This document shows, in pieces, positions 1-64,000 of a stretch of 64,000 nucleotides of DNA; position 1 is the stretch's first letter, and each line of letters opens with the position of its first letter. The notes beneath the pieces are model-generated. The model was not told the DNA's origin. It made no database searches and was given only the letters and a program-made list of their open reading frames with translations. This DNA is from Trichosporon coremiiforme (taxonomy: Eukaryota > Basidiomycota > Tremellomycetes > Trichosporonales > Trichosporonaceae), in contig BCJJ01000004.1 in NCBI GenBank assembly GCA_039545355.1, positions 744,001 to 808,000 of the forward strand, given 5' to 3'. Made by a program: the position numbers and the translations under genes.

Positions 1-1042
1 GACTCTCGGCATGACGGCGTGGACCGAGCTGTCGGGGACGAGGAAAGTGGGGATACCGGCCTCTGAGAGCTCCTTGGCGGTGAGCTGGCCGGAGAATCCG
101 GGCGCGGACTCGAGCACGATGACCGTAAACTTGCGATCACGGAAGGCGCTCTTCAGGAAGCTGATGACGGTGCCAGAGTGACCGAGGGTGAGGATGACCT
201 CGGAGGAGTGGATGTGCTCGCGGGCCCCGCGGGCGACGTCCTCGTGCGTCGTCTCGAGCTCGTTGATGACCTCGTCAATGGCCTGGATCAGGACAGGCTT
301 GAGCTTGGACGCCTGGCGCGCAAACTCGTCGCGCTCGCGCGCCTGCGCCTCGTCCCAGTCCAGGCCACCGGAGCTGGCCTGGCGCTCGCGCTGCATGTTC
401 TGTACGACGCGCGGCGGCGTCGCGAAGAGCGCACTCGTGCTCTGGCTCAGGTCGAGGACGCTGCCGGCTCCGCTCGCCGAACGCTCGAACTGCACCTTGT
501 TGTGCCGCATCGCGACGAAGTTCGACAGGGACGCCTGCCGCGTGATACCCCCCGAACCGGGGGCGGAGCCGGGGCTCTGGGCACCGAAGTAGTGCGCGGG
601 GCCGGTGAACATGGCTGGAGAGTACGCTCCGGCTCCCGGAGTGCCCGGGATCGAAGGGGGCTGCGAACGGTGCGCGGCCGCAGCGGCACGATACTCTTCC
701 CTGATTAGACGGATGATGCGCCGCACAATGTTTCCGCTGGCCAGCTCCTTCGGGTTCGCGTCGATCAGCCGCTTGCCGATACTCCGGATGACGGCGAGGA
801 GCTCGTCAATCGTCGTGTACTTGACCGACCGGACTACGTTCTGAATAAGCGCCGCCGTCGCGAGGGCGACATTTCGCGATCCAACAATCTGTCTGAAACC
901 GTCAGCTTGACCCAAGGACTTTCAAGCCCACCGTCGCCGCAAGCGCAGCACGAGCGCCTCAACGAGACGCGCACTCGGGTCCGCTTTCTGAATGTCAGCT
1001 GGAGAATAAAGACGGGCTTACTTGGAGAGTCTCAGACGCCAT
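1..1042 (-). CDS. GCD7: Translation initiation factor eIF2B subunit beta (C-terminus beyond window)
   Basis: eIF2B-beta is a regulatory subunit of the guanine-nucleotide exchange factor that recharges eIF2 with GTP in the cytosol. The gene reads leftward from an ATG at 1042-1040. A 7-codon first exon (1022-1042) is followed by an intron with a CTGAC branch site; exon 2 ends in a donor GTGGGC, and exon 3 starts near 894 and stays open to the window edge. Read directly: an N-terminal helical region (ADPSARLVEALVLRLRRR, then VGSRNVALATAALIQNVVRS), the segment KELASGNIVRRIIRLIREEY, a Ser/Pro/Gly-rich insert as in fungal and metazoan beta subunits, and the Rossmann-like half with LTLGHSGTVISFLKSAF and VLESAPGFSGQLTAKEL, typical of the eIF2B alpha/beta/delta family. 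The N-terminal placement and the insert favour beta over alpha or delta. The C-terminus is off the window. Confidence 0.9.
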
Positions 1043-1314
1043 CGTGTCGGTCAGCGGTCTTTCGGGAGATGCTGCAGTCTCGCAGAGCTTTGGTCCTTCC
1101 TCACCGACGTCTTGACATTGTCTTTCCTCGACTCAGTGCCTTCACGTGACATTTGGAAAGCCACGTGAGTTCGTTCCTGAGATTACAATGAATGATGAAG
1201 TCTGATTAGAAGCACTTCCTAATCTGGTTAATCGACAGCGGCGGCCGTTCCTAATCCTCGATCACGCCCAAGACCGCCAAACGGTGCGTCATCGATGTTG
1301 CCAACGAACACTTG

Positions 1315-1872
1315 ATGGCTTCGCAGATCGGTGAGTAAGCTGCCCAATTTGTGTCCTGCAGCTGACGAGACAGGTCCCATTCCCGAGCAGTACGCCGCGG
1401 CGGCGACGGTGCCGCTAATCAAGAGCCCGTCGCTGTGGTTGCCACCGCCTGTGCAGCTCCCCACCGACATCCACCCCTTACCGGACGACATCACCGCTTA
1501 CGTGCGTCCTCTCGAGCTGACGCGCTGGTTATCTGGAGCTGACCTCAGTTTGTGTACCCATTCACGCTCGAGCAGCACGTTATCGGCCTACAGCCACCGC
1601 CGCACGTTGCCATCGCTGAGCGGCGGGCACGCAACGCCAAGGCGCTGCACGACCGCGAGGCTGAGGAAGAGCGCAAGGAGCGGGAAGAGCTGAACCGCAA
1701 GGCGCCGGGGTATCACTCCGGCTCGATCCTGGCACCGACGCACAAGCAAAAGGACGTCGCGGAGACGCATGCCACCGTCCCCGTCACGAGCTCACCGGTG
1801 AAGCAGGTTGAAACGGATCCGATGGACGCGCTCGTCGCGCAACTTGAGGAGATGGAGACAGCAAAGGTGTAA
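1315..1872 (+). CDS. Small conserved-looking protein of unknown function
   Basis: I do not recognise this family. Three exons join cleanly: a 16-nt first exon from ATG 1315 (ATG GCT TCG CAG ATC G), a second ending at DDITAY with donor GTGCGT, and a third starting FVYPFTLEQHV after the acceptor ACCTCAG. Both introns carry the local GCTGAC branch site. The product is about 155 aa. The first half is Pro-rich (SPSLWLPPPVQLP, then HPLPDDITAYFVYPFT); the second is a charged helix (ARNAKALHDREAEEERKERE) followed by a polar tail ending in DALVAQLEEMETAKV. There is no signal peptide or membrane segment. It lies head to head with eIF2B-beta, the two ATGs about 270 bp apart, so they may share a promoter region. 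The exon structure and coding character are firm; no function is supported. Confidence 0.7.
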
Positions 1873-2003
1873 TTTAGGTCCATTTAGGTCATTAGGCATA
1901 ACGTAACGTTGTAAGATGCATACACACATAAGAAGGTCTACGACATGAGCGCGATGAGGCCGAGTTCCCTGTTCAGTCAGTTCTATTGCCGGCGCGAGTT
2001 AGC

Positions 2004-3358
2004 TCACTGTCGAACTTGGTCGCCGACGAGCATCTCGCCGTACGACTTCTGCGGCCCGAAGCGGTCCTCGGCACGCTTGCGAAGTTCCGGAAGAGAAGCG
2101 AGGTCGTAGTCAGGCGTCAGATGCCAAAAGAACGTCGAGGAGATGCGGATCGATGGTCGCTCAGGATGCTGAGTCTTGCGCCGCTCGATAGCCTGGATGT
2201 CAGGTTGGCACAAGGAACAGCGACCTACAGCAAGCGTTGCCTCGTTGCAGATCACCTCATGGAAGCCGGCTGATGTTAGCTCAGTCTACATGGGCGAGAC
2301 AGCTCACCCTTGATCAGACCGCCGCTGAGCCACTCGAGCTGCTTGCCAGCCTGTACAAGGAGACAGCCCTCCGGCACCTTGGCAGGAATGCGCTGCCCCG
2401 TATTCCTCGCCCAAATGTTCACTGAGGGTCAGTTGTGGTAGAAGTTTGGTCAACTCACGTCCGGGATACCTTGACTGGCCGTGAATCGTCAGGAAGTTGA
2501 GGTCTGTGTGGAAGCCGGCGTAGATCCTGGTATCAGCTGGAACAACGTCAGCAATGTCACGTACGTGTTCAACTGGCCGTATTTCTCAAGATCAGTCGCT
2601 GTCGGTGCCAGAAGGTGTGATCTATCTATCAGCTAAAGAATTTCACCGGCCAGCTTACCCGTAGCGACCAGCGTCTGTGAACGCAGTTTCCTCCAGTCCG
2701 AGGCCAACGGCCACCATGCGAGCAACCCCTTCAACGCTGGAGGTTAGTCAGGACGCTGATCATGACCCACGCCTGCTTAAGGAATCCTCCCCACTCGTCG
2801 ACCCTTCCCTCCCAAGTCTCCTCGAACTCCTCGGGCACTACATTCGGCGCAGTAGAGTACGGGAACTTGGACTCATACGGCGGCTTCTCCGTCATGCGGT
2901 GGAAGAACCTGCCATTAGTTTGCTTTCAGTGAAGTCCCGAGCGAAGCTCACCGGCACTTCGGGTCTGCGTGGTCTCCGCTCATGTCAAGTGGACGCTCGG
3001 ACGGCTCCAGTCGCGCAATGACAGCCTGGCACTCGTCGTCGCGGCTGCACTTCGGCTTCTCCGTGTTCTCGAGTGTGACACCCTGTGCGTAGGTCAGCAC
3101 AACACGCGCGCAAATACCTACAACCTGGTATCCGAGCTCTGGGCGCTCATCTTTCCTCAGCTGCTCGTCGGGCAGCGCGAAGTAGTCCTCGAACAGATCG
3201 AGGAAGCGGTCATTCGCCTCAGCCGGGGCACGCGAGTCACGAACAACGAGTGCGCCGGTGAGGATGAGGGACTCGGCGGCCTTGCGCGCCTCATCGAGGG
3301 CTGCGGGAGACGTCGGATCAGCAAGGAACACGTCCAGGTTGACGAGGGAAGGCGCCAT
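2004..3358 (-). CDS. 2-oxoglutarate/Fe(II)-dependent dioxygenase (isopenicillin N synthase-like fold)
   Basis: A non-haem iron oxygenase of the DIOX_N/2OG-FeII family; the substrate cannot be told from sequence. It starts at ATG 3358 (MAPSLVNLDVFLAD) and is split into about eight exons. The N-terminal part has the DIOX_N pattern (ALVVRDSRAP, then RFLDLFEDYFALPDEQLRK). The catalytic core is readable after splicing: FHTDLNFLTIHG gives the HxD pair, GFHEV gives the distal His, and SIRISSTFFWHL gives the Arg-x-Ser that binds 2-oxoglutarate, so all expected ligands are present. The exon joins are Q-V/G-V-T-L, C-R/F-F-H, Q-A/V-E-G, Y-G/S-H, N-T/I-Y-A, P-G/L-N-I, I-K/A-G-F and L-A/A-I-E. One intron (2737-2770) is only 34 nt, yet its removal restores the sensible sequence LKQAVEGVARMV. 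Plant-like oxidation of a small metabolite is possible but unproven. Confidence 0.82.
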
Positions 3359-3572
3359 GATACTCTGTGGTCGTTTATGCAGTGGCGAGGTTCTCGCCCG
3401 CAGCGTCTGTTATTGCTGTACCACCTCCACCTCAGGTCGCGTCAACCGTACGCGCTCTGAGCGAAATGGAAGAGCGGAACCAAATGCACAGTTGGCGCGA
3501 TGTCATCGAGGAACCACGGAACATGGTCGATCGCGAACATGCAGGCTTGGGCGTTCTGCACTATCACCGACC

Positions 3573-4161
3573 ATGTCCAACCTCTCCGACGACACGCTGC
3601 GCAAGGTGAGCTAAGGGGTCTATTGCCATAGCTGACGAGTAATCAGATCCTGCAGCAGATCCAGACGCAGGCTATCAACGGCCAGCGCCAGAGCGCCATC
3701 GTCCGCGCGCAGATCCAGCAGAAGGAGAAGGAGAAGAAGATCCTTGAGCTCACTATGCGGGAACTGGCCAGCGTGCCCGAGGGAGAGGGAAAGCTGTACC
3801 GCGGTGTCGGCAAGATGTGAGTGGTTACTCACAGCAGGTTGCCGAGCTGCTCTCCGCCGTAATCTACCCTATAATCGTGTTCGGCGAGGCGTGTTCGGCA
3901 GCCTATGGCAGCTGCTAAACACGGCGTGATCTAGCTGACAGCAGGTTTATCGAACAGTCTCGCTCGTCCATCAACGGCCGACACAAGTCGCTCGAGACCT
4001 CGCTCGGCGAGGATATTTCGAGCCTGCAGAAGAAGCAGAAGTACTATGACCGGCAGGTCGAGGAGGCTAACGGCCAACTCCGCGACATCGTGAGGCTTTG
4101 CATTAGTCACATTTGTCTCTAAGCTGACCTGCAGTTCCGAAGCCAGAGCCGCGAGCAGTAG
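3573..4161 (+). CDS. PFD1: Prefoldin subunit 1 (beta-type)
   Basis: Prefoldin is the hexameric cytosolic co-chaperone that hands unfolded actin and tubulin to the CCT chaperonin; subunit 1 is a beta-type subunit. Four exons, 3573-3605, 3647-3816, 3945-4089 and 4135-4161, add to 375 nt and encode 124 aa, the normal size. The protein is two long helices (QTQAINGQRQSAIVRAQIQQ and SLGEDISSLQKKQKYYDRQV) around a central hairpin with LYRGVGKMFIEQ, the family signature (R-x-V-G-K-M-F). Every intron has GTGAG(T/G) and a GCTGAC branch site. The start is the only ATG that gives the family N-terminus (MSNLSDDTLRK). It converges on NAC-alpha, leaving about 250 bp between the two stops. Confidence 0.93.
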
Positions 4162-4412
4162 ACACGCTCGACCGACCGTTAGTGTAGTTGAAGCATGCTG
4201 AGCCAAGAACCGGGAGCGCCGAGGCCTCGCCGGTGGGCCACACGACCAACGTCCATTTCCTTCCTATCACGTCATACCCTACTGCAACTGCAACCGCATA
4301 TAGCTCTCTCTAGTCTACCTCTCACGCATAGATGCATGGGACCAATGTAAATCTACTATTACCCGCTGCGTCGTCCGCGACACTCTTCTTTTCCGGTCGT
4401 CGCACCGGTATT

Positions 4413-5095
4413 TTAAGAGCCAATGCGCATAACTGTGAAACGTTAGCGTGCTCGGCATGCCCGGGTCGTGCGCGCAGATCACCGACGGCTGGCTCTTTTC
4501 CTGAACCGGACGACCGTTCCGAACACTCACTGGCGTTGATGAGGTCGCCGTTCTCAGCGGCGAGGGCCTCCTTAGCCTTCTCCTCGGTGCAGCCGGTCTG
4601 GGCCATGACGAGCTTGACGTCGTCCTCTCCAACCTTTCCAGCGGGCTTCTTCTCGTCAGAGCCCTCGAGCTCGGGAGCGCTGCTGTTAGTTTCCCTTTGA
4701 GACTGCCCAACTCACTCCTCTCCACCCATCAGCTCCTCAAGGGACTTGGGGACACCGTCCTTGAAGCCACCGGCGGCGTGGGCGGCCTGGGCAGCGGCAG
4801 TCGAAGCCTGGAGCTGCTGCTGGGCGGCGATCTGGGCAGCGGAGGTGGGGTCTTCGACCTTGGCCTCGCCGAAGACGATGTAGCAGTCAGATCCGGGGGC
4901 CTTGTAGACCTCGGGCTCAGCAACGACGAGGAGAACGTTCTTGGGGCGGCGGAGGGTGACGCGCTGGATTCCGGGGACCTTCTTGAGGCCAAGACCCTCA
5001 AGCTGCTTGCGGGCCTTGCGCTCAGGGCGCGAGTGGATCTCGACAGTGGTGCCGGCGGCGGCGTTGTCCTCAAGGGTAAGGTTCTCAATCGACAT
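4413..5095 (-). CDS. EGD2: Nascent polypeptide-associated complex subunit alpha
   Basis: NAC-alpha pairs with NAC-beta at the ribosome exit tunnel and shields new chains. Exons 4716-5095, 4531-4679 and 4413-4432 sum to 549 nt (182 aa). The NAC domain spans roughly residues 20-80 ([20 protein letters not shown], then [20 protein letters not shown] and [10 protein letters not shown]). The C-terminal UBA domain is [20 protein letters not shown] followed by [13 protein letters not shown], completed only by the 20-nt last exon. The acceptor of intron 1 is a tandem CAGCAG (NAGNAG), so a one-residue variant (DSAPEL or DAPEL) is possible. The gene is divergent from the protein at 5670. Identification is secure. 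Confidence 0.96.
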
Positions 5096-5669
5096 GGCGG
5101 GCTAGATGATGGGTTTTGGTGGGATGGTGATGATCTCGTTGCACTCCTCGTCGGCACTGCCAGCGGACCTCGCGCGACGCATGACCAAGTGGGAGTTTAG
5201 GCGTGTGGTTGGCCCATTGGCCAGAGCCATTGACACGTACTTTCCACTTCGATGCGGAATCAAATGAATCACCCGCCCACCGCCGCACCTCTATGAGGGG
5301 GCTCCAGTGTCCGCGGCCTCCGCAATGTCTTGCCATGCATTCCGCAAACCACTTTATTCGTGACGATCGTAACTGATTGTCTGATCTGCGAACGCATGCG
5401 CAGCGGTGTCCGTGATGCTCAGCTCAGTTGGTCCGCCTTGTTGCTCCGCCCTCAGTCGTGAAAGTAAGCGGTACATCCTCTGAATCTCCTACTCGATCCA
5501 CCATGACACAAACCCGGAGATTGAGGAATGTGGACGAGGTGATCTCTCAGCATGAGTCAGGTCCCCATTGAAACGGTGGATTATATATAGCAACAGCGGT
5601 GTACGAGGTCAACGAAGCAGCGGACATCAGCATCGACATATCCATACAGTCTTCGTCTAACAAAACATC
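5096..5669. other. Divergent intergenic region
   Basis: About 570 bp between the starts of NAC-alpha (leftward) and the protein at 5670 (rightward). No reading frame here looks coding. The only motif I can support is the TATA box at 5582-5589, reported separately. Confidence 0.6.
5582..5589 (+). promoter_or_regulatory. TATA box of the gene at 5670
   Basis: TATATATA lies 81 bp before the ATG at 5670 in otherwise GC-balanced DNA. A strong TATA element at this distance is typical of regulated rather than housekeeping fungal promoters. The link to the downstream gene is inferred from position. Confidence 0.5.
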
Positions 5670-6388
5670 ATGTCCGCAAGCATCAGCAACGCCCTCGGAG
5701 CGGGTATGGGTGCCTACCGGCGCTTTCAGATGCGGAGAGAAGATCGAAAGGGCAACCGGCACCGTCGCATAACACAGCTCATTGGGGCGGTGAACGGCCT
5801 CAAGTACAAGCGGTACTCGGCCAAGCAAGTGGAGCCAAAGGTAAAGCCTAGAATGGCTAGGCACTGACAGTGCAGTTTGAGATCGATAGCGAGGAGATCG
5901 AAGACTGTACAGCGACAAGCTGGACGTTGGAGCTCACGAACATCGACGGTCAAGTGTATGAGCGATTGGTTGAGGCGGACGAGCAGAGCAGAGCCACAAG
6001 TCCGAGCGGGGTCCCAGAGGTACCGCCACGACCAGCACGACTTCTCTCCCCGACAGTGCAGGTCAGAATTGACGCGCCCCACCACGAGGTCGACAGCTTG
6101 GCTGATAGGGTTTCGCAGCAGCTCCTGACGGAGACCGAAGTGTCCTCTCCCTGCTCGAGCCTCCCTGGTTCTTCGTTCCCAGGCTCGCTGTCTGCGAGTA
6201 CTGCAGGACACTCTCCGGGATCACTCTCACCCACCACGACACGGAGTCACATGTCAAGAGAAGAAGCCGTGAGTTTGGAATACTCTGGAGGTAGGGCTGA
6301 CATCAAGCGAAACACACTCAGCAAGCGTGAACTGCTGTACCTCGCTGGAATAAGGTTGGATGAGATCCCTGACTCCGGAAGGCTGTAA
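5670..6388 (+). CDS. Unknown basic/Ser-Pro-rich protein
   Basis: Not recognised. Two exons (5670-5840 and 5876-6388) are joined across a 35-nt intron with GTAAAG, CTGAC and TGCAG, giving 227 aa in one frame (EPK/FEIDSEEIED). The N-terminus (MSASISNALGAGMGAYRRFQ) leads into a strongly basic stretch (MRREDRKGNRHRRIT). The middle is acidic, then Ser/Pro/Thr-rich (SSPCSSLPGSSFPGSLSAST), and the tail carries TLSKRELLYLAGIRLDEIP. There is no signal peptide or transmembrane helix. A TATA box sits 81 bp upstream. The composition suggests a largely disordered regulatory protein; no function is assigned. Confidence 0.65.
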
Positions 6389-6991
6389 AGGATAATGTGC
6401 GTCTCCGAATGTTCTGAAGAGGGCTGCGGCGAGGTAGGCCGCGCATAGACAGCGTCGTGTATATGGTATCGTTTATCTTGATGGATTAGCGTCGCACTGC
6501 TAAGCGTTCAGTTCAGAAGGTCGGGTCCGAAGGGTCGCTTGTGTGCCCTTTGCTCATAGAGCAGCAAAGCCACACACCCTGCATGCGCTGCATCTCCTGG
6601 TGGATGCCCTGCAGTGGGACAGGACGCCGGTCCACGGTCCGGGATTACCGGGAGGGATCTGAGGGCGTGTTCGCTGAGGATTCCGGGGCTGAGGTACAAA
6701 CCCATTTTGCTAGCGTCCTTTGAGTGCATCATCTATGCACCGCCTCCACGCCCAACACCCGAGTACGCAATCACATCCACCCCTTTAACCCTACAGCCGC
6801 CAGCCAGCAGGTCTGCAGTGCCGCTAGCCTCTTACTGAATCCGCCCTCCCACGCTCGTTTCTCTTAGCCGCCCGCAGCACGCGTATCGCGGCCCAACAGC
6901 CATGCAGCACCTGTCACTGATCGATAACACTTTCTCTCAACTCCACTCCAGAACTTTTAACCGCTCTAACCGCTCTTCCTGGGCCTTTGCC
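6389..6991. other. Intergenic region
   Basis: About 600 bp containing the 3' end of the unknown gene at 5670 and the pyrimidine-rich upstream leader of the gene at 6992. I see no coding signal, RNA gene or repeat in it. Confidence 0.5.
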
Positions 6992-8134
6992 ATGGGTGCC
7001 AACTCGTCCAAATGTTCCAAATCCCCTGCTGTCCCCAATGACTCGCGGCCCCCGGCCGTCCCCGCGAAGGATGAGACAGGCGGTAGCAGACAGGTTGGTG
7101 CTCAAGACGTGGACGCGACCTGACACCAGCATCCACCGACATATGAAGAAGCTACGTTTGGGCCGCCGAATTCAGACCAGGCGACACAAGGGACCTCTGA
7201 GTTACGGCGGCACGACACGCAGACCTCCGTCGCGTCGTCGATGTCTGAGCCCCCATCTGAGGCCGTGAGCGCTGTCCCGTGATGTACCCCAGCTGACCAT
7301 CAGGCTGTCATCGAGATGAAGAAGATGACACCGTACCAGAAGCAAGCGTATCGGAATCAGCGCAAGGCGGAGAAGAAGCACGCAAAAGCGAAGAGGAAGG
7401 CGGACAAAGCGCACCGAAAGGCGGAGAAGACGGAGGTCAAGTTCACCAAGCGAGCCGACAAGCTCACGAACAAGGCCAATGTCTCCGCCGAGAAGGCCCA
7501 CACGAAGGTTATGAAGGCGGCTGACAAGGCGCACATCAAGGCTGTGAAGAAGACGGCGAAGGCGCAAAAGAAGGCGGAGATCGCTACGGCACGAGCGAAC
7601 GCGAAGGCCCGCGCGGCACAGGCCACCGCTCAGATCGCTTCGCACCGGATAGGCATCAAGTCGTCGACGCCGTCCATCACGACGCCGCCGATTGTCATGC
7701 GCTCGACCTCGGAGAGGTCCCAGTCGTACTCGCACTCATCACCTACTGCGGGACCGATGCGCCCACGCCGCGTCACCACAGTCGAGAGCAGCACGCCCAG
7801 TCGCCCACCCTCGCGTGAGCCGAATACGCAGCGCAGCCACAGCTATGCTGGACACATGCCGCAGCCGTCTCCCACGGCTGACGTGCCTCCGATGCCTTCG
7901 CACAGTCTCAGTGCTCAACACATTCCGCAATCCACGTCGTCGGCTCCGCAACTCCCAGAACTTTTCCAATCAGAGAAGCGCCAGCAGTCCCGCCGTTCTG
8001 AGCTTGAGGACGAGTACGCCCAGCTCGAATTCGACCGCATCCAGCTAGACCGCGAGGTCGTCGATCGCCAGATCAGCGATCTCTACGCCGGTATCGGCAA
8101 GCTCCAGCTCGACTCGAGGCGCAACTCGGAGTGA
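6992..8134 (+). CDS. Lys/Ala-rich helical protein with myristoylation-type N-terminus and PPxY motif
   Basis: No family recognised. Exons 6992-7093, 7130-7264 and 7304-8134 total 1068 nt (355 aa). The chosen start sits in a strong context (tttgccATGG) and gives MGANSSKCSK, which fits N-myristoylation (Gly2, Ser6) with a nearby Cys that could be palmitoylated. An upstream in-frame ATG at 6902 would bury that motif. Residues 36-39 are PPTY, a ligand for WW domains such as those of Rsp5/Nedd4 ubiquitin ligases. Residues about 90-190 form a long Lys/Ala/Glu-rich helix with repeats of the type ADKAHxKA (KADKAHRKAEKTEVK, KAADKAHIKAVKK). The last third is Ser/Pro/His-rich and ends in a Leu/Asp-rich coiled-coil-like segment (EDEYAQLEFDRIQLDREV). 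It looks like a membrane-peripheral scaffold, but that is inference. Confidence 0.7.
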
Positions 8135-8496
8135 GCAGCTGTAGACGACAGCCGAGATCTCGCTGTATCATCATATTCCCATAGCCCTCATGCCCCCATA
8201 CTGCATACTCGCTCCCCATAATGTGTATTCTCCATCTGTTTGTGCGATGTAGACGTGTGTTGCCATCTTGTCTTCTGCATTCTGCCCTGTTGTATTGCGC
8301 GCCACCAGGATCTGCCTGATCGTCGATTGAAACCTGGCCAGGCTCAACCAGGATTACGATGGCAGAATTAGCGGAGGCAGATCGGTCTATTCCGCAGATA
8401 AGCAGCGTCCGAAATACGTGACGGGAGGTGACGCAACCCGGACCTGGCATTGTTTTGATTTTAGTTGCGCTCGTTCAGCAACATACAACCGTGACC
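8135..8496. other. Intergenic region
   Basis: About 360 bp with no coding signal in any frame. It holds the 3' UTR of the Lys/Ala-rich gene and the promoter of the gene at 8497. Confidence 0.5.
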
Positions 8497-10185
8497 ATGG
8501 GTGCGTTGTGGCGTTGTGGGATCAAAGCTGACAATCACAGACATCATGTATGAAGGCGAGTCCGAGATCAACTCATTGCGGTACGACTCGGACGTCTCGA
8601 TGCCCTCCTCGCCAGAGGCGGACCCGTCAAGACCGAGGAGGAACCGCGTCTCGAGCGAGTCTGTCGCGAAGAAAGCGAGGACAAAGCGGCGTAACCTGCA
8701 GGAAATCATGAATGAGAATCCTGGCAGCGTCTTCCCCTGGGACGAGATTCTGTTCTATGTGCCCGAGTGGCTACCGCCCGTCATCAGGCAGCACATCTTG
8801 CGCCGTATTGAGGTGAGCTACCTCGGCGCCCAGTTGAGCTGACAACAGACGAGCGGGGGCAAGACGACGCCGCACGTGCAGTGGGCGCATGCGATCATCT
8901 CCCATCGGGGAGAGAGCTCGGCTCAGCGACGAGAACTGCAGCGCCTGCCCAACGTCCGCGCCAAGGACACCTTCATCTTATACCCCGACTGGCTCGCGCG
9001 CGTGTTCTTCTCCGGTCTGATTGTGGATCCGCCGCGGTATCTTGTGTGGAAGGACCAGAACCCGCTCATTGCTATGAGCGACCTAGGGAATGCGAACGAC
9101 AACCTCAAGACCATGGTTGCGCTTGAGGTGAGCTGACGTCGTGTGCTGTTGAGCTGACGACAGCGATATGGAGCGATAGTCGTACCCTTGAAACATGCGC
9201 AGGTGCTATGTGTCGCGGACGACAGCCCCCTGCTCGACATGGACGAAGCGGACATACCACCTCAGCTCGACCATGTGCGCTTCATGCACGTATCACGATT
9301 CCATCAGTTACGCGGCTGGGCGCGCCAGTCGTTCTTCGAGCGCCTGGCCGAGATCGAAGAGGAAGAAGAGGAGGACAGGATAGAGGAGGAGATGCGTCGC
9401 GCCGCGAAGCAGGGAAAACGCGTCGCCGCGCGTCCGGCGAAGCACTCGAAGAAGGTCAAGTCGCCGCACAAGGCTGTATCAAAGTCTGCGCCGAGGACAG
9501 ATGCCGCGGAAGCATCAGCTGCGCCCGCGCCGCCGAAGCCTGCCCGCCCTGGATCGATTGGGTGCAACAACGAGACGTGGCAGACGCGCCTGAGTGAGAA
9601 GGAGCGCCGGCTGCTCGGCATCTGGCTCGCTTGGCACTGCCCAAACGGCAAGGGGCGGACGTCGATCCACCTCTTCAAGTCCATGACTGTGAGTCGCTTC
9701 GCGGTGCATTTTAACTGACGTGTCAGAAGTACAACTTTCACGATTCCGGGTGGACGAAACTCGCCCGTGGACGCTCCGCCAGCGCCTGGCGTGACTGGTA
9801 CCGGAAGTTCTACAAGCTGCCGTTCCCGGACGAGCGTTCCTTCGGCGACCGTATTGAGGAGTGGGTCGAGGAGGTCGAGGGGTGGGAGAGCGTCGACAGT
9901 GCCCTCGGTGACTATAGCGAAGCTGGCAACAGTCAAGACGGCGCCGCGCCTAGGAAACGCAAGGCTGACACTCCCGAGATACCCGAGCGCCCGGTGTCAC
10001 GGAGGAGGAAGACGGAGCCGGTCGATGAGCGGAGCTATGCTCCCAAGAGCAAGGCGAAGACTCCGTTGCGGAGGATGAGCACGCGCCGGACAGAGACGCC
10101 GGCCACGCCAGATACGCTTAAGAGGCGCCGTCAGCTTGTCGTGGAAATAGCCCTGAGGCGCTCTGCCTCGAGGCGGCCTGCCTGA
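8497..10185 (+). CDS. Candidate Rap1-type telomere protein (BRCT-like region plus Rap1-Myb-like domain)
   Basis: Five exons, 8497-8500, 8541-8812, 8849-9127, 9164-9688 and 9727-10185, total exactly 1539 nt (512 aa). The first exon is only 4 nt (ATGG), spliced to give MDIMYEGESEINSLRY. Residues about 95-240 resemble a divergent BRCT-type region (AKDTFILYPDWLARVFFSG, then YGAIVVPLKHAQVLCVADD). Then come an acidic/basic coil (EEEEEEDRIEEEMRRAAK) and a compact helical domain (SEKERRLLGIWLAWH to SASAWRDWYRKFYKL) whose final W-R-D-x-Y-R-K helix resembles the recognition helix of Rap1-Myb domains. A basic C-terminal tail with several KRR clusters suggests nuclear location. The BRCT-then-Myb order is that of Rap1. 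The domain calls rest on pattern recognition only; another Myb-like DNA-binding protein remains possible. Confidence 0.55.
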
Positions 10186-10466
10186 TTATGACTTCTACAG
10201 ATGTGCTTCCTTGCTTATCACCACTGTTCTTCTACGGCCTGTCTTTCCCCTTGTAGTCACCTTTGTATGCTGTTTCATGTACCGATGTTGCTATTCAACG
10301 TTGCTATTCGTCGGGTATCCGGCATTAGGCGGCAGCTGTAATAACGCATTAGGACGTGAATTTGGTTCCGTCCGTAGATTGCCGTTTGGTCATGACCCTT
10401 TCTCGCTGTTGTCGATCGTCACCCAACCTCAGAACACCACAAGTACCGGCGGACACGAAGCGCACC

Positions 10467-11132
10467 ATGGACGCGCTCATCCCCTTCACCACCTCAGGGT
10501 CTCTTGTCGACCTCGTTGACAGTGAGTTTGCTCCCAGCTGTGCGATTGTTGCCAGGAAGCTGACGTTGGCCAGAGAAGGTCCTTGTTGTCCTCCGAGACG
10601 GACGCAAGCTCATCGGCGTGCTGCGAAGTTACGACCAGTTCGGTGAGTTCAAGCGGTAACAAATCTCGAACTACGACGTGGGCATATCGATCGAAATGCT
10701 GACGCTGCAGCCAACTTCCTCCTGGAGTCAACAGTAGAGCGGTTGTACAACGGATTCGAGTTTGCCGATATCGACATCGGTGAGTGGTTTCGCAGCGAAG
10801 AGCTCCAGCTTTGCGGTCCCATGCTTTTAGCTGACAGACAGGTGTCCTTCTCATCCGTGGAGAGAACGTCGTTGCCCTGGGGGAGATTGTGAGCTACCCG
10901 TCCCGCCCTCCTAGCTGACATCCCAGGACCTGATTGCCGAGGACGAGGTTCCTTTACGCCAGATCCCCCTGGACGAGATGCGGGCGAAGCTGGCCGAGGT
11001 CGAGGTGAGCTTTCCAGGCGCTTTCTCCAGCTGACAGAACAGAAGCGGCGGGAACGGGATAGCACGGTCAAGGACAAGGTCATGGCCACGATGGGCTTCG
11101 TGTCTGAGAAGCACGAGGGCGACGCATACTAG
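10467..11132 (+). CDS. LSM1: Sm-like protein LSm1
   Basis: LSm1 is the subunit specific to the cytoplasmic LSm1-7 ring, which binds oligoadenylated mRNA 3' ends and drives decapping with Pat1. Starting at ATG 10467, six short exons encode the Sm fold: TSGSLVDLVDKKVLVVLRDG (Sm1 strands), RKLIGVLRSYDQFANFLLES, then VERLYNGFEFADIDIGVLLI and RGENVVALGEIDL (Sm2). The C-terminal helix (LDEMRAKLAEVEQKRRERDS) is the LSm1-type extension. IRGENV and the N-terminal DKKVLVVLRDGRKLIG match LSm1 better than LSm8. The gene has five introns in under 700 bp, all with GCTGAC-type branch sites or close variants. Identification is secure. Confidence 0.93.
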
Positions 11133-11588
11133 ACCACCGCAGCACCCACTGTTAACGTGTATACCAGTACCACTAGGACCATCGACGAAACGATTGTGAC
11201 GAGAGAAGCTTATAAAACTCAGCCATTGGCATGCATCGGAGCGCAGAGGCGTCGTGTATGCGCAATTCGGTGGGGCATGGAGGTTGGAGGACGGAGGAGT
11301 GAGGGGAGGAGGAGCGCGGGCGTGCCCAGCGTGGCAGGGAGGTTGACTGAAGCGGTCCAACTTGTGTCTTCCTCGCCGTCGCCGTTCGTGTCTTCCTCGC
11401 CATGTGTCTTTCACGGATGCTGGAAGTTTGACATTACTCACTCGCTACTCCACTTGCACGATCACGACACCGCAACCATCCACTGACCCTTGACCTCTTC
11501 ATCTCACTAGCTCGACGAGGACAGATCATCGACGACTGTGGTTAACACTCTCATTTCCCTCGCCTAGTCCAGTCGCAACCCTACCGCC
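11133..11588. other. Intergenic region
   Basis: About 455 bp between LSM1 and the HEI10-like gene. It contains the string TTATAAAA near 11210, too far (about 375 bp) from the next ATG to be called a core promoter. Nothing else is supported. Confidence 0.45.
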
Positions 11589-13214
11589 ATGTCCACGCCT
11601 TTCCGGCTCCCACCTCGTAAATCGAACGCGCCAGCTCAGCCAGCTCAACCAGATGCGCAACTCGGCTTCCTGGAGTTCGTGACGTGTGCTCTCTGGTGCG
11701 CCCTGATTGTCTCGATGCTCGTGCTGATCGCAGCCTGACGCCTTACGACGGGAACAACGACGGCGAGCGGTGGTGGTACATGACCTCGTGCGGACACATC
11801 CTCTGCGACGACCCAATCCACAAGCGTCAGCTCCGTATTGCCCGCAAGCTAACATCCAGACCGCCGGAACACATGCACGCTCTGTGGCCGACATGGCGCG
11901 ACCTTCCACCCGCTCGATGACCAGCTCTCCCCCGAGCTCCACGTCTGGTTCCAGCCCAGCTTGAGCCACTTCGACGCGCTGACGCAGTCCGTGGGCGTGC
12001 TCAAGTTCCACAACTCGCAGCTCGTTACGTTCGTCAAGTCGCTCAAGGAGACGGTCGCAGAGCAGAAGGTTGGTGGCGAGCGCTTGGAATGCTAACCAGT
12101 CAGGCGACAATGTCGGAAGCTGCGGAGGAGATGACGTTGCTGAACAGCCGGCTGGAGGAGAGCGAACGGTGATCTAGGGGGTTGATATCGCAGCTGACGT
12201 CTAGGCGCGTCCAGGACTTGTCACGACAAGTCGCAGAGGAGCGGGCCAAGACCGACAAGCTCCGCACTCGAAACGCGGCACTGGAACAGCAACTTGCAAG
12301 CTACGGATCGATCTCGACGCCACCCCTCGCTCGACGGAGGGTCCATTCGACAATGACCCAGCAGGGCATTCATTCGCAACAGCCGCAGCATCAACAGCAC
12401 AAGCAACAAGCTCGACACGCCCAGCAACAGCAGCTTGAGCCTGATCCGCACGACCAGGGCGCGCCAGTCGTGATGTCGCCCATCGTCACCACTGGACAGC
12501 ACGCTTCATACTCCGCAGTTCCGAGTACCCCGCTGCAGCATCAGCGCATGCCACGGGGACCGCGGCCGTCGAGCGTGCTGCCACTGGACATGCCACCCCG
12601 ACCCCGACACATGCCGCCTCCTCCTCAGCCCCAGCCCCAGCACATGCACCCAGCTCCGCAGTACGACAACTCGCACGACGGGCAAGATTATCCCGCCGAA
12701 CCTGTTCGAGCAGACTACCCTCCTAAGCGCCAGCGACTGGACCAGGGCAATGAGTGAGCTGTCTCGCCGCATCGACAAGCTGACGCGCAGGTACGCAGAG
12801 CAAGCGCTGCCGAATCGCTACTCCCGAGCGACGACCGCCACTCCGTTCGAGCACAGGCGGATGGCGAACTCGGAGCCAACGCCCGGTGGCCGACCACACT
12901 CCTCCGCCAGCTTCCAGGGCCGTCCTCGTAACAACTTGGAGTGAGCTTTGGGGTGCCGACTGATGCAGCTGACATCCCCAGACAATACCGGTATCGAAGC
13001 GAGCAGGTCGCGCACCCGCAGCCGTTGCAGTATGACCCCAAGCCGTCGTTCTCGCTGCCGCGGCGCTCGCAGGCCACTCCTACCGGTGGCCACACAAGAC
13101 TTGGGCACATGTATGGCGTGACACCCCTTGGGGCGATAGGCGAAGACGACGGTGAGCTACGATCAGTCCGTCGAGCTGACAACAGAGGGCTTACCAGTTA
13201 TGCCTAGGATGTAG
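11589..13214 (+). CDS. HEI10/Zip3-like RING protein (candidate meiotic crossover E3)
   Basis: Eight exons (11589-11695, 11734-11825, 11860-12068, 12104-12168, 12205-12753, 12791-12940, 12982-13151 and 13186-13214) total 1371 nt (456 aa). Splicing assembles a RING-type zinc site that no single exon shows: FVTCALCLTPYDG, then MTSCGHILCDDPIHK, then NTCTLCGRHG. The order is C-x2-C, C-x-H-x2-C, C-x2-C at about residues 33-86, as in Zip3/RNF212/HEI10 proteins. It is followed by a conserved-looking linker (LSHFDALTQSVGVLKFHNSQ) and a coiled coil (LNSRLEESERRVQDLSRQVA, then EERAKTDKLRTRNAALEQQL). The long C-terminal half is Gln/His/Pro-rich and probably disordered. RING, then coiled coil, then disordered tail is the HEI10 architecture; those proteins mark crossover sites on the synaptonemal complex. 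Family placement is good; the meiotic role is inferred. Confidence 0.68.
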
Positions 13215-14641
13215 CTAATGCAGCATAATGTAAGAAAGTCAAACTAATCGCACGGCAGGACATGAGTTCTATTGTTGGGGTCGTCAACATGTCGTCATGG
13301 TCGTTACATTCGTGCTAGCGATCTACCGCGGCCATTCGGTGCCGAGTGGGAGATCGATCGCCTGGTGCTAGCGCCAGATGGTCAAACCCAGTCATCTGGG
13401 CGGCAATAGTGGGATCCTTCCTAGCATCACTTGGGGTTGGGAGGCTCTGAAGCAACTTGCATGCCGTGCGCTGATGCTTGGGTGAACAATCGGTCGAGGG
13501 CGAGGGGCGGCTTGGACTTCACTGATCGAGGATCGAGGCAGATAATGACAGATTCGCCGCGGGAAGACGTGAAGGTCCTGGTCCTCAGGGGCCGGAGGAA
13601 GCCACAGGCGTGTAGGAGGTAGAATCGGTTGAGGCGGCTGATGGGATCCGGCAGCAGACAGAGCCGCTCTGGATCCTGATCTGGTCGACGATACGCCTAG
13701 CTGCTCGGGAGACGAGGCGGAGAGTGTCGAAAGTGTCGCGCAATGCGCTTGCTCCGACGATGAGTGCCAAGATCTCGGGGTAACTGGTCGGGTTGAGCAT
13801 TGCGTTGCGGTTGAACGAGTGTGGGTGGGTGGCAAGGTGCAGCAGTTGAGCAGCAGTGAACAGGGTTGACAAGAGGTGTAGCCAGCGGAGAGCAGCGTCT
13901 GACCAAGGTGAGTCAGGAGGGAATGTGAGGAAGACTGAGAGGAGAGGGGATGAGTATGCATGTCGCGCTGACACTAAGACAGTCGCGTGCGACGGCTCCT
14001 CGGCGGAGGACTAGCCGATAGTCTGCATAGCTGCACCTCTGCGGCTCCCTGCGGCCGCGCCGTGCCGGTCGCTGCGGCTGCAACCTTCGCGGACTAGTGT
14101 GCGCCCCCAAGATCACTTACTTCCCCGCACCATGCGGACCACGCGTACTACGCACATCACCGAAGCTAGGTGGACCCGCGTCTTCCCCACTGCACACGTC
14201 ATGTCATGTGCTTGCGCGCAGCATTCTATGCGCCGCTGCAGGCCGTGGCTGTTTTCGGCATGGCCGAAGTGCTGTGTGCCGATAACACAGACAGCAGCAT
14301 CTTGGCATCGAGCCATCCACCCCTTCGCCGTTGCCACCACGCTTTCCTGCTTGCCAATCCGCCCCCCTCCCGCAGCTACTCTGCGCGCCGCCGCAGCTTA
14401 TCTACGCCTTAGTCCAACCTCTCCGCATGCTCCCCTGAGCGTTCTATAACCGGAGCAATCAGCAAGGGGTAGCGTGAGGCCCGTTACGCTCATTCTTAAG
14501 GCGACAGGTGGGTCGATGAGTCGACCTCACCCTTGTTCTCATTCCCTCCTCTTCACCACTCTCACCCACACTCCCTCCCCAACGGTGTCCCAGTTCTGAG
14601 TGCTTTCATTCAACTTTCACCATCCAGAACCGTTCGTTCCA
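13215..14641. other. Long intergenic region holding a broken F-box-like gene
   Basis: About 1.4 kb between the HEI10-like gene and the CNNM/Mam3 gene. The only coding-like segment is the frame-broken F-box-like remnant at 13427-13800 (minus). From 13810 to 14641 I see no supported gene; the last 150 bp are C/T-rich and look like a promoter and 5' leader. Confidence 0.5.
13427..13800 (-). pseudogene. F-box-like gene fragment broken by a -1 frame shift
   Basis: From ATG 13800 the minus strand reads MLNPTSYPEILALIVGAS, then LRLVSRAARRIVDQI. This matches the short F-box of fungal proteins (Pro-x-x-Leu near the start, then L-R-x-V-S-R). Just downstream, at about 13675, the coding-like sequence continues in the -1 frame (DPERLCLLPDPISRLNRFYL, LHACGFLRPLRTRTFTSSR, GESVIICLDPRSVKSKPP) and ends at a stop at 13427-13429. 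The unshifted frame stops at 13585. I found no intron that could make the change. It is either a decayed copy of an F-box family gene or an intact gene with an assembly indel. The product would be short (about 125 aa). Confidence 0.4.
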
Positions 14642-17101
14642 ATGGCCGTCTGCGGCGACAAGCTCTGGGGTCAGCCCTCCCCCGACACAAGCTCGCCCTC
14701 CCAAGCGCCACAACGTGATCGCAAGCCTCCTCGCTTCTCCACAGCCCGGAACAACACTGCGACACCACTTCCCCTGTGTCTTGTTTTCTTGAGTCTTTCT
14801 TACCTCCAGGCTGTCCCCGCCCAATCCCCGCCTGTCGAGCACTGCTCCTTGCAACCCAACCACCAACGTCCTACCCCTTTCCTCAATGCCATCGGCGCCG
14901 CCACCAGCTGGGGCGTCAACTCGATCGCTTCGACAGCCGGCTACGACCTCGTTCCCCGCGCCGCCGACAATGGTTTCGCCAAGCGCCACATCGAGTCTGG
15001 TCAGATGGACACGAAGCGCATCGTCTTCGCGTGCATGATTCCCGTCCTCGTCTGTCTGTCTGGCGTGTTCGCTGGCTTGACCCTGGCGTGAGTACCGACA
15101 AAGCGCGCCATCGAGCTGTGCCTCAGCCTTCGGTGCCATGTCAGTGTATCCGCAGTTACTTTTCCGTCGACCAGACTCAGCTTCAAGTCCTCGCCGTGTC
15201 TGGCACTCCGCAGCAGCAGGAGTATGCCCGCAGAACCATGATCGTCCGGTAAGCATGCAAGCATGTGGCGCCTCTGACCATCGCAGCAAGGACAGCCACC
15301 TGCTTCTGACCACGCTCATCCTCGGCAACATGATCGTGAACGAGGCGCTTCCGGTCATCACCGACGGCGTGCTCGGCGGTGGCATCTATGCCGTCATCAT
15401 CTCGACTGTACTCGTCGTCATGTAAGCTAGCAGGTTGTCTCGGAGCCACTATCACAGCTTTGCTGATATCATTCCCCAGTCGGTCTGCTCTCGCTACGGC
15501 CTCGCGATCGGAGCCAAGATGGCGCCCATCATGCGCGTTCTCATTGGTTTTTTATTCCTCTTGGCTGGCCCATCGCGAAGCTGCTCGAGCTCATCCTCGG
15601 CGCGCACCACGGGATCGTTTACCGCCGCAAGGAGCTGCGTGAACTCATCAAGATCCACGCTGCCAACGGCCACGCCGGCGGCGATCTCGACTGCGACACT
15701 GTCACCATCGCCCAAGGCGCTCTCGACCTTGCCCAGAAGACCGTTCAGTCCGCCATGACGCCGATCGACGACGTGTTCATGCTCCCGATCGAGGCCATTC
15801 TTGACTACAATACGATGGGCCGCGTCGTGCACTCCGGCCACAGCCGCATTCCCGTGTACACGATGGTCGAGGTTCCCGACATTGACATCACTCGCCCCGC
15901 TCCCGGTCCTCCCAAAACGAAGACGGTCAAGAAGATTATCGGTAGCATGCTCGTCAAGAGCTGCGTGCTCCTTGACCCTGACGACGCCACGCCGCTCGCT
16001 TCTATCCCCATCAACTCGCTTCCCACCGTTCCCAACGACGAGTGCCTGACTCACGTCCTGAACGACTTCCAGGAGGGTCGCTCGCACATGGCTATCGTAT
16101 CCCGTCGCGGTCGCGTCGCCGACAAGGCTGGCACTGAGCGGTCTGTCGCCGCCGTTGCTACCGGCAGCCTCCGTCACCGATTCATGCGCTCTGTCCGTGG
16201 CAGGGGCAACTCGGACGCCGACCCCCCCGATGTCGAACAGGGCTTCATGAAACTCTTCCGCAAGAAGAGTGGGGGAACCTCCTTGTCTAGCACTACTGCT
16301 GTGTACGACACCATCGACTCCACTGTGTCCGGTATTGCCAACGAGAAGGCCGCTATGGAGCAGGAGCCCTACCAGCAGCCGCGCCGGACCGTTTCTGCAG
16401 CTAGGAGGGCAACCAGGCTCAGTCAGCTCGACCAGGCCGTCCCCGCCGACGCTGCGATCCCCGATGAGAAGCTCGTCCAGTTCTTGGATACTCTGGACGG
16501 TCAGCCGCTCGGCATCATCACGCTCGAGGACGTTCTTGAAGAGCTCATCGGCGAAGAGATCTACGACGAGTACGACATGCATGACCGTACGGACTGCTCC
16601 TTCGTGCCCCAGGACGACGCCAACTACATGACAAAGTCAGCCAGCCAGGCTACTCTGGGCCGCGCATCTAGAAGCGCGACCAGCGATGTGTCGACCCCCC
16701 TTCCCCTTTCTTCCGACGGTTCCGGGATCGAGGTGACGCCCGAGCCCAGCACTCGCCCTACGTCGCCTCTCCCGACTTTCCCGTCCAACACCCGCTCTGT
16801 GACTCCCACCTCTCTTCTTCTCGAACGCAACTACATCTCTCCCGCCGACGTTGGCTCCATGCGCCTGCGCACTCAGTCTGGAGTCACCCTCACACCTACC
16901 ACCAGGCACGAGGTCGTAGCGGCCTCCACCGCAAGCGAAGTCGGCAGCAGACGCACGTCCCGCTCTTCCTTCAAGTCAGCCCCCTTGTCTCGCGCGGCCA
17001 CGCCTGTGCAGATGGGCAGCCGCAGCCCCAGCCCAGTGCCGCCCGCGAGCGATGCGGTAGAGACCATCGGAAGAGAGTCGGATAAGGATGTCACCCAGTA
17101 G
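14642..17101 (+). CDS. MAM3: CNNM/Mam3-family DUF21-CBS membrane protein, with a -1 frame break
   Basis: CNNM/Mam3 proteins are DUF21-plus-CBS membrane proteins linked to magnesium and manganese homeostasis; yeast Mam3 is vacuolar. Exons 14642-15087, 15156-15248, 15287-15421 and 15458-17101 encode a hydrophobic N-terminal leader, the DUF21 helices (IVFACMIPVLVCLSGVFAGL, then HLLLTTLILGNMIVNEALPV and GGIYAVIISTVLVVIFADII), the YRRKELRELIKIHA linker, the CBS pair (from VQSAMTPIDDVFMLPIEAIL and GHSRIPVYTMVEVPDIDI) and the family end-motif ITLEDVLEELIGEEIYDEYD. The tail is Ser/Thr/Pro-rich. The frame breaks at 15548-15554: it reads MRVLIGF, then continues one base back as IPLGWPIAKLLELILGAHHG. 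Unshifted translation would stop at 15756. Exon lengths sum to 2318 nt, one short of 773 codons. Family certain; the gene symbol is by homology. Confidence 0.9.
15548..15554 (+). other. T-TTT-TTA heptamer at the frame junction of the CNNM gene
   Basis: Incoming codons read GGT TTT TTA, so the heptamer is in the phase needed for -1 slippage (X-XXY-YYZ with X and Y both T). The conserved protein continues in the -1 frame from the next base (ATT CCT CTT GGC). A single missing T in this T6 run would give the same picture and is the simpler explanation. I did not recognise a convincing stem or pseudoknot 5-9 nt downstream. Confidence 0.6.
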
Positions 17102-17494
17102 ATCCTGAGAGGCTCGTGTGAGAGAAGCAGGTTTAGCAGTGAAAATAAGCAGCAGAAATACAATGTAACACTAGGCTTCGAGTTGTGATAACCCTTTTGT
17201 AGCTTTAAGTAGTAATGAGTAAGTGATTCTTGATTGCGTTTCCCCCGGTGCACGCAGGTGCTCCCTCGAGATGCAAAAGCATACAGACAAAATGTCGGGA
17301 GCATCCAAGCGAAGTGTGATGAGTAAGTGTGATGAGTAAGTGTGAGTGAGCTTAGCTAGTGTGCGGATTCAGACTGGTGAGGGACGAGGAACGAGGCCGC
17401 CGGATTGGGCAAGGGAACGGTTTCGGCTCTCCCGGTCGGCATTGTCAACAACCACCATCACCATCGCAAACGACACCCCACGGCGACCTACACG
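17102..17494. other. Intergenic region
   Basis: About 390 bp between the CNNM gene and the gene at 17495. It contains the 3' UTR of the former and the short tandem repeat at 17312-17346. No coding signal. Confidence 0.5.
17312..17346 (+). repeat. 13-bp tandem repeat (about 2.5 copies)
   Basis: The unit AAGTGTGATGAGT occurs twice head to tail (17312-17324 and 17325-17337), followed by a partial third copy. It is a small minisatellite with no evident function. Confidence 0.8.
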
Positions 17495-19339
17495 ATGCCT
17501 GTCCGCGCCTCGCCGCGGACCGGTAGGCTCAAGCCGATGCTCTGTGTTCCGCCCCCGCCCCGCGATCCAAACTTGAACGGGGAAACGCCCTCCGTCGGTC
17601 CAGCTAGCGGAAAGGAGAAGGCCAAGGGCCCCGAACGCCGTGTCCTACCCGCGCGAGTGCGGCGGGCAGCAGGTGGAGGTGCCGAGGGGATACGCGACAT
17701 AGAGGAGATGGTCGTGGACTGGCTTGAGCGTTGGGGTGAGTGACATCGAGCTGCGTGCTGCGCATTGCGCTGTGTTTCGCGCCAGCTTGCCGCCCACACA
17801 GCAACGCCCAGCTGACTGCGTAAAACTGACAAGTCACAGGGGACGTAGATCCCGCGCCGCCGGAAAGCGTCGTCGTGCGCGTGACGACCGCGCCGCTGAG
17901 GGGCACGTACGCCGTCGAGGACAGTAGCGTTCCGGCCGGTCCCTCTTCGGCGCTCATGCACGCCGCGCACGCCGCAACGCCGACCGGAATTGCGAGCACG
18001 TCTGGCCCATTCGTTCCCGCTCTCACATCGGCTCTTTCGACATTAGCGCCTGGTTTGACTCCGGGAGCTGCTCCCGATGGTAAAGGCTCGCATGTGTCAT
18101 CGGCTCTGAACACGCCCGTCCCTGGTGTGAAGCGTATCGAGACTCCAGCGTGGATCATGGTCAAGGCGGGCGAGGACGATGCCGAGGAAGCCCGCCAGGA
18201 GATGGTGACGGGAGCGAACAGATCCCCGTCGAAGCGACTGCGGCACGGCGTCGTCGGTCTCGAGGTGAGCCCAGCTTCGCCCTCCTCTGCCCTCAGCTGA
18301 CATGCAGATCGAGGACACAAGCGACGCCTACTACGAAGCGCAGCACCGGCGCTTCGAAGCGTTCGAAAAGCGGCAGCGGATCCGGGAACGCGAGCAGCTG
18401 CAGTTCAACCGCTACAAGATGAAGGCGCGTGTGGACTTGCTCCGGAACCTGCCCCAGACGCAGTGGGTGTCCATGGTGGCCGCGATCCTGGCGCGCGACG
18501 GCGACGAGACCTGGCAGCGTGGTCGGCGCAAGCTGACCACGATGGGGAATGACTGGCTCCGCCGCCATCTCATCAAGGAGGGGCTCGAGGTGCTCCGGCG
18601 CTACGACGAGCTGCTCCCGAAGGAAGGACATAAGGAGAAGGAAAAGGAGAAGGAGAAGTCGCTGAAGGGCTTCGGGATTAGTCCAGCTTCCTCTCCTCCC
18701 CCGCCGTCTACTCCGAAGCCGGTCATCAAGCTCCGTCTGTTCTCGAGTGCGCAGCGTGAGGCTGCTGCCCGCGAAGCTGCCGCGAAAGAATCAGCGCGGA
18801 AGACGGCAGAGGAAGCGCGGCAGCGGCAACGCAGCCGGAGCAGCTCCTTATCGAGTCTGAGCGACTGCGACCCGTCCAGTCCGGGCAGCGTTGCTGCAAC
18901 GCCGACGCCGAGCCACCCGAGCGAACCCAGCGCACCGAGCCCGGCTTCGGCGCCGTCACCGAAGCCGCTGCGTCTCAAGCTTCAACGCCCCAAGAGCGGA
19001 TCGCTCCAGACAACGCTCAAGTGGGGAAAGCCAACCCCATCTCCTACGAAACCGCCACCGCCAGCGAAACCCGCACCAGCACCCGCACAGGCGCCATCAC
19101 TCCGCGCACCGAGGTCATCGACTGGCTCTGCGTCGACCGAAGCGAGTAGCCCGCGTAAGATCAGGCGTCTCAGCTCCGACCCGGGCGATGTCACCAGTCG
19201 CAGGCGCAGTCTGCGCTTTCAACCCACAAAGGTGGGCTCCTTCAGTTGCATTCTCAGCTGACGGCAGAATGCGCTCGGACTCGTCGAGGACGATGAAGCA
19301 GACATGGCCGGCGTCGAGGCCGAGGTTCTCAAGCTGTAG
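17495..19339 (+). CDS. Chromatin-type protein with a PEHE/Sas4-like charged domain
   Basis: Starts at ATG 17495 (MPVRASPRTGRLKP); introns follow DWLERWG, GVVGLE and QPTK, each with a clear CTGAC branch site, and a short last exon ends EAEVLKL. The product is about 560 aa. The recognisable part is DAYYEAQHRRFEAFEKRQRI followed by REREQLQFNRYKMKARVDLL, which resembles the PEHE-type region of MSL1/NSL1/Sas4 scaffolds (H-x-x-F/Y-E-x-x-E-K-R-x-R followed by R-E-x-E and R-Y-K-x-K-x-R). The surrounding sequence is low complexity: a KEKEKEKEK run, Ser/Pro tracts, an Ala/Glu/Arg helix and nuclear-localisation-type KIRRL and RRRSL. A histone-acetyltransferase scaffold role is a family-based guess; the domain match is by eye and could be another charged coiled coil. 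Confidence 0.5.
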
Positions 19340-19504
19340 TATCCCCAATGTAGCAACAAGCAAGCACCACCCTACCTTACTGTCACCTATCCCTTTACCC
19401 TCCTATCCACCTACCCTGGGCCCCTCCTTCCCCTCGCTCCTGTTCTTTGGCGCCCTCGTTAGAGCATTAATGATCATATGTTTGGCATGTACAACTACAT
19501 TTGT

Positions 19505-20260
19505 CTACTGGACCTTCTTCACGCCTCCTGCCGCCAGGATATCCTGCGCCTCTTCCTTGTCGACGCGCTCGAGCTCAAAGTCGAGTAAGTTGAAGAAGTA
19601 CTTTGCAAGTGCTGCGCCGAGGAGAAGCAGCATTCCGATCGTCGGCAGAAGGGTACGGAAGGTCGCCTGCGGAATGACGTCAAGCACGAGCGGCTCGAAC
19701 GCAACGTCGAAGGGCGTGTCGTAGTCCCACTCGCCACCCGATGACAGCTCAACGAGCCCCCGCTCCTCGAGCGGCGTGTGTCGTAACCTCGGGGTCAGAG
19801 GCTCAGACGTGACGTGCAGCAGCGTCAGGTCGGACGTCGATGGAATCAGTTGCATGCCGAACTTGGCGGGATTCTGGGATTAGCTATTACCTCAAACCAA
19901 AACTGCCCAGCTTCAATGTCCATCGACAGGTCCGGAAAAGAAGGAGAACAGACGCCTGAGCACGGAGGCAGTACTCACGCTCGCAGGCCAAGAGACGCGC
20001 GCCGTCCACATTCCCGGCGCGCCGCGAAGGCCGACCCAGACATCGGGCTGGTCCTGGTTCACCTCGAGCTGAATGTGCTCCGCTCCACTGATCCTGCTTG
20101 TCAGCTCAAAGGGCTATGGCATAGCTCACGTCACGTTCGGCATGACGGTGCTACCAGGTCCATCAAGGGGAAGGCGGAAGTTGCGAATCTCCGTGTCGGC
20201 GAGAGCTCCAGTCAGAAGCGTCAGACCGAGAACCCAACGTCCCAGCATTCCGGCGAGCAT
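19505..20260 (-). CDS. Single-pass ER-type membrane protein with signal peptide (Pga1-like candidate)
   Basis: Start at ATG 20260 (MLAGMLGRWVLGLTLLTGALA), a clear signal peptide. Two introns are spliced: PNVT/ISGAEHIQ, and VSWPAS/NPAKFGMQ across a roughly 100-nt intron with an AGCTAAT branch site. The product is about 205 aa: a lumenal domain with a possible N-glycosylation site (PNVT), a membrane helix near the C-terminus (TLLPTIGMLLLLGAALAKYF) and a cytosolic tail (ELERVDKEEAQDILAAGG). Size and topology resemble Pga1, the non-catalytic partner of GPI mannosyltransferase 2, and also PIG-X. I cannot separate these or exclude an unrelated ER protein. It converges with the PEHE-like gene, 165 bp between the two stops. 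Confidence 0.55.
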
Positions 20261-20451
20261 CGTTGCGCTTGCTTAGGGGTGATTGAGGAGATGAGGAGAG
20301 CGAGGGAAGACCAGAGGCATGTCGATCGACACCGTGACGCCGCCGATGGAGGTGGAGGTCGAAGCCGGTCAACGGGTCAACGGGACCTGAACTCGGTGAC
20401 TATTCACAACAAATCTCTGAACCCGATCCTGCATCAATCCATCTTCTCATT

Positions 20452-21393
20452 ATGGACGCCAAGGCTCTCCTCCGCGCGCAGAAGGCGGCTGCAAAGGTCC
20501 AGCACCCGTACGCGAGCTACAATGCGTCAGGGCAGCTGCGCTGCGTCGTGTGCGCCGTTCCAGGTGAGTTTACTTCCCTTCCCTCCTTCTGTCCTTCTGT
20601 CTCTCCCCTCTGCTCCTCTCCAGGTTGCGGGGAGCTCCGCTGGTACAGGGTTCAGCTGACGAAACAGTTAAGCAATGGGACACGCATCTGCTCACGAAAC
20701 AGCACCGACAGAGCGCGCAGCGTGAGAAGGCTGAGGAGGCTAAGCGAGCCGCTGCCGCTGCGAAGCGGAAACAGGCCGCCGAATCGGAACCGGAGACTGC
20801 TAAGCGGCAGCGTGTGTCGGAGCCGGAACCTGAGGCCGACGACGATGGGCCATCACTTCCAGCTGGCTTCTTCTCGTCAGGGAACAAGCCAAATGTCGCG
20901 GACGAGGATGCTGAGGTGGAGGCTCCCACCCCACCGCCAAAACAGGAGAAGAAGAGTGATGCCGAGCTCGATGCCTTCCTCGCCTCTCTGAATGACGACG
21001 ATGACGCTCCCGCACCAACGGCAGCCGATCAAGGAGAGACGGCGAAGACTAAGGCGACGAAGAAGCGACGAGTAGGGTACAAGGAGTCCGAGGAGGACGG
21101 CGTAGCGTCCATCTCCGCCGCTCCGGTCCTGATCCAGCGAAATGAAGCTGGAGAGGAGAAGGAGCCGACGCCGGAGCCCGAGGAGACGGAGCAGGAGCGG
21201 AGAGAGCGTCTTGCGAGGGAGGAGAAGGAGGAGATCATTGCGCGTCTCGAGGACGAGCAGCGAGCTCAGTGAGTTGAGAATTGCTCTTCACAACTGACAT
21301 TACAGGGAAGACGCCGACAATCGAGTGCTCGCGCTCAAGGCGAGGATGGAGGCGCTGAAGAAGAAGCGCGAGGCGAAGAAGGCGAAGGCTTAG
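20452..21393 (+). CDS. Zinc finger protein 830 (CCDC16) homologue
   Basis: ZNF830/CCDC16 is a nuclear C2H2 zinc-finger protein found with spliceosomes and needed for genome stability in animals. Exons 20452-20563, 20668-21268 and 21306-21393 sum to 801 nt (266 aa). The N-terminus is diagnostic: MDAKALLRAQKAAAKVQHPY, then ASYNASGQLRCVVCAVPVKQ and WDTHLLTKQHRQ. This gives the C-x2-C...H-x5-H finger spread over the first intron. The rest is acidic and Lys-rich with the conserved LPAGFFSS block and a C-terminal helix (ALKARMEALKKKREAKKA) matching the family end. It starts about 190 bp from the divergent gene at 20260. High confidence in family; the splicing role is by homology. Confidence 0.88.
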
Positions 21394-21805
21394 GGAAGGC
21401 CCGTAGATGTTCGGATGCGAGCACTGGATTCGAGCCTGGAATAGAGAATCGAGGCATGCGACAGGACGGTGGTACGCCGCCTTGCCTGTGCGCGCAGCAC
21501 AGACCATATGCATAATTACCACATGTTAACGTTCCCCTCAGCTTCTTTTCTCTCGTCGCATCATTACTCTCTACATCGCTGCCAACATCTCGTGCACTCA
21601 TACGACTGCATAGCAGCATCGACTGATCGCTGCAGACTGCAAGTGGAGGGCGCACGATTTCCAGTGTGGGCCCCACAGCGGAAGCAACCTGAGCTTCCAC
21701 TTCGGTGGCGATCATGACCGCCCTCATTAGGCGCGCTTACATCGCTCCGCCATTACCGTACTTTTGTGAGTTGTCCCACTACCAACCACCGATGTCTCCG
21801 CCGCC
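21394..21805. other. Intergenic region
   Basis: About 410 bp without coding signal; 3' UTR of the ZNF830 homologue and promoter of the gene at 21806. Confidence 0.45.
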
Positions 21806-22600
21806 ATGGGACAGGTGCAATCCGCGTTCGACCCGGACTCACAGGTGCCCGTAGTCTACGACAACCCTCCGTTCCCGTCACTGTACAACCCGACGTTCGA
21901 CTCGACCGTCGATGGCGAGGGATACTTCCTCCACGATGCTAATGGTGAGTCCTGTTCCATCTGCTTTGAGCTACTCTCGTCCCCATTGACTATTTGAAGA
22001 AGGAGATTGCTCGAGAAGTGAGGAGAAATGGGGATGGCTTTGAAGAGCGTGTTGGATTAGCTCGAACTGTCTTGCGCTGTAGCTAACATCCAGCACAATG
22101 GGAGTTCACACTGATCTGGACGATCATCATGACATGCGGTGTCTTCTGTATCTGCGCAATGACAGCGCTCGTCAACCTGCTACTATCTCGATTCGTGTGG
22201 TCACCGAAGGAAGAGCGGGATCACGAGCGACAGCCAGGACACAACCACCACGGCGTAACACCATTGTACTACACGATCAAGCCGCTGCCGCTATGGCTGT
22301 TCGCGCTGATCCCCGTCTGCATGGCTGCGACTGCGGCTTTCGTGTCCCTCGTCTCGGGGACTGTCGTCGGGTTCGCGCTCGCGGCTATCTATGCAGCCGG
22401 TGGATTTAGTATGTCTACGTGAGTTCGCCGTCGTGGCACGGAGGAGAGCAGCCTCGATGGTAGTTAACTGACATGACAGATGGGTGCCCTTCCTCTGGGG
22501 ACTTATCCAGGTCGTTGTGCTTATAATATCGCGAGTTAAGTTGAGCGAGACGGAAACTGACAGACGCAGGAGCTACTCGTCGTTGACTAGACTACTTTAG
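21806..22600 (+). CDS. Four-helix integral membrane protein, fungal family of unknown function
   Basis: Start at ATG 21806 in a good context (gccgccATGG), giving MGQVQSAFDP, another candidate N-myristoylation sequence (Gly2, Ser6). Introns follow FLHDAN (spliced to AQWEFTLIW) and FSMS (spliced to TWVPFLWG). The last intron-like stretch, near 22510-22575, is better read as exon because it completes a membrane helix. Four hydrophobic helices: TLIWTIIMTCGVFCICAMTA, LPLWLFALIPVCMAATAAFV, GTVVGFALAAIYAAGGFSMS and WVPFLWGLIQVVVLIIS. The PFLWGLI-type end occurs in fungal small integral membrane proteins without known function. The C-terminus is uncertain because splicing at 22510 to GAGCTACTC would give a different short tail. 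Confidence 0.65.
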
Positions 22601-24166
22601 TGGAAGCGTATTGTACAACGTTGTATCATTTGTGTATACCATGTCGTTTCACGGGCGCTGTCAAGCTTATGACTTGTCTTCATTCTGGCCAGGACCGTGG
22701 TACAACCTAGCCTACTTGCTCCATTGGCCTCGCTCCACATCAGCTAGTGGCGGGAAGGACGCAGTGTTGGCCGACCAGTAGCCAGAGTGGAGCAAGCTGC
22801 GGAGACGGTGGCAGCCATCCTGTCAGAGTTCACTAAACGGACCAGCGCACTGGAGATCAACGCGGCCCGATGTCGCTCCTTCGTCCAACCGGCGTTACTC
22901 GCGACGCGATCTCTCGTGCCGAGCGCGAGCGGGATGCTCGGCAGCCTCGGCAACAAGCTGCAAGCTTTGGGTCGTGAGCTACAACGTCTGGAGTCTTTAT
23001 CAATGAGGTAACGTTCAGGAGAGATGTAGGTGTGTCAACTCGAGCGAAGAGCCACTTCCGCAGGGTTGCTCCTCCCCGGCGCCCGGCAGTGCCCGGCAGT
23101 GCCCGACGGTCACTACCGTCCTGCGGTGTCGGAAGTTGGGCGAGGAAACGTCAAGGAGGCTTGTCGGCATGCCGCATCAGACCTTGGCTCCGGGTTAGGT
23201 TTAGCTCCTGAGCCTTGTATTCGCTGGGTGCTGGGTCAAGTGTGCCTGGATCGACGACCAAGTGCAAGGTTACGAGACGGCCAGTCGAGTTGCCTCCCGT
23301 GCACCACTCCGGTTCCCAAGATGCGACAGAGACGATTGGAGTTGCCCAGGTAGTTGCTGCTCCAACACTGGGAGGGAGATAGGGTTCAGGCTTGACGTAT
23401 GCGTCTCGCACGCTGGACACTGCATAGACGACCAGCTAATATGATCCCGAAACCTCAAACACGGCGGTGTTGCAGGGACATAGGGACTGAGAATGGCGGC
23501 GGTACTCCGGGGCACTCCGGTACGTAGAATAGGCACTCAGCCACCATGAGCCGAGCGATAGTGAATGCACGCATGCAACCGAGTTGCTCTAGTCGGCAGA
23601 CCAAGTTCACTAGTCCACTCTTGACCAGTCATCGATCTCACACTACTCGCGCGCCCTTCTCACCAGTACACACACCGTTGCGCCCGTCCCTACTCGCCTC
23701 GCCCCTTCCGCACACTGCACACTGCACACCTCACCCACCCTCACCCAGCTTCACACCCAGTCTGTGCGGCGCCCTCACCTCGCCTCCACTTACGCACATC
23801 GTCCACAGACAGCTGACACTCACCAACAGACCGTTCTTTCTCTTCCGCCCACTTCCTCTTCCTCCTCTTCTTTCTGCACACTTCTCTTTTCAACTTCTCT
23901 TCATTCCCCTTCTTATCTTATCCTTCCCGACAGCTCGACAGTCCCGACCCTGTCACGAGCCCACCACGACGCGCCTGACGCCCTTGACGCGCATCATTAC
24001 GACCCTTCGACCCTTGCCGCCCTCCACCTTCCCTTTCCATACTTTCAGACCTTGAGCTGATCTATCATCTATCGGACTTCCCTCTGACCTATATCGCCAA
24101 TACGTCGTCAACCTCCTTCATCGTCAAAAGCTATCCTGGTTCCCACGCAGTAGCTGCACTGCCGCG
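22601..24166. other. Long intergenic region and 5' leader of the UBA-E2 gene
   Basis: About 1.57 kb. Two adjoining coding-like scraps lie at 22641-22781 (46 codons from an ATG) and about 22787-23011 (open, hydrophobic/Arg-rich, no ATG), but they do not join into a gene. The tandem repeat at 23081-23106 follows. From about 23600 to 24160 the strand is strongly C/T-rich with almost no ATG, as expected for the promoter and long 5' leader of the gene at 24167. Confidence 0.5.
23081..23106 (+). repeat. 10-bp tandem repeat (about 2.5 copies)
   Basis: The unit GCCCGGCAGT occurs twice in a row, followed by a partial copy (GCCCGA). It is short and non-coding. Confidence 0.75.
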
Positions 24167-27100
24167 ATGTCCGCCAACGATGTCTCACTCAGGCAGCTCC
24201 AGGACATGGTAAGCCTCCCACAAGGACCACCTAGCTGATATCAGGGCATTCCCCGCGGACGAGCTCAGGCAGCTCTGAACCGCTCCAAAGGCGATGCCAT
24301 GGCCGCTGCCGTGAGTAACTGCCAGCCTTTATTCTAGGTGCCGGAGTCTACCGGGGTGCTCAGTGGGGCATGACCGGCATCTCCAAGGGCGAACATTGAA
24401 CTTTCCCTGACATCCAGGAACGCGTCTTCAGTGGCGAATTCGACGATATCGCCTCGGACGACGAGGGCGAGCCGGTGACTGCCAATCCGCAGAGCGGGCT
24501 CCGCGTAAGTTTCTGCAAGATGTTTCAAGCTGACCGCAGACCCCGGACTCTACGAGCCAAGGTGAAGACTCGGACCACGACGTATCCATGCCGTCGGACG
24601 GAGAGGAGGACACAATGAGCGACAACGACGGGGAAGGCTTCGAGCTCGATGGTGCGTAGAGAGAAGCTTGGGGTCTGGCAGCATGAAGCTAACCACCAGA
24701 GTTCATGGACGAGGATGGCGCGGCAGCCTGTCTTGACCCGTACGCCAACGTGTTCTTCTCCAAGGAGCGCACGGAGACCATGTTGGAGCCGGCCCTCAAG
24801 CCGATTTACGCACAGATCCCCATCCCTAACGGCGAGGAGAACGCTGGACAGACGATGCGCGTCCGCGTCCTTAGTCGCGGAGAGTGGATGAGTGGCTGCC
24901 CCGAGGGAAGTGAGTTTTGCACTGCAACTCATAGCATAGCTGACAAAGCAGATGAGCAGAGCTTCCTCTTCCAACTGTATGAGAAGCTCACGTCGGGCAA
25001 GTTTGCTTGCCCCAACAACTGCGGGCACAAGTTTGACCGCTCTCCCGAGGACTTCTTTGCTCTTCTCGTGAGCCTTTGTTTGTTATTACCTTGCTAACCA
25101 ATCCTAGCCTGACTTCCCTGCCTACGTCTCCCACCTCGAGCGGCACATCCAGCGCAAGTGCCCCAAGTGCAAGATCAATGTGTGCTCGGCATGCGAAGAC
25201 CCTGTCCGCGAGCCTTCGCCTGTGAAGGGCGGCTCCCCTGACGGCAACGAGTCCAAGGCTCTGTTTCACTGCCCTACGATCCAAGGCGCCATCCTCGGCG
25301 TCTCCCTCCACATGATCGAGCAGGAATTTGGCAGCCAGCTTCGCGTTGAGAAGCCAGCGGGGGTGCCTCCGGCTAAGAAAAGGAAGACGAGTGCTTTAGG
25401 CAAGCTCCTGAACACAATGCAGGGCGGCGACGATGACTCTTCCGATAGTGACGGGGGTTATGGCTTTGGAGGGCTCGGTGGACGGGGCCAGGCTGCGCCG
25501 AAGGGCACTGGGTACAGCGGAGCCGCGCACGAAGACGTGAGTGCAGCTTTCCGTGACGTGAAGCCAGCTGACCGTTCAGCGTTCCGGCGAGATTGCTGCC
25601 GAGAAGTCGCAGTTTCTCAAGGACCAAACGACCGCCAGGCTCATGTCGCAGGTCCGCGCGTACCTCCCTGCCGTGAAGCGCGGGCACACGACTGACCTCC
25701 TCGTTCACCCCACCGCGTTGGCACACCTCCGTCGCCGCAGCTCGTTCGTCAGCGACCTTCTCCGCAACGACTCGCTCATGGACATGTCTAACCGTGCCGA
25801 GATTTACCATGCGTTGTTCGACTGGCTCGAGGTCGTCTCCAGTCATGAGGTTCTCGCCAGCATGCTCGCCATGCCCCAGATGCGTGCTGTCAAGGCTATC
25901 CCTGGCCCTGACGACGACACTGTTGAGGTCACTTACGAGGGAGCTCCGAGCCCCCGCGAGCTTCTCGAGACGGTCGTGATCCAGGCGACTGCGGCTTTGA
26001 AGGGCCTCTCGTCTACGTCGGGCCCTGAAGAGTCTGACCAGGACAGTGACGAGCTCGATCCTCTCCAGCAGTCGCTCGCCGATGCGCAGAAGAGGAAGGA
26101 AAAGCAGAAGGTGAACGCGATGACTGCTGCCGGCACCCAGAATGCAATTCTGACCGCCTTCTGGTGAGCTTCCACGGGGATTGGCCTAAAGCTGACGCCA
26201 GTGACCGCATCCTCGACGCTCGCACCGAGATTGACCGTCTTCTCGTTGCGACCAAGGGTCGTGCGTTCGTCAACCGCATGCTCGAGTCTCTCCCTCGTCT
26301 TTACGAGACGGAGGAAGACCAGCCTAAGATCGAGACATCTGCCACCGACGAGACAACAATGAAGGTTTGTGAGTACAGCTGCCCCAGAGAAGCATCCCAG
26401 CTAATGACAGACGAGGAGTGGGCCCAGCGTGTGCGCTTCCGCTACTGCGACCTGCACGATCCTGGAGACCAGTCCAAGATCAAGTATGCGCACGCGTACA
26501 ACAATAACATCCAGACGCTCGTGGGAACGGTAAGTTGCCAATTCCTCGCACTGCCAGCTGACATCAGGACGCACCCAAGCGGTCTCTCGCGATCGCGAAG
26601 GAGCTGGCGATTCTCACCACGAGTCTTCCCGCTGCGTGGGGCTCGACGATCTTCATCCGTGTCGACGACGCGCGCGTCGATTGTATCAAGGCCATGATTA
26701 TTGGGCCCGAGGGAACGCCGTACGAGAACGGCTGCTTCTTGTTCGACATCTTTCTCCCGCTTGACTACAACCACTCGTGTCCGCTAGTCAAGTCGATGAC
26801 GACGAATGGCGGCAAGTACCGATACAACCCGAACCTGTACGCAGACGGCAAGGTGTGCCTGTCGCTGCTCGGCACTTGGAGCGGTCCCGGATGGATCTCG
26901 GGCAAGTCGACGCTGCTGCAGGTGCTCATCTCGATCCAGAGCCTCATCTTCTGTGACGAGCCGTACCTGAACGAGCCGGGTTGGGCCAACCAGGCTGGTG
27001 TAAGTTCACGTGAAATTGAAGTAACTGACATCAGACTGCCTCGAGCAAGGCGTACTCTGCAAACGTGCGCCGCATGGTGCTCGTGGACGCGATGGCGAAC

Positions 27101-27475
27101 AACTTGAAGAACCCGCCGTTCCCGTTCGAGAACGAGATCAAGACGCACTTCCGTTTGAAGGCCAAGGCGATCCGCGCGCAGCTCGACCGCTGGAAGGCTG
27201 AGGACGACGGCAAGCCCACGAACCGCGACTACTTCGGCGTCTCTCCACCCAACACAGCTTCGGGGGCTTCGTCGTCGCAGACCCCCTTCGATGTTTCCGC
27301 TAAGCACCTGCGTTCGCTGCTCGATGAGCTGGACCCGGTGGAATTGTCGACAGCTGCCACGCCTTTGGCATCGGGCCCTGCCGCCGGCCCGTCCACCACC
27401 AAGGCGAAGAAGACCAGGGCCAAGTGGGGCGGCAAGGGGACTCGCGCCTCGAGCCGCCTCAAGGCTAAAAAGTGA
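24167..27475 (+). CDS. Large ubiquitin-conjugating enzyme with N-terminal UBA domain and Cys-rich zinc region
   Basis: About 870 aa in some twelve exons, most introns with GCTGAC or GCTAAC branch sites. The N-terminus, assembled over exons 1-3, is a UBA domain: SLRQLQDMGIPRGRAQAALN, then RSKGDAMAAAERVFSG. An acidic stretch follows, then a Cys/His-rich region that probably binds zinc (FACPNNCGHKFD, then RKCPKCKINVCSACED and FHCPT). The middle is helical. The C-terminal third is a UBC fold of the large-E2 type: KAMIIGPEGTPYENGCFLFD, FLPLDYNHSCP, then NPNLYADGKVCLSLLGTWSG. The active Cys is in GKVCLSLL, and the conserved pre-catalytic Asn is in the NPN that replaces HPN. The post-catalytic part (STLLQVLISIQSLIFCDEPY, LNEPG) matches BIRC6/UBE2O/UBE2Z. 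It ends in a basic tail. It probably joins substrate or ubiquitin binding to conjugation in one chain; the substrate is unknown. Confidence 0.87.
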
Positions 27476-27724
27476 AAAAGTGAACTTCATGTGTATCAGT
27501 TGTATGTACCATAAATGCATGTGTATTACAAGCAAGGAGCGTGCTGGGGAACGCCTTGCGTGTGAGTCGTGCAGAGTATATCGAGAGAAAGAGCCTGTAT
27601 GCAAGCCCGATTAAGCCGACAGTTGACTTCGGCGATCGGCGAAGTCAGATCGGTGACTCGGCCAGTATCATTCTCTGAAATTCGAGTCTCGCGAGTGACC
27701 TCATTCTCAACCACACCCTCCACC

Positions 27725-29435
27725 ATGCTGAGCCGTCTACACCTCCGTCTCCCGCCACGGGCTCTCTCCCGAGTGAGGGGCTATGCGACGTCCAGCAATC
27801 CGATCAAGGTCGCCGTCATCGGCTCGGGTCCGTCCGGGTTCTACACAGCAAGCAGGCTGCTGCAGCTGCTGCCGGCTGACTCGCCGCTGGGCAGCCGTCT
27901 CAGTGTCGACATGTACGAGCGTCTGCCGACGCCGTATGGATTGTCGCGATATGGCGTGGCTCCGGACCACCCGGAGGTCAAGGTGAGCAATCACGCGGAC
28001 GAGTGGCCAACGGCCGCGAGGGAGCGATAGCTATCCCCAAGATACGCTTCTCGTCAAATACCAAAGACCTCTCCCGGTCACTCAGTCGTTGATGCTGATG
28101 GCTGATTGCTCGTCGCTCGCTTTGCTCGCTGACTCGCCGCAGAACTGCCAGCACAAATTCGACGAAATGACCCAAGACCCCCGCTTCACTTTCCTTGGCA
28201 ACGTGTGCATCGGCGACGGGAACCCGGACCACTCCTCTTCGTCCTCTGCGCCGATCGGCTCCTCAGCCGCCGGCGTACCCCACATCCCAACCTACACCTA
28301 CCCCTCGGCCGTGCACCTCCCCCTCGTGAGCCTGAAGCCGTACTACAACGTCCTCATCTTCTCGTATGGCGCGTCATTGTCGAACCCCCTCGGTATCCCC
28401 GGAACAGACTTGGGCAATGTATTCCCTGCGCTGGCTTTCGTGAGCTGGTACAATGGCCATCCGGCGTACGCCGACTTGCCAGTGGACTTGTCCAATATCA
28501 AGTCCGTTGACGTGGTGGGACAGGGTAACGTCGCCCTCGACGTCGCGCGCATGCTCCTCCAGCCCGTCTCTGTTCTTGAGCGCTCCGATATTCCCCAGAG
28601 TGTCATCGAGACACTGTCCCGCAAGGCAGTCGACGATGTGAGGATTGTAGGGCGCAGAGGACCGGCCCAGGTCGCATTCACGACCAAGGAGTTGCGGGAG
28701 ATGACAAAGCTCCCCGGTATCAACTACCCGGGTTTGCCCGCTGATATGCAAGCAGCAGCGAAGGAAGCAACAAAGGGCGACCGCATGCGCACTCGCCAGC
28801 TGGGGCTGATGGAGAAACCCCTTTCGGGCCCCGGGGGCAGGTTCGCGTTCGAGTTCCTCCGCTCCCCTCTTCGCTTCAACGCCTCCCCTTCCAACCCTTC
28901 AGCTGTGGGAAGTGTAGAGTGGGGAGAGAACGAGCTCGTCGATGGCGGCCGAAAGGCAAAGGCGACGGGCAAGTCTGAGACGAGGGATACAGACATGGTG
29001 ATCGAGAGTGTGGGGTACAAATCCGAGCCGATCAGTGATTTCCTCCCCCACGCCACTGGCAAGATTGTCAACGACGCTGGCCGCGTCAAGACTGACTCTG
29101 GTCTCGTGCCCCGCGTATACACTACGGGATGGGTCGCGCGGGGTCCCGTCGGCGTCATCGCGAGCACGATGCAGGACGCGTACGCCGTGGCGGACAACAT
29201 TATCCACGACATCTCCTCGGCACCTGAGGAGGGTGAGGGCGAGCGATGGCTCCCGGAGACCGCGGAGGGTGGACGCCCAGATGAGGTCGAGAGGGGACTG
29301 AGGGAGGGACGAGTTGTGGATATCGAGAGGTGGAACAGGGTAGACCAGGCCGAGAGGGAACTCGGCAAGAAGACGGGACGCGAGGAGAGGGAGAAGTTTA
29401 GGACGGTCGAGGAGATGCTGGCGGCCGCGAACTAG
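27725..29435 (+). CDS. ARH1: NADPH:adrenodoxin oxidoreductase, mitochondrial
   Basis: This FAD flavoenzyme passes electrons from NADPH to mitochondrial ferredoxin for Fe-S cluster, haem A and (in animals) steroid synthesis. Two exons, 27725-27982 and 28143-29435, total 1551 nt (516 aa). An Arg-rich mitochondrial presequence ([20 protein letters not shown]) precedes the FAD-binding [19 protein letters not shown]. Then come the family signatures [20 protein letters not shown] and [20 protein letters not shown], the NADP-binding [18 protein letters not shown], and near the C-terminus [20 protein letters not shown]. Both dinucleotide folds are complete. The final 60 residues are the charged extension common in fungal members. 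Identification is secure. Confidence 0.95.
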
Positions 29436-29822
29436 ATAGAGCATAGCATGCAACACTCATCGATCATCACTCTACTGGTCCATGGAATACAGTCTCTGCT
29501 TTCCTCTGCTTTCCTCACTCCCGACGAACAATTCCGCAGCCGGCTCTCAACACTCATTGCTGAGCCTCGCAGCCCAATCTCCACTGCCCTTCACTCTCTC
29601 CGCTCGCTCGGGCTCGGGCTCGTCTAGCGTAATCAAATGCATATGTCCATCAAGTTTTGGCTGTAAGCCTGGGTGGGGAAGGATCGTGAATCATTGAGGC
29701 TGGTGAGCCCGACGGTGGCCGGGGGGTGGCTATGAATGTAGGAGGGTACATGAGTGCGGGGCTGCGGAATGTTAACGCATACGCACACGCGCTCGCGCCT
29801 CGACGCCTTGGGCGCCGGACGC
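29436..29822. other. Convergent intergenic region
   Basis: About 385 bp between the stops of ARH1 and the Cys-rich membrane protein. It contains their 3' UTRs and no coding signal. Confidence 0.5.
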
Positions 29823-31017
29823 TCACTGCGTGGCAACGTAGCCACGGTGCCTCGCCTGAGACATCTGGGGCTGCGAGCCCGAGGCCTGCGCGAGCTGGTC
29901 GTGGAGGAGGATCTCCGAGTCCTCGGAGAGCGCACCCGTGCTCTCGCGACGGATGTTGGGGGGCAGGAGGCCGTTGGGGCCCTCGTACAGAGACTGGCGC
30001 GCGCCCTCGGGGGTGGTGCCCGCCGGGAGCGAGAGGAGCGAGTTCTTGGCGTGGCTCATGCTCATGATCGACTGGTGGTAGGCGATCTGCTCGTTGTAAT
30101 AGTTCTCGAGCTTGATCTGGTTCTCCTCACGGGCCTTGCGGTGGAGCAGCCAGAGACCGGCCATGACGCCCGCAATGACAATGACGATCGCAAGACCAAT
30201 GACGACGTACACCCACGGCTGCGGCTTGAGGGCCTCGTCGGCCGCCTTGCCGCAGAGCTTGTGGCCCTTGCCGTCGTCCTGGCAGTTGTACGACATGCAC
30301 TCCTTGGGGGCACCGCAGGGCTCGTGACGCTTCTTCTTTGGGTTGCACTGCAGCGTCGAGCCGTCACAGTAGTAGTTCTTGGCGCAGTTGTCGCGGGACA
30401 CAACATAGGAGAACTGGGTGCCGTCGTCCGCCGTCGAGATGTACTGGGTGTTCTCGACGACGCACGTCTCACCCGCGGACACGTTCGCGTGGTAGCACTG
30501 GAAGTTGAGACAGATCGAGCCGTTCACGTTCAGGTACGTCGCCAGTCCCTCGCGGTGCTCCGGCGGCTGGCACTGCTCGTCGCGGTCTTTCTGGCACGGT
30601 CCACCCGGCGGGGACTGCGGCATGCAGTGGTCGCCCTCGTCGGGGCAGAACTCGCCGTCGCGGCAGAGCGGGGGAAGGTCATCGAAGCGGACACCAGAGT
30701 ATCCGATCGGGTACTGCTTATTAGTTGAGACACATATGTGCAACTCACAATGTCCTGACGGCATCCACGGTGAGCGCAGGTTCCGTTCTTGTTGCAGTAG
30801 AGGTCGGCGGCACAGTCAGTCACGAGGTTCCAGGTGGACTGGTCAAGGTGGTTTTTTCCAAGGCTTGGGAGGCTGTCAGCACCGCATCGTCTGTGTATGT
30901 GACATTGAGAGCCATGACTTACTCGCACTGTTCACCGAATTGACCTTTGACGATGGCACCCCAGGCGGAGGTCGCGGCGAGGGCGGCGAAGAAGAGCTGG
31001 CGACGCGGGAGCACCAT
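29823..31017 (-). CDS. Cysteine-rich type I membrane protein
   Basis: Start ATG 31017 gives a signal peptide (MVLPRRQLFFAALAATSAWG). Introns follow FGEQC and GCRQDI. The extracellular or lumenal part holds about twenty cysteines in short spacings (DCAADLYCNKNGTCAHRGC, CRDGEFCPDEGDHCMPQSPP, DNCAKNYYCDGSTLQCNP, EPCGAPKECMSYNCQDDGKG), suggesting several small disulfide-bonded modules, plus possible N-glycosylation sites. One membrane helix follows (WVYVVIGLAIVIVIAGVMAG). The cytosolic tail of about 110 aa begins with a basic stop-transfer sequence (HRKAREENQIKLENYY) and contains a Tyr/Ser-rich segment. I know no function; cell-wall or surface sensing is only suggested by the topology. Exon joins are clear, so the gene model is good. 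Confidence 0.72.
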
Positions 31018-32376
31018 GGTGGGAGTGCTGGCCGTGTGGAAGCGTGTGTGTTGAGGAGCAGGAAGAGAAAGATGGGGGAGGAAGACGAGGAACGGAGGTG
31101 TGCAAGGTTGGTCGATCCCAGTGGTGGGTCTGGCAGTTGTCAAGGCTGCGTGCGGTGAATCGCCTGGCGCCTGAAGGCTTGGGTGTGATCAGAATAGGAG
31201 CACTGTGGGAGGGCACTTTGAGCGCGAACGACAGGGTGGTGCTTGATTAAGGAGCCCTCTGGCGTGAGCCCTGAGGCCTTGGACAGTGGTGATAGACAGT
31301 CGTTCCTGTCGTTCCCAGGGGCTGTCCCTCGAACTGTACAGCCCGCAAAGTCTCGATCCACCGCAGCAGATCCTTCACTCTCCACGTGGGAACTCAAAAC
31401 GGCCTCCCCCAGTGTCCTGGCAGCCATCCTCCATCCTGACGCCCGGGACCAATTTTTTTTGTTTACGCGCTGTCGGTCCAGCAGAGTGTGCCATCGGTTG
31501 TCGGTCACTTGAGCGCGGTTGCTCACTGCCTGCTGCGAACGACATGGTTGCAGACTGAATTGACTGCTCGGAGCAACACCCGGGTCCCTGATACGCGCGA
31601 GATGTGCCTCGTCTGGCAGCTGATGCACACCGCACACAGGTCATGCGAAACAAGTACTGCAGACACCAAGCCTGCGTATGAGCGTGTGACCGGGGAATGC
31701 CCCGAGTGGCAAGCGCGGACCACAAGTCTGGGAGCCGCCCGCGATCACCCGTACAAGACAAGGACCGCGGAGCGGTGGAGGCCGTTCGAGGTTCGAATTT
31801 CGAAAAGGTCCCGCTCTGTGCGTCGAGAGTTCGGTGGCTACACGGGGCTACGCCTCCACCTTTTGAATCTGTGGACGGCTGGCGCGGAACTGGCGCGCGG
31901 TTCGGGGAGTGGCCAAGCAGAAGTCAAGTTCTGCAGAGCATAACACACTCAGACACCCAAGCCAACGCACATGGCTAGCCCCCCCCCCCCCGCCCCCCTT
32001 TGCAGAGTACATCCGCGTCTCGTCGGTACTTCGGTACTTCGGAGCTGAGCCAAGCTGGGGCTGACCTGACTGGACTGCTGCATCGGCTGGGCAACAACGC
32101 GCCAACCGCTAGTCAGCCCTTGCCCCCCTTCCACCGATAGCCCTGCACGCAAATGCAGAGCACCATCATCCCATCCACCTTCCTCGTCACCACCACAACT
32201 CTCAACTAGCTCACCACCACCACCCCACCACTCATCACCACCATCCTTCATCCATCCACCACCCTGCCCAATCCATCCATCCACCAAACCAACCCATTAC
32301 ATCACCGCTCCCGCACCCCGCGCTGCATTAGCAAGCAACAGCATACGGCTGGGCCAACACCCGTACCCAGCCCATC
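31018..32376. other. Long divergent intergenic region
   Basis: About 1.36 kb between the Cys-rich membrane protein (leftward) and the Hpc2 gene (rightward). No supported gene. It contains the interrupted poly-C tract at 31981-31998, and from about 32170 a CCA/CATC-rich stretch that is probably the Hpc2 5' leader. A palindromic TTCGAATTTCGAA near 31795 is the only other structure I noticed. Confidence 0.5.
31981..31998 (+). repeat. Interrupted poly-C tract
   Basis: Eleven C, one G, then six C, lying about 380 bp before the Hpc2 start. Homopolymer length here is likely to vary between reads. Confidence 0.9.
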
Positions 32377-34930
32377 ATGCTGTCCTCACTGCTGAACAGC
32401 ACCAACAGTGAGCCAGCGCATGCGTCCAGCCCAGGCAGTGCTCGTCTGTCATCACCGGGCAAACAAAATTCCGTTCCCTGGTCGCCCCGTGCTTCCAGGT
32501 CCCCCGTCAAGCAGAGCGATGCCTCCTTGGACGCACACAGCCATGGCAAGAATGCTGGTGCTTCATCGGCGTCACCGTCTACGCCCTCCCGTGCTGCGCT
32601 GGGCAATTTGATCCATGCAACCGACCAAGAACCACGTGCAACCCCGACTCCGAACGGCGACCGTGCCACCAACGACCACCATTCGTCCCAGAGCATTGGT
32701 AACGACCAGGGCAACAGCAGTAACACTCTGGACGACGGCGACGTCACCATGGACGATGCGCCCGACGAGGACCTCGTCGAGCAAGCCATGCGCGACGCAG
32801 CCGACATGTCGGACGAGGGAGAAGGCGAGGGTGAAGGCGATGAGGAAGACGACGACGATGAGGATGATGACGAGGATGACGAGGAAGACAGCGAGGACGA
32901 GGGCGACGACAGCGACAGCTCTGTGAGTTTTGCCTGATTGCGCCCCAAGCTGACTGTGCAGGAGATCATCGTTGTTGACGGACCCAACGGAGAGGCTGTG
33001 GCGGATTCCTCCGCAGTCGTCCGCGTCAAGTCGGAGCCAGCCGACGGTGCAGCCGGCACTGCCGCCGACGGCGACAAGCCGACCGTCGATGAGGATGGCG
33101 AGGTCGTAAACGTCTTGCAGCCTAAGAAGAAAGGTAAGCGTCGCGCTCGCTCAGAGTCCGAGGACGAGGACCTTCCTCCACCGCCACCGCCGATGCCGAC
33201 CATTCGCCTCGAGGTGTCCATGAACCCGGACGAGGACACGCTGGACTGGAACTTTGCCGAGCACGCGGCCGCCGCCGGCTACCACATCACGAATGCATGG
33301 GGAGAAGACCCCTTGGCGCAGGGCGACGTCGTTATGGCCGAGGGCGTTGGCGACGAGACCCCCATCGCCCCGGCGTCTGCGCCCCCCGACCTCGTGGGTC
33401 CTTTGCCCCCTGGCATGAATGCGGACGAGGCGCGCGAGATGGAGGAGATTGCCCGTCGCCTCGAGGAGAAGTACGACAAGCCGACGAAGAGGAAGGTGAG
33501 CTTTGTCCGGTATGTGCGGTAGCTAACCCCAGTCTCTAAAGAAGCGCCGCATGCGTGTCGAGTACGACTTAAGTGACCCGTTCATCGACGACTCCGACCT
33601 GCAAATTGATGCGCCGACGCACGTCGCCAGGCCGAAGAAGGAAGGCTTCTTCGTGCACTTAGGCGCGCTGGAGCTCATGGAGGAGTCGCCCGTGAAGCGC
33701 AAGTACGCCAAGCCCAAGGCGCCGAAGAATGCCGGAATCGCGCCGCGCAAGAGCCTGTCGACCGCTGTGCGGGAAAAGCTGCTCGAGAAGGGACAGACGC
33801 AACACGGCTCTGCGCACTCGCCGATCCCGATCGATAGCGACGATGAGACGCCGCCGAGCCTCCGCGTCATCAAGCGCTCGCCGTCGCCCGAAGCCACCGA
33901 ACTCGACCGCTACCCCGTCGACCGCACGCTGTACAAGAACGCTTCGCGCGAGCCCAAGTACCTGCCGCCGTTCGACGAGTTCCCGGACGACGTGCGCCAC
34001 TACCTCATGTCTCTGCGCAGGGATAGCAGTAAGCGTGAGTTCAGTGTCGTGTGACGTGAACTGACATCCAGACGTGTGGGACCCGCACAACAAGGGCAAG
34101 TTCCCGGACCACCTGAAGGCTCCTCTGAAGCGTGCCGGCGAGGCTGCGTTCCAGCACGACCTGCTGTGCACGGTCGACAAGGAAGCGCAGGACAGCGGCT
34201 ACGAGAAGTACCAGGAGAAGGCGTTCGTGACTGCGCTCTGCAGCATCCTGCCCTACAACCGCCTGACGCTCGGCAAGCTCGTGCTCAAGTTATGCTACGC
34301 CGACTACTGGCGGTGGCTGCAGGCGAACGAGGTCGAGGGTCTGCGGCAGTGGAAGATCATCCTGGACCCGGAGATCCCCGCCATGGTGCAAGCGTACGAG
34401 GACGCGGTCGAGGCGCACAAGAACGCAACCGAGGACGCGCCGCAGGAGCTCATCGATGAGCTCCCCGAGGCGGGCAAGAAGGAGCGCGAGCCGCCCAAGA
34501 AGTTACCTTTCTTCTCGCCCGAGCTGAGGGAGCTGTACCGCCAGCTCGTCGAGAACACGCAGGAGATGGTCGACATCAACAAGAAGATGGAGGAATGGGG
34601 GCAGAAGATCGAGGGGCAATCGAGCGAGCTGAACATGAGGCGTGCTCTTTACAACAAGGTGAGTCGAGCGGTCGCGCCGCCGAGCCAAGCGAGGCTACGA
34701 CGCCGCGTGGGCTTCTCGAAGTTCCACTTACGAAGCTTTGCCACCTCTTTCGACCTGGATCCAGCTGACAACCAGATCGGCAAGCTCTACCCCGAGGGAT
34801 ACATGACGTCCCTGACCCTCTCGCGTCAATGTAAGTTAAGCCTGTGCCGTCGAAACTAACAGCAGTCACGAACTTCAAGCGACAGGCGCAGAGCAAGGCG
34901 GGTGGCGCCGCCGAGAACGGAGACAAGTAG
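32377..34930 (+). CDS. HPC2: HIR histone-chaperone subunit, Hpc2/ubinuclein family
   Basis: Hpc2/ubinuclein is the HIR-complex subunit that contacts histone H3.3-type dimers during replication-independent nucleosome assembly. About 750 aa in six exons from ATG 32377. The N-terminal 180 residues are Ser/Pro-rich, then extremely acidic (long Asp/Glu runs around 32800-32920). The diagnostic Hpc2-related domain follows a short intron: RRMRVEYDLSDPFIDDSDLQ, then ARPKKEGFFVHLGALEL, carrying the D-P-F-I-D-D-S core. The C-terminal part is a helical ubinuclein-middle-like region (KFPDHLKAPLKRAGEAAFQH, then PYNRLTLGKLVLKLCYADYW and LPFFSPELRELYRQLVEN). The last exons encode IGKLYPEGYMTSLTLSRQ and a short basic tail. 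Domain order matches fungal Hpc2 and animal UBN1. The gene symbol is by family. Confidence 0.87.
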
Positions 34931-35140
34931 TAGCTTACCCTTACTGTATGTACCATGTAGTGTACGCGTGCGAGGCACGCTGTGTGTTCAACTACGAATG
35001 CAACCTAATGTCTAATGCGCGCGAAGGCGGAGCCTCAGGCGACGCCGGCGCAAAAGCTCTTCTGTCCGCATGACAGCGCACCATTTGACAGAGTCCATCG
35101 ACTTTACAACAGGTCTACAAAGTCTCCCTTACCTCGCTCA

Positions 35141-37338
35141 TCACATACCCGGCACCATGCCCTCCGGTATGACCTGCAAGAACTGCACGCGCGAGTACAT
35201 GTTCCACCAATCCCAGACATTCTGCGAGAACAGCTCGGGTTCCGTCGTCATGCTGAGCAACGTGAGAATGATCCGGAGTACCTTGCCGCGCATACACTCC
35301 CCATTGCTGGCAAGGTACTCGATCGGAATGGACTCCAGGACAGCATACGACTTGCGCGCGACTTCCTCCCTCTCCTTCCGCGTATCGAGGGCGGGCACGA
35401 TGGCTGCGCGAAAATCAAGCAGACAGAACTCGGCACACAAGCCGGTGATGACGACGTCGGCCTGCCGGATCGCATACTTGATCTTCTCTGCCTCGGTCGC
35501 ACTGGGACTCGTGCTGGGGGAGGTGGGACAGGGCAAGGAGGGCGGACAGTCTTGCAGGTCCACGCAGAGCTCCTCGGGCAGGTTGGACAGGATGGAGCGC
35601 AGCCGCGCCTGTGCGCGCGCGATCCAGGCGAGATGCGCGTCGGCGGCTGCTTGTCGCTCTGCCGCCTCTAATTCTGCGTCTTCCCCCGTAGGCTCCTCGG
35701 CGCTGATGTCTGCGGGTCGGGTGCTTGGCGTAGTGGATGATTCTGGCCGTGCATCCCCCGGAACTGGGTTCGCCCACGCCCTGTGCCGCGTGATGCACTG
35801 GCTCAAGACCTGGAAGATACGGCAGATGGCCCGAAACCCGGCCATGTGGCTCAGCTTTCCCTCGGGCTGGCCCACGATCCCGTTGGGAGTGATGTACTCA
35901 TCGTCCACCTCGTCCGGCAAAGGCGGCAACCCCTCAAAGTCGTTCAGAATCAGCGCTCGCCCACTCATCGCGTCTGTCTTGTCCTTCGTGTAGACGATCC
36001 AGAACACGCGCCGGGCTAGTTGCGTCAGGATCGGTGTGGGCCAGGACCGGGCGGACCGGAGGCGGAGACAGTCGATGTACCGCGTGATCTGGGAGACGAG
36101 GAGGTCGCATGGCCGTGCCAACGACTGGGCAGTGACCCAGTCCAGCATGCTGGCTGTCAGGAGCTCGAGCAGCTCCACGTCCGCTTCGTCGTTGGCTTCG
36201 TCTGCGCCTGTGCCTGATCCTAGCCCGCTCGTCGGGCGGATAATGGGTTCCGAGGCGTCGCGCTCGCGCCGGAGGGCGTCGTTGTGCGCTAGACACCGGT
36301 CGACCCAGCGTCCTAGGTCAGAGCGGGAGTAGCCAGGCATGAGAGATATGGGACACTGGGCTATCGTCCATGCTGTAATGGCGCAGAGGAGCGCGCGGAA
36401 AACGGGCGAAAACTTGTCCCGCCGCGCGAGGACGGATTGCGCAAAGCTCGGTTTGTGGATCAGGGGCACGAGGCAGTGCTGATGCGTCAGGTAGAGGTTT
36501 AGGAAGAAGGAGGCGTCTTCCCAGGGCAGTATGCTGGTTAGCGAGGGGATTTGAGAAGGCAAGGAGGAGTGGCGCGCGCCCGAAGAGGTGGTGAGAGGTG
36601 ATCCCGACCCGGCGGGAGAAGGAAGCGGCCCGCCGAGTGCGTCGAACGGAGGGTGCAGGGGCAGTGGAGGGATGAGGTCGAGTAAACCCAAATCGCCGAG
36701 GGGAACGGAGGGGTCTTCGCAGGTCAGGCGAGCTGAGCCGAAGAGACTCGCGGGAGTTGGTCCAGCTACCGGCGCCGCGGGCTGGATCGAGGGGACAGCG
36801 TTCACGCCGCTCACACCTGTGGGCGCGACTGCAGCGGGAGCGATAGGGGCGGATGGACCCGCCGGAGCAGCAGGAGACGTCCGCGTCGACGACAGAGGTG
36901 TCCGCTTCTTTGTGCTTCCCAGTGGCCGACCGGGCTTCTTGTGCACGTAAGTGAAGGTGCAGTGCTTGTCCTGCTTCAGACAGGCTCGGCAACGGTCCGC
37001 GATCTCGGAGGGTGTACATTTCACCTGCTGTCAGCGTTCCGTTCGTCAGTGAGCTCCAACGCGATCGTGGACACAGCAGTTGTGAGAGCCGCAAACATCT
37101 TGGACTTAGCCTAGTAGGTCTTCGGAGACGGAATGCGTGATGACAAGCGGGGTGGAAGCGTCCACGACGGGCCAGGATAACAACAACACAGCTCGGAAAC
37201 CCTCCGAGCCCCACCGCCCACCTCCGACTCCTTGTGCTCATTACCAGCAGGTATCGGGGGACTCACTTTTCTGGCCCGACAGCGGTCGCAGGACGGCGCC
37301 GGCGCTGCCGCAGCTGATGCGGAGGTCAACGGCGACAT
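35141..37338 (-). CDS. Zn(II)2Cys6 fungal transcription factor
   Basis: Two exons (37267-37338 and 35141-37024) encode 651 aa. Removing the intron completes the binuclear zinc cluster at residues 17-43: SCDRCRARKVKC, then DRCRACLKQDKHC (both halves C-x2-C-x6-C, with a typical basic spacing between). A basic linker (KKPGRPLGSTKKR) and a Pro/Ala-rich stretch follow. The middle is a fungal_trans domain (WEDASFFLNLYLTHQHCLVP, LIHKPSFAQSVL, FRALLCAITAWTIAQCP) through to LARRVFWIVYTKDKTDAMS. A Gly-Arg-Pro-type linker after the cluster is seen in several sugar and amylase regulators, but I cannot assign the target. The ATG at 37338 is the only one that supplies the first half of the zinc cluster. 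Confidence 0.9.
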
Positions 37339-37819
37339 CGCGGTGTTGCTTTCGATGCTTTATGAGGTATGTTGAGAGATGTTGGGAAACGCGGAGGATT
37401 AAAAACCGGCCGAGGTGAGGAGGATCGGAAGTGGCCGAGAACTCAGGCGGGATCGGGCCGGATCCCGGAACCGAGATGGCCAGCTCCAGATGAGGCAACA
37501 AGCGTCCTGCAATACCTGTCATGAACTGGGCGCTGTGTTTGGAACGCTGTACTTGCTGTCGCATAGATCGTAGAGGGAGTATTGCGAAGAGCCTTGCCAC
37601 CTCACGGTCTGCTTTCTAACAGTATGAGCAAGGGAAATTAACTTCCGAGATCATGGCTCGAGCGGCTTCCCTTCCCACCTCCATTCTCAGAAGAGGCGAC
37701 ACACATGATTACCACAAAAAAAACGAGATGCTGCATTGTGGCTGATAATAGACTCGTAGCGCTCAGCACTACAACATCACCCTCTGTGCTCATGGGTGGT
37801 CCATGAGCATGCCGGGCGA
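37339..37819. other. Intergenic region
   Basis: About 480 bp upstream of the Zn2Cys6 regulator, with short A-runs near 37715. No coding signal. Confidence 0.45.
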
Positions 37820-38019
37820 CTACTCTATTACTGCTCGCTCCCGTCTCTCCGCCATCTCGGAAGTGTTCATGGGCACTACCGCGACGGCTGCGTTCTGGAC
37901 AGCAGCCACCTTCATGGTGTTGTCCTCAGCTGTTGTTGGTGGCTTCTCCAACATGAGCGGTTCCATCTGCTTCGATGTCTTCTCACTCTCCGCAGCCTCC
38001 TTGATGAGCGGTTTCACCT

Positions 38020-38712
38020 CTACCGTCTCGTTCCTTCCTCCGGATCCCAGTCCACCGGCTTTCGAACATCTCGACCAAGATGCCACACCACCTCCATGCT
38101 CAATCTCACTCCCGCGAGCCACACACAGATCCACACGAAGACCAGCGAGGTAATTCGCCCCACCTCTGGGATCTTCGCAAGAGGACCCCACGTCACCTCC
38201 GTCTGCACCCATCCCTGAGCGACCTTCCACCCGCCGTACAGCAGCGCACCCTGCGCAGTCCAAGTCTTCCAGGCCGCGGCCTTCTTCTCGGGGTCAGATA
38301 TGGCGATAGCAACGTCGACGTTCCCGGCGAGCGTGAGCGCTGCACTCCGTGCGGCTAGCTTCGTGACTGCTTCCAGTGCTTCGAGAGCCTTCTGTGCTGC
38401 CAGAACTGCAGCCTCGTTGGAAGTCGAATTGGGCGCTGTGAGACTCTCGACCCGGCTAGCTGCCCGGACCGCCGCTCCCTGCGCCGCAAGTGAGGTGTAG
38501 ACGTACACGACCAGCGCACCCATGTTGATGTAGTACAGTGTCCATGTCGCTGCGAGGCAGGCGTAGGGAGCGACGGCGCGGAGCATCCGCCAGGTCTGTC
38601 GGGGAGGGTAGCTTGCAAACCAGACCACAGCTACCGCGGCAAAGATCTGCCAGTGAAAGAACGAGAGGAGGGTTTGGAATGGCCGAAGTGATCTTGGCAG
38701 CTGGGGCGGCAT
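38020..38712 (-). CDS. Small multi-pass membrane protein of unknown function, possible frame break at C-terminus
   Basis: Not recognised. The open frame from ATG 38712 gives 230 aa with three hydrophobic segments (FFHWQIFAAVAVVWFASYPP, ACLAATWTLYYINMGALVVY, TSLVFVWICVWLAGVRLSME) and an amphipathic Ala-rich helix between the second and third (AAVLAAQKALEALEAVTKLA). It stops at TRR (38020-38022). In the -1 frame, coding-like sequence continues past this stop for about 70 residues (NETVEVKPLIKEAAESEKTS, KQMEPLMLEKPPTTAED) to a stop at 37820. It has the same codon preference as real exons here, with no plausible intron at the junction near 38030. The true protein may therefore be about 300 aa with a cytosolic acidic tail. 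No function is assigned. Confidence 0.6.
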   Translation of the reverse strand: MPPQLPRSLRPFQTLLSFFHWQIFAAVAVVWFASYPPRQTWRMLRAVAPYACLAATWTLYYINMGALVVYVYTSLAAQGAAVRAASRVESLTAPNSTSNEAAVLAAQKALEALEAVTKLAARSAALTLAGNVDVAIAISDPEKKAAAWKTWTAQGALLYGGWKVAQGWVQTEVTWGPLAKIPEVGRITSLVFVWICVWLAGVRLSMEVVWHLGRDVRKPVDWDPEEGTRR

Positions 38713-41234
38713 GGCGAAGGAGGGGGCGAGCGGCCGAAGAAGGCGATGAGGGTAGTGTGCATGTTGGGGAAGAGATCTGTGATAGCGATGAGGTTATCTG
38801 TACCGGCGAGAGCACACACGCAAGCCTCGACGAAGGGAGCAGTGCACAGACATGTGCTGCGAGAACACACACGATGAGCACGGAGGGCGCGCCCATGCGC
38901 CCCTTCTCGGTTCGATCGTCGGTAAGTGGCACATGCCTTGTTTCATCGCCTGGCCCGTCAGTCATCGAGCGCGATGGTGAGTATCGCTAACGTGAGTGTT
39001 CTCATCGAGAGGTGTGTGATGAAGTCGCTGTCGGAGCAAAACACATGTTTGCGATTTCCCAGCAGAGTCTGCGGCGGAGATGTCCCCTCAGTGAGAAGAA
39101 GATGGCGTAGAAAAAGCGGACTGTTTTCGAGGAGCGCTCAAATGCTGGCGAAGACGAATGTCAGACTATCCAGTGAGCTTCTCTCCGAAGTTTATCGGCC
39201 TAGTTCTCTCAAATGCGGCTGCACGCAGCACTCGGCGGGAGAAGGGTGAATGGAATTGCTCGGTGTTCTTCTTTCTGCGGTGTCTGCTTTGCACGGCGGT
39301 AGGGGGGTGCAGGCTCGTGACTGGCGGCAACGACGCTAGTGATGGTGGGGTTACCGAGACGGATTTGGCCGAGCAAGTGGACGGTGGGTGTTTGAGAAAG
39401 GTGGAGGATCCGCAGAGGTGCACGAACAGGGTGCTGCAGCCTAAGATCGTCACAAGGTCTGGACGTCGCTAGTTTGGGCTCCAAAAGCACGTAGCGAGCG
39501 AACAATAAGGGCGGAAGCGAGGGGCGGCTGAGTCGCCGCAGACAGTTTCGGGTAAGGTATACGCACCGCTGAGCTAGCACTGCGGGGTTATAGTGCAGAT
39601 CATGCCATTCGAAACTATACTCACTCCACTGTAGATTAGGCGGATCTCCTCTCATTTCGACACAGTCCGTCCACGGGATGCAGAGTTCTGTGCTCATAGT
39701 TGTCTCAAGGCGAACTGCGTGCCGTAGATTCGGAACGAGCAAATGGCAAGCACGGGCACCGGGTAGCTTTGTTTCTCGGCCAGAGGAGCACACTGGTGAT
39801 CATGGGACCTGCGGAGGAAACAATCCTCGGACGCCACCAGGGGCCGAGTCAACAACAGCTTCAAACGGCCTCCTGTTATGCAAGCATACTTGCGTCAGGC
39901 CTGGGCAAGCAGGCTGCTGCATCTCCTCGCAAGGAGTTCAGAAGCAGTTGCTCGACACGAAGTGGGCAGCGACAAAGGACATGCTGAGTAGACACTGTGC
40001 CGACTCTAGCGCCGACAGTCGGTGCCACGGGGCCCGACGGTCCCGCTCCTCGGCAGTCTGCACGATGGTCGTGAGAGCGAGCGCCATTCAGCCCCAGAGC
40101 TAACAACGGCATTCCAATCCGGATGCCGTGCTTTTATAGCGAATCGAGCGTCGTCTGCCGTCCCAACGAGTGTCCAGACAGAGCGAGTTGTGGACGTTCA
40201 TGTCGAGTGTGCACTGTGTGCAGCGTGTAAAACGGCTAACGAAAGTCGGCTCCGTCGCTAAGCAGACGACAAGGCCGTCCCGGGCTTAATGACCCTTTAG
40301 AATCAAGGATCTTCGCCTGTCACAAGCCTGTCATAAGGGCCAGCACGCGCTGTCATGAGTTGTCATTGCTCCTTACATCATATTAACGAGGCTAATTTGG
40401 GCACGGCGGCGAGGTCCACTCACTGGGCAAACAGGGAATACGGTGCAAAGAATTGCAGAAATATGGTGCGGGACCCGCGTGTCCGCCGTCATGATCCGCC
40501 GGAGATTCCGACACCCAGTCGCACAAGTGCCCGTTAAGGCTGAGTGCCTGTCCGGTGCCGGAGGGAGCCCACATGACGGGATCTGGGCTGACCTTGCATG
40601 GTCTCGTGAGCCGATTGGAGTGCGTGAAAGCGGCGAGCGCAGCGCATGGCGACGGCATAGGGACCACAAGACAAAACGCCTCTACCACCTCGGCATTCCA
40701 CGGTTTGTTCACTGTTCTAAATTGGGACCCCATGGGTCCGGCTGTTGGTCTTGGAAGCGCTGTTGGCCGACACCTCTCGTCTTGTCCTGCTGTCGTCTCT
40801 CGACAGGGCCGCTCTTTATGAACATTATGTAGAGCTGTGCGTCTGTGCACGTCGGTCATAAACTTGCCGTGCACATGCCGAAGCCTATTCGTGGACTCGG
40901 CATTGAGCGTCGAACAGCGATGCAATAGACGCATTGCAAACACACTTGCCCGCGTACCGTCGGCCACATCTCCACCCCGGCCACTCGGGCAGCGTCATCT
41001 GTGGGGCAACACAGGGATAAGGCTAGCGCCGCGCGGGGTGCGGTCCAGACGCGCTGATCATCCCTGCCTGCTGCGAGGCCGTATCGTCTTCAAGGTGGGC
41101 TGTTCGCTGTCAGGTAGACGCACAGGAAAGGCAAAGCATAGGTGTGCAAGAGTATAAAGTGTCGTCACGCCCGAGGTCCATGAACTTCGCCTGCTCCGTA
41201 CCAGCTTCTAGTTAGCGACACCAACACCATCGAG
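38713..41234. other. Gene-poor region, 2.5 kb
   Basis: The longest stretch without a supported gene. Several frames of 80-195 codons exist on both strands (for example 39209-39793 and 40392-40967 minus), but none has a recognisable motif, plausible splice sites or a convincing codon pattern. I see no terminal repeats, transposase or reverse-transcriptase motif, or tRNA-like structure. The last 80 bp carry the aquaporin TATA box. It may be old decayed sequence or a large regulatory region. Confidence 0.45.
41153..41158 (+). promoter_or_regulatory. TATA box of the aquaporin-like gene
   Basis: TATAAA (in AGTATAAAGT) lies 77 bp before the ATG at 41235. This fits a regulated promoter for a membrane channel; the assignment is by position. 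Confidence 0.5.
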
Positions 41235-42668
41235 ATGGCTCACCAGCGCGGACACCGTCAACCAGGAGACCTCGAGGGTGAGTCCTTATATACCGGAGCG
41301 CAATGGCTCCTTCGTCGGCAGCTCCGGGGCGCGCTCGGCCGGTTTGGCGGTCGCGGATGAGGGCGAGTCCAGAAAAAGAACTCCCCTCTTTTAGCCCCAT
41401 ACGGCCGTACTCTCGCGGCCGCCCATGACCAAACACCATAATGATCGAACACCTCTGACATTCCAGTCGGCGTCAACGACGTCTTCCTCACTCATCCCAA
41501 GCCGCATCTGCCTGAGAGGCCGCCGCCTCCCCGTTGGCTCACAGCCTGGGAGGCCCGCCGCCCTAAGTGGCTCCAAGAGATGGTCGGCGAGACGATGTAA
41601 GTTGGCACCACATGTGCTCATGTGACGACACTGACATTCCTTAAGCGGGGTCTTCTTCTACACTTGGTTCGGCTTTGGTGCCACCGCGGCCATGATTACG
41701 ACTGAAGCGTCTAACGCCGGAGGAACTCTTCTTACCGTGGCCATGTGTTATGGTGTCGGGTGAGTACAGAGCTTCAATTTTGATAGTGCCTGAGCACGCT
41801 CATGTGGTCGGCACCGGAGCTCCGCCAGATCTCTCTATGCTTCCGTTGATCACCGCTGACAAGCAGTATCGTCGTCGGAATTCTCGTTGCTGGTCCCAAC
41901 TCTGGTGGCCACCTGCACCCTGCATTCACCATCTCGTTCGCGCTGTTCAAGGGATTCCCCTGGCGCAAGGTTCCGCAGTACATTGTCGCCCAGACGTTTG
42001 GTGCCTTCCTCGGTGGTCTGATCGTGTACGGCCAGTACCAGCCGCAGCTCTCTCAAATGACCGCCAAGCTGATCGCGGCCGGTAAGGAGGCAATGGTGTA
42101 CAGCTCCGCTGGTCCATCAGGAGCGCTCGCGATCTATCCTCCCCACTTCAGCACTATGGGCTTCGTCTTCCTCAACGAGATCTTCACGAGTGCGGCTCTC
42201 GGCATCCTTGTCTTCCAGGTTCTCGACCCGAGCAACGTCTTCGTCACCCCTCCTATGGTTCCCATCTTCATCGCTCTCGGCTTCTTCGGCGCTGTCGCGT
42301 GTTATGCCGGCAACGGCATCGCCCTCAACACCGCCCGTGACCTCGGAGCTCGCTTCGCCGCCGCATGTTTCTGGGGTACTGGCGTCTTCCCCGCTCGCAT
42401 GACCGCCGAAGCGACCTTCACCAACATCGTCGGCACGGCCATTGGTGCTGCGATCCAGACGTTCTGGCTTTCGGACTCGATCCGTCCTCCCACCGAGCAC
42501 GCGATCCAAGCCCACGTCGCAATGGAGAAGGAGAAGGAGGCTCACCTGAACCGTATCCTCACCGCGCGCTCAACCGACACGCGCCAGGGTATGCTGTCCC
42601 GCGTCCTCACTGGCGGAAAGGTCTCCTCTAGCGGCGCCACTGTCGACCTTGAGAAGGCCTCGGAGTAG
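41235..42668 (+). CDS. Aquaporin/aquaglyceroporin-like (MIP) channel with altered NPA boxes
   Basis: A six-helix major intrinsic protein, probably moving water, glycerol or another small solute across the plasma or vacuolar membrane. Exons 41235-41277, 41467-41596, 41646-41759 and 41867-42668 total 1089 nt (362 aa). Helix-rich segments start at GVFFYTWFGFGATAAMITTE. The first pore loop is GPNSGGHLHPAFTISFALFK and the second is YAGNGIALNTARDLGARFAA, so the canonical NPA motifs read HPA and NTA. The Arg of the aromatic/Arg filter is kept (ARDLGAR). The N-terminus is Pro-rich and the C-terminal tail charged (AMEKEKEAHLNRIL). The first loop pairs with FKGFPWRKVPQYIVAQTFGA, typical of MIP family helix 3. 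Transport specificity cannot be told. A TATA box lies 77 bp upstream. Confidence 0.88.
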
Positions 42669-43187
42669 GCGCTCTCCGGAGGGCGAAGAGACGAAGACGG
42701 AGGGGCGGGATTGTTGCGGAAAGTAAAAGTCAGAAGTTAATAGGTTCCAGTGTTTCTTTAGGTCTTGTACTTTGGTGTGGAAAGGTTCCCAACCGTCGAT
42801 GTATGCTCGATTGTTGCGCACTCGAGCAACTAGTGTTCGGAAAAGGATCCCACGGCCGCCAAAGACTCAATCTGACATTAGCAGACCGATGCTTAAGGAA
42901 ACTTGGAAGAGACTAGGGAGAATAGGCAGCATTCTGGGCATTAGCAAGGTCGACTGTACGTAGTCGACCCCAGAGACGCTGCTGCTCGCCATATCGCCTT
43001 CCTCGATGGTCATGTCCAGGCGAGGCACGGTTGGGGATGGTGGAGCGGAAGCAAATTCGGTTTCGGCGGCCAGCGATTGACCGGCGCGGCTCACCTTGCA
43101 TCAACAATCTCGAACTCGCGTTCATCGTCGATAACTCAGCCCTTACACGCCTCTGGCCAAGCACCCAAGTAAGAGACAAGTGCCAAG
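42669..43187. other. Intergenic region
   Basis: About 520 bp between the aquaporin-like gene and LUC7. No coding signal or repeat; it includes the 3' UTR of the former and the promoter of the latter. Confidence 0.5.
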
Positions 43188-44437
43188 ATGGGTAAGATGG
43201 CAGAGATGCAGCGCAAGCTGCTCGAGGTGAGTCGCTCATCCGTTGCTATGTGCTCGATGCTGACTACCGCGTTCGTTTCCCGACCTTCGACTTGCCTTCC
43301 TTTGTCGTGATTTCGTTCTCGTGTGCAGCAAATGATGGGCCCTGAGGCGATGGGTTTCAACCCGCCAAACCTGGACTGGTGGGACGCGAAGGTGTGCCGA
43401 GACTACCTCTTCGGCACCTGTCTGCACGACACGTTCTCGAACACTGTGAGTTGTCCGTTATTGCCTCACAACTGACGTTTCAGAAAATGGACCTGGGCGC
43501 GTGTCCGAAGACGCACAGCGAGCGTATTTTGAAGCAGTTCAAGGAGGCGCAGGAGGCGACGCCGAACGACCCCCGCATCCTGCAGTTCAAGCAGGAGCAC
43601 GAGGCGAACATCTACCAATATGTGGAGGAGTGCGACCGCCGCATCCGCGCGTCGCAGCGCAAGCTCGAGAAGACGCCCGAAGAGAACCGCAAGACGATCG
43701 ATCTGATGAAGGAGATTGGCGAGATTGAGCTCTCTATCCAGAACGGAACGGAGGAGATTGAGAAGCTCGGTGAGGCGGGCAAGATCGAGGAGTCGATGGA
43801 GCGTCTCGAGGCTGTCGAGGCGCTTAAGCAGCTCAAGACGGACAAGGAGAAGGAGCTGAAGATTCTGGACGAGAATGCCGGTGCTTCGGGACACCAGAAG
43901 CTGCGCGTGTGTGAGATCTGTGGTGCGATGCTCTCAGTGCTCGACTCGGACAAGCGTCTCGCGGACCACTTCGGAGGAAAGATGCACCTCGGCTTCCACG
44001 AGCTGCGCAAGCTCATGTCCCAGTGGGCCGAGGAGCGCATGCGCGGCCCGCCCCGTACGGGTCCGCCCCCGTCTGCTGCGCCGCCGCCGGGCCCGCCGCC
44101 TGGACGCGTGCCCCCCTTCCCGATCAGCAGCCACCCGGACGACCCGAAACGCGAGGCTGGAGAAGTCGCCGAGGACCCACGCGACCGCGGACCGGCCATG
44201 CGCTACGACGACCGACCCCCCGCCGGAGGAGACAGGTACGGCGACCGCAGCGACCGGTACGGCGACCGCGAGAGGCGTGACCGCTACGGAGGGTCATCGC
44301 GGTATGACGACCGCGACCGTGAGAGGGACCGCTACGGCGCCTCGTCCTCGTCGCGATACGACGACCGTGACCGCGACCGCGGACACGAGAGGAGGAGATC
44401 GCGCTCCCGGTCGCCCAGCAAGCGCCGTGTGGTTTAG
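43188..44437 (+). CDS. LUC7: U1 snRNP splicing factor LUC7
   Basis: LUC7 helps the U1 snRNP choose 5' splice sites. Exons 43188-43226, 43329-43445 and 43484-44437 total 1110 nt (369 aa). The first zinc finger is AKVCRDYLFGTCLHDTFSNT then KMDLGACPKTHSERI (CCCH type). A long coiled coil follows (RASQRKLEKTPEENRKTIDL onwards). The second finger is KLRVCEICGAMLSVLDSDKR then LADHFGGKMHLGFHELR (C2H2 type). The tail is Pro-rich, then a run of RYGD/RDRDR repeats ending SRSRSPSKRR, an RS-like nuclear tail longer than in budding yeast. In a genome so full of tiny introns, this factor acts directly on the splice grammar seen elsewhere in the window. Identification is secure. Confidence 0.95.
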
Positions 44438-44520
44438 TGTAGATTCAGCTTCGTGTTCTCATGCATATCTGTACTCTTAAGAACTGCATTGACAATCTAT
44501 CTTAACTTCTGACTCCAGAT

Positions 44521-46694
44521 CTAGCTGCTGCAGCTGCACTGGTACCCGAGCATGCTCTTGGGGCCGAGGCCGCAGAGGACCGCCTGCTCGGCCTCCTCGC
44601 CCGTCAGGTTGTCGGCGATGACGCCGTCCTTGTCCTCACCGTATGGCTTGAAGGGGTTGGTGGAGAGCTGATTGTCAGTTATACCGAAGATTAAGTCAAC
44701 TCACGTCAAGCACGCGCTGAAGCACGCGACGGGCTTCGGGCACGTCCTCCCTCTCCAGCGCATCGTCCATCCTCTTGATCGTGTCCTCCAGCACCCACTG
44801 CCTGAGCACGAAGCGGGGGTTCGCCTCCTGCATCTTCTTCAGGCGCTCGTCCTCGTCAAACTGGTCCTTCTCCTCGTTCACGCGCTTCGCAAACGTCTGC
44901 AGCCACGCCACAATACCCTCCTCGGTCCGGCTGACAATGTCGGGCATGAGGTCGTTCGTCGCCTGTTTGATCCACAACTTCGCCTGCGCCTTGAGGTACT
45001 CCTTGTCGTCGACCTTGGAGGTGCGGAAGAAGGAGAGCTGGCGCAGCGCAGCGCCAAAGTCGATGTCGTAACCGTGCAGCAGATACTGGAAGTCCTTGAC
45101 CACGTCCCGGTCGTCTGAGTCGCGGTACGACGGCAGACCGAAGCGCTTCTGCCACCCGCTGCGCTCGGCGACGCTCTCGATCTGGTTGTACAGATCGCTC
45201 CAGGATTCGATGGACTCGAGGCCCGCTGCCTCCCAGCCGCGCACGTCGTCTGGGGTCGCTTTCTCTCCCCATCCGGCGTCCGGAATCTTGCCGTTCTGGG
45301 CCTCGTAACCTAGGATTGGGAGGAGGGAGGACGCGAGACTGTCGAGCGCGAAGAGAACACGTCCCGGCTGGCCCTTGTAGTTGTAAAGACCGCCGGGATC
45401 GGAATGGTTGCAGATGTGGTTCTGGTCAAAGACGTCCATGAACGCATACGGTCCGTAGTCGATTGTGAGACCCAGAACGGAGATATTGTCCGTGTTCAGC
45501 ACGCCGTGCATGAACCCGTACACCTGCCACTGGGCGACAGTCTCCGCGTTCCGGCGCACAACGTCGATGAACCACTCATTCACGGTCGCGTCCTTCATTC
45601 CCATGACTTCCCTCGCCCACAGCGTCAGGTCGCGCAGTCCCTCGAGCGAGCCCTGACCGCCCAGGGCGTCTTTCTTGTCCGCCTCGTCCTCAACGGAGGA
45701 CTTCCAGCCACCGCCGAAGAAGACCTGGTGCGAGTTCTTCGCCGCCTCGCCGGGGTTCATCGCCTCGAAGTGCCCGATGCGAAGGAAGGAGGGAGCAACG
45801 CGCGCCACGAGCGAGGAGGGCTCCGGACCCTGCTCGCGCATGACACGGACAGGAGACGTCAGGATCGCCAGGGCCCTTGTGGAGGGGATACCGAGAGCGT
45901 TGACGGCTGAGGTCAGCTCTCTTACGACTCCTAAGCGTTGTTTACTCACCCTCGCAGCCCAAGTACTCGCGCACGCTCGATCTCAACACGGCGAGACCGT
46001 CAGCAGACCGCGCGAACGGCGTTCGCCCCGCGCCTTTCAGCTGAATTTCCTCGCGGCCGTTCGGGCCCTCGGTCTCGAGGACGGAGATGGCACGACCATC
46101 ACCGAGCTGGCCAGCCCAGACACCGAACTGGTGTCCGCAGTACCGCGTCGACCAAGGCATGTAGTTCTCTCCCTCGAGGACCTTCCTTCCACTCAGCACG
46201 TCGACGAGCACTTGCCTCGCCTCGTTCCCTCCCTCGACGTCGGTCGGAGCATCGACCTTGGCAGCGTCGCCAACATCGAGCTCGGGGAAGCAGTCGTGCA
46301 CCGTCTTCTCGGATACTCCGAGAAGAACCGGTGCCATCTTGAGCCGATGCGGCGAGCTCTTCAGCTCGAGGCCGTTGTTCTGCTTCTCTCCACGCTGCAG
46401 ATCCCATCGCCCCAGGATAGCTTCGGCACTGATCTTCTCGCCCTTGTCAACGTCGCAGCCGAGTGCGAGCGCCTCATCCTTCGTAATTCGAATTGGCCAG
46501 TTGTCCCACAGCGGCAAGGTGCGCGCCCATACTCCCTTCGTCGTCGGAGAGAAGGTCGTGCTGATGCGCTGGGCGGACGGTTGGTCCTCGAGCGGGAGCT
46601 GCGACAGGGCGCCCTGCAGCGTCTGTTTCGCTAGCGGGAGGCGGTGGATCGGCTTCAGCGTCTTCGCGGAGGACATGATTGCAGTCAAGCGCAT
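44521..46694 (-). CDS. Protein adenylyltransferase SelO (UPF0061), mitochondrial
   Basis: SelO is a pseudokinase-fold enzyme that transfers AMP to proteins, in yeast (Fmp40) within mitochondria and linked to redox control. Three exons encode about 690 aa. Start ATG 46694 ([20 protein letters not shown]) gives a basic presequence; ATG 46676 is a second choice. Signatures read: [20 protein letters not shown], then [20 protein letters not shown] and [20 protein letters not shown]. The nucleotide and metal site is [20 protein letters not shown], then PYAFMDVF. The C-terminus ends GYQCSCSS. The residue third from the end, selenocysteine in animal SelO, is Cys here, as expected in fungi, which lack Sec machinery. 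It lies head to head with the deoxyhypusine hydroxylase gene, about 300 bp apart. Confidence 0.93.
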
Positions 46695-46998
46695 GAAGTG
46701 TGTAGTTGCGACCTGTTCTTGCCGTCACCGGAGGTCTACCGTGGGGTGCTAGCGAGATTAGTAACCGTGACCTTCCCCCGCAGCGGCGTGAGACGGCCTC
46801 CACTTTCGCCTCCCAGGGTCTGGCGGCCTGGGGCGGCAGTGTCATGGTCTATGGTGGTCGGGTGGCAAACCCGATGCCAAGTCTCCCACGCCCGACCCCA
46901 GGATTTTTGCAACGCCTCGACCACCCGCCACGGCGTGGGGGAGGATCAACAGATGGCTATGGTTGTTGTTATCTGATAATATCACCCAACTTTCGAAA
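46695..46998. other. Divergent promoter region
   Basis: 304 bp between the starts of SelO and the deoxyhypusine hydroxylase gene, presumably holding both promoters. No specific motif can be supported. Confidence 0.5.
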
Positions 46999-48200
46999 AT
47001 GTCCGTTCAGGTCACGCCCGAGCAGATGGCGGCGCTCCGCGCCACCCTCCTCAACACCTCCGGCAAGACGGAGCTGCACGAGCGCTTCCGCTCCCTCTTC
47101 ATGCTCAAGGCTGTCGGTGGTGACGAGGTCATCAACATCATCGCTGAGGGTGAGTCTGCCGTCCGACCGCTGTCAGGCTGTTGTCATCCCCGCTCTCCAT
47201 TCAACATCCCCTCATCTACTCGTCTGGCAATCTCTATGAGCCCACCTCTGGGTCTTGAGAGCTTGACCGCCTTCCACAGCTTGTCGACCCAGACCCAAGC
47301 TAACGCCCAGGCCTCGAAGACCCCTCCCCGCTCCTGAAGCACGAGCTCGCCTACGTCCTCGGCCAACTGAAGAGCTCCACCGCGGTTCCCATCCTCGAGA
47401 ATGTCCTCAACAACCCGGACGGCAAGCATTGCTCGATGGTGCGTCACGAGGCTGCCGAGGCACTCGGCGCCATCTCGGACGAGTCCTCCCTCGCGTGCCT
47501 GCGTTCGCACCTCTCCGACCCAGCCCGTGAGGTACGCGAGACGTGCGAGATCGCAGTCGACAAGATCGAGTACGACCACACGCCCGAGGGCCTCGCGCGC
47601 ATCCCGAACCCGGACTATCCGACCATTGACCCCGCCCCGTCGTCCGAGAAGAAGTCCGTCGAGGAGCTCAAGGCCCTCCTTCTTGACGAGTCCCAGCCGC
47701 TCTTCAAGCGCTACCGTGCCATGTTCGGTCTGCGCGACTATGGCGGTGCGTCGCGCGACGCCGTCCGCGCGCTGGCTGAGGGTTTCGGCGACTCGTCTGC
47801 TCTCTTCCGTCACGAGATTGCGTACATCTTCGGCCAGCTTTGTTCGCCCCACTCCATCCCGAGCCTGCTCAAGGTGCTCCGTGACGACAAGGAGGAGGAC
47901 ATGGTGCGCCATGAGGCTGCCGAGGCCCTGGGCGGCATTGCGTCCGACGGTACCGACGCCGACATGAGCAAGGACGACGAGCCGCTGCCCGAGGGTGGCG
48001 TGCTGGCCATCCTGAGGGAGTGGGCCGTTAAGATGGACGCGCCGCTTGTTGTCCGCGAGTCGTGCCAGGTTGCTCTCGACATGTGGGAGTACGAGAACAG
48101 CACCGACCAGTTCAACCCCCTCGACTCGCTCACTGCCAAGGGCAACACGACCGGCATGGAGCGCTCCGCCCACGCCGCCGTCGCCGCTGGCGCTATCTAA
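46999..48200 (+). CDS. LIA1: Deoxyhypusine hydroxylase
   Basis: This di-iron HEAT-repeat enzyme makes hypusine on eIF5A by hydroxylating deoxyhypusine. Two exons, 46999-47149 and 47311-48200, give 1041 nt (346 aa). Two symmetric halves of HEAT repeats carry the four His-Glu metal motifs: LLKHELAYVLGQ, MVRHEAAEALGAI, LFRHEIAYIFGQ and MVRHEAAEALGGI. All eight iron ligands are present. The second half also keeps RYRAMFGLRDYGG and the family end YENSTDQFNPLDSLTA. The intron is about 160 nt, long for this window. Identification is secure. Confidence 0.97.
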
Positions 48201-48328
48201 AAATCTGGTCGAGTGATACTCCCAGCGCTGTTCTTGTTCATAGATTTTGGCCACGGCCTAGATGTACCTTATGCATGTACCTGTTTTCTCGTTACTTCTA
48301 TCTTAACCTTCTTCTATGTAAATTGAAC

Positions 48329-51047
48329 CTATGACGCGAGCTGCCCGACCTCGAGCGCGAGGTCCGTCAGGCGCTTCTCGTTGAGCGCACCGGAACGGGT
48401 GAAGAGGAGGCTCTTCGCGTTCTGCACGTCGCCGACAGGGAGCGAGCCGGCGGCTGGCGAGGAGAGCTGCTGTTAGCTGGCATTCAAAAACGAAAGCTTA
48501 CAAGGTTACCCAGCGCAACTCCGGCACGGTAGATGGTCTCGCTGTCCGTCTTCTCGTTGTCGAGAATCTGAGGTCAGCTCCGAGAATGCTGTTTCAGCTC
48601 ACGTGGTTGATCAAAGCCAGCAGACCACTCGCGTCCTTAAGTCCACCGTCGAGCGCGAGGATCGAGTAGCTGGGAGTCAGTTATCCAAAAAGGGTGTGCA
48701 ATTCACTTAAGAGCAATCGTGGCTAGCGGCTGCTTGGCCGTGCCGATTTGCTCCCACTGCCTGCCGCGGCGGAGCTCGGCGAGTACACCCGCCTGTCCCG
48801 CCGCAGCCATAACCGAACGGCCCTGTGTCGTGTTGAACAGATTCGCGAGCGCGCGCATCGCGAGCAACTGGTTCGTCGCGCGCGGCTTGCTAGGGTTCCA
48901 CGTCTCGCCCCATCCAGCAGCTTGCAGGAGATCGATCGGCGCGGCGGGCACCGATCCGAGCGCCGGCGAGAGAAGCGCAACAGCACGCAGCAGGTCGATG
49001 ACTGACATTAGTTAACGACTGGTTACAGCTAACTTACGAGGGAAGCGCTTGTCCTCAGGCCACTTGACGGCGGCAGCGAGGAGCGCGGCCGGCTGCCACT
49101 TCTCCTTCTTTGCCGGCTGATCAGCCGTCAGGATATCGACGACAGCCTTCAGCGACGCCTCATCGGCTGCGCTCAGCGCAACATCAGGCGACGACGCCTT
49201 GATCGCCTCGTTGAACTCGTTCACCTTGCCGAGCGCCGCCTGCGGGTTGATCTTCTTGAAAGACAGGTACGTCCTGACGGGCAGTACGCGGACAGACGGC
49301 TGTGCAGACTGCGTCGAGTACGCGCCGCCGCCGGTATAGGGGTCACCTCCCCAGGACTGGTTACCGCCCCCGGCTGAAGCGCCAGTGTATCGCGATCCTC
49401 CGGTCAGCGGGTCAGCGTAGGTGTCGTTGCCGCCACCAGTGCCGAGCTGTACGCCACCAGTGTTCTTCTGAATGAAGTCCACGACCTGCTCCGCGTAGCC
49501 TGACGGCAGCTCGTTCTTCTCGAGGAAGCGCTGCGCCGCCGTCCACGGGTTCTCTGTTACGTTGTACGGCAGCTTCAGCGGCGGAACACCGTCCTGAATG
49601 TCGACGTCGAAGACGTAGTCGTACTCCTGCCCATCGTACAGCTGCTTGCGGCCCGAGCCGATCGCGTCGACAACCTGCCCGATCTGCTGCCACGTCGTAT
49701 TCGCCTCCGACCACTGGTACGCCTCGACGTTGTCGTTGTTCTTGATCATGATGACCTGCCCGTCCTTCTTGCCTGAGGGTTAGCACTTCAATCAGCATCC
49801 CACTCACCTGGCCGTCCCAGTGCTTCCATTCCGGGGAGGTCAGATCGCTTGACATCGCCGACCTGGCTCCTGACTGTCAATTATACCCTAGCTGCGCTAA
49901 GCCAACTCACTTGTCGAGTTTACGCTGAGCGACTTCGTGGTCCCAGTCTTCCCTGTCCTTCTGGGGAGCCATAAACTGCTCCTCATTGCTGAAGAACCGG
50001 ATGCTCGAGTCGGCCGAGGAAGAGATGATGTAGTAGCTCGAAGAGCCAGGAATAGGAGCGACGGCAGTGGACCACAGAGACAGGGAAGGGTGGGCGATCG
50101 TCTGGACCAGTTCAGAGGCTGATGTTAGCTAGCAGAGCACGAACGAAGAACCCACTTGACCACACGCGCAGAGTCCCATCCTCGCCGGAACTAATGGCTC
50201 CAGTGCCGTCGGGGAAGGCCGTCACCGAGTAAACGAACGAGGTGTGACCCGACAAGGTCTGGATCGGCGAAGCGCTGTCGAAGGAGTAAAGGTTAACGAG
50301 GCCATCGTTTCCGCAGCTCCAGAATCCCTTTCCATCCGGCGTCAAGCTCAATCCACGAACGCAGTCAGTGTGCCCCGAGTACTTCTGCAGAGGCCTCGAC
50401 TTGCCGGTGGCAACATCAATGGAGTGAAGAACAATGGTCTTGTCTGCAGAAGCTTCCTGTCAGCTTGTACAAACATTATTGACTCACCAGTCAGGACTCG
50501 GTCTTCCCCAACGAAGCGAACGGCCCAGACAGCCTGCTGGTGGCCTTCGATGTGGACTGCCTTCTTGAAATCCCTCCAAACAATAGCGGTGTTGTCCCAG
50601 CTTCCAGACACGAGGAGACCGTTGGCGCTGGCGTCGATGCAGCAGAGATTCTTGCGGTGCTCAATAACAGTGTGCTGCGGCTCCAGCGTCGGTGCGTCAA
50701 GCGTCGCATCCTGGGATTCAAGGGGAGGAAGGGGGTAGGTCGACAGCATGCCTGATGACGAACCAGTGACCATGTACCCTGCGATGTTAGCGAGGGAGTG
50801 AAACGCGCAGCTCACGTTGTCCGTTGTTCGTCACAGCAGTCACACAGCTCACGAATCTTCTCTCGAGCTCCTCGGCTCTGACCTTGGCGTCCCAGTCCTT
50901 GGATGTCGACCCCGGTCCCCAGGCGATTGCCGAGCCATCCCGGGACGCGGAGAAGAGGACCGACTCCTTGATGTTTGGGACGCAAAGGTTTCGGACGTCG
51001 GACGAGTGCCCGTGTAGGGTAAAAGCCAGCTGGTATTGCTTCGCCAT
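48329..51047 (-). CDS. DOA1: Ubiquitin-binding Cdc48 cofactor Doa1/Ufd3 (PLAA)
   Basis: Doa1 binds ubiquitin and Cdc48/p97 and controls ubiquitin recycling and membrane-protein sorting. Start ATG 51047 (MAKQYQLAFTLHGHSSDVRN). About eleven exons give roughly 790 aa. A WD40 propeller fills the first part (LFSASRDGSAIAWG, LVSGSWDNTAIVWRDF, GFWSCGNDGLVNLYSFDSA, AISSGEDGTLRVWS). The PFU domain, which binds ubiquitin, follows (GQVIMIKNNDNVEAYQWSEA, then WTAAQRFLEKNELPSGYAEQ). After a Gly/Ser/Tyr-rich linker comes the PUL domain, which binds Cdc48 (RTYLSFKKINPQAALGKVNE, then ATNQLLAMRALANLFNTTQG). The stop is at 48329-48331 (GQLAS). Identification is secure. Confidence 0.94.
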
Positions 51048-51434
51048 CGTGCACGGGTTGTTGATGCGAGAAAGATAGCTGACTAAATGGATGGCCGAGA
51101 GCTGGATCGTCTAGAGTGTGCGGCACGTCAGGGGTGGCTGATGCCGCTGATGATGATGCGTTTCGCCACGTGGTGTTGCGGAGACCCCGGACCGGGAGAA
51201 GGCCGACAAGTCGTGAGAGGAGATATGAGAAGCAGACGTCACCGATTCTGCGGAGCGACGGAACGCGAAGCGACGCAGATAGAGCGAGGCGATTCGGATC
51301 CCCTCTGTCCCGGGTTATCTTCGCTCGTCCTGTATATTCGTTCCGAACCCTATCCATCTTATATCTCTCCTTTCCTCCTTGAGACACGACCACCTCAACC
51401 CGTCTGACCACGACGATTAGCTCGTTCGGCCATC
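51048..51434. other. Divergent promoter region
   Basis: 387 bp between DOA1 (leftward) and the hydrolase gene (rightward). No coding signal; no specific motif is supported. Confidence 0.5.
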
Positions 51435-54400
51435 ATGCCGGACGGACTCGCACCTCAGGTCATCGCCATGGGTTAGTCACCGATCGTTGTCCACTGCTGA
51501 CAGATCAGCGGGGCCGCTTGTTTTTGCGACCTTCCTCGAACACTACCTCACTCCGAAGAAACGAGATGCCGAGGGAAAGCGTACTGCGGGTTCGGAAGAT
51601 CTCATGTACGATGAAGGTGAGTTAGTACGCTGTCCAGTGTGTATCTGACTACCAGCGTTCGAAATCGGCAAGGTGAGCTCTCTTCCCGTTGCATGCTGAC
51701 CATGGAGACATTCCTCAACATTGCGAACGAGTGAGCTGAGCCTGTGAAAGTGCTGGAGACTGACACGCAGTCACACATGTGCATCCTTGCAGAAGTTTGG
51801 AGCGACTCGCACGCCCGCACCCCCATGGGTTGCGATACACAGGCTCCTCATTCCACAGCAGAGCCTGAGCCAGTCGGCCGACTTCCTAATCAAAGCATTT
51901 GGTGGTGAGGAGATGGCGTACAAGATCGCTGGAGGTTCCAAGTGGTGGCAAGTGCGAGCTGGCCACGGTGTGGAAGCTGAGTGGATTGTTATGAAGGATG
52001 AGTACAGGCGATCTGAGAGAGAGCGGCACAGGCACCAAATGCGCCAGGAGTCCAAGAGAAGAAGCGCATCGCCTGAGAAGCGAGCCGAGAGTGAGGCGCC
52101 CGCAGTGCCGCTGGAAGGCGAGGACGAGCTCGATTCTGGCTGTGAGTACAGTCTCACGCCTCATGGGGAAACGCTGACAAGCACTACAGTTATCCCTGAA
52201 ATGGACAAACTGCGGTGCATGCTGTACAGTGAGTTTCGGAGACCGCCTAGCACTGACGTTAGTTCATGGTGGAGCCTACTACTGGGGGTCTATCAACACC
52301 CATCGCTACACCATTTGGCGCTTCGCGCGCAAAATGCACGGCCGCTGTTTCGCAGTCAATTATCGAAGTCAGTTCTAACCTCCGCTTGGACCGAGCCCGC
52401 AGCTGACTTATGCAGAAGCGCCTCAGTACCCGTTCCCCTGTGCTATCCAGGACATCCTCGCGGCCTACCTGTATTTGGTGAACCCGCCAAAAGATGCTCC
52501 GCACCGGCGGGTCGACCCGAAGGAGATTATCATTGCTGGTGACTCGGCGGGCGGCGGCTTGACCTGGGCACTTCTGCAGATCTTGCGCGACACACCCGGG
52601 CTGGAGCTGCCGGCGGGAGCAGTGCTAATCAGCCCTGTAAGTCTTATTGTGGAGAGTCAGCTGACGCGCAGTGGTCGGACTTGACACACAGCTTCCCAAG
52701 TATCCTGGAGAACACTGACACAGTGAGAGTCAACTTCCGTTGTCTGGCTAACGACAGGACGTAATCCCCGCCTACAGTTTCATTCATGTACGCAAGGCCT
52801 AAGCTGCAACGAGCTGATTTCAGAAACCATCCTCACTATGGCCGCCACCCCCGACTCAGCTCACGGCGGAAATGCAGAATAACATCTCGATCAGGGTAAA
52901 GGAGGCGGTACACAAGATGCGGCACCCGCATCAAGAGCGCGACGGTGAGAGTGCGAGCGGTCTTTTCAGTACTGTCAAGAAGGTGCGAAGACAGTCGATT
53001 CATACCAGCGACCCCGACGCCAGCGGGAGGTTGCACGATATGTTTGCTGAGAAGGAGAAGGAGAAGAAAAGCGGGCAGGCCAACAGTAAGGGACCCCACA
53101 ACCAGATGTGTGTCAATCCGAGCGAAAACTTCTGGCATCTCGAGCCACGGAGCATGGGTGCCGAGAACTCGACGCTCGCACAGGTCGGCCGCGGCATCCA
53201 GATGGACGTGTACAAGGAGCCTGTTGTCGTGGACACCCAAATCCAGCTGTACTGCACGAACGGGCAGCTGTGCCACCCCTGGATCAGCCCCATCCTCGGA
53301 TATCTGGGCGGGCTACCACCGCTGTACATCCTCGCCGGCGACGATGAGGTGCTCCGCGACGAGATCATCTATTGGTAAGCGGATAGACAGTTGGCGAAGC
53401 TCACAGCAGCGCCCACAAGGCCGCCCGCCCTGACCAGTATCCCCTTCGAGATGACGTCCGTGACCTCCTTCCGTCAATGAAAGGCATCGAGGAGAAGCAC
53501 AAGCCGACCGAGGTGCACCTGCAGGTCTTCGACGGTGTCGGCCACGACCTGACGCTGTTCAGCATGACGAAACCGGCCCGAGGCGCATACCGATCGATTG
53601 CCACATTCTGTCGCTATGTCACGCCACGAGCTCCGGGCGCTCTCCCCAGCGAGCATTCCACACCGGCAGGTACGCCGGGCACGATGACGCCAGGACGGGG
53701 AACTCAGGAGACGATGACAGCAGACACAGTAACATATATTGATCCAAGCACACCCCGGGCCGAAACTGGCGACCCGGCGACGCCGAAGAGGAGAACGGTG
53801 CAGGAAACGCACATCACGACCAAGCCGCTGGTTGAGACGCCGCAGTCTGGGCTATCGCAGGAGCTCAGCAGTCCCGTGGACGATTCGCAAATGCCGTCTC
53901 CGAGCGTCATTACGGAGCGCCTCCGCCAAGTCAAGGTAGAGGACAAGCGGCAGACGTCTCGTATCTCGCGCATGTCGACCATCTTCTGGCCATCATCGAC
54001 CGATGGCTCTCCGGGCGAGAGCAAGTCCAAGGACAGGGCACACCACTACGGACAGGGAACCTGCGGCTGGCCGGGCATCTACGCCGGACCTAACGTAAGC
54101 TGACATTTGTCTCCTGATAGCTAACACCAGCCCTTCGCTGACGATAACATGATAAGACAGCGCGTCGATTTCAGCGGCAACGTGCGCGGCCTGGAGCCGG
54201 CGGACCAGCTGCCGGCGTGCACGATGCCGCTCTCCGAGACGGGATACATCAAGGAGGGTCCCGCGATGCGCTACATCGAAGGCCAGGCGAAGTGGGACCG
54301 CAAGTTCCACCGCGTGCGGAAACGTGTCGCGCGCCACCGCAAACGGAACCTGAAGAAGGCGAAGGACAAGGACGCAGACCGTATCCGGAAGAACTGGGTT

Positions 54401-54928
54401 TCGGTCGGTGAGAACATCAAGGCGTCTTTACTCGATGACCCAGCCGATGACGAGCACGCCCACCGCGACGACGGAGGAGAGGACGACCGGGATAGCACCT
54501 CGGGCTCGTCCTCGGCCTCCGAAGCGGAAGAGTTCCCCGACGGCGACGACACAGACCTGCTAGGCAGCACATGGGGCTGGGCGCTTAATGGCGAGGCGCC
54601 GCCTCCCTCCGCAATCGTCTCGCGGCGTGACCTGGTGAGCTTCCCTGTATTCGTACTCTAGCTGACAATCCAGCCTGAGGGCCGCAACCTCGCTCTCCTC
54701 GGCGGCATGGCGGACAGCCCTGCCAGTCACTCGCATCCGCTCAGCTTGTGGGTTGTGATGGCGACAATGCTGGGCGGGAACGGGAGCGAGCTCATGTCCG
54801 ACGCGGCTAGGATCCGCGCGGACGAGAAGGCAAAGAAGAAGGAACGGGAGAAGGTGCAGGCGAAGGAGGGCAAGCACCAGGGGGAAGGGCCGTTCCGACG
54901 CTTCAAGCACATGTTCAAGAGTGACTAG
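51435..54928 (+). CDS. Alpha/beta hydrolase of the hormone-sensitive lipase family with long C-terminal extension
   Basis: Start ATG 51435 (MPDGLAPQVIAM). About fourteen exons give roughly 950 aa; several early exons are tiny (for example AFEIGK and TFLNIAND). The fold-3 hydrolase core is assembled across introns: IHGGAYYWGSINTHRYTIWR (HGG oxyanion motif), AVNYRKAPQYPFPCAIQDIL, then IIIAGDSAGGGLTWALLQIL (nucleophile Ser in GDSAGG). The acid is in LYILAGDDEVLRDEI and the catalytic His in FDGVGHDLTLFSM. The core is interrupted by a roughly 150-aa polar insert between KPSSLWPPPPTQ and WISPILGYLGGLPPLY. It is followed by about 400 residues with Ser/Thr-rich, basic (RVRKRVARHRKRNLKKAKDK) and acidic patches. 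The size fits basidiomycete HSL-type steryl or acylglycerol esterases. The substrate is unknown. Confidence 0.83.
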
Positions 54929-55030
54929 TGCGAAACGCGCGATGCGTAGCTTGAAGAACATCCGTCCGCCTCATAGCGTGTTGTAGTATGAGTTCATAGA
55001 TGAGATACGCATGTACAGCCTACTAATGCT

Positions 55031-57051
55031 CTATTTCTTCTTGCCCTCGTCCTTGATCCAGCGCTTCGGGATGCCCTTCGCAACAAGCGCCTCAGACACG
55101 AGCTTGGTCTGGTTGCCCTGCACGAGCACCTCCTTGAGGTTGAGCTTGGGGCTCGCACCAGAGAGAGGCTGCACCGACGCAGAACCAGCACACAGGCGGC
55201 GCAGCTCGTCCGCAAAGTCGTCAATGTCGACACCGAAGCCCTCCAGCCCACTAACGAGCGTGACCTGCTTCCGGCCCTGGCGCGTCTTGACACACATGGT
55301 CACGGGCTGGAGGTTGCCCTTCCTGATCTGTCAGCTAGACACCCTTAGCGCAGCTCACTTGACGACTCCGCCGACGGAGACACTCCACCCGACCCCGTTG
55401 CGCAGACGACGCAGGATCTCGTCCCTGTTCACCCTGTCGCCGGGCGACATGCTCTTGCCAAGCGCAGCAGCGAGGGGCTCGTCAATCTTGATTGTCTTGA
55501 AGTCGCGCCCGACCAGCCCGTGCTTGGTCACGTACGCGTCGAAAGCGGGCTTGAGCGTGTTCGCGGGATGGCTGCCGTTCTTGCTGGTCCTGTTAGCTAC
55601 TCCAAGTCAAGCTCAAAGCTCACTCGAATCCACACCCTTCCCAGAATGCGACGCCGGAGCCGGTCGGTTTCCACATCTCTTCGACGGCGAGTTCGCGCGC
55701 ACCGCGCTTGTTCACCGTTGTGCCGGCCACTTCGGCGGTCGCGGCTTCGCGCGCGGCCTTCTTTGCCGTCTTGGTGTCATCCTCGGCGATCGTCTTGAAG
55801 GGGCGGTGCGCCTGGATCGCGGGGTGGGCGGGGTCGAAGCTGTCATCAGCTACGCGGATGAAGTGACCGAAGCTTACGAGGTGACGACCACTTCGCCCTT
55901 GGTCTCCTTCGTCTTGATGATGCCGTCCTTGTTCAGCTCCTTCATCCACTTGGCGAGCTTCTTCCACTCGCTGCGCGCTATGACGACGTCGTCCCGCCGC
56001 TCGGCCGGGATGTAGGCTGGCCGGTTCGGCAAGATGTGCGCTGAGTACAGCTGCGAGCTCGGCAGCGGCAGCTGGGACGGCGAGAGGGCGGACAGCGTCT
56101 GCATCAGCGCCGCAGTCAGGAGGGTCGATACCTCCGCCGGGGTTAGGGGCTCGCCCTTGTCCTCGACCGTCAGCTCGGCGACGGCGTCAGCTGCCTCATC
56201 GGCAGCGTCCTCCTGCGCGGGAGCCTCGCTCTCTGGCGGAGGAACCAGCGGCTTCGCGGGTGCCGGAAGAGGGAAAGAGGGCAGCGCGGGCTTGCTTCCG
56301 CTCTCCCAGAGGCTGGGGTCAGTTACCTTCGACGTAGTCAACTCACTGGTCGTCGATGATGGACAGGATGTCCGCGAACTTGCCCTCATCCCTATCGACG
56401 CCCTCTGCACGATGCCGAAGCAGGCGCTCAAGCTGATCCCTCAGTCCTCCGCGGGCCATTACACGCGCAACACCGACAAAGCTGACGCACCCGTCGCCCT
56501 CCGTATCGCTGACGAGACCGACGACGTCCCCCTCCGCGACGTCCGGGAGCTTCCATGGCGTTGCCATGTTGCGCACGGCGGGGAGGAAGAGGGGCGCACC
56601 TGTGAATAGCGGCGGTGGGAGGGGGTGGTGCAGCTGCAGCACCGGCATGGGCGGGAATGGCAGCGCCGCGAGCGTGTACACTGTTGTCAGCTCTACCGAG
56701 ATTGTGCTGGGAGCTCACGAGTTGGGATAAGCTCCTTCGAGCCGCGGCCGAAGGAAAGCCACAGCGGATCTCCACTGGGGGAGCTGTAGACTGTCTGTTC
56801 TGTCAGTTTACCAAACAGCACGCCCAACTTACGCCCTCGATGCCTCCGCTCGTTTCAAACGTAGCGCTCCGCACACTGTCAGGCAAGAGCAGCTTGCCGA
56901 GCTCCTTCTCGGTCACGCCGTTCTCGCCCTCGGCGACACATCCCGCCTTGAGGGCGGGATACTGCTCATAGATGCTCTGCAACAGCTGCCGCCGCGCAGA
57001 GGAGCGGATCGGCGTCGCGTTCGACTGGTGAGCGAGCGCCTTCTTGAACAT
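55031..57051 (-). CDS. TMA64: Translation initiation factor eIF2D (ligatin)
   Basis: eIF2D delivers tRNA to the 40S subunit without GTP and recycles post-termination complexes. Start ATG 57051 (MFKKALAHQSNATPIRSSAR); about seven exons, roughly 610 aa. The N-terminal DUF1947/PUA part reads ELIPTRYTLAALPFPPMPVL, then VRNMATPWKLPDVAEGDVVG and GCVSFVGVARVMA. A Pro/Ala/Glu-rich linker leads to a winged-helix/SWIB-like region (SLWESGS; LPNRPAYIPAERRDDVVIAR, then WKKLAKWMKELNKDGIIKTK). The C-terminal SUI1 domain is QPVTMCVKTRQGRKQVTLVS, then ELRRLCAGSASVQPLSG and GIPKRWIKDEGKKK. Domain order is that of eIF2D/Tma64. Identification is secure. Confidence 0.93.
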
Positions 57052-57452
57052 GGTGGTTTGGGTTGACGCAGATTAGCAGGAAGCGACCGAAGGACCAATA
57101 AAGTGGAGGTGGCCCGAGGGAACGGATCGGAGCCCCATACACATGTCACGATGCTGCCGCACATGTTGTACGGGCAGCGGTGTCTTCCTCATGCAGAAAA
57201 GACAGCAGTGCGACACGTAGCGGTTGCAAGGAAGGTCTCGTTGTGCACAGAAGCCAATCTGCAGAGCCGAAATAGTAGTGCATACAATGATATGAGAGAC
57301 CAATGCTAAGATAGCCGTAACAATGAGGAGGGACGCGAAACCACCCTGCGGACAAAGGCCAGACCGAGTAATGTTGTCTTAGCTGTCTGGAACGCCCACA
57401 GTTCAATGAACGAGGCCAGAGGGACGACGACAGCAGAGCTCTAGACAACCAT
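57052..57452. other. Intergenic region
   Basis: About 400 bp between the eIF2D start and the URM1 stop. No coding signal or repeat recognised. Confidence 0.45.
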
Positions 57453-57948
57453 CTAACCACCGTGGAGAGTCGAGATGAAGACGATCTCGTCGCGATCCTT
57501 CAGCTCGTACTCGAGCTCGCCCTCGAGCTCCCAGTCGGCGTCGTTGATGAGAACGAGAATTCCAGGTCGACTGGACATCAGTTAAGGTCATACGGGAGCG
57601 AGTTAACTCACACTCCTTCGCCGTCGATGAACATCTCCTCACGCTCGCTGACGAGATTGTCCTTCATCCAGGAGATGAGGAAGCGCACGTCCGCCGGTCG
57701 TCCGTCGGGCGCGGTCTTCAGAATGAAAACAGTGTGCTTGGGCTTCTGGGAGAAGATCAGATGCAGACCGCCGCTTTACTGTCAGTTCATGAGACGTACA
57801 GCGAAAGCTCAACGTACCCAAACTCGATCTTGATCTCGAGGTCATCAGCTCCCTTACTCTTGGGAGCCTGAGCGAGAGCCTCGACAGCCGCCTCGTTCGG
57901 CTTCGTGTATCCCAGTCCGGTCGACTGTCCAACCGCTGCTGCCGCCAT
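57453..57948 (-). CDS. URM1: Ubiquitin-related modifier Urm1
   Basis: Urm1 is the ubiquitin-like sulfur carrier for tRNA wobble-uridine thiolation (with Uba4 and Ncs2/Ncs6) and a protein tag under oxidative stress. Exons 57818-57948, 57612-57773 and 57453-57570 total 411 nt (136 aa). The beta-grasp core reads [20 protein letters not shown], then [20 protein letters not shown] and [20 protein letters not shown]. The C-terminus is [12 protein letters not shown], with the Gly-Gly needed for activation. The protein is about 35 residues longer than yeast Urm1 because of an Ala/Gly-rich N-terminal extension ([20 protein letters not shown]). It is head to head with MIC60, 315 bp between starts. Confidence 0.96.
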
Positions 57949-58263
57949 GGTGATCGTGAGGGTGTAGGAATGCGAACTCGATCGTGGCTGATCCAAAGGT
58001 TGCGGACACTCATGCAGCGGCGCACCTCCACCTCTCGAAAACATGACGCTCAGGGTGTGAAACACGCGGCGGGTGCCACACACCTGAGCACGCGACGTCG
58101 ACCAGGGAGTCCACCCGATAACTCCGTAACGCCGTACGCTGAGCGACGGGCGGGCGGGTGCGCGGGTCTGGCCCGGACGCTCGCTGTGTCCGACGCTGCC
58201 GGCGATGTCATGAGTGACGATCATTAGTCTTAGCCGACTTTCGCACCACCACTCTCCTTAAAA
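57949..58263. other. Divergent promoter region
   Basis: 315 bp between URM1 and MIC60 starts, presumably a shared promoter region. No specific motif supported. Confidence 0.5.
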
Positions 58264-60549
58264 ATGTACGGCCAGCTCAGGCATGTTCCTGCCCGGGCTC
58301 CGAGGGCCCTCGTTCAGAGGCGCGTAAGTATCTCCTCCCGACACACGCGTCGATCACATGCACAAGCTCACACTACATTACAGGCTCTGAACGTCTCGGC
58401 TCCCGCCCGCCAGAACATTCCTCCTACCGCGCAGGCTGCTTCGGCCACGATCCCTCCCAACCAGAAGAAGGGAAGCGTTCTCGGCAAGCTCGTCCGCTAC
58501 GTCGTTATCGGTGGTCTCATTTTCTACCCCGTTTCCGCCTATGTCTCGACCAAGTCGGAGCCCTACCGCGACTTCTTCGTCAAGCTTCCCGGAGGTGAGG
58601 CGATTGCCGACTACGCCGACGAGAACGACTGGAACGAGTTCGGCCCCGGTACCATCACGAAGCAGATTGCCAAGTGGACCGGCGGTAACAAGGACGAGGA
58701 CCTGCAGCGCAAGATTGAGGCTGCCACCAGGAACGCCGAGGCCAAGGCCAAGTCCGCCGGCGATGAGATCTCCCGTGAGGCTCACGTCGCCAAGGACGCT
58801 CTCCAGGACAAGATCACCGGTCTGCAGCGCGTTCTCAGCAACGCCGCTACCGAGGCTCGCGACAAGGCCCAGGAGCTTGCCCGCCAGGCTCAGGAGAAGG
58901 CTAGCGAGCTCTCTGCTTCGATGAAGGAGAAGGCTGAGGAGGTCAAGGGCAAGGCCGAGGAGGCCAAGGACCGTGCCGAGTCCGCCGCTGATGCCGCCAA
59001 GCAGCGCGCTGAGGCCTCTGCCGAGTCCTCGAAGCGCTCCGCCGACTCGATCGCCCAACAGGTGCAGGCTGCCGCTAAGGACGCCGCCGAGAACGCTAAG
59101 CTCGCTGGCCAGTCGATCAAGCAGGACGCCAAGGACCTCAAGGACGCGATCACGGAGAAGGCTGAGGAGGCTGCCGACGCCGTCAAGGAGAAGCACGACA
59201 CTGGCGCCACTCTCACCAACCCCGCGTACTACCCCGACACTGCCCGCCCCCGCGCCGTCACGACCGAGGGTGTCAAGCCCCAGAAGCCCGACCACACCAA
59301 CGAGACGCTCTGGGATGAGAAGCTCCCTCTCGGCTACGAGGCCCCTCCCGGATTCTACGTCCCTCCTCCCAAGAAGGCCAAGAAGCCCAAGGCTGGCGAG
59401 AAGCTCCCTCTTCTCGTCCCCAAGGTCAAGGCTATCGCCGGTGAGGAGCCTGTTATCGCCCAGCTCGCTGCTACCATCGACTCCCTGACCAACTCGCTCT
59501 CGTCTGGCAAGGGTGTCCCCTCCGCGGACTCTTCGCGTATCCTCGAGAAGGCTCAGGGCGACCTTACCGCCCTGAACTCGCGCATCTCCGAGGTCAAGAA
59601 GACGGAGCAGGAGCGTCTCGAGAAGACTGTGGCTGAGCAGGCGTCCAAGTTCGAGAACAAGCTCCAGGAAGTTGAGCAGAAGTGGAAGAGCGACGAGGAC
59701 AACCTCAAGAAGAACTGGGAGGACGAGCGCCAGAAGATGGTCGACAGCTGGCGCACCGTTCTCGACGGTGAGCTGGAGGAGCAGCGCAAGGTGATCGAGC
59801 AGCGCCTGAAGGACGAGGTCGTTTCGCAGGGTATCGAGCTCCAGCGCCGGTGGCTCCGTTCCATCAAGGCGCAGGTCGAGACTGAGCGTGGTGGCCGTCT
59901 CGCCAAGCTCGAGGCGCTCACGACCTCGCTCAAGCAGCTCGAGCGCATCACGCTTGACAACTCTGCCGTTCTCGACGACAACGTGCGCCTGCACAAGATC
60001 TGGTCCGCCCTCCGTGCCGTCCAGTCTAAGGCTGAGCGCGGCGACATTGCGTTCGATGACGAGCTCCGCGTCCTGCACGCTCTGACGGGCGACGCGCACG
60101 CCGTCGCGGACAACAAGATCGTCAACGCGACCCTCGCCTCGCTCGAGGCCTCGGGCATCGCCCAGACCGGCGTCAAGTCCTTCCCCTACCTCGCCTCTTG
60201 GTTCGCCAACTCTGTCGCGCCGCGAATCCACGAGGCCGCCCTCGTCCCGGCGCCCGAGAACGCCGGCGTCGGCGCCCACGTCGCCTCCAACCTCCTCTCC
60301 AAGGTCATGTTCCGCCCGCAGGCCGGTCTTGTCGAGGGCGAGTCGGTCGACGCCCACCTCGCCCGCGCCGAATGGGCCCTGGCCAACAAGGACCTCGACG
60401 CCGCCGCTCGCGAGGTCAACAACCTCCGCGGATGGCCGAGGAAACTCGCCGAGGACTGGCTTCGGGAGGCCCGCCGCCGGCTCGAGGTCCAGCAGGCCCT
60501 CGACGTCGTCGGAACCGAGGCCACCCTCTCCTCCCTCCTCATGGTTTAA
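58264..60549 (+). CDS. MIC60: MICOS subunit Mic60 (mitofilin)
   Basis: Mic60 is the inner-membrane core of the MICOS complex, which holds crista junctions and contacts the outer membrane. Exons 58264-58323 and 58384-60549 encode 741 aa. An Arg-rich presequence (MYGQLRHVPARAPRALVQRR) is followed by one membrane helix (KLVRYVVIGGLIFYPVSAYV). A long Ala/Lys/Glu coiled coil comes next, then a Pro-rich hinge (YEAPPGFYVPPPKKAKKP) and a second coiled coil (KWKSDEDNLKKNWEDERQKM). The C-terminal mitofilin domain ends HLARAEWALANKDLDAAARE, then VNNLRGWPRKLAEDWLREAR. The 60-nt intron is a multiple of three with no stop, so unspliced mRNA would add 20 residues to the presequence. Strong codon bias makes a 798-codon open frame on the other strand; it is a shadow. 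Identification is secure. Confidence 0.94.
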   Translation: MYGQLRHVPARAPRALVQRRVSISSRHTRRSHAQAHTTLQALNVSAPARQNIPPTAQAASATIPPNQKKGSVLGKLVRYVVIGGLIFYPVSAYVSTKSEPYRDFFVKLPGGEAIADYADENDWNEFGPGTITKQIAKWTGGNKDEDLQRKIEAATRNAEAKAKSAGDEISREAHVAKDALQDKITGLQRVLSNAATEARDKAQELARQAQEKASELSASMKEKAEEVKGKAEEAKDRAESAADAAKQRAEASAESSKRSADSIAQQVQAAAKDAAENAKLAGQSIKQDAKDLKDAITEKAEEAADAVKEKHDTGATLTNPAYYPDTARPRAVTTEGVKPQKPDHTNETLWDEKLPLGYEAPPGFYVPPPKKAKKPKAGEKLPLLVPKVKAIAGEEPVIAQLAATIDSLTNSLSSGKGVPSADSSRILEKAQGDLTALNSRISEVKKTEQERLEKTVAEQASKFENKLQEVEQKWKSDEDNLKKNWEDERQKMVDSWRTVLDGELEEQRKVIEQRLKDEVVSQGIELQRRWLRSIKAQVETERGGRLAKLEALTTSLKQLERITLDNSAVLDDNVRLHKIWSALRAVQSKAERGDIAFDDELRVLHALTGDAHAVADNKIVNATLASLEASGIAQTGVKSFPYLASWFANSVAPRIHEAALVPAPENAGVGAHVASNLLSKVMFRPQAGLVEGESVDAHLARAEWALANKDLDAAAREVNNLRGWPRKLAEDWLREARRRLEVQQALDVVGTEATLSSLLMV

Positions 60550-60831
60550 AGATAGGATAGTCATGCATAGATGAAAGATATACACATCACAGTGTGCGCG
60601 AGCAAGGCGAGCAAGCCAGTCAGACTGCGATCGTAGCGAGCAACGCGGGGCAGCGGACTGGACAACGCGAGCGCGGAGGGGAAGTTGAAGCCAGAATGGA
60701 CGTGATAGTGATGAAGCGGGACATTGAATCTGGGCACAGGTTAGGTTCATCTGAGTTCGCCACCTACAGTCCATAGTCTTGATGAGACGATCCGTGGATG
60801 GTTAGCAGGATCGTCGACCGCAACCTACGAT

Positions 60832-62582
60832 CTAAGCAGACTCAGGACGGTGCGCCTCGACGACCTGCTCGTGCTCGCGCAGCTCCGACTCATGCTTCTT
60901 GAGTCCCTGCTCGTCCTCGGCGAGCTTGGCCATGTCCTCAGTGGGGTCCTTCGCCTCGTCTTTGATGGGCTCAGTGCTACCCGCGACAGTGGTGGGAATG
61001 AGAGTGGGAACCCCCTGGGCGGCGGGCTTGACGGGAGGAGTAGCGGGAGTGGTGAGCTGCGCAGCAGGGTCGGAGGGAACGAGCTTGTCGATGTCCTGCC
61101 ACTGCTCTTCATTCTTGCCCTTCTCCTCTTGGGGCTCATTCTTGACCTCGGTCTCAGTCTGGACAGAGACATGGACATCCGTGTTGGTCATGACCTCGAT
61201 GGGGCGAACCTGCACGCCCTCCGCGTCCTTGGCCGCGGCCGCCGCCACACTCGCAGCAGCGGTGGCGGCGGTGGGGCTGGCGGGGGAAGCCTGGATGGGC
61301 TCGGCGGACTTGACCTCGTCGGAAGGAGAGGCGATCTTGGCGGGCGTAGTGGGCGCGCTAGGGGCGGGAGTGAGGGGCGCACCGACAGGCTCGACGGCCG
61401 AGATGGGAGTGGGCACTTCGGGGGGCTCGGAGCCAGTCGTCGCGTGAGTGGACGAGGCGTCGTCGCGAACATTGAGAGAGGGGAGGATGATCGACGCGGC
61501 AGTCGCGCCAGTCCCGGCGAGGGCGGAGTGGAGGCTCGGCGTCTCCTCGTCCTTCTCCGACTTGATCTCGGGCTCGGTGGCGGCCTTGGGTGTCTCGACG
61601 TCGGCGTCGACGGTGTCAGCGTCGGCATTGACTGCTGTCAGCTCAATGGTGGACATAGAGCAGGGAGGGAGGCTCACGCTTCTTCGCCTCGGCGTCGGCT
61701 GCATGTCAGCTTTGCTGTATATGGTGCCAAACTGTCAGGTGAAGACTTACGCTTCTCCATGGTAGTCCCGGCACCGAACGCGGCTGTCGTCAGCTCCAGG
61801 ACTCTTCATCTTAAGACCAACTCACGCCTGGTGACGGGAGTGGGGACAGGCTCAGCTGCAAGTCAGCTCCCTGTAACAGTTGCGGAGCTGGAGAAGGCTC
61901 ACTGCTCTTCAAGACAGGCTCAGCTGCCTGTTAGCTCTTGGCGGACATCGCCGAGCTCGTCGGTAAACTCACTCTCCTCAGAGACAGGGTCGGCTGGACG
62001 TAAGCTCCATGCCACACCTGCAGAGCTGGCCGACGGGGACTCACTCTTCTCGAGAACAGGCTCAGCTAGTCGTCAGCTGAATGCCCAGAGTGTAGAACTG
62101 GGAGAAGAGGAACTCACCCTGCTCAGAGACAAGCTCGTCTGGATGTCAGCTGTAAAGAGACAAGATAGCAGCTGGGCCAACCACTCACCCTTCTTCTCGG
62201 CAGAGACGGGCTCAGCTGCATGTCAGATATTCCCAAAGCGCTCACATCTTCAACCAAGACCTACCCTCCTTCTCAGCAGCGAGCTGGGCTGTTCGTCAGC
62301 TTGCATTGTGGCTTCTGCGGAGCTGTCTTGCGCTGACTCACTCTGCTTCTCGGCGACAGGCTCGGCTGGTTGTCAGCTAAAAGAACATTACCGAGAGAAC
62401 TGGAGACCATTCGACCACAGCGGAGGCAACTTACCCTTCTCCTTCTCGATGGTCTCGGCGGGTTCAGCCTTGACCTCAGCGGGCTTGTCAACCTTAGGCT
62501 TCGCGTCGCTTATACTGAGCTTGCGCACGGCGTCGGCGGCCTCCTTGACGCTGTCGGACGACTTCTTGGAGAACAGGCCCAT
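60832..62582 (-). CDS. Microexon-array gene: acidic repeat protein of unknown function
   Basis: Twelve exons, 1191 nt, 396 aa. Exon 1 (62435-62582) encodes MGLFSKKSSDSVKEAADAVR, then KLSISDAKPKVDKPAEVKAE and PAETIEKEK. Ten microexons follow: 62342-62365, 62265-62288, 62189-62215, 62118-62138, 62045-62065, 61973-61993, 61903-61923, 61826-61855, 61751-61783 and 61678-61698. They add AEPVAEKQ, TQLAAEKE, AEPVSAEKK, DELVSEQ, AEPVLEK, TDPVSEE, TEPVLKS, TEPVPTPVTR, PAFGAGTTMEK and PDAEAKK. The last exon (60832-61631) is Ala/Pro/Thr/Glu-rich and ends in a charged helix (LAEDEQGLKKHESELREHEQ). All eleven introns are phase 1, so any microexon can be skipped without changing frame. Each intron has GTGAGY/GTAAGT/GTAGGT, a CTGAC, CTAAC or CTTAC branch site, and a 3' AG. 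There is no signal peptide, membrane segment or recognised domain. Function unknown. Confidence 0.85.
61826..62434 (-). repeat. Tandem exon-intron repeat, unit about 70-77 bp
   Basis: Exon starts in forward coordinates are 61903, 61973, 62045, 62118, 62189, 62265 and 62342, spacings of 70, 72, 73, 71, 76 and 77 bp. Each unit holds an acceptor, a microexon that in most copies begins CTGAGCCTGTC or a close variant, a donor and an intron. At least four introns (introns 2, 5, 6 and 8) also share a degenerate CAGCTCYGCA about 12-20 nt after the donor. This points to duplication of the whole exon-plus-intron unit rather than separate origin of each exon. Confidence 0.8.
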
Positions 62583-63531
62583 CTTGATTATGTCTAGTGT
62601 TGCTTGTTGACAAGTGACAGAGGTGTGCGAGCTGAGGGTTGGCGGTGAGTGATGCGAAAGGAAAGGAGAGGGTGGGTGGTGGACAAGACGAGGAAGGCGG
62701 CAAGTGCTTATTAATGAGGGCATCAGACCAAAGGGTGCCGACGTGGACGTCTCGATGCGAGAGGCGCAGCGGAGGGATGCGCATGGTGCACAAGGCGCAA
62801 GGAGGGGCTGCGACGCCGTTGTTGTGTGACAGGCTGCGAAGTGCAAGAGTGCGAGAGGGGCAAGTGAGTGAGTCGACATTGCCCGATAGGCCGTAACAGC
62901 CATGGAGGGAGGAAGGACGACGGACCGTCGCACTCTGGCCTGCACATGGTACGAAGGATCGCCTTGTGCGTTAGCGCCCCACGTCACGTTGTCTCGAACG
63001 GTATCGTCTGCTGACTTTCAGCTTTGGACATCTTGCGCAGTGTTCGCTCAAGTTAAGGCTGGCTGCTCGTCGGGCAACCCGACCTCGTTGCTGGAAAGGT
63101 CTTCTGTGCCGCGTGTTGGAAGCTGCTCTATGCTCTACGACTTCATGAGCGTCACCAAGAGACAACCACGTTATCAAAGTGAGGCACGGTCTGTGCTCGG
63201 AACGGGCGTACTGAGGAATGGTCAATGCAGCGTCAGTGCGGCCGGAGCCGGCGCAGATCACACGTCCAGGAACGCCGCCACACTTGGGCCACACTGGTCA
63301 CGACTCCAGTCCCCGAGATCGCTGGATCGCTGGAGTGCGTTTCAGACGTGCACCATGTGTGCGTGGTGTTTCACATGCTGCATTGTTCTGCTATCTGTCT
63401 TCTCACGCGTTGCTATTGTTACAAAGTGTGTGTGGTGCGGTTCGCTCCGGCTGGGCTGCGGTTACGGGGAAAGGTTGTGGGATCTGAACAGGGTGGTGTG
63501 CGATGGTGGAGGAGATCAGGTGGAGCCACGT
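62583..63531. other. Intergenic region upstream of the microexon gene
   Basis: About 950 bp between the start of the microexon gene and the stop of the next gene; both are on the minus strand, so it contains the microexon-gene promoter and the 3' UTR of its neighbour. No coding signal, repeat or RNA gene recognised. Confidence 0.5.
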
Positions 63532-64000
63532 CTAGTGGGAAGCGTACGACGGCACCTTGTTCTCGGCGTATTGAGCGTAGAGCTCGCGCTCGGCCTCCAT
63601 CGCCTTCTTGTCGCCCCTAACACTGCCGTGGCTTCCGCTGCTGCTACCGTACGACTTTTCTTCCTTCGCCAGCTTGCCCTTCTTCTCATAGGGGTCTGCG
63701 TAGTCGTAGTAATCGTGTTTCAGCAGCGACGCGGGGGTCTTGAGGTCCTTGCGGTCCTTGACCTCCTTCTGATCCTTGAGGTCCTTGGGGTCGAGCTCGA
63801 ACGAGCTCGTCGGCGAGAGGGGGGTGTCGTTCTGCGCATAACGGCCAAGGCGGGGGTTGCGCCCGTAGCGCTCGATCCACTCGGGGTCGCGCACGGTCTC
63901 GTGGTGGTCGCCAGGGTACGCAAAGAGGTCGTGGAAGGAGAGCTTCCAGACCTCCTTGCTACCGCCGTGGTGCACGAGCACAGCGATGATCTCGAACAGG
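63532..64000 (-). CDS. Partial gene at right edge, C-terminal part of an unknown protein
   Basis: The frame is open from the window edge to a stop at 63532-63534 and reads LFEIIAVLVHHGGSKEVWKL, then SFHDLFAYPGDHHETVRDPE and WIERYGRNPRLGRYAQ. After that comes a Lys/Asp-rich charged linker (ELDPKDLKDQKEVKDRKDLK) and a Tyr/Ser-rich tail (KHDYYDYADPYEKKGKLAKE, then YGSSSGSHGSVRGDKK) ending VPSYASH. The first 20 residues could be the end of a membrane helix, which would make this the cytosolic tail of a multi-pass protein. I do not recognise the family; the N-terminal part is outside the window. Confidence 0.6.
   Translation of the reverse strand, partial: LFEIIAVLVHHGGSKEVWKLSFHDLFAYPGDHHETVRDPEWIERYGRNPRLGRYAQNDTPLSPTSSFELDPKDLKDQKEVKDRKDLKTPASLLKHDYYDYADPYEKKGKLAKEEKSYGSSSGSHGSVRGDKKAMEAERELYAQYAENKVPSYASH

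Follow-up and report, generated by a model that had tools for sequence, protein, structure and literature searches.

Structure of the locus

The window, a 64-kb stretch of the Trichosporon coremiiforme genome with a GC content of ~60%, carries on its minus strand a predicted gene that begins with an ATG at 62582, has a stop codon ending at 60832 and would encode a product of 396 amino acids; in it, a first and a much longer last exon enclose ten microexons (Table 1). A diverged, syntenic copy of the locus (L004), to which we refer as the homeolog, lies on another contig of the same genome. The original prediction had described ten microexons separated by introns of 42-53 nt (69 nt for the first), in phase 1 on both sides, and these coordinates, lengths and phases are exact, with the array running from 62434 to 61632 on the minus strand. 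Its period of 70-77 bp for exon plus intron describes 7 of the 10 spacings, the exon starts lying 67-85 bp apart over the array as a whole. Of the ten encoded peptides, seven are variants of x-[ED]-[PL]-V. All 11 introns have a donor that reads GTRAGY or GTAGGT, an acceptor that is CAG or TAG, and a CTNAC branch site that ends 5 or 6 nt upstream of the exon. A Pfam search with the predicted protein returned no domain above the cut-off, the best match being PAP2 (E 0.087), which scored 13 bits where 27.2 were required.

Table 1. Exons of the microexon gene, its first intron and the overlapping antisense frame, in window positions.
Feature	Position	Strand	Length	Description
Exon 1	62435..62582	-	148 nt	ATG start (MGLFSKKSSDSVKEAADAVRKLS...); ends in phase 1
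Intron 1	62366..62434	-	69 nt	
Microexon 2	62342..62365	-	24 nt	AEPVAEKQ
Microexon 3	62265..62288	-	24 nt	TQLAAEKE
Microexon 4	62189..62215	-	27 nt	AEPVSAEKK; matches homeolog exon 7 at 26/27 nt
Microexon 5	62118..62138	-	21 nt	DELVSEQ
Microexon 6	62045..62065	-	21 nt	AEPVLEK
Microexon 7	61973..61993	-	21 nt	TDPVSEE
Microexon 8	61903..61923	-	21 nt	TEPVLKS; surplus relative to the homeolog by length-matched alignment
Microexon 9	61826..61855	-	30 nt	TEPVPTPVTR
Microexon 10	61751..61783	-	33 nt	PAFGAGTTMEK
Microexon 11	61678..61698	-	21 nt	PDAEAKK
Last exon	60832..61631	-	800 nt	includes the stop codon
Antisense frame	60745..62610	+	621 codons	open from stop to stop

A diverged second copy

The assembly comprises 42.0 Mb in 134 contigs, and T. 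coremiiforme JCM 2938 is listed with 42.35 Mb, 190 scaffolds and 59.6% GC in the part of PMC7026411 concerned (Table 1 there). Size, GC content and the two-copy state fit hybrid Trichosporonaceae, and the genome is probably a duplicated, hybrid one; passages of PMC6642101 indicate that RNA-seq exists for hybrid Trichosporon. In both copies of the locus the microexon gene lies tail to tail with a mitofilin (MIC60) gene (58261-60549 in the window; G000:C2:1244277-1246328 in the homeolog), and the gene on its other side is, by eye, likewise found near both.

In the homeolog (L004:1474-3536), exons of 181 and 830 nt enclose thirteen microexons of 21, 24, 24, 24, 24, 27, 21, 21, 21, 30, 33, 21 and 24 nt, all of them in phase 1 and all multiples of three. 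The homeolog thus keeps the split structure rather than carrying the same residues in one continuous exon, the contrary case named by the original prediction; and with 10 cassettes in the window against 13 in the homeolog, all symmetric, the proposal that copy number can change without breaking the frame is supported. Nine microexons match between the copies in order and with equal length, a number that 131 of 20,000 shuffles reached or exceeded. This length matching leaves window exon 8 and homeolog exons 2, 3, 4 and 14 as surplus cassettes, each of which may have been gained in one copy or lost from the other. When whole cassettes are aligned by score, the first six of the nine length-based pairs are recovered but not the rest; window exons 8-11 then fall opposite homeolog exons 11-14, a pairing that scores low (0.5 to 4.9).

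The homeolog intron before exon 9 ends in CTG and so has no acceptor AG (L004:2250-2252), which marks either a dead cassette or an assembly error. If the CTG is real, exon 9 is probably skipped, in which case exons 8 and 10 would join in frame across an intron of 123 nt, a frame-neutral loss of one cassette. Elsewhere in the gene, a perfect 12-bp coding tandem repeat of 5.3 copies, encoding ETKT residues, occupies L004:3182-3245 in the homeolog's last exon; no counterpart of it was called in the window copy.

Coding and splicing signals

All 23 microexons of the two copies are divisible by three in length, as against 10 of the 25 introns (Fisher p = 3e-6, the duplicated exons being non-independent). 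Across ten aligned intron pairs, 53 of 60 donor bases, 46 of 50 branch-pentamer bases and 28 of 30 acceptor-trimer bases are alike, figures inflated by the procedure, in which these same motifs served to place boundaries and branch sites. Over nine aligned pairs, identity is 0.55 in intron cores (172 of 310 positions; 0.48 when shuffled) and 0.70 in exons (155 of 222 positions; 0.61 for 29 unmatched exon pairs of equal length). Read without splicing, the region contains stops in all three frames, and retention of a single intron truncates the predicted product in 10 of 11 cases in the window and 13 of 14 in the homeolog.

Of the flanking exons, exon 1 is 78% identical to its homeolog over query residues 1-45, and the last exon, judged by its substitutions (NG86 dN 0.20, dS 0.51), is under coding constraint. 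The 67 differences between matched microexons fall on codon positions 1, 2 and 3 as 30, 19 and 18, against 53, 39 and 92 in the flanking exons (p = 0.0015); in the absence of a third-position excess, the substitution pattern alone cannot show that the microexons are translated. Residues that are weakly constrained and change fast, matching that is partly wrong, or non-translation would each explain why such an excess is missing.

Repeat structure of the array

The description of the array as a minisatellite went too far. With a score threshold of 30, Tandem Repeats Finder called no cassette-size repeat within 61632-62434, where its sole call was a 21-bp pair at 61599-61642 that touches the edge; in the homeolog it called one 72-bp unit (positions 2163-2301 of L004; 1.9 copies, 78% matches), which takes in acceptor, exon, donor and intron, and hence a whole cassette. 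An ungapped search of the window found seven copies of a 41-nt element with at least 63% identity to the reference copy, four of whose six spacings are 70-77 bp. Growth by tandem duplication, as originally proposed, is seen directly for one pair only, in the homeolog; it is the likely route by which the array grew.

Exons within an array resemble one another (median z 2.6 in the window, 2.2 in the homeolog). Intron similarity between the copies reached z values of up to 8.7 before masking, and z was at least 4 in 17 of 300 pairs of array introns as against 9 of 1200 pairs of array and control introns. We had considered this similarity as the scars of duplication, an idea largely dropped because control introns, too, carry the motif CAGCT, set at a constant spacing from the branch site. 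With CAGCT masked, z was at least 3 in 4.3% of 300 array pairs versus 1.5% of 1500 (p = 0.05, the pairs being non-independent), so that the intron traces which the original prediction saw shared among cassettes are for the most part a genome-wide motif, and a marginal excess is left. Exon similarity correlates with similarity of the downstream intron (r = 0.23, p = 0.015) and of the upstream intron (r = 0.18, p = 0.04) when both arrays are taken together; the correlation is not significant in either array alone.

Chance expectation and other runs of short exons

We scanned for chains of CTNAC, YAG and GTRRG signals, motifs picked after reading the array, that would delimit exons of 15-45 nt divisible by three and introns of 38-75 nt. 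The longest chain in the 64-kb window has 10 members, at the array, compared with 0 on the rest of the minus strand and 1 on the plus strand; 60 first-order simulated 64-kb sequences gave chains of 0 (4 times) or 1 (56 times). The homeolog, where the missing acceptor breaks the chain, scores 6 by the same scan and 7 by a laxer one. As controls we took 20 loci of 10 kb, each chosen because it holds one of the listed matches to a microexon-like pattern, which matches 255 times in the genome; no genome-wide negative rests on that pattern. The laxer scan of these loci found chains divisible by three of at most 2 members, where the window gave 10 and the homeolog 7. Chains of any length grew to 3, 4, 5 and 3 members at four of these loci; of the 15 short exons in them, only 3 were divisible by three.

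Three consensus donors spaced 60-90 bp apart occur 29 times in the genome, 7 times in the two arrays and 22 times elsewhere, as often as with a reversed-pattern control (22); this pattern is an insensitive one that caught 2 triples in the window array, and arrays with other donors may escape it. Two clusters among the matches elsewhere were inspected. One, L030 (G000:C12:1189500-1192000), is a dense run of short introns with a chain of 15 for any length and 6 for lengths divisible by three; in our laxest scan (exons of 9-80 nt, any AG) its divisible-by-three exons measure 18-78 nt, with one of 9. It is perhaps an untranslated or non-coding transcript. By eye, some of its introns lie only a few nucleotides apart, and several of these junctions read CAG-GC-GTGAG. 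The other, L031 (G000:C4:1311800-1313500), has a chain of 9 for any length and 2 for lengths divisible by three under the laxest scan; it appears as dense short introns and short exons, with branch sites that by eye are of the TAACTC type. Runs of short exons are therefore not unique in this genome, and in our limited genome searches a symmetric, same-phase and mutually related run turned up nowhere but in the two copies of the present gene.

A motif complementary to the branch-site flank

CAGCT occurs in 15 of 101 predicted control introns, against 2.85 expected by shuffling, and it starts 22-28 nt before the CT of the branch site in all 25 occurrences pooled from control introns, L030 and both arrays; both the motif and its position are firm. 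Most occurrences lie 24-25 nt before the branch site, and intron 8 (61856-61902) is an example from the array. The motif is complementary to AGCTG, the sequence that normally flanks the branch site. Matches to GTGAGT...X...N14-20...Y, counted as patterns rather than as proven introns and with homeologous ones counted twice, number 363 for CAGCT with AGCTGAC, 14 for CAGCT with AACTGAC, 21 for CAGTT with AACTGAC and 24 for CAGTT with AGCTGAC, whereas reversed-pattern controls give 0 or 1; the association of CAGCT or CAGTT with the corresponding branch flank has an odds ratio of 23 (p = 2e-14). Against a general rule of pairing stands a further combination, CAGCA with TGCTGAC, which has 0 matches genome-wide. 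Among the matches listed of the 363, CAGCT precedes varied loop sequences.

Stems of at least 5 Watson-Crick pairs ending at the branch site occur in 30% of control introns (17 of 56; 4% when shuffled) and in 48% of array introns (12 of 25; 5% when shuffled). The excess of array over control does not reach significance (p = 0.14); once G-U pairs are admitted, the counts are 24 of 56 and 18 of 25 (p = 0.018). Also at odds with a general pairing rule, 130 control introns sorted by flank have a 5-bp stem in 13 of 65 cases with AGCTG, 1 of 14 with AACTG and 0 of 11 with AGCTA. Swapping branch flanks among control introns brought no drop in stems at 22-28 nt (8.2 after the swap, 9 observed), although an earlier, looser swap test on 165 introns, arrays included, did bring one (24.2 after the swap, sd 3.4; 37 observed). 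We regard pairing of CAGCT with the branch flank as possible to likely.

How the array may work

The reading that we favour, and consider probable, is that of a single protein-coding gene with a row of symmetric phase-1 cassettes that are constitutively included and drift in copy number without consequence for the frame. The cassettes would each encode 7-11 residues of a charged, proline-rich and presumably disordered segment that may serve as a linker. Introns of 42-69 nt would be recognised singly, by intron definition; if short introns with strong, even signals are read in this way, exons of 21 nt should be no obstacle and their inclusion constitutive. Unequal crossing-over or slippage would add or remove cassettes, and an acceptor mutation could silence one; since each cassette is a multiple of three between phase-1 introns, its gain, loss or silencing would cause no frameshift. 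The array might thereby drift in copy number, its residues weakly constrained and its length modulo three and splice signals firmly so. With ten or more consecutive introns, such a gene would also be vulnerable to intron retention, with possible consequences for its expression.

The same symmetry would permit a different use, in which regulated skipping of cassettes generates many linker lengths in combination. Skipping is permitted by the symmetry and phase 1 that all 23 microexons share, and homeolog exon 9, which lacks an acceptor AG, could be skipped in frame; of the 33 microexons in schistosome MEGs 26-32, 26 are symmetrical, which passages of PMC4671649 read as pressure favouring alternative splicing, and shorter exons go with skipping across eukaryotes (PMC6142364, in part). 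The same portions of PMC6142364, however, tie skipping to long flanking introns and describe it as comparatively low in fungi, and the roughly one thousand isoforms that the original prediction envisaged find no support, constitutive inclusion being likelier. Near-uniform splice signals and short introns also favour constitutive splicing, and copying of cassettes together with frame-neutral loss explains the symmetry equally well, so that we regard regulated skipping as unlikely. Cryptococcus neoformans belongs to the same class as the Trichosporonales. Passages of PMC5006051 describe its alternative splicing as mostly intron retention and as no efficient means of diversifying the proteome.

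Were the region instead one large intron, or a non-coding stretch of decaying repeats with its microexons unused, the lack of codon-position periodicity among microexon differences would follow naturally; yet splice signals are kept while intron cores stand near the shuffled level, no microexon length departs from a multiple of three, and microexon 4 is nearly identical between the copies beside diverged introns, all of which makes this reading very improbable. Just as improbable, in our estimate, is the invasion of a continuous coding repeat of ~7 residues by one mobile intron inserted at the same codon position each time, in the manner of introners. Array introns are indeed more alike mutually than to control introns at the z threshold of 4. 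The shared motif, however, precedes varied loops (among the matches listed of the 363) and its masking leaves little similarity, and the duplicated 72-bp unit contains the exon. A 123-nt cassette-pair probe, the one probe used and with very common words skipped, had 3 matches in the genome, in both arrays only; near-identical introns dispersed in unrelated genes, which define an introner family, were not found with it. We also considered a real gene on the plus strand, in the antisense frame of Table 1, which is stop-free across the whole locus. The homeolog's three antisense frames are closed by 10, 16 and 23 stops over the same span, against 0 in the window frame; the open frame was accordingly judged a product of chance and rejected as a gene, and we give that reading next to no credence.

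A further step beyond constitutive inclusion, which we offer tentatively and think rather doubtful, is an array that expands by itself and is protected in its splicing: each cassette would come with a compact intron of its own, in many cases with a short stem that has the branch-site flank as its 3' arm; the stems would hold the donor and the branch site of the same intron together, and copy number, not alternative splicing, would tune the linker. If this is true, branch-site stems would make consecutive 21-nt exons safe from skipping among near-equivalent sites, and intron-internal stems of this kind would be a genome-wide device of intron definition in this fungus. The recurrent branch-site stem may show how intron definition handles exons of 21 nt.

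Relation to known systems

The nearest counterparts lie outside the fungi. Schistosome MEGs, as passages of PMC4671649 describe them, have two long exons flanking a central coding part that consists mostly of microexons shorter than 36 bp, whose lengths are in most cases divisible by three. The window gene, with 148 nt, ten microexons of 21-33 nt and 800 nt, and its homeolog, with 181 nt, thirteen of 21-33 nt and 830 nt, resemble them in this layout and in their symmetrical microexons, here 10 of 10 and 13 of 13. They differ in that a flanking exon of MEGs holds a signal peptide, whereas the start found here, MGLFSKKSS, shows no obvious one by eye, and in that the introns here are ~50 nt long and most exons are variants of one motif; we claim no homology.

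Tetrahymena LRR arrays with 90-bp exons have a symmetric exon plus an intron as their unit and vary in copy number, which is attributed to ectopic recombination in the passages of PMC6564038 concerned. Both systems have a uniform intron phase (there phase 2, here phase 1) and a variable copy number (here 10 and 13). At the DNA level, a repeat of exon plus intron was called here for one adjacent pair of homeolog cassettes (72 bp, 78% matches) and for none in the window, and the similarity of introns is mostly owed to the genome-wide motif. Those same passages concern a ciliate, very many genes, 90-bp LRR exons, a unit of ~347 bp (T. thermophila) and a link to a retrotransposon, in contrast to one homeologous gene pair, exons of 21-33 nt and a unit of ~72 bp here.

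Among fungi, the Xlr2 gene of Trichoderma virens shares with the window gene a coding microexon, a single regulated, non-symmetric one of 20 nt that acts as a switch (PMC11121469, passages concerned), but it has neither array nor repetition. According to those passages of the paper, published in 2024, functional microexons had gone undescribed in filamentous fungi until this one, and microexons of fungi in general have received little study, with tests confined to S. pombe. Microexon arrays or arrays of exon units are thus known in animals and ciliates, and this part of the fungal microexon literature (PMC11121469) concerns a single one. Gene finders may miss exons of this kind, as happened with Xlr2 according to the same passages.

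SP7-type effectors were considered as a precedent and set aside, the passages on them containing no microexon array. Searches of open-licence papers by title and start of abstract, partly through top listings, likewise returned no fungal microexon array. We therefore regard the gene as a new variant of an architecture known from schistosome MEGs and Tetrahymena exon arrays, for which no fungal precedent was met in this limited literature search; its two homeologs, which differ in having 10 or 13 cassettes, offer a natural experiment on the gain and loss of exon-intron units. In titin PEVK and tropoelastin, many short symmetric exons encode a repetitive, flexible region whose length is set by exon number. 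These are animal genes with larger exons, long introns and regulated skipping, and the analogy is one of working only.
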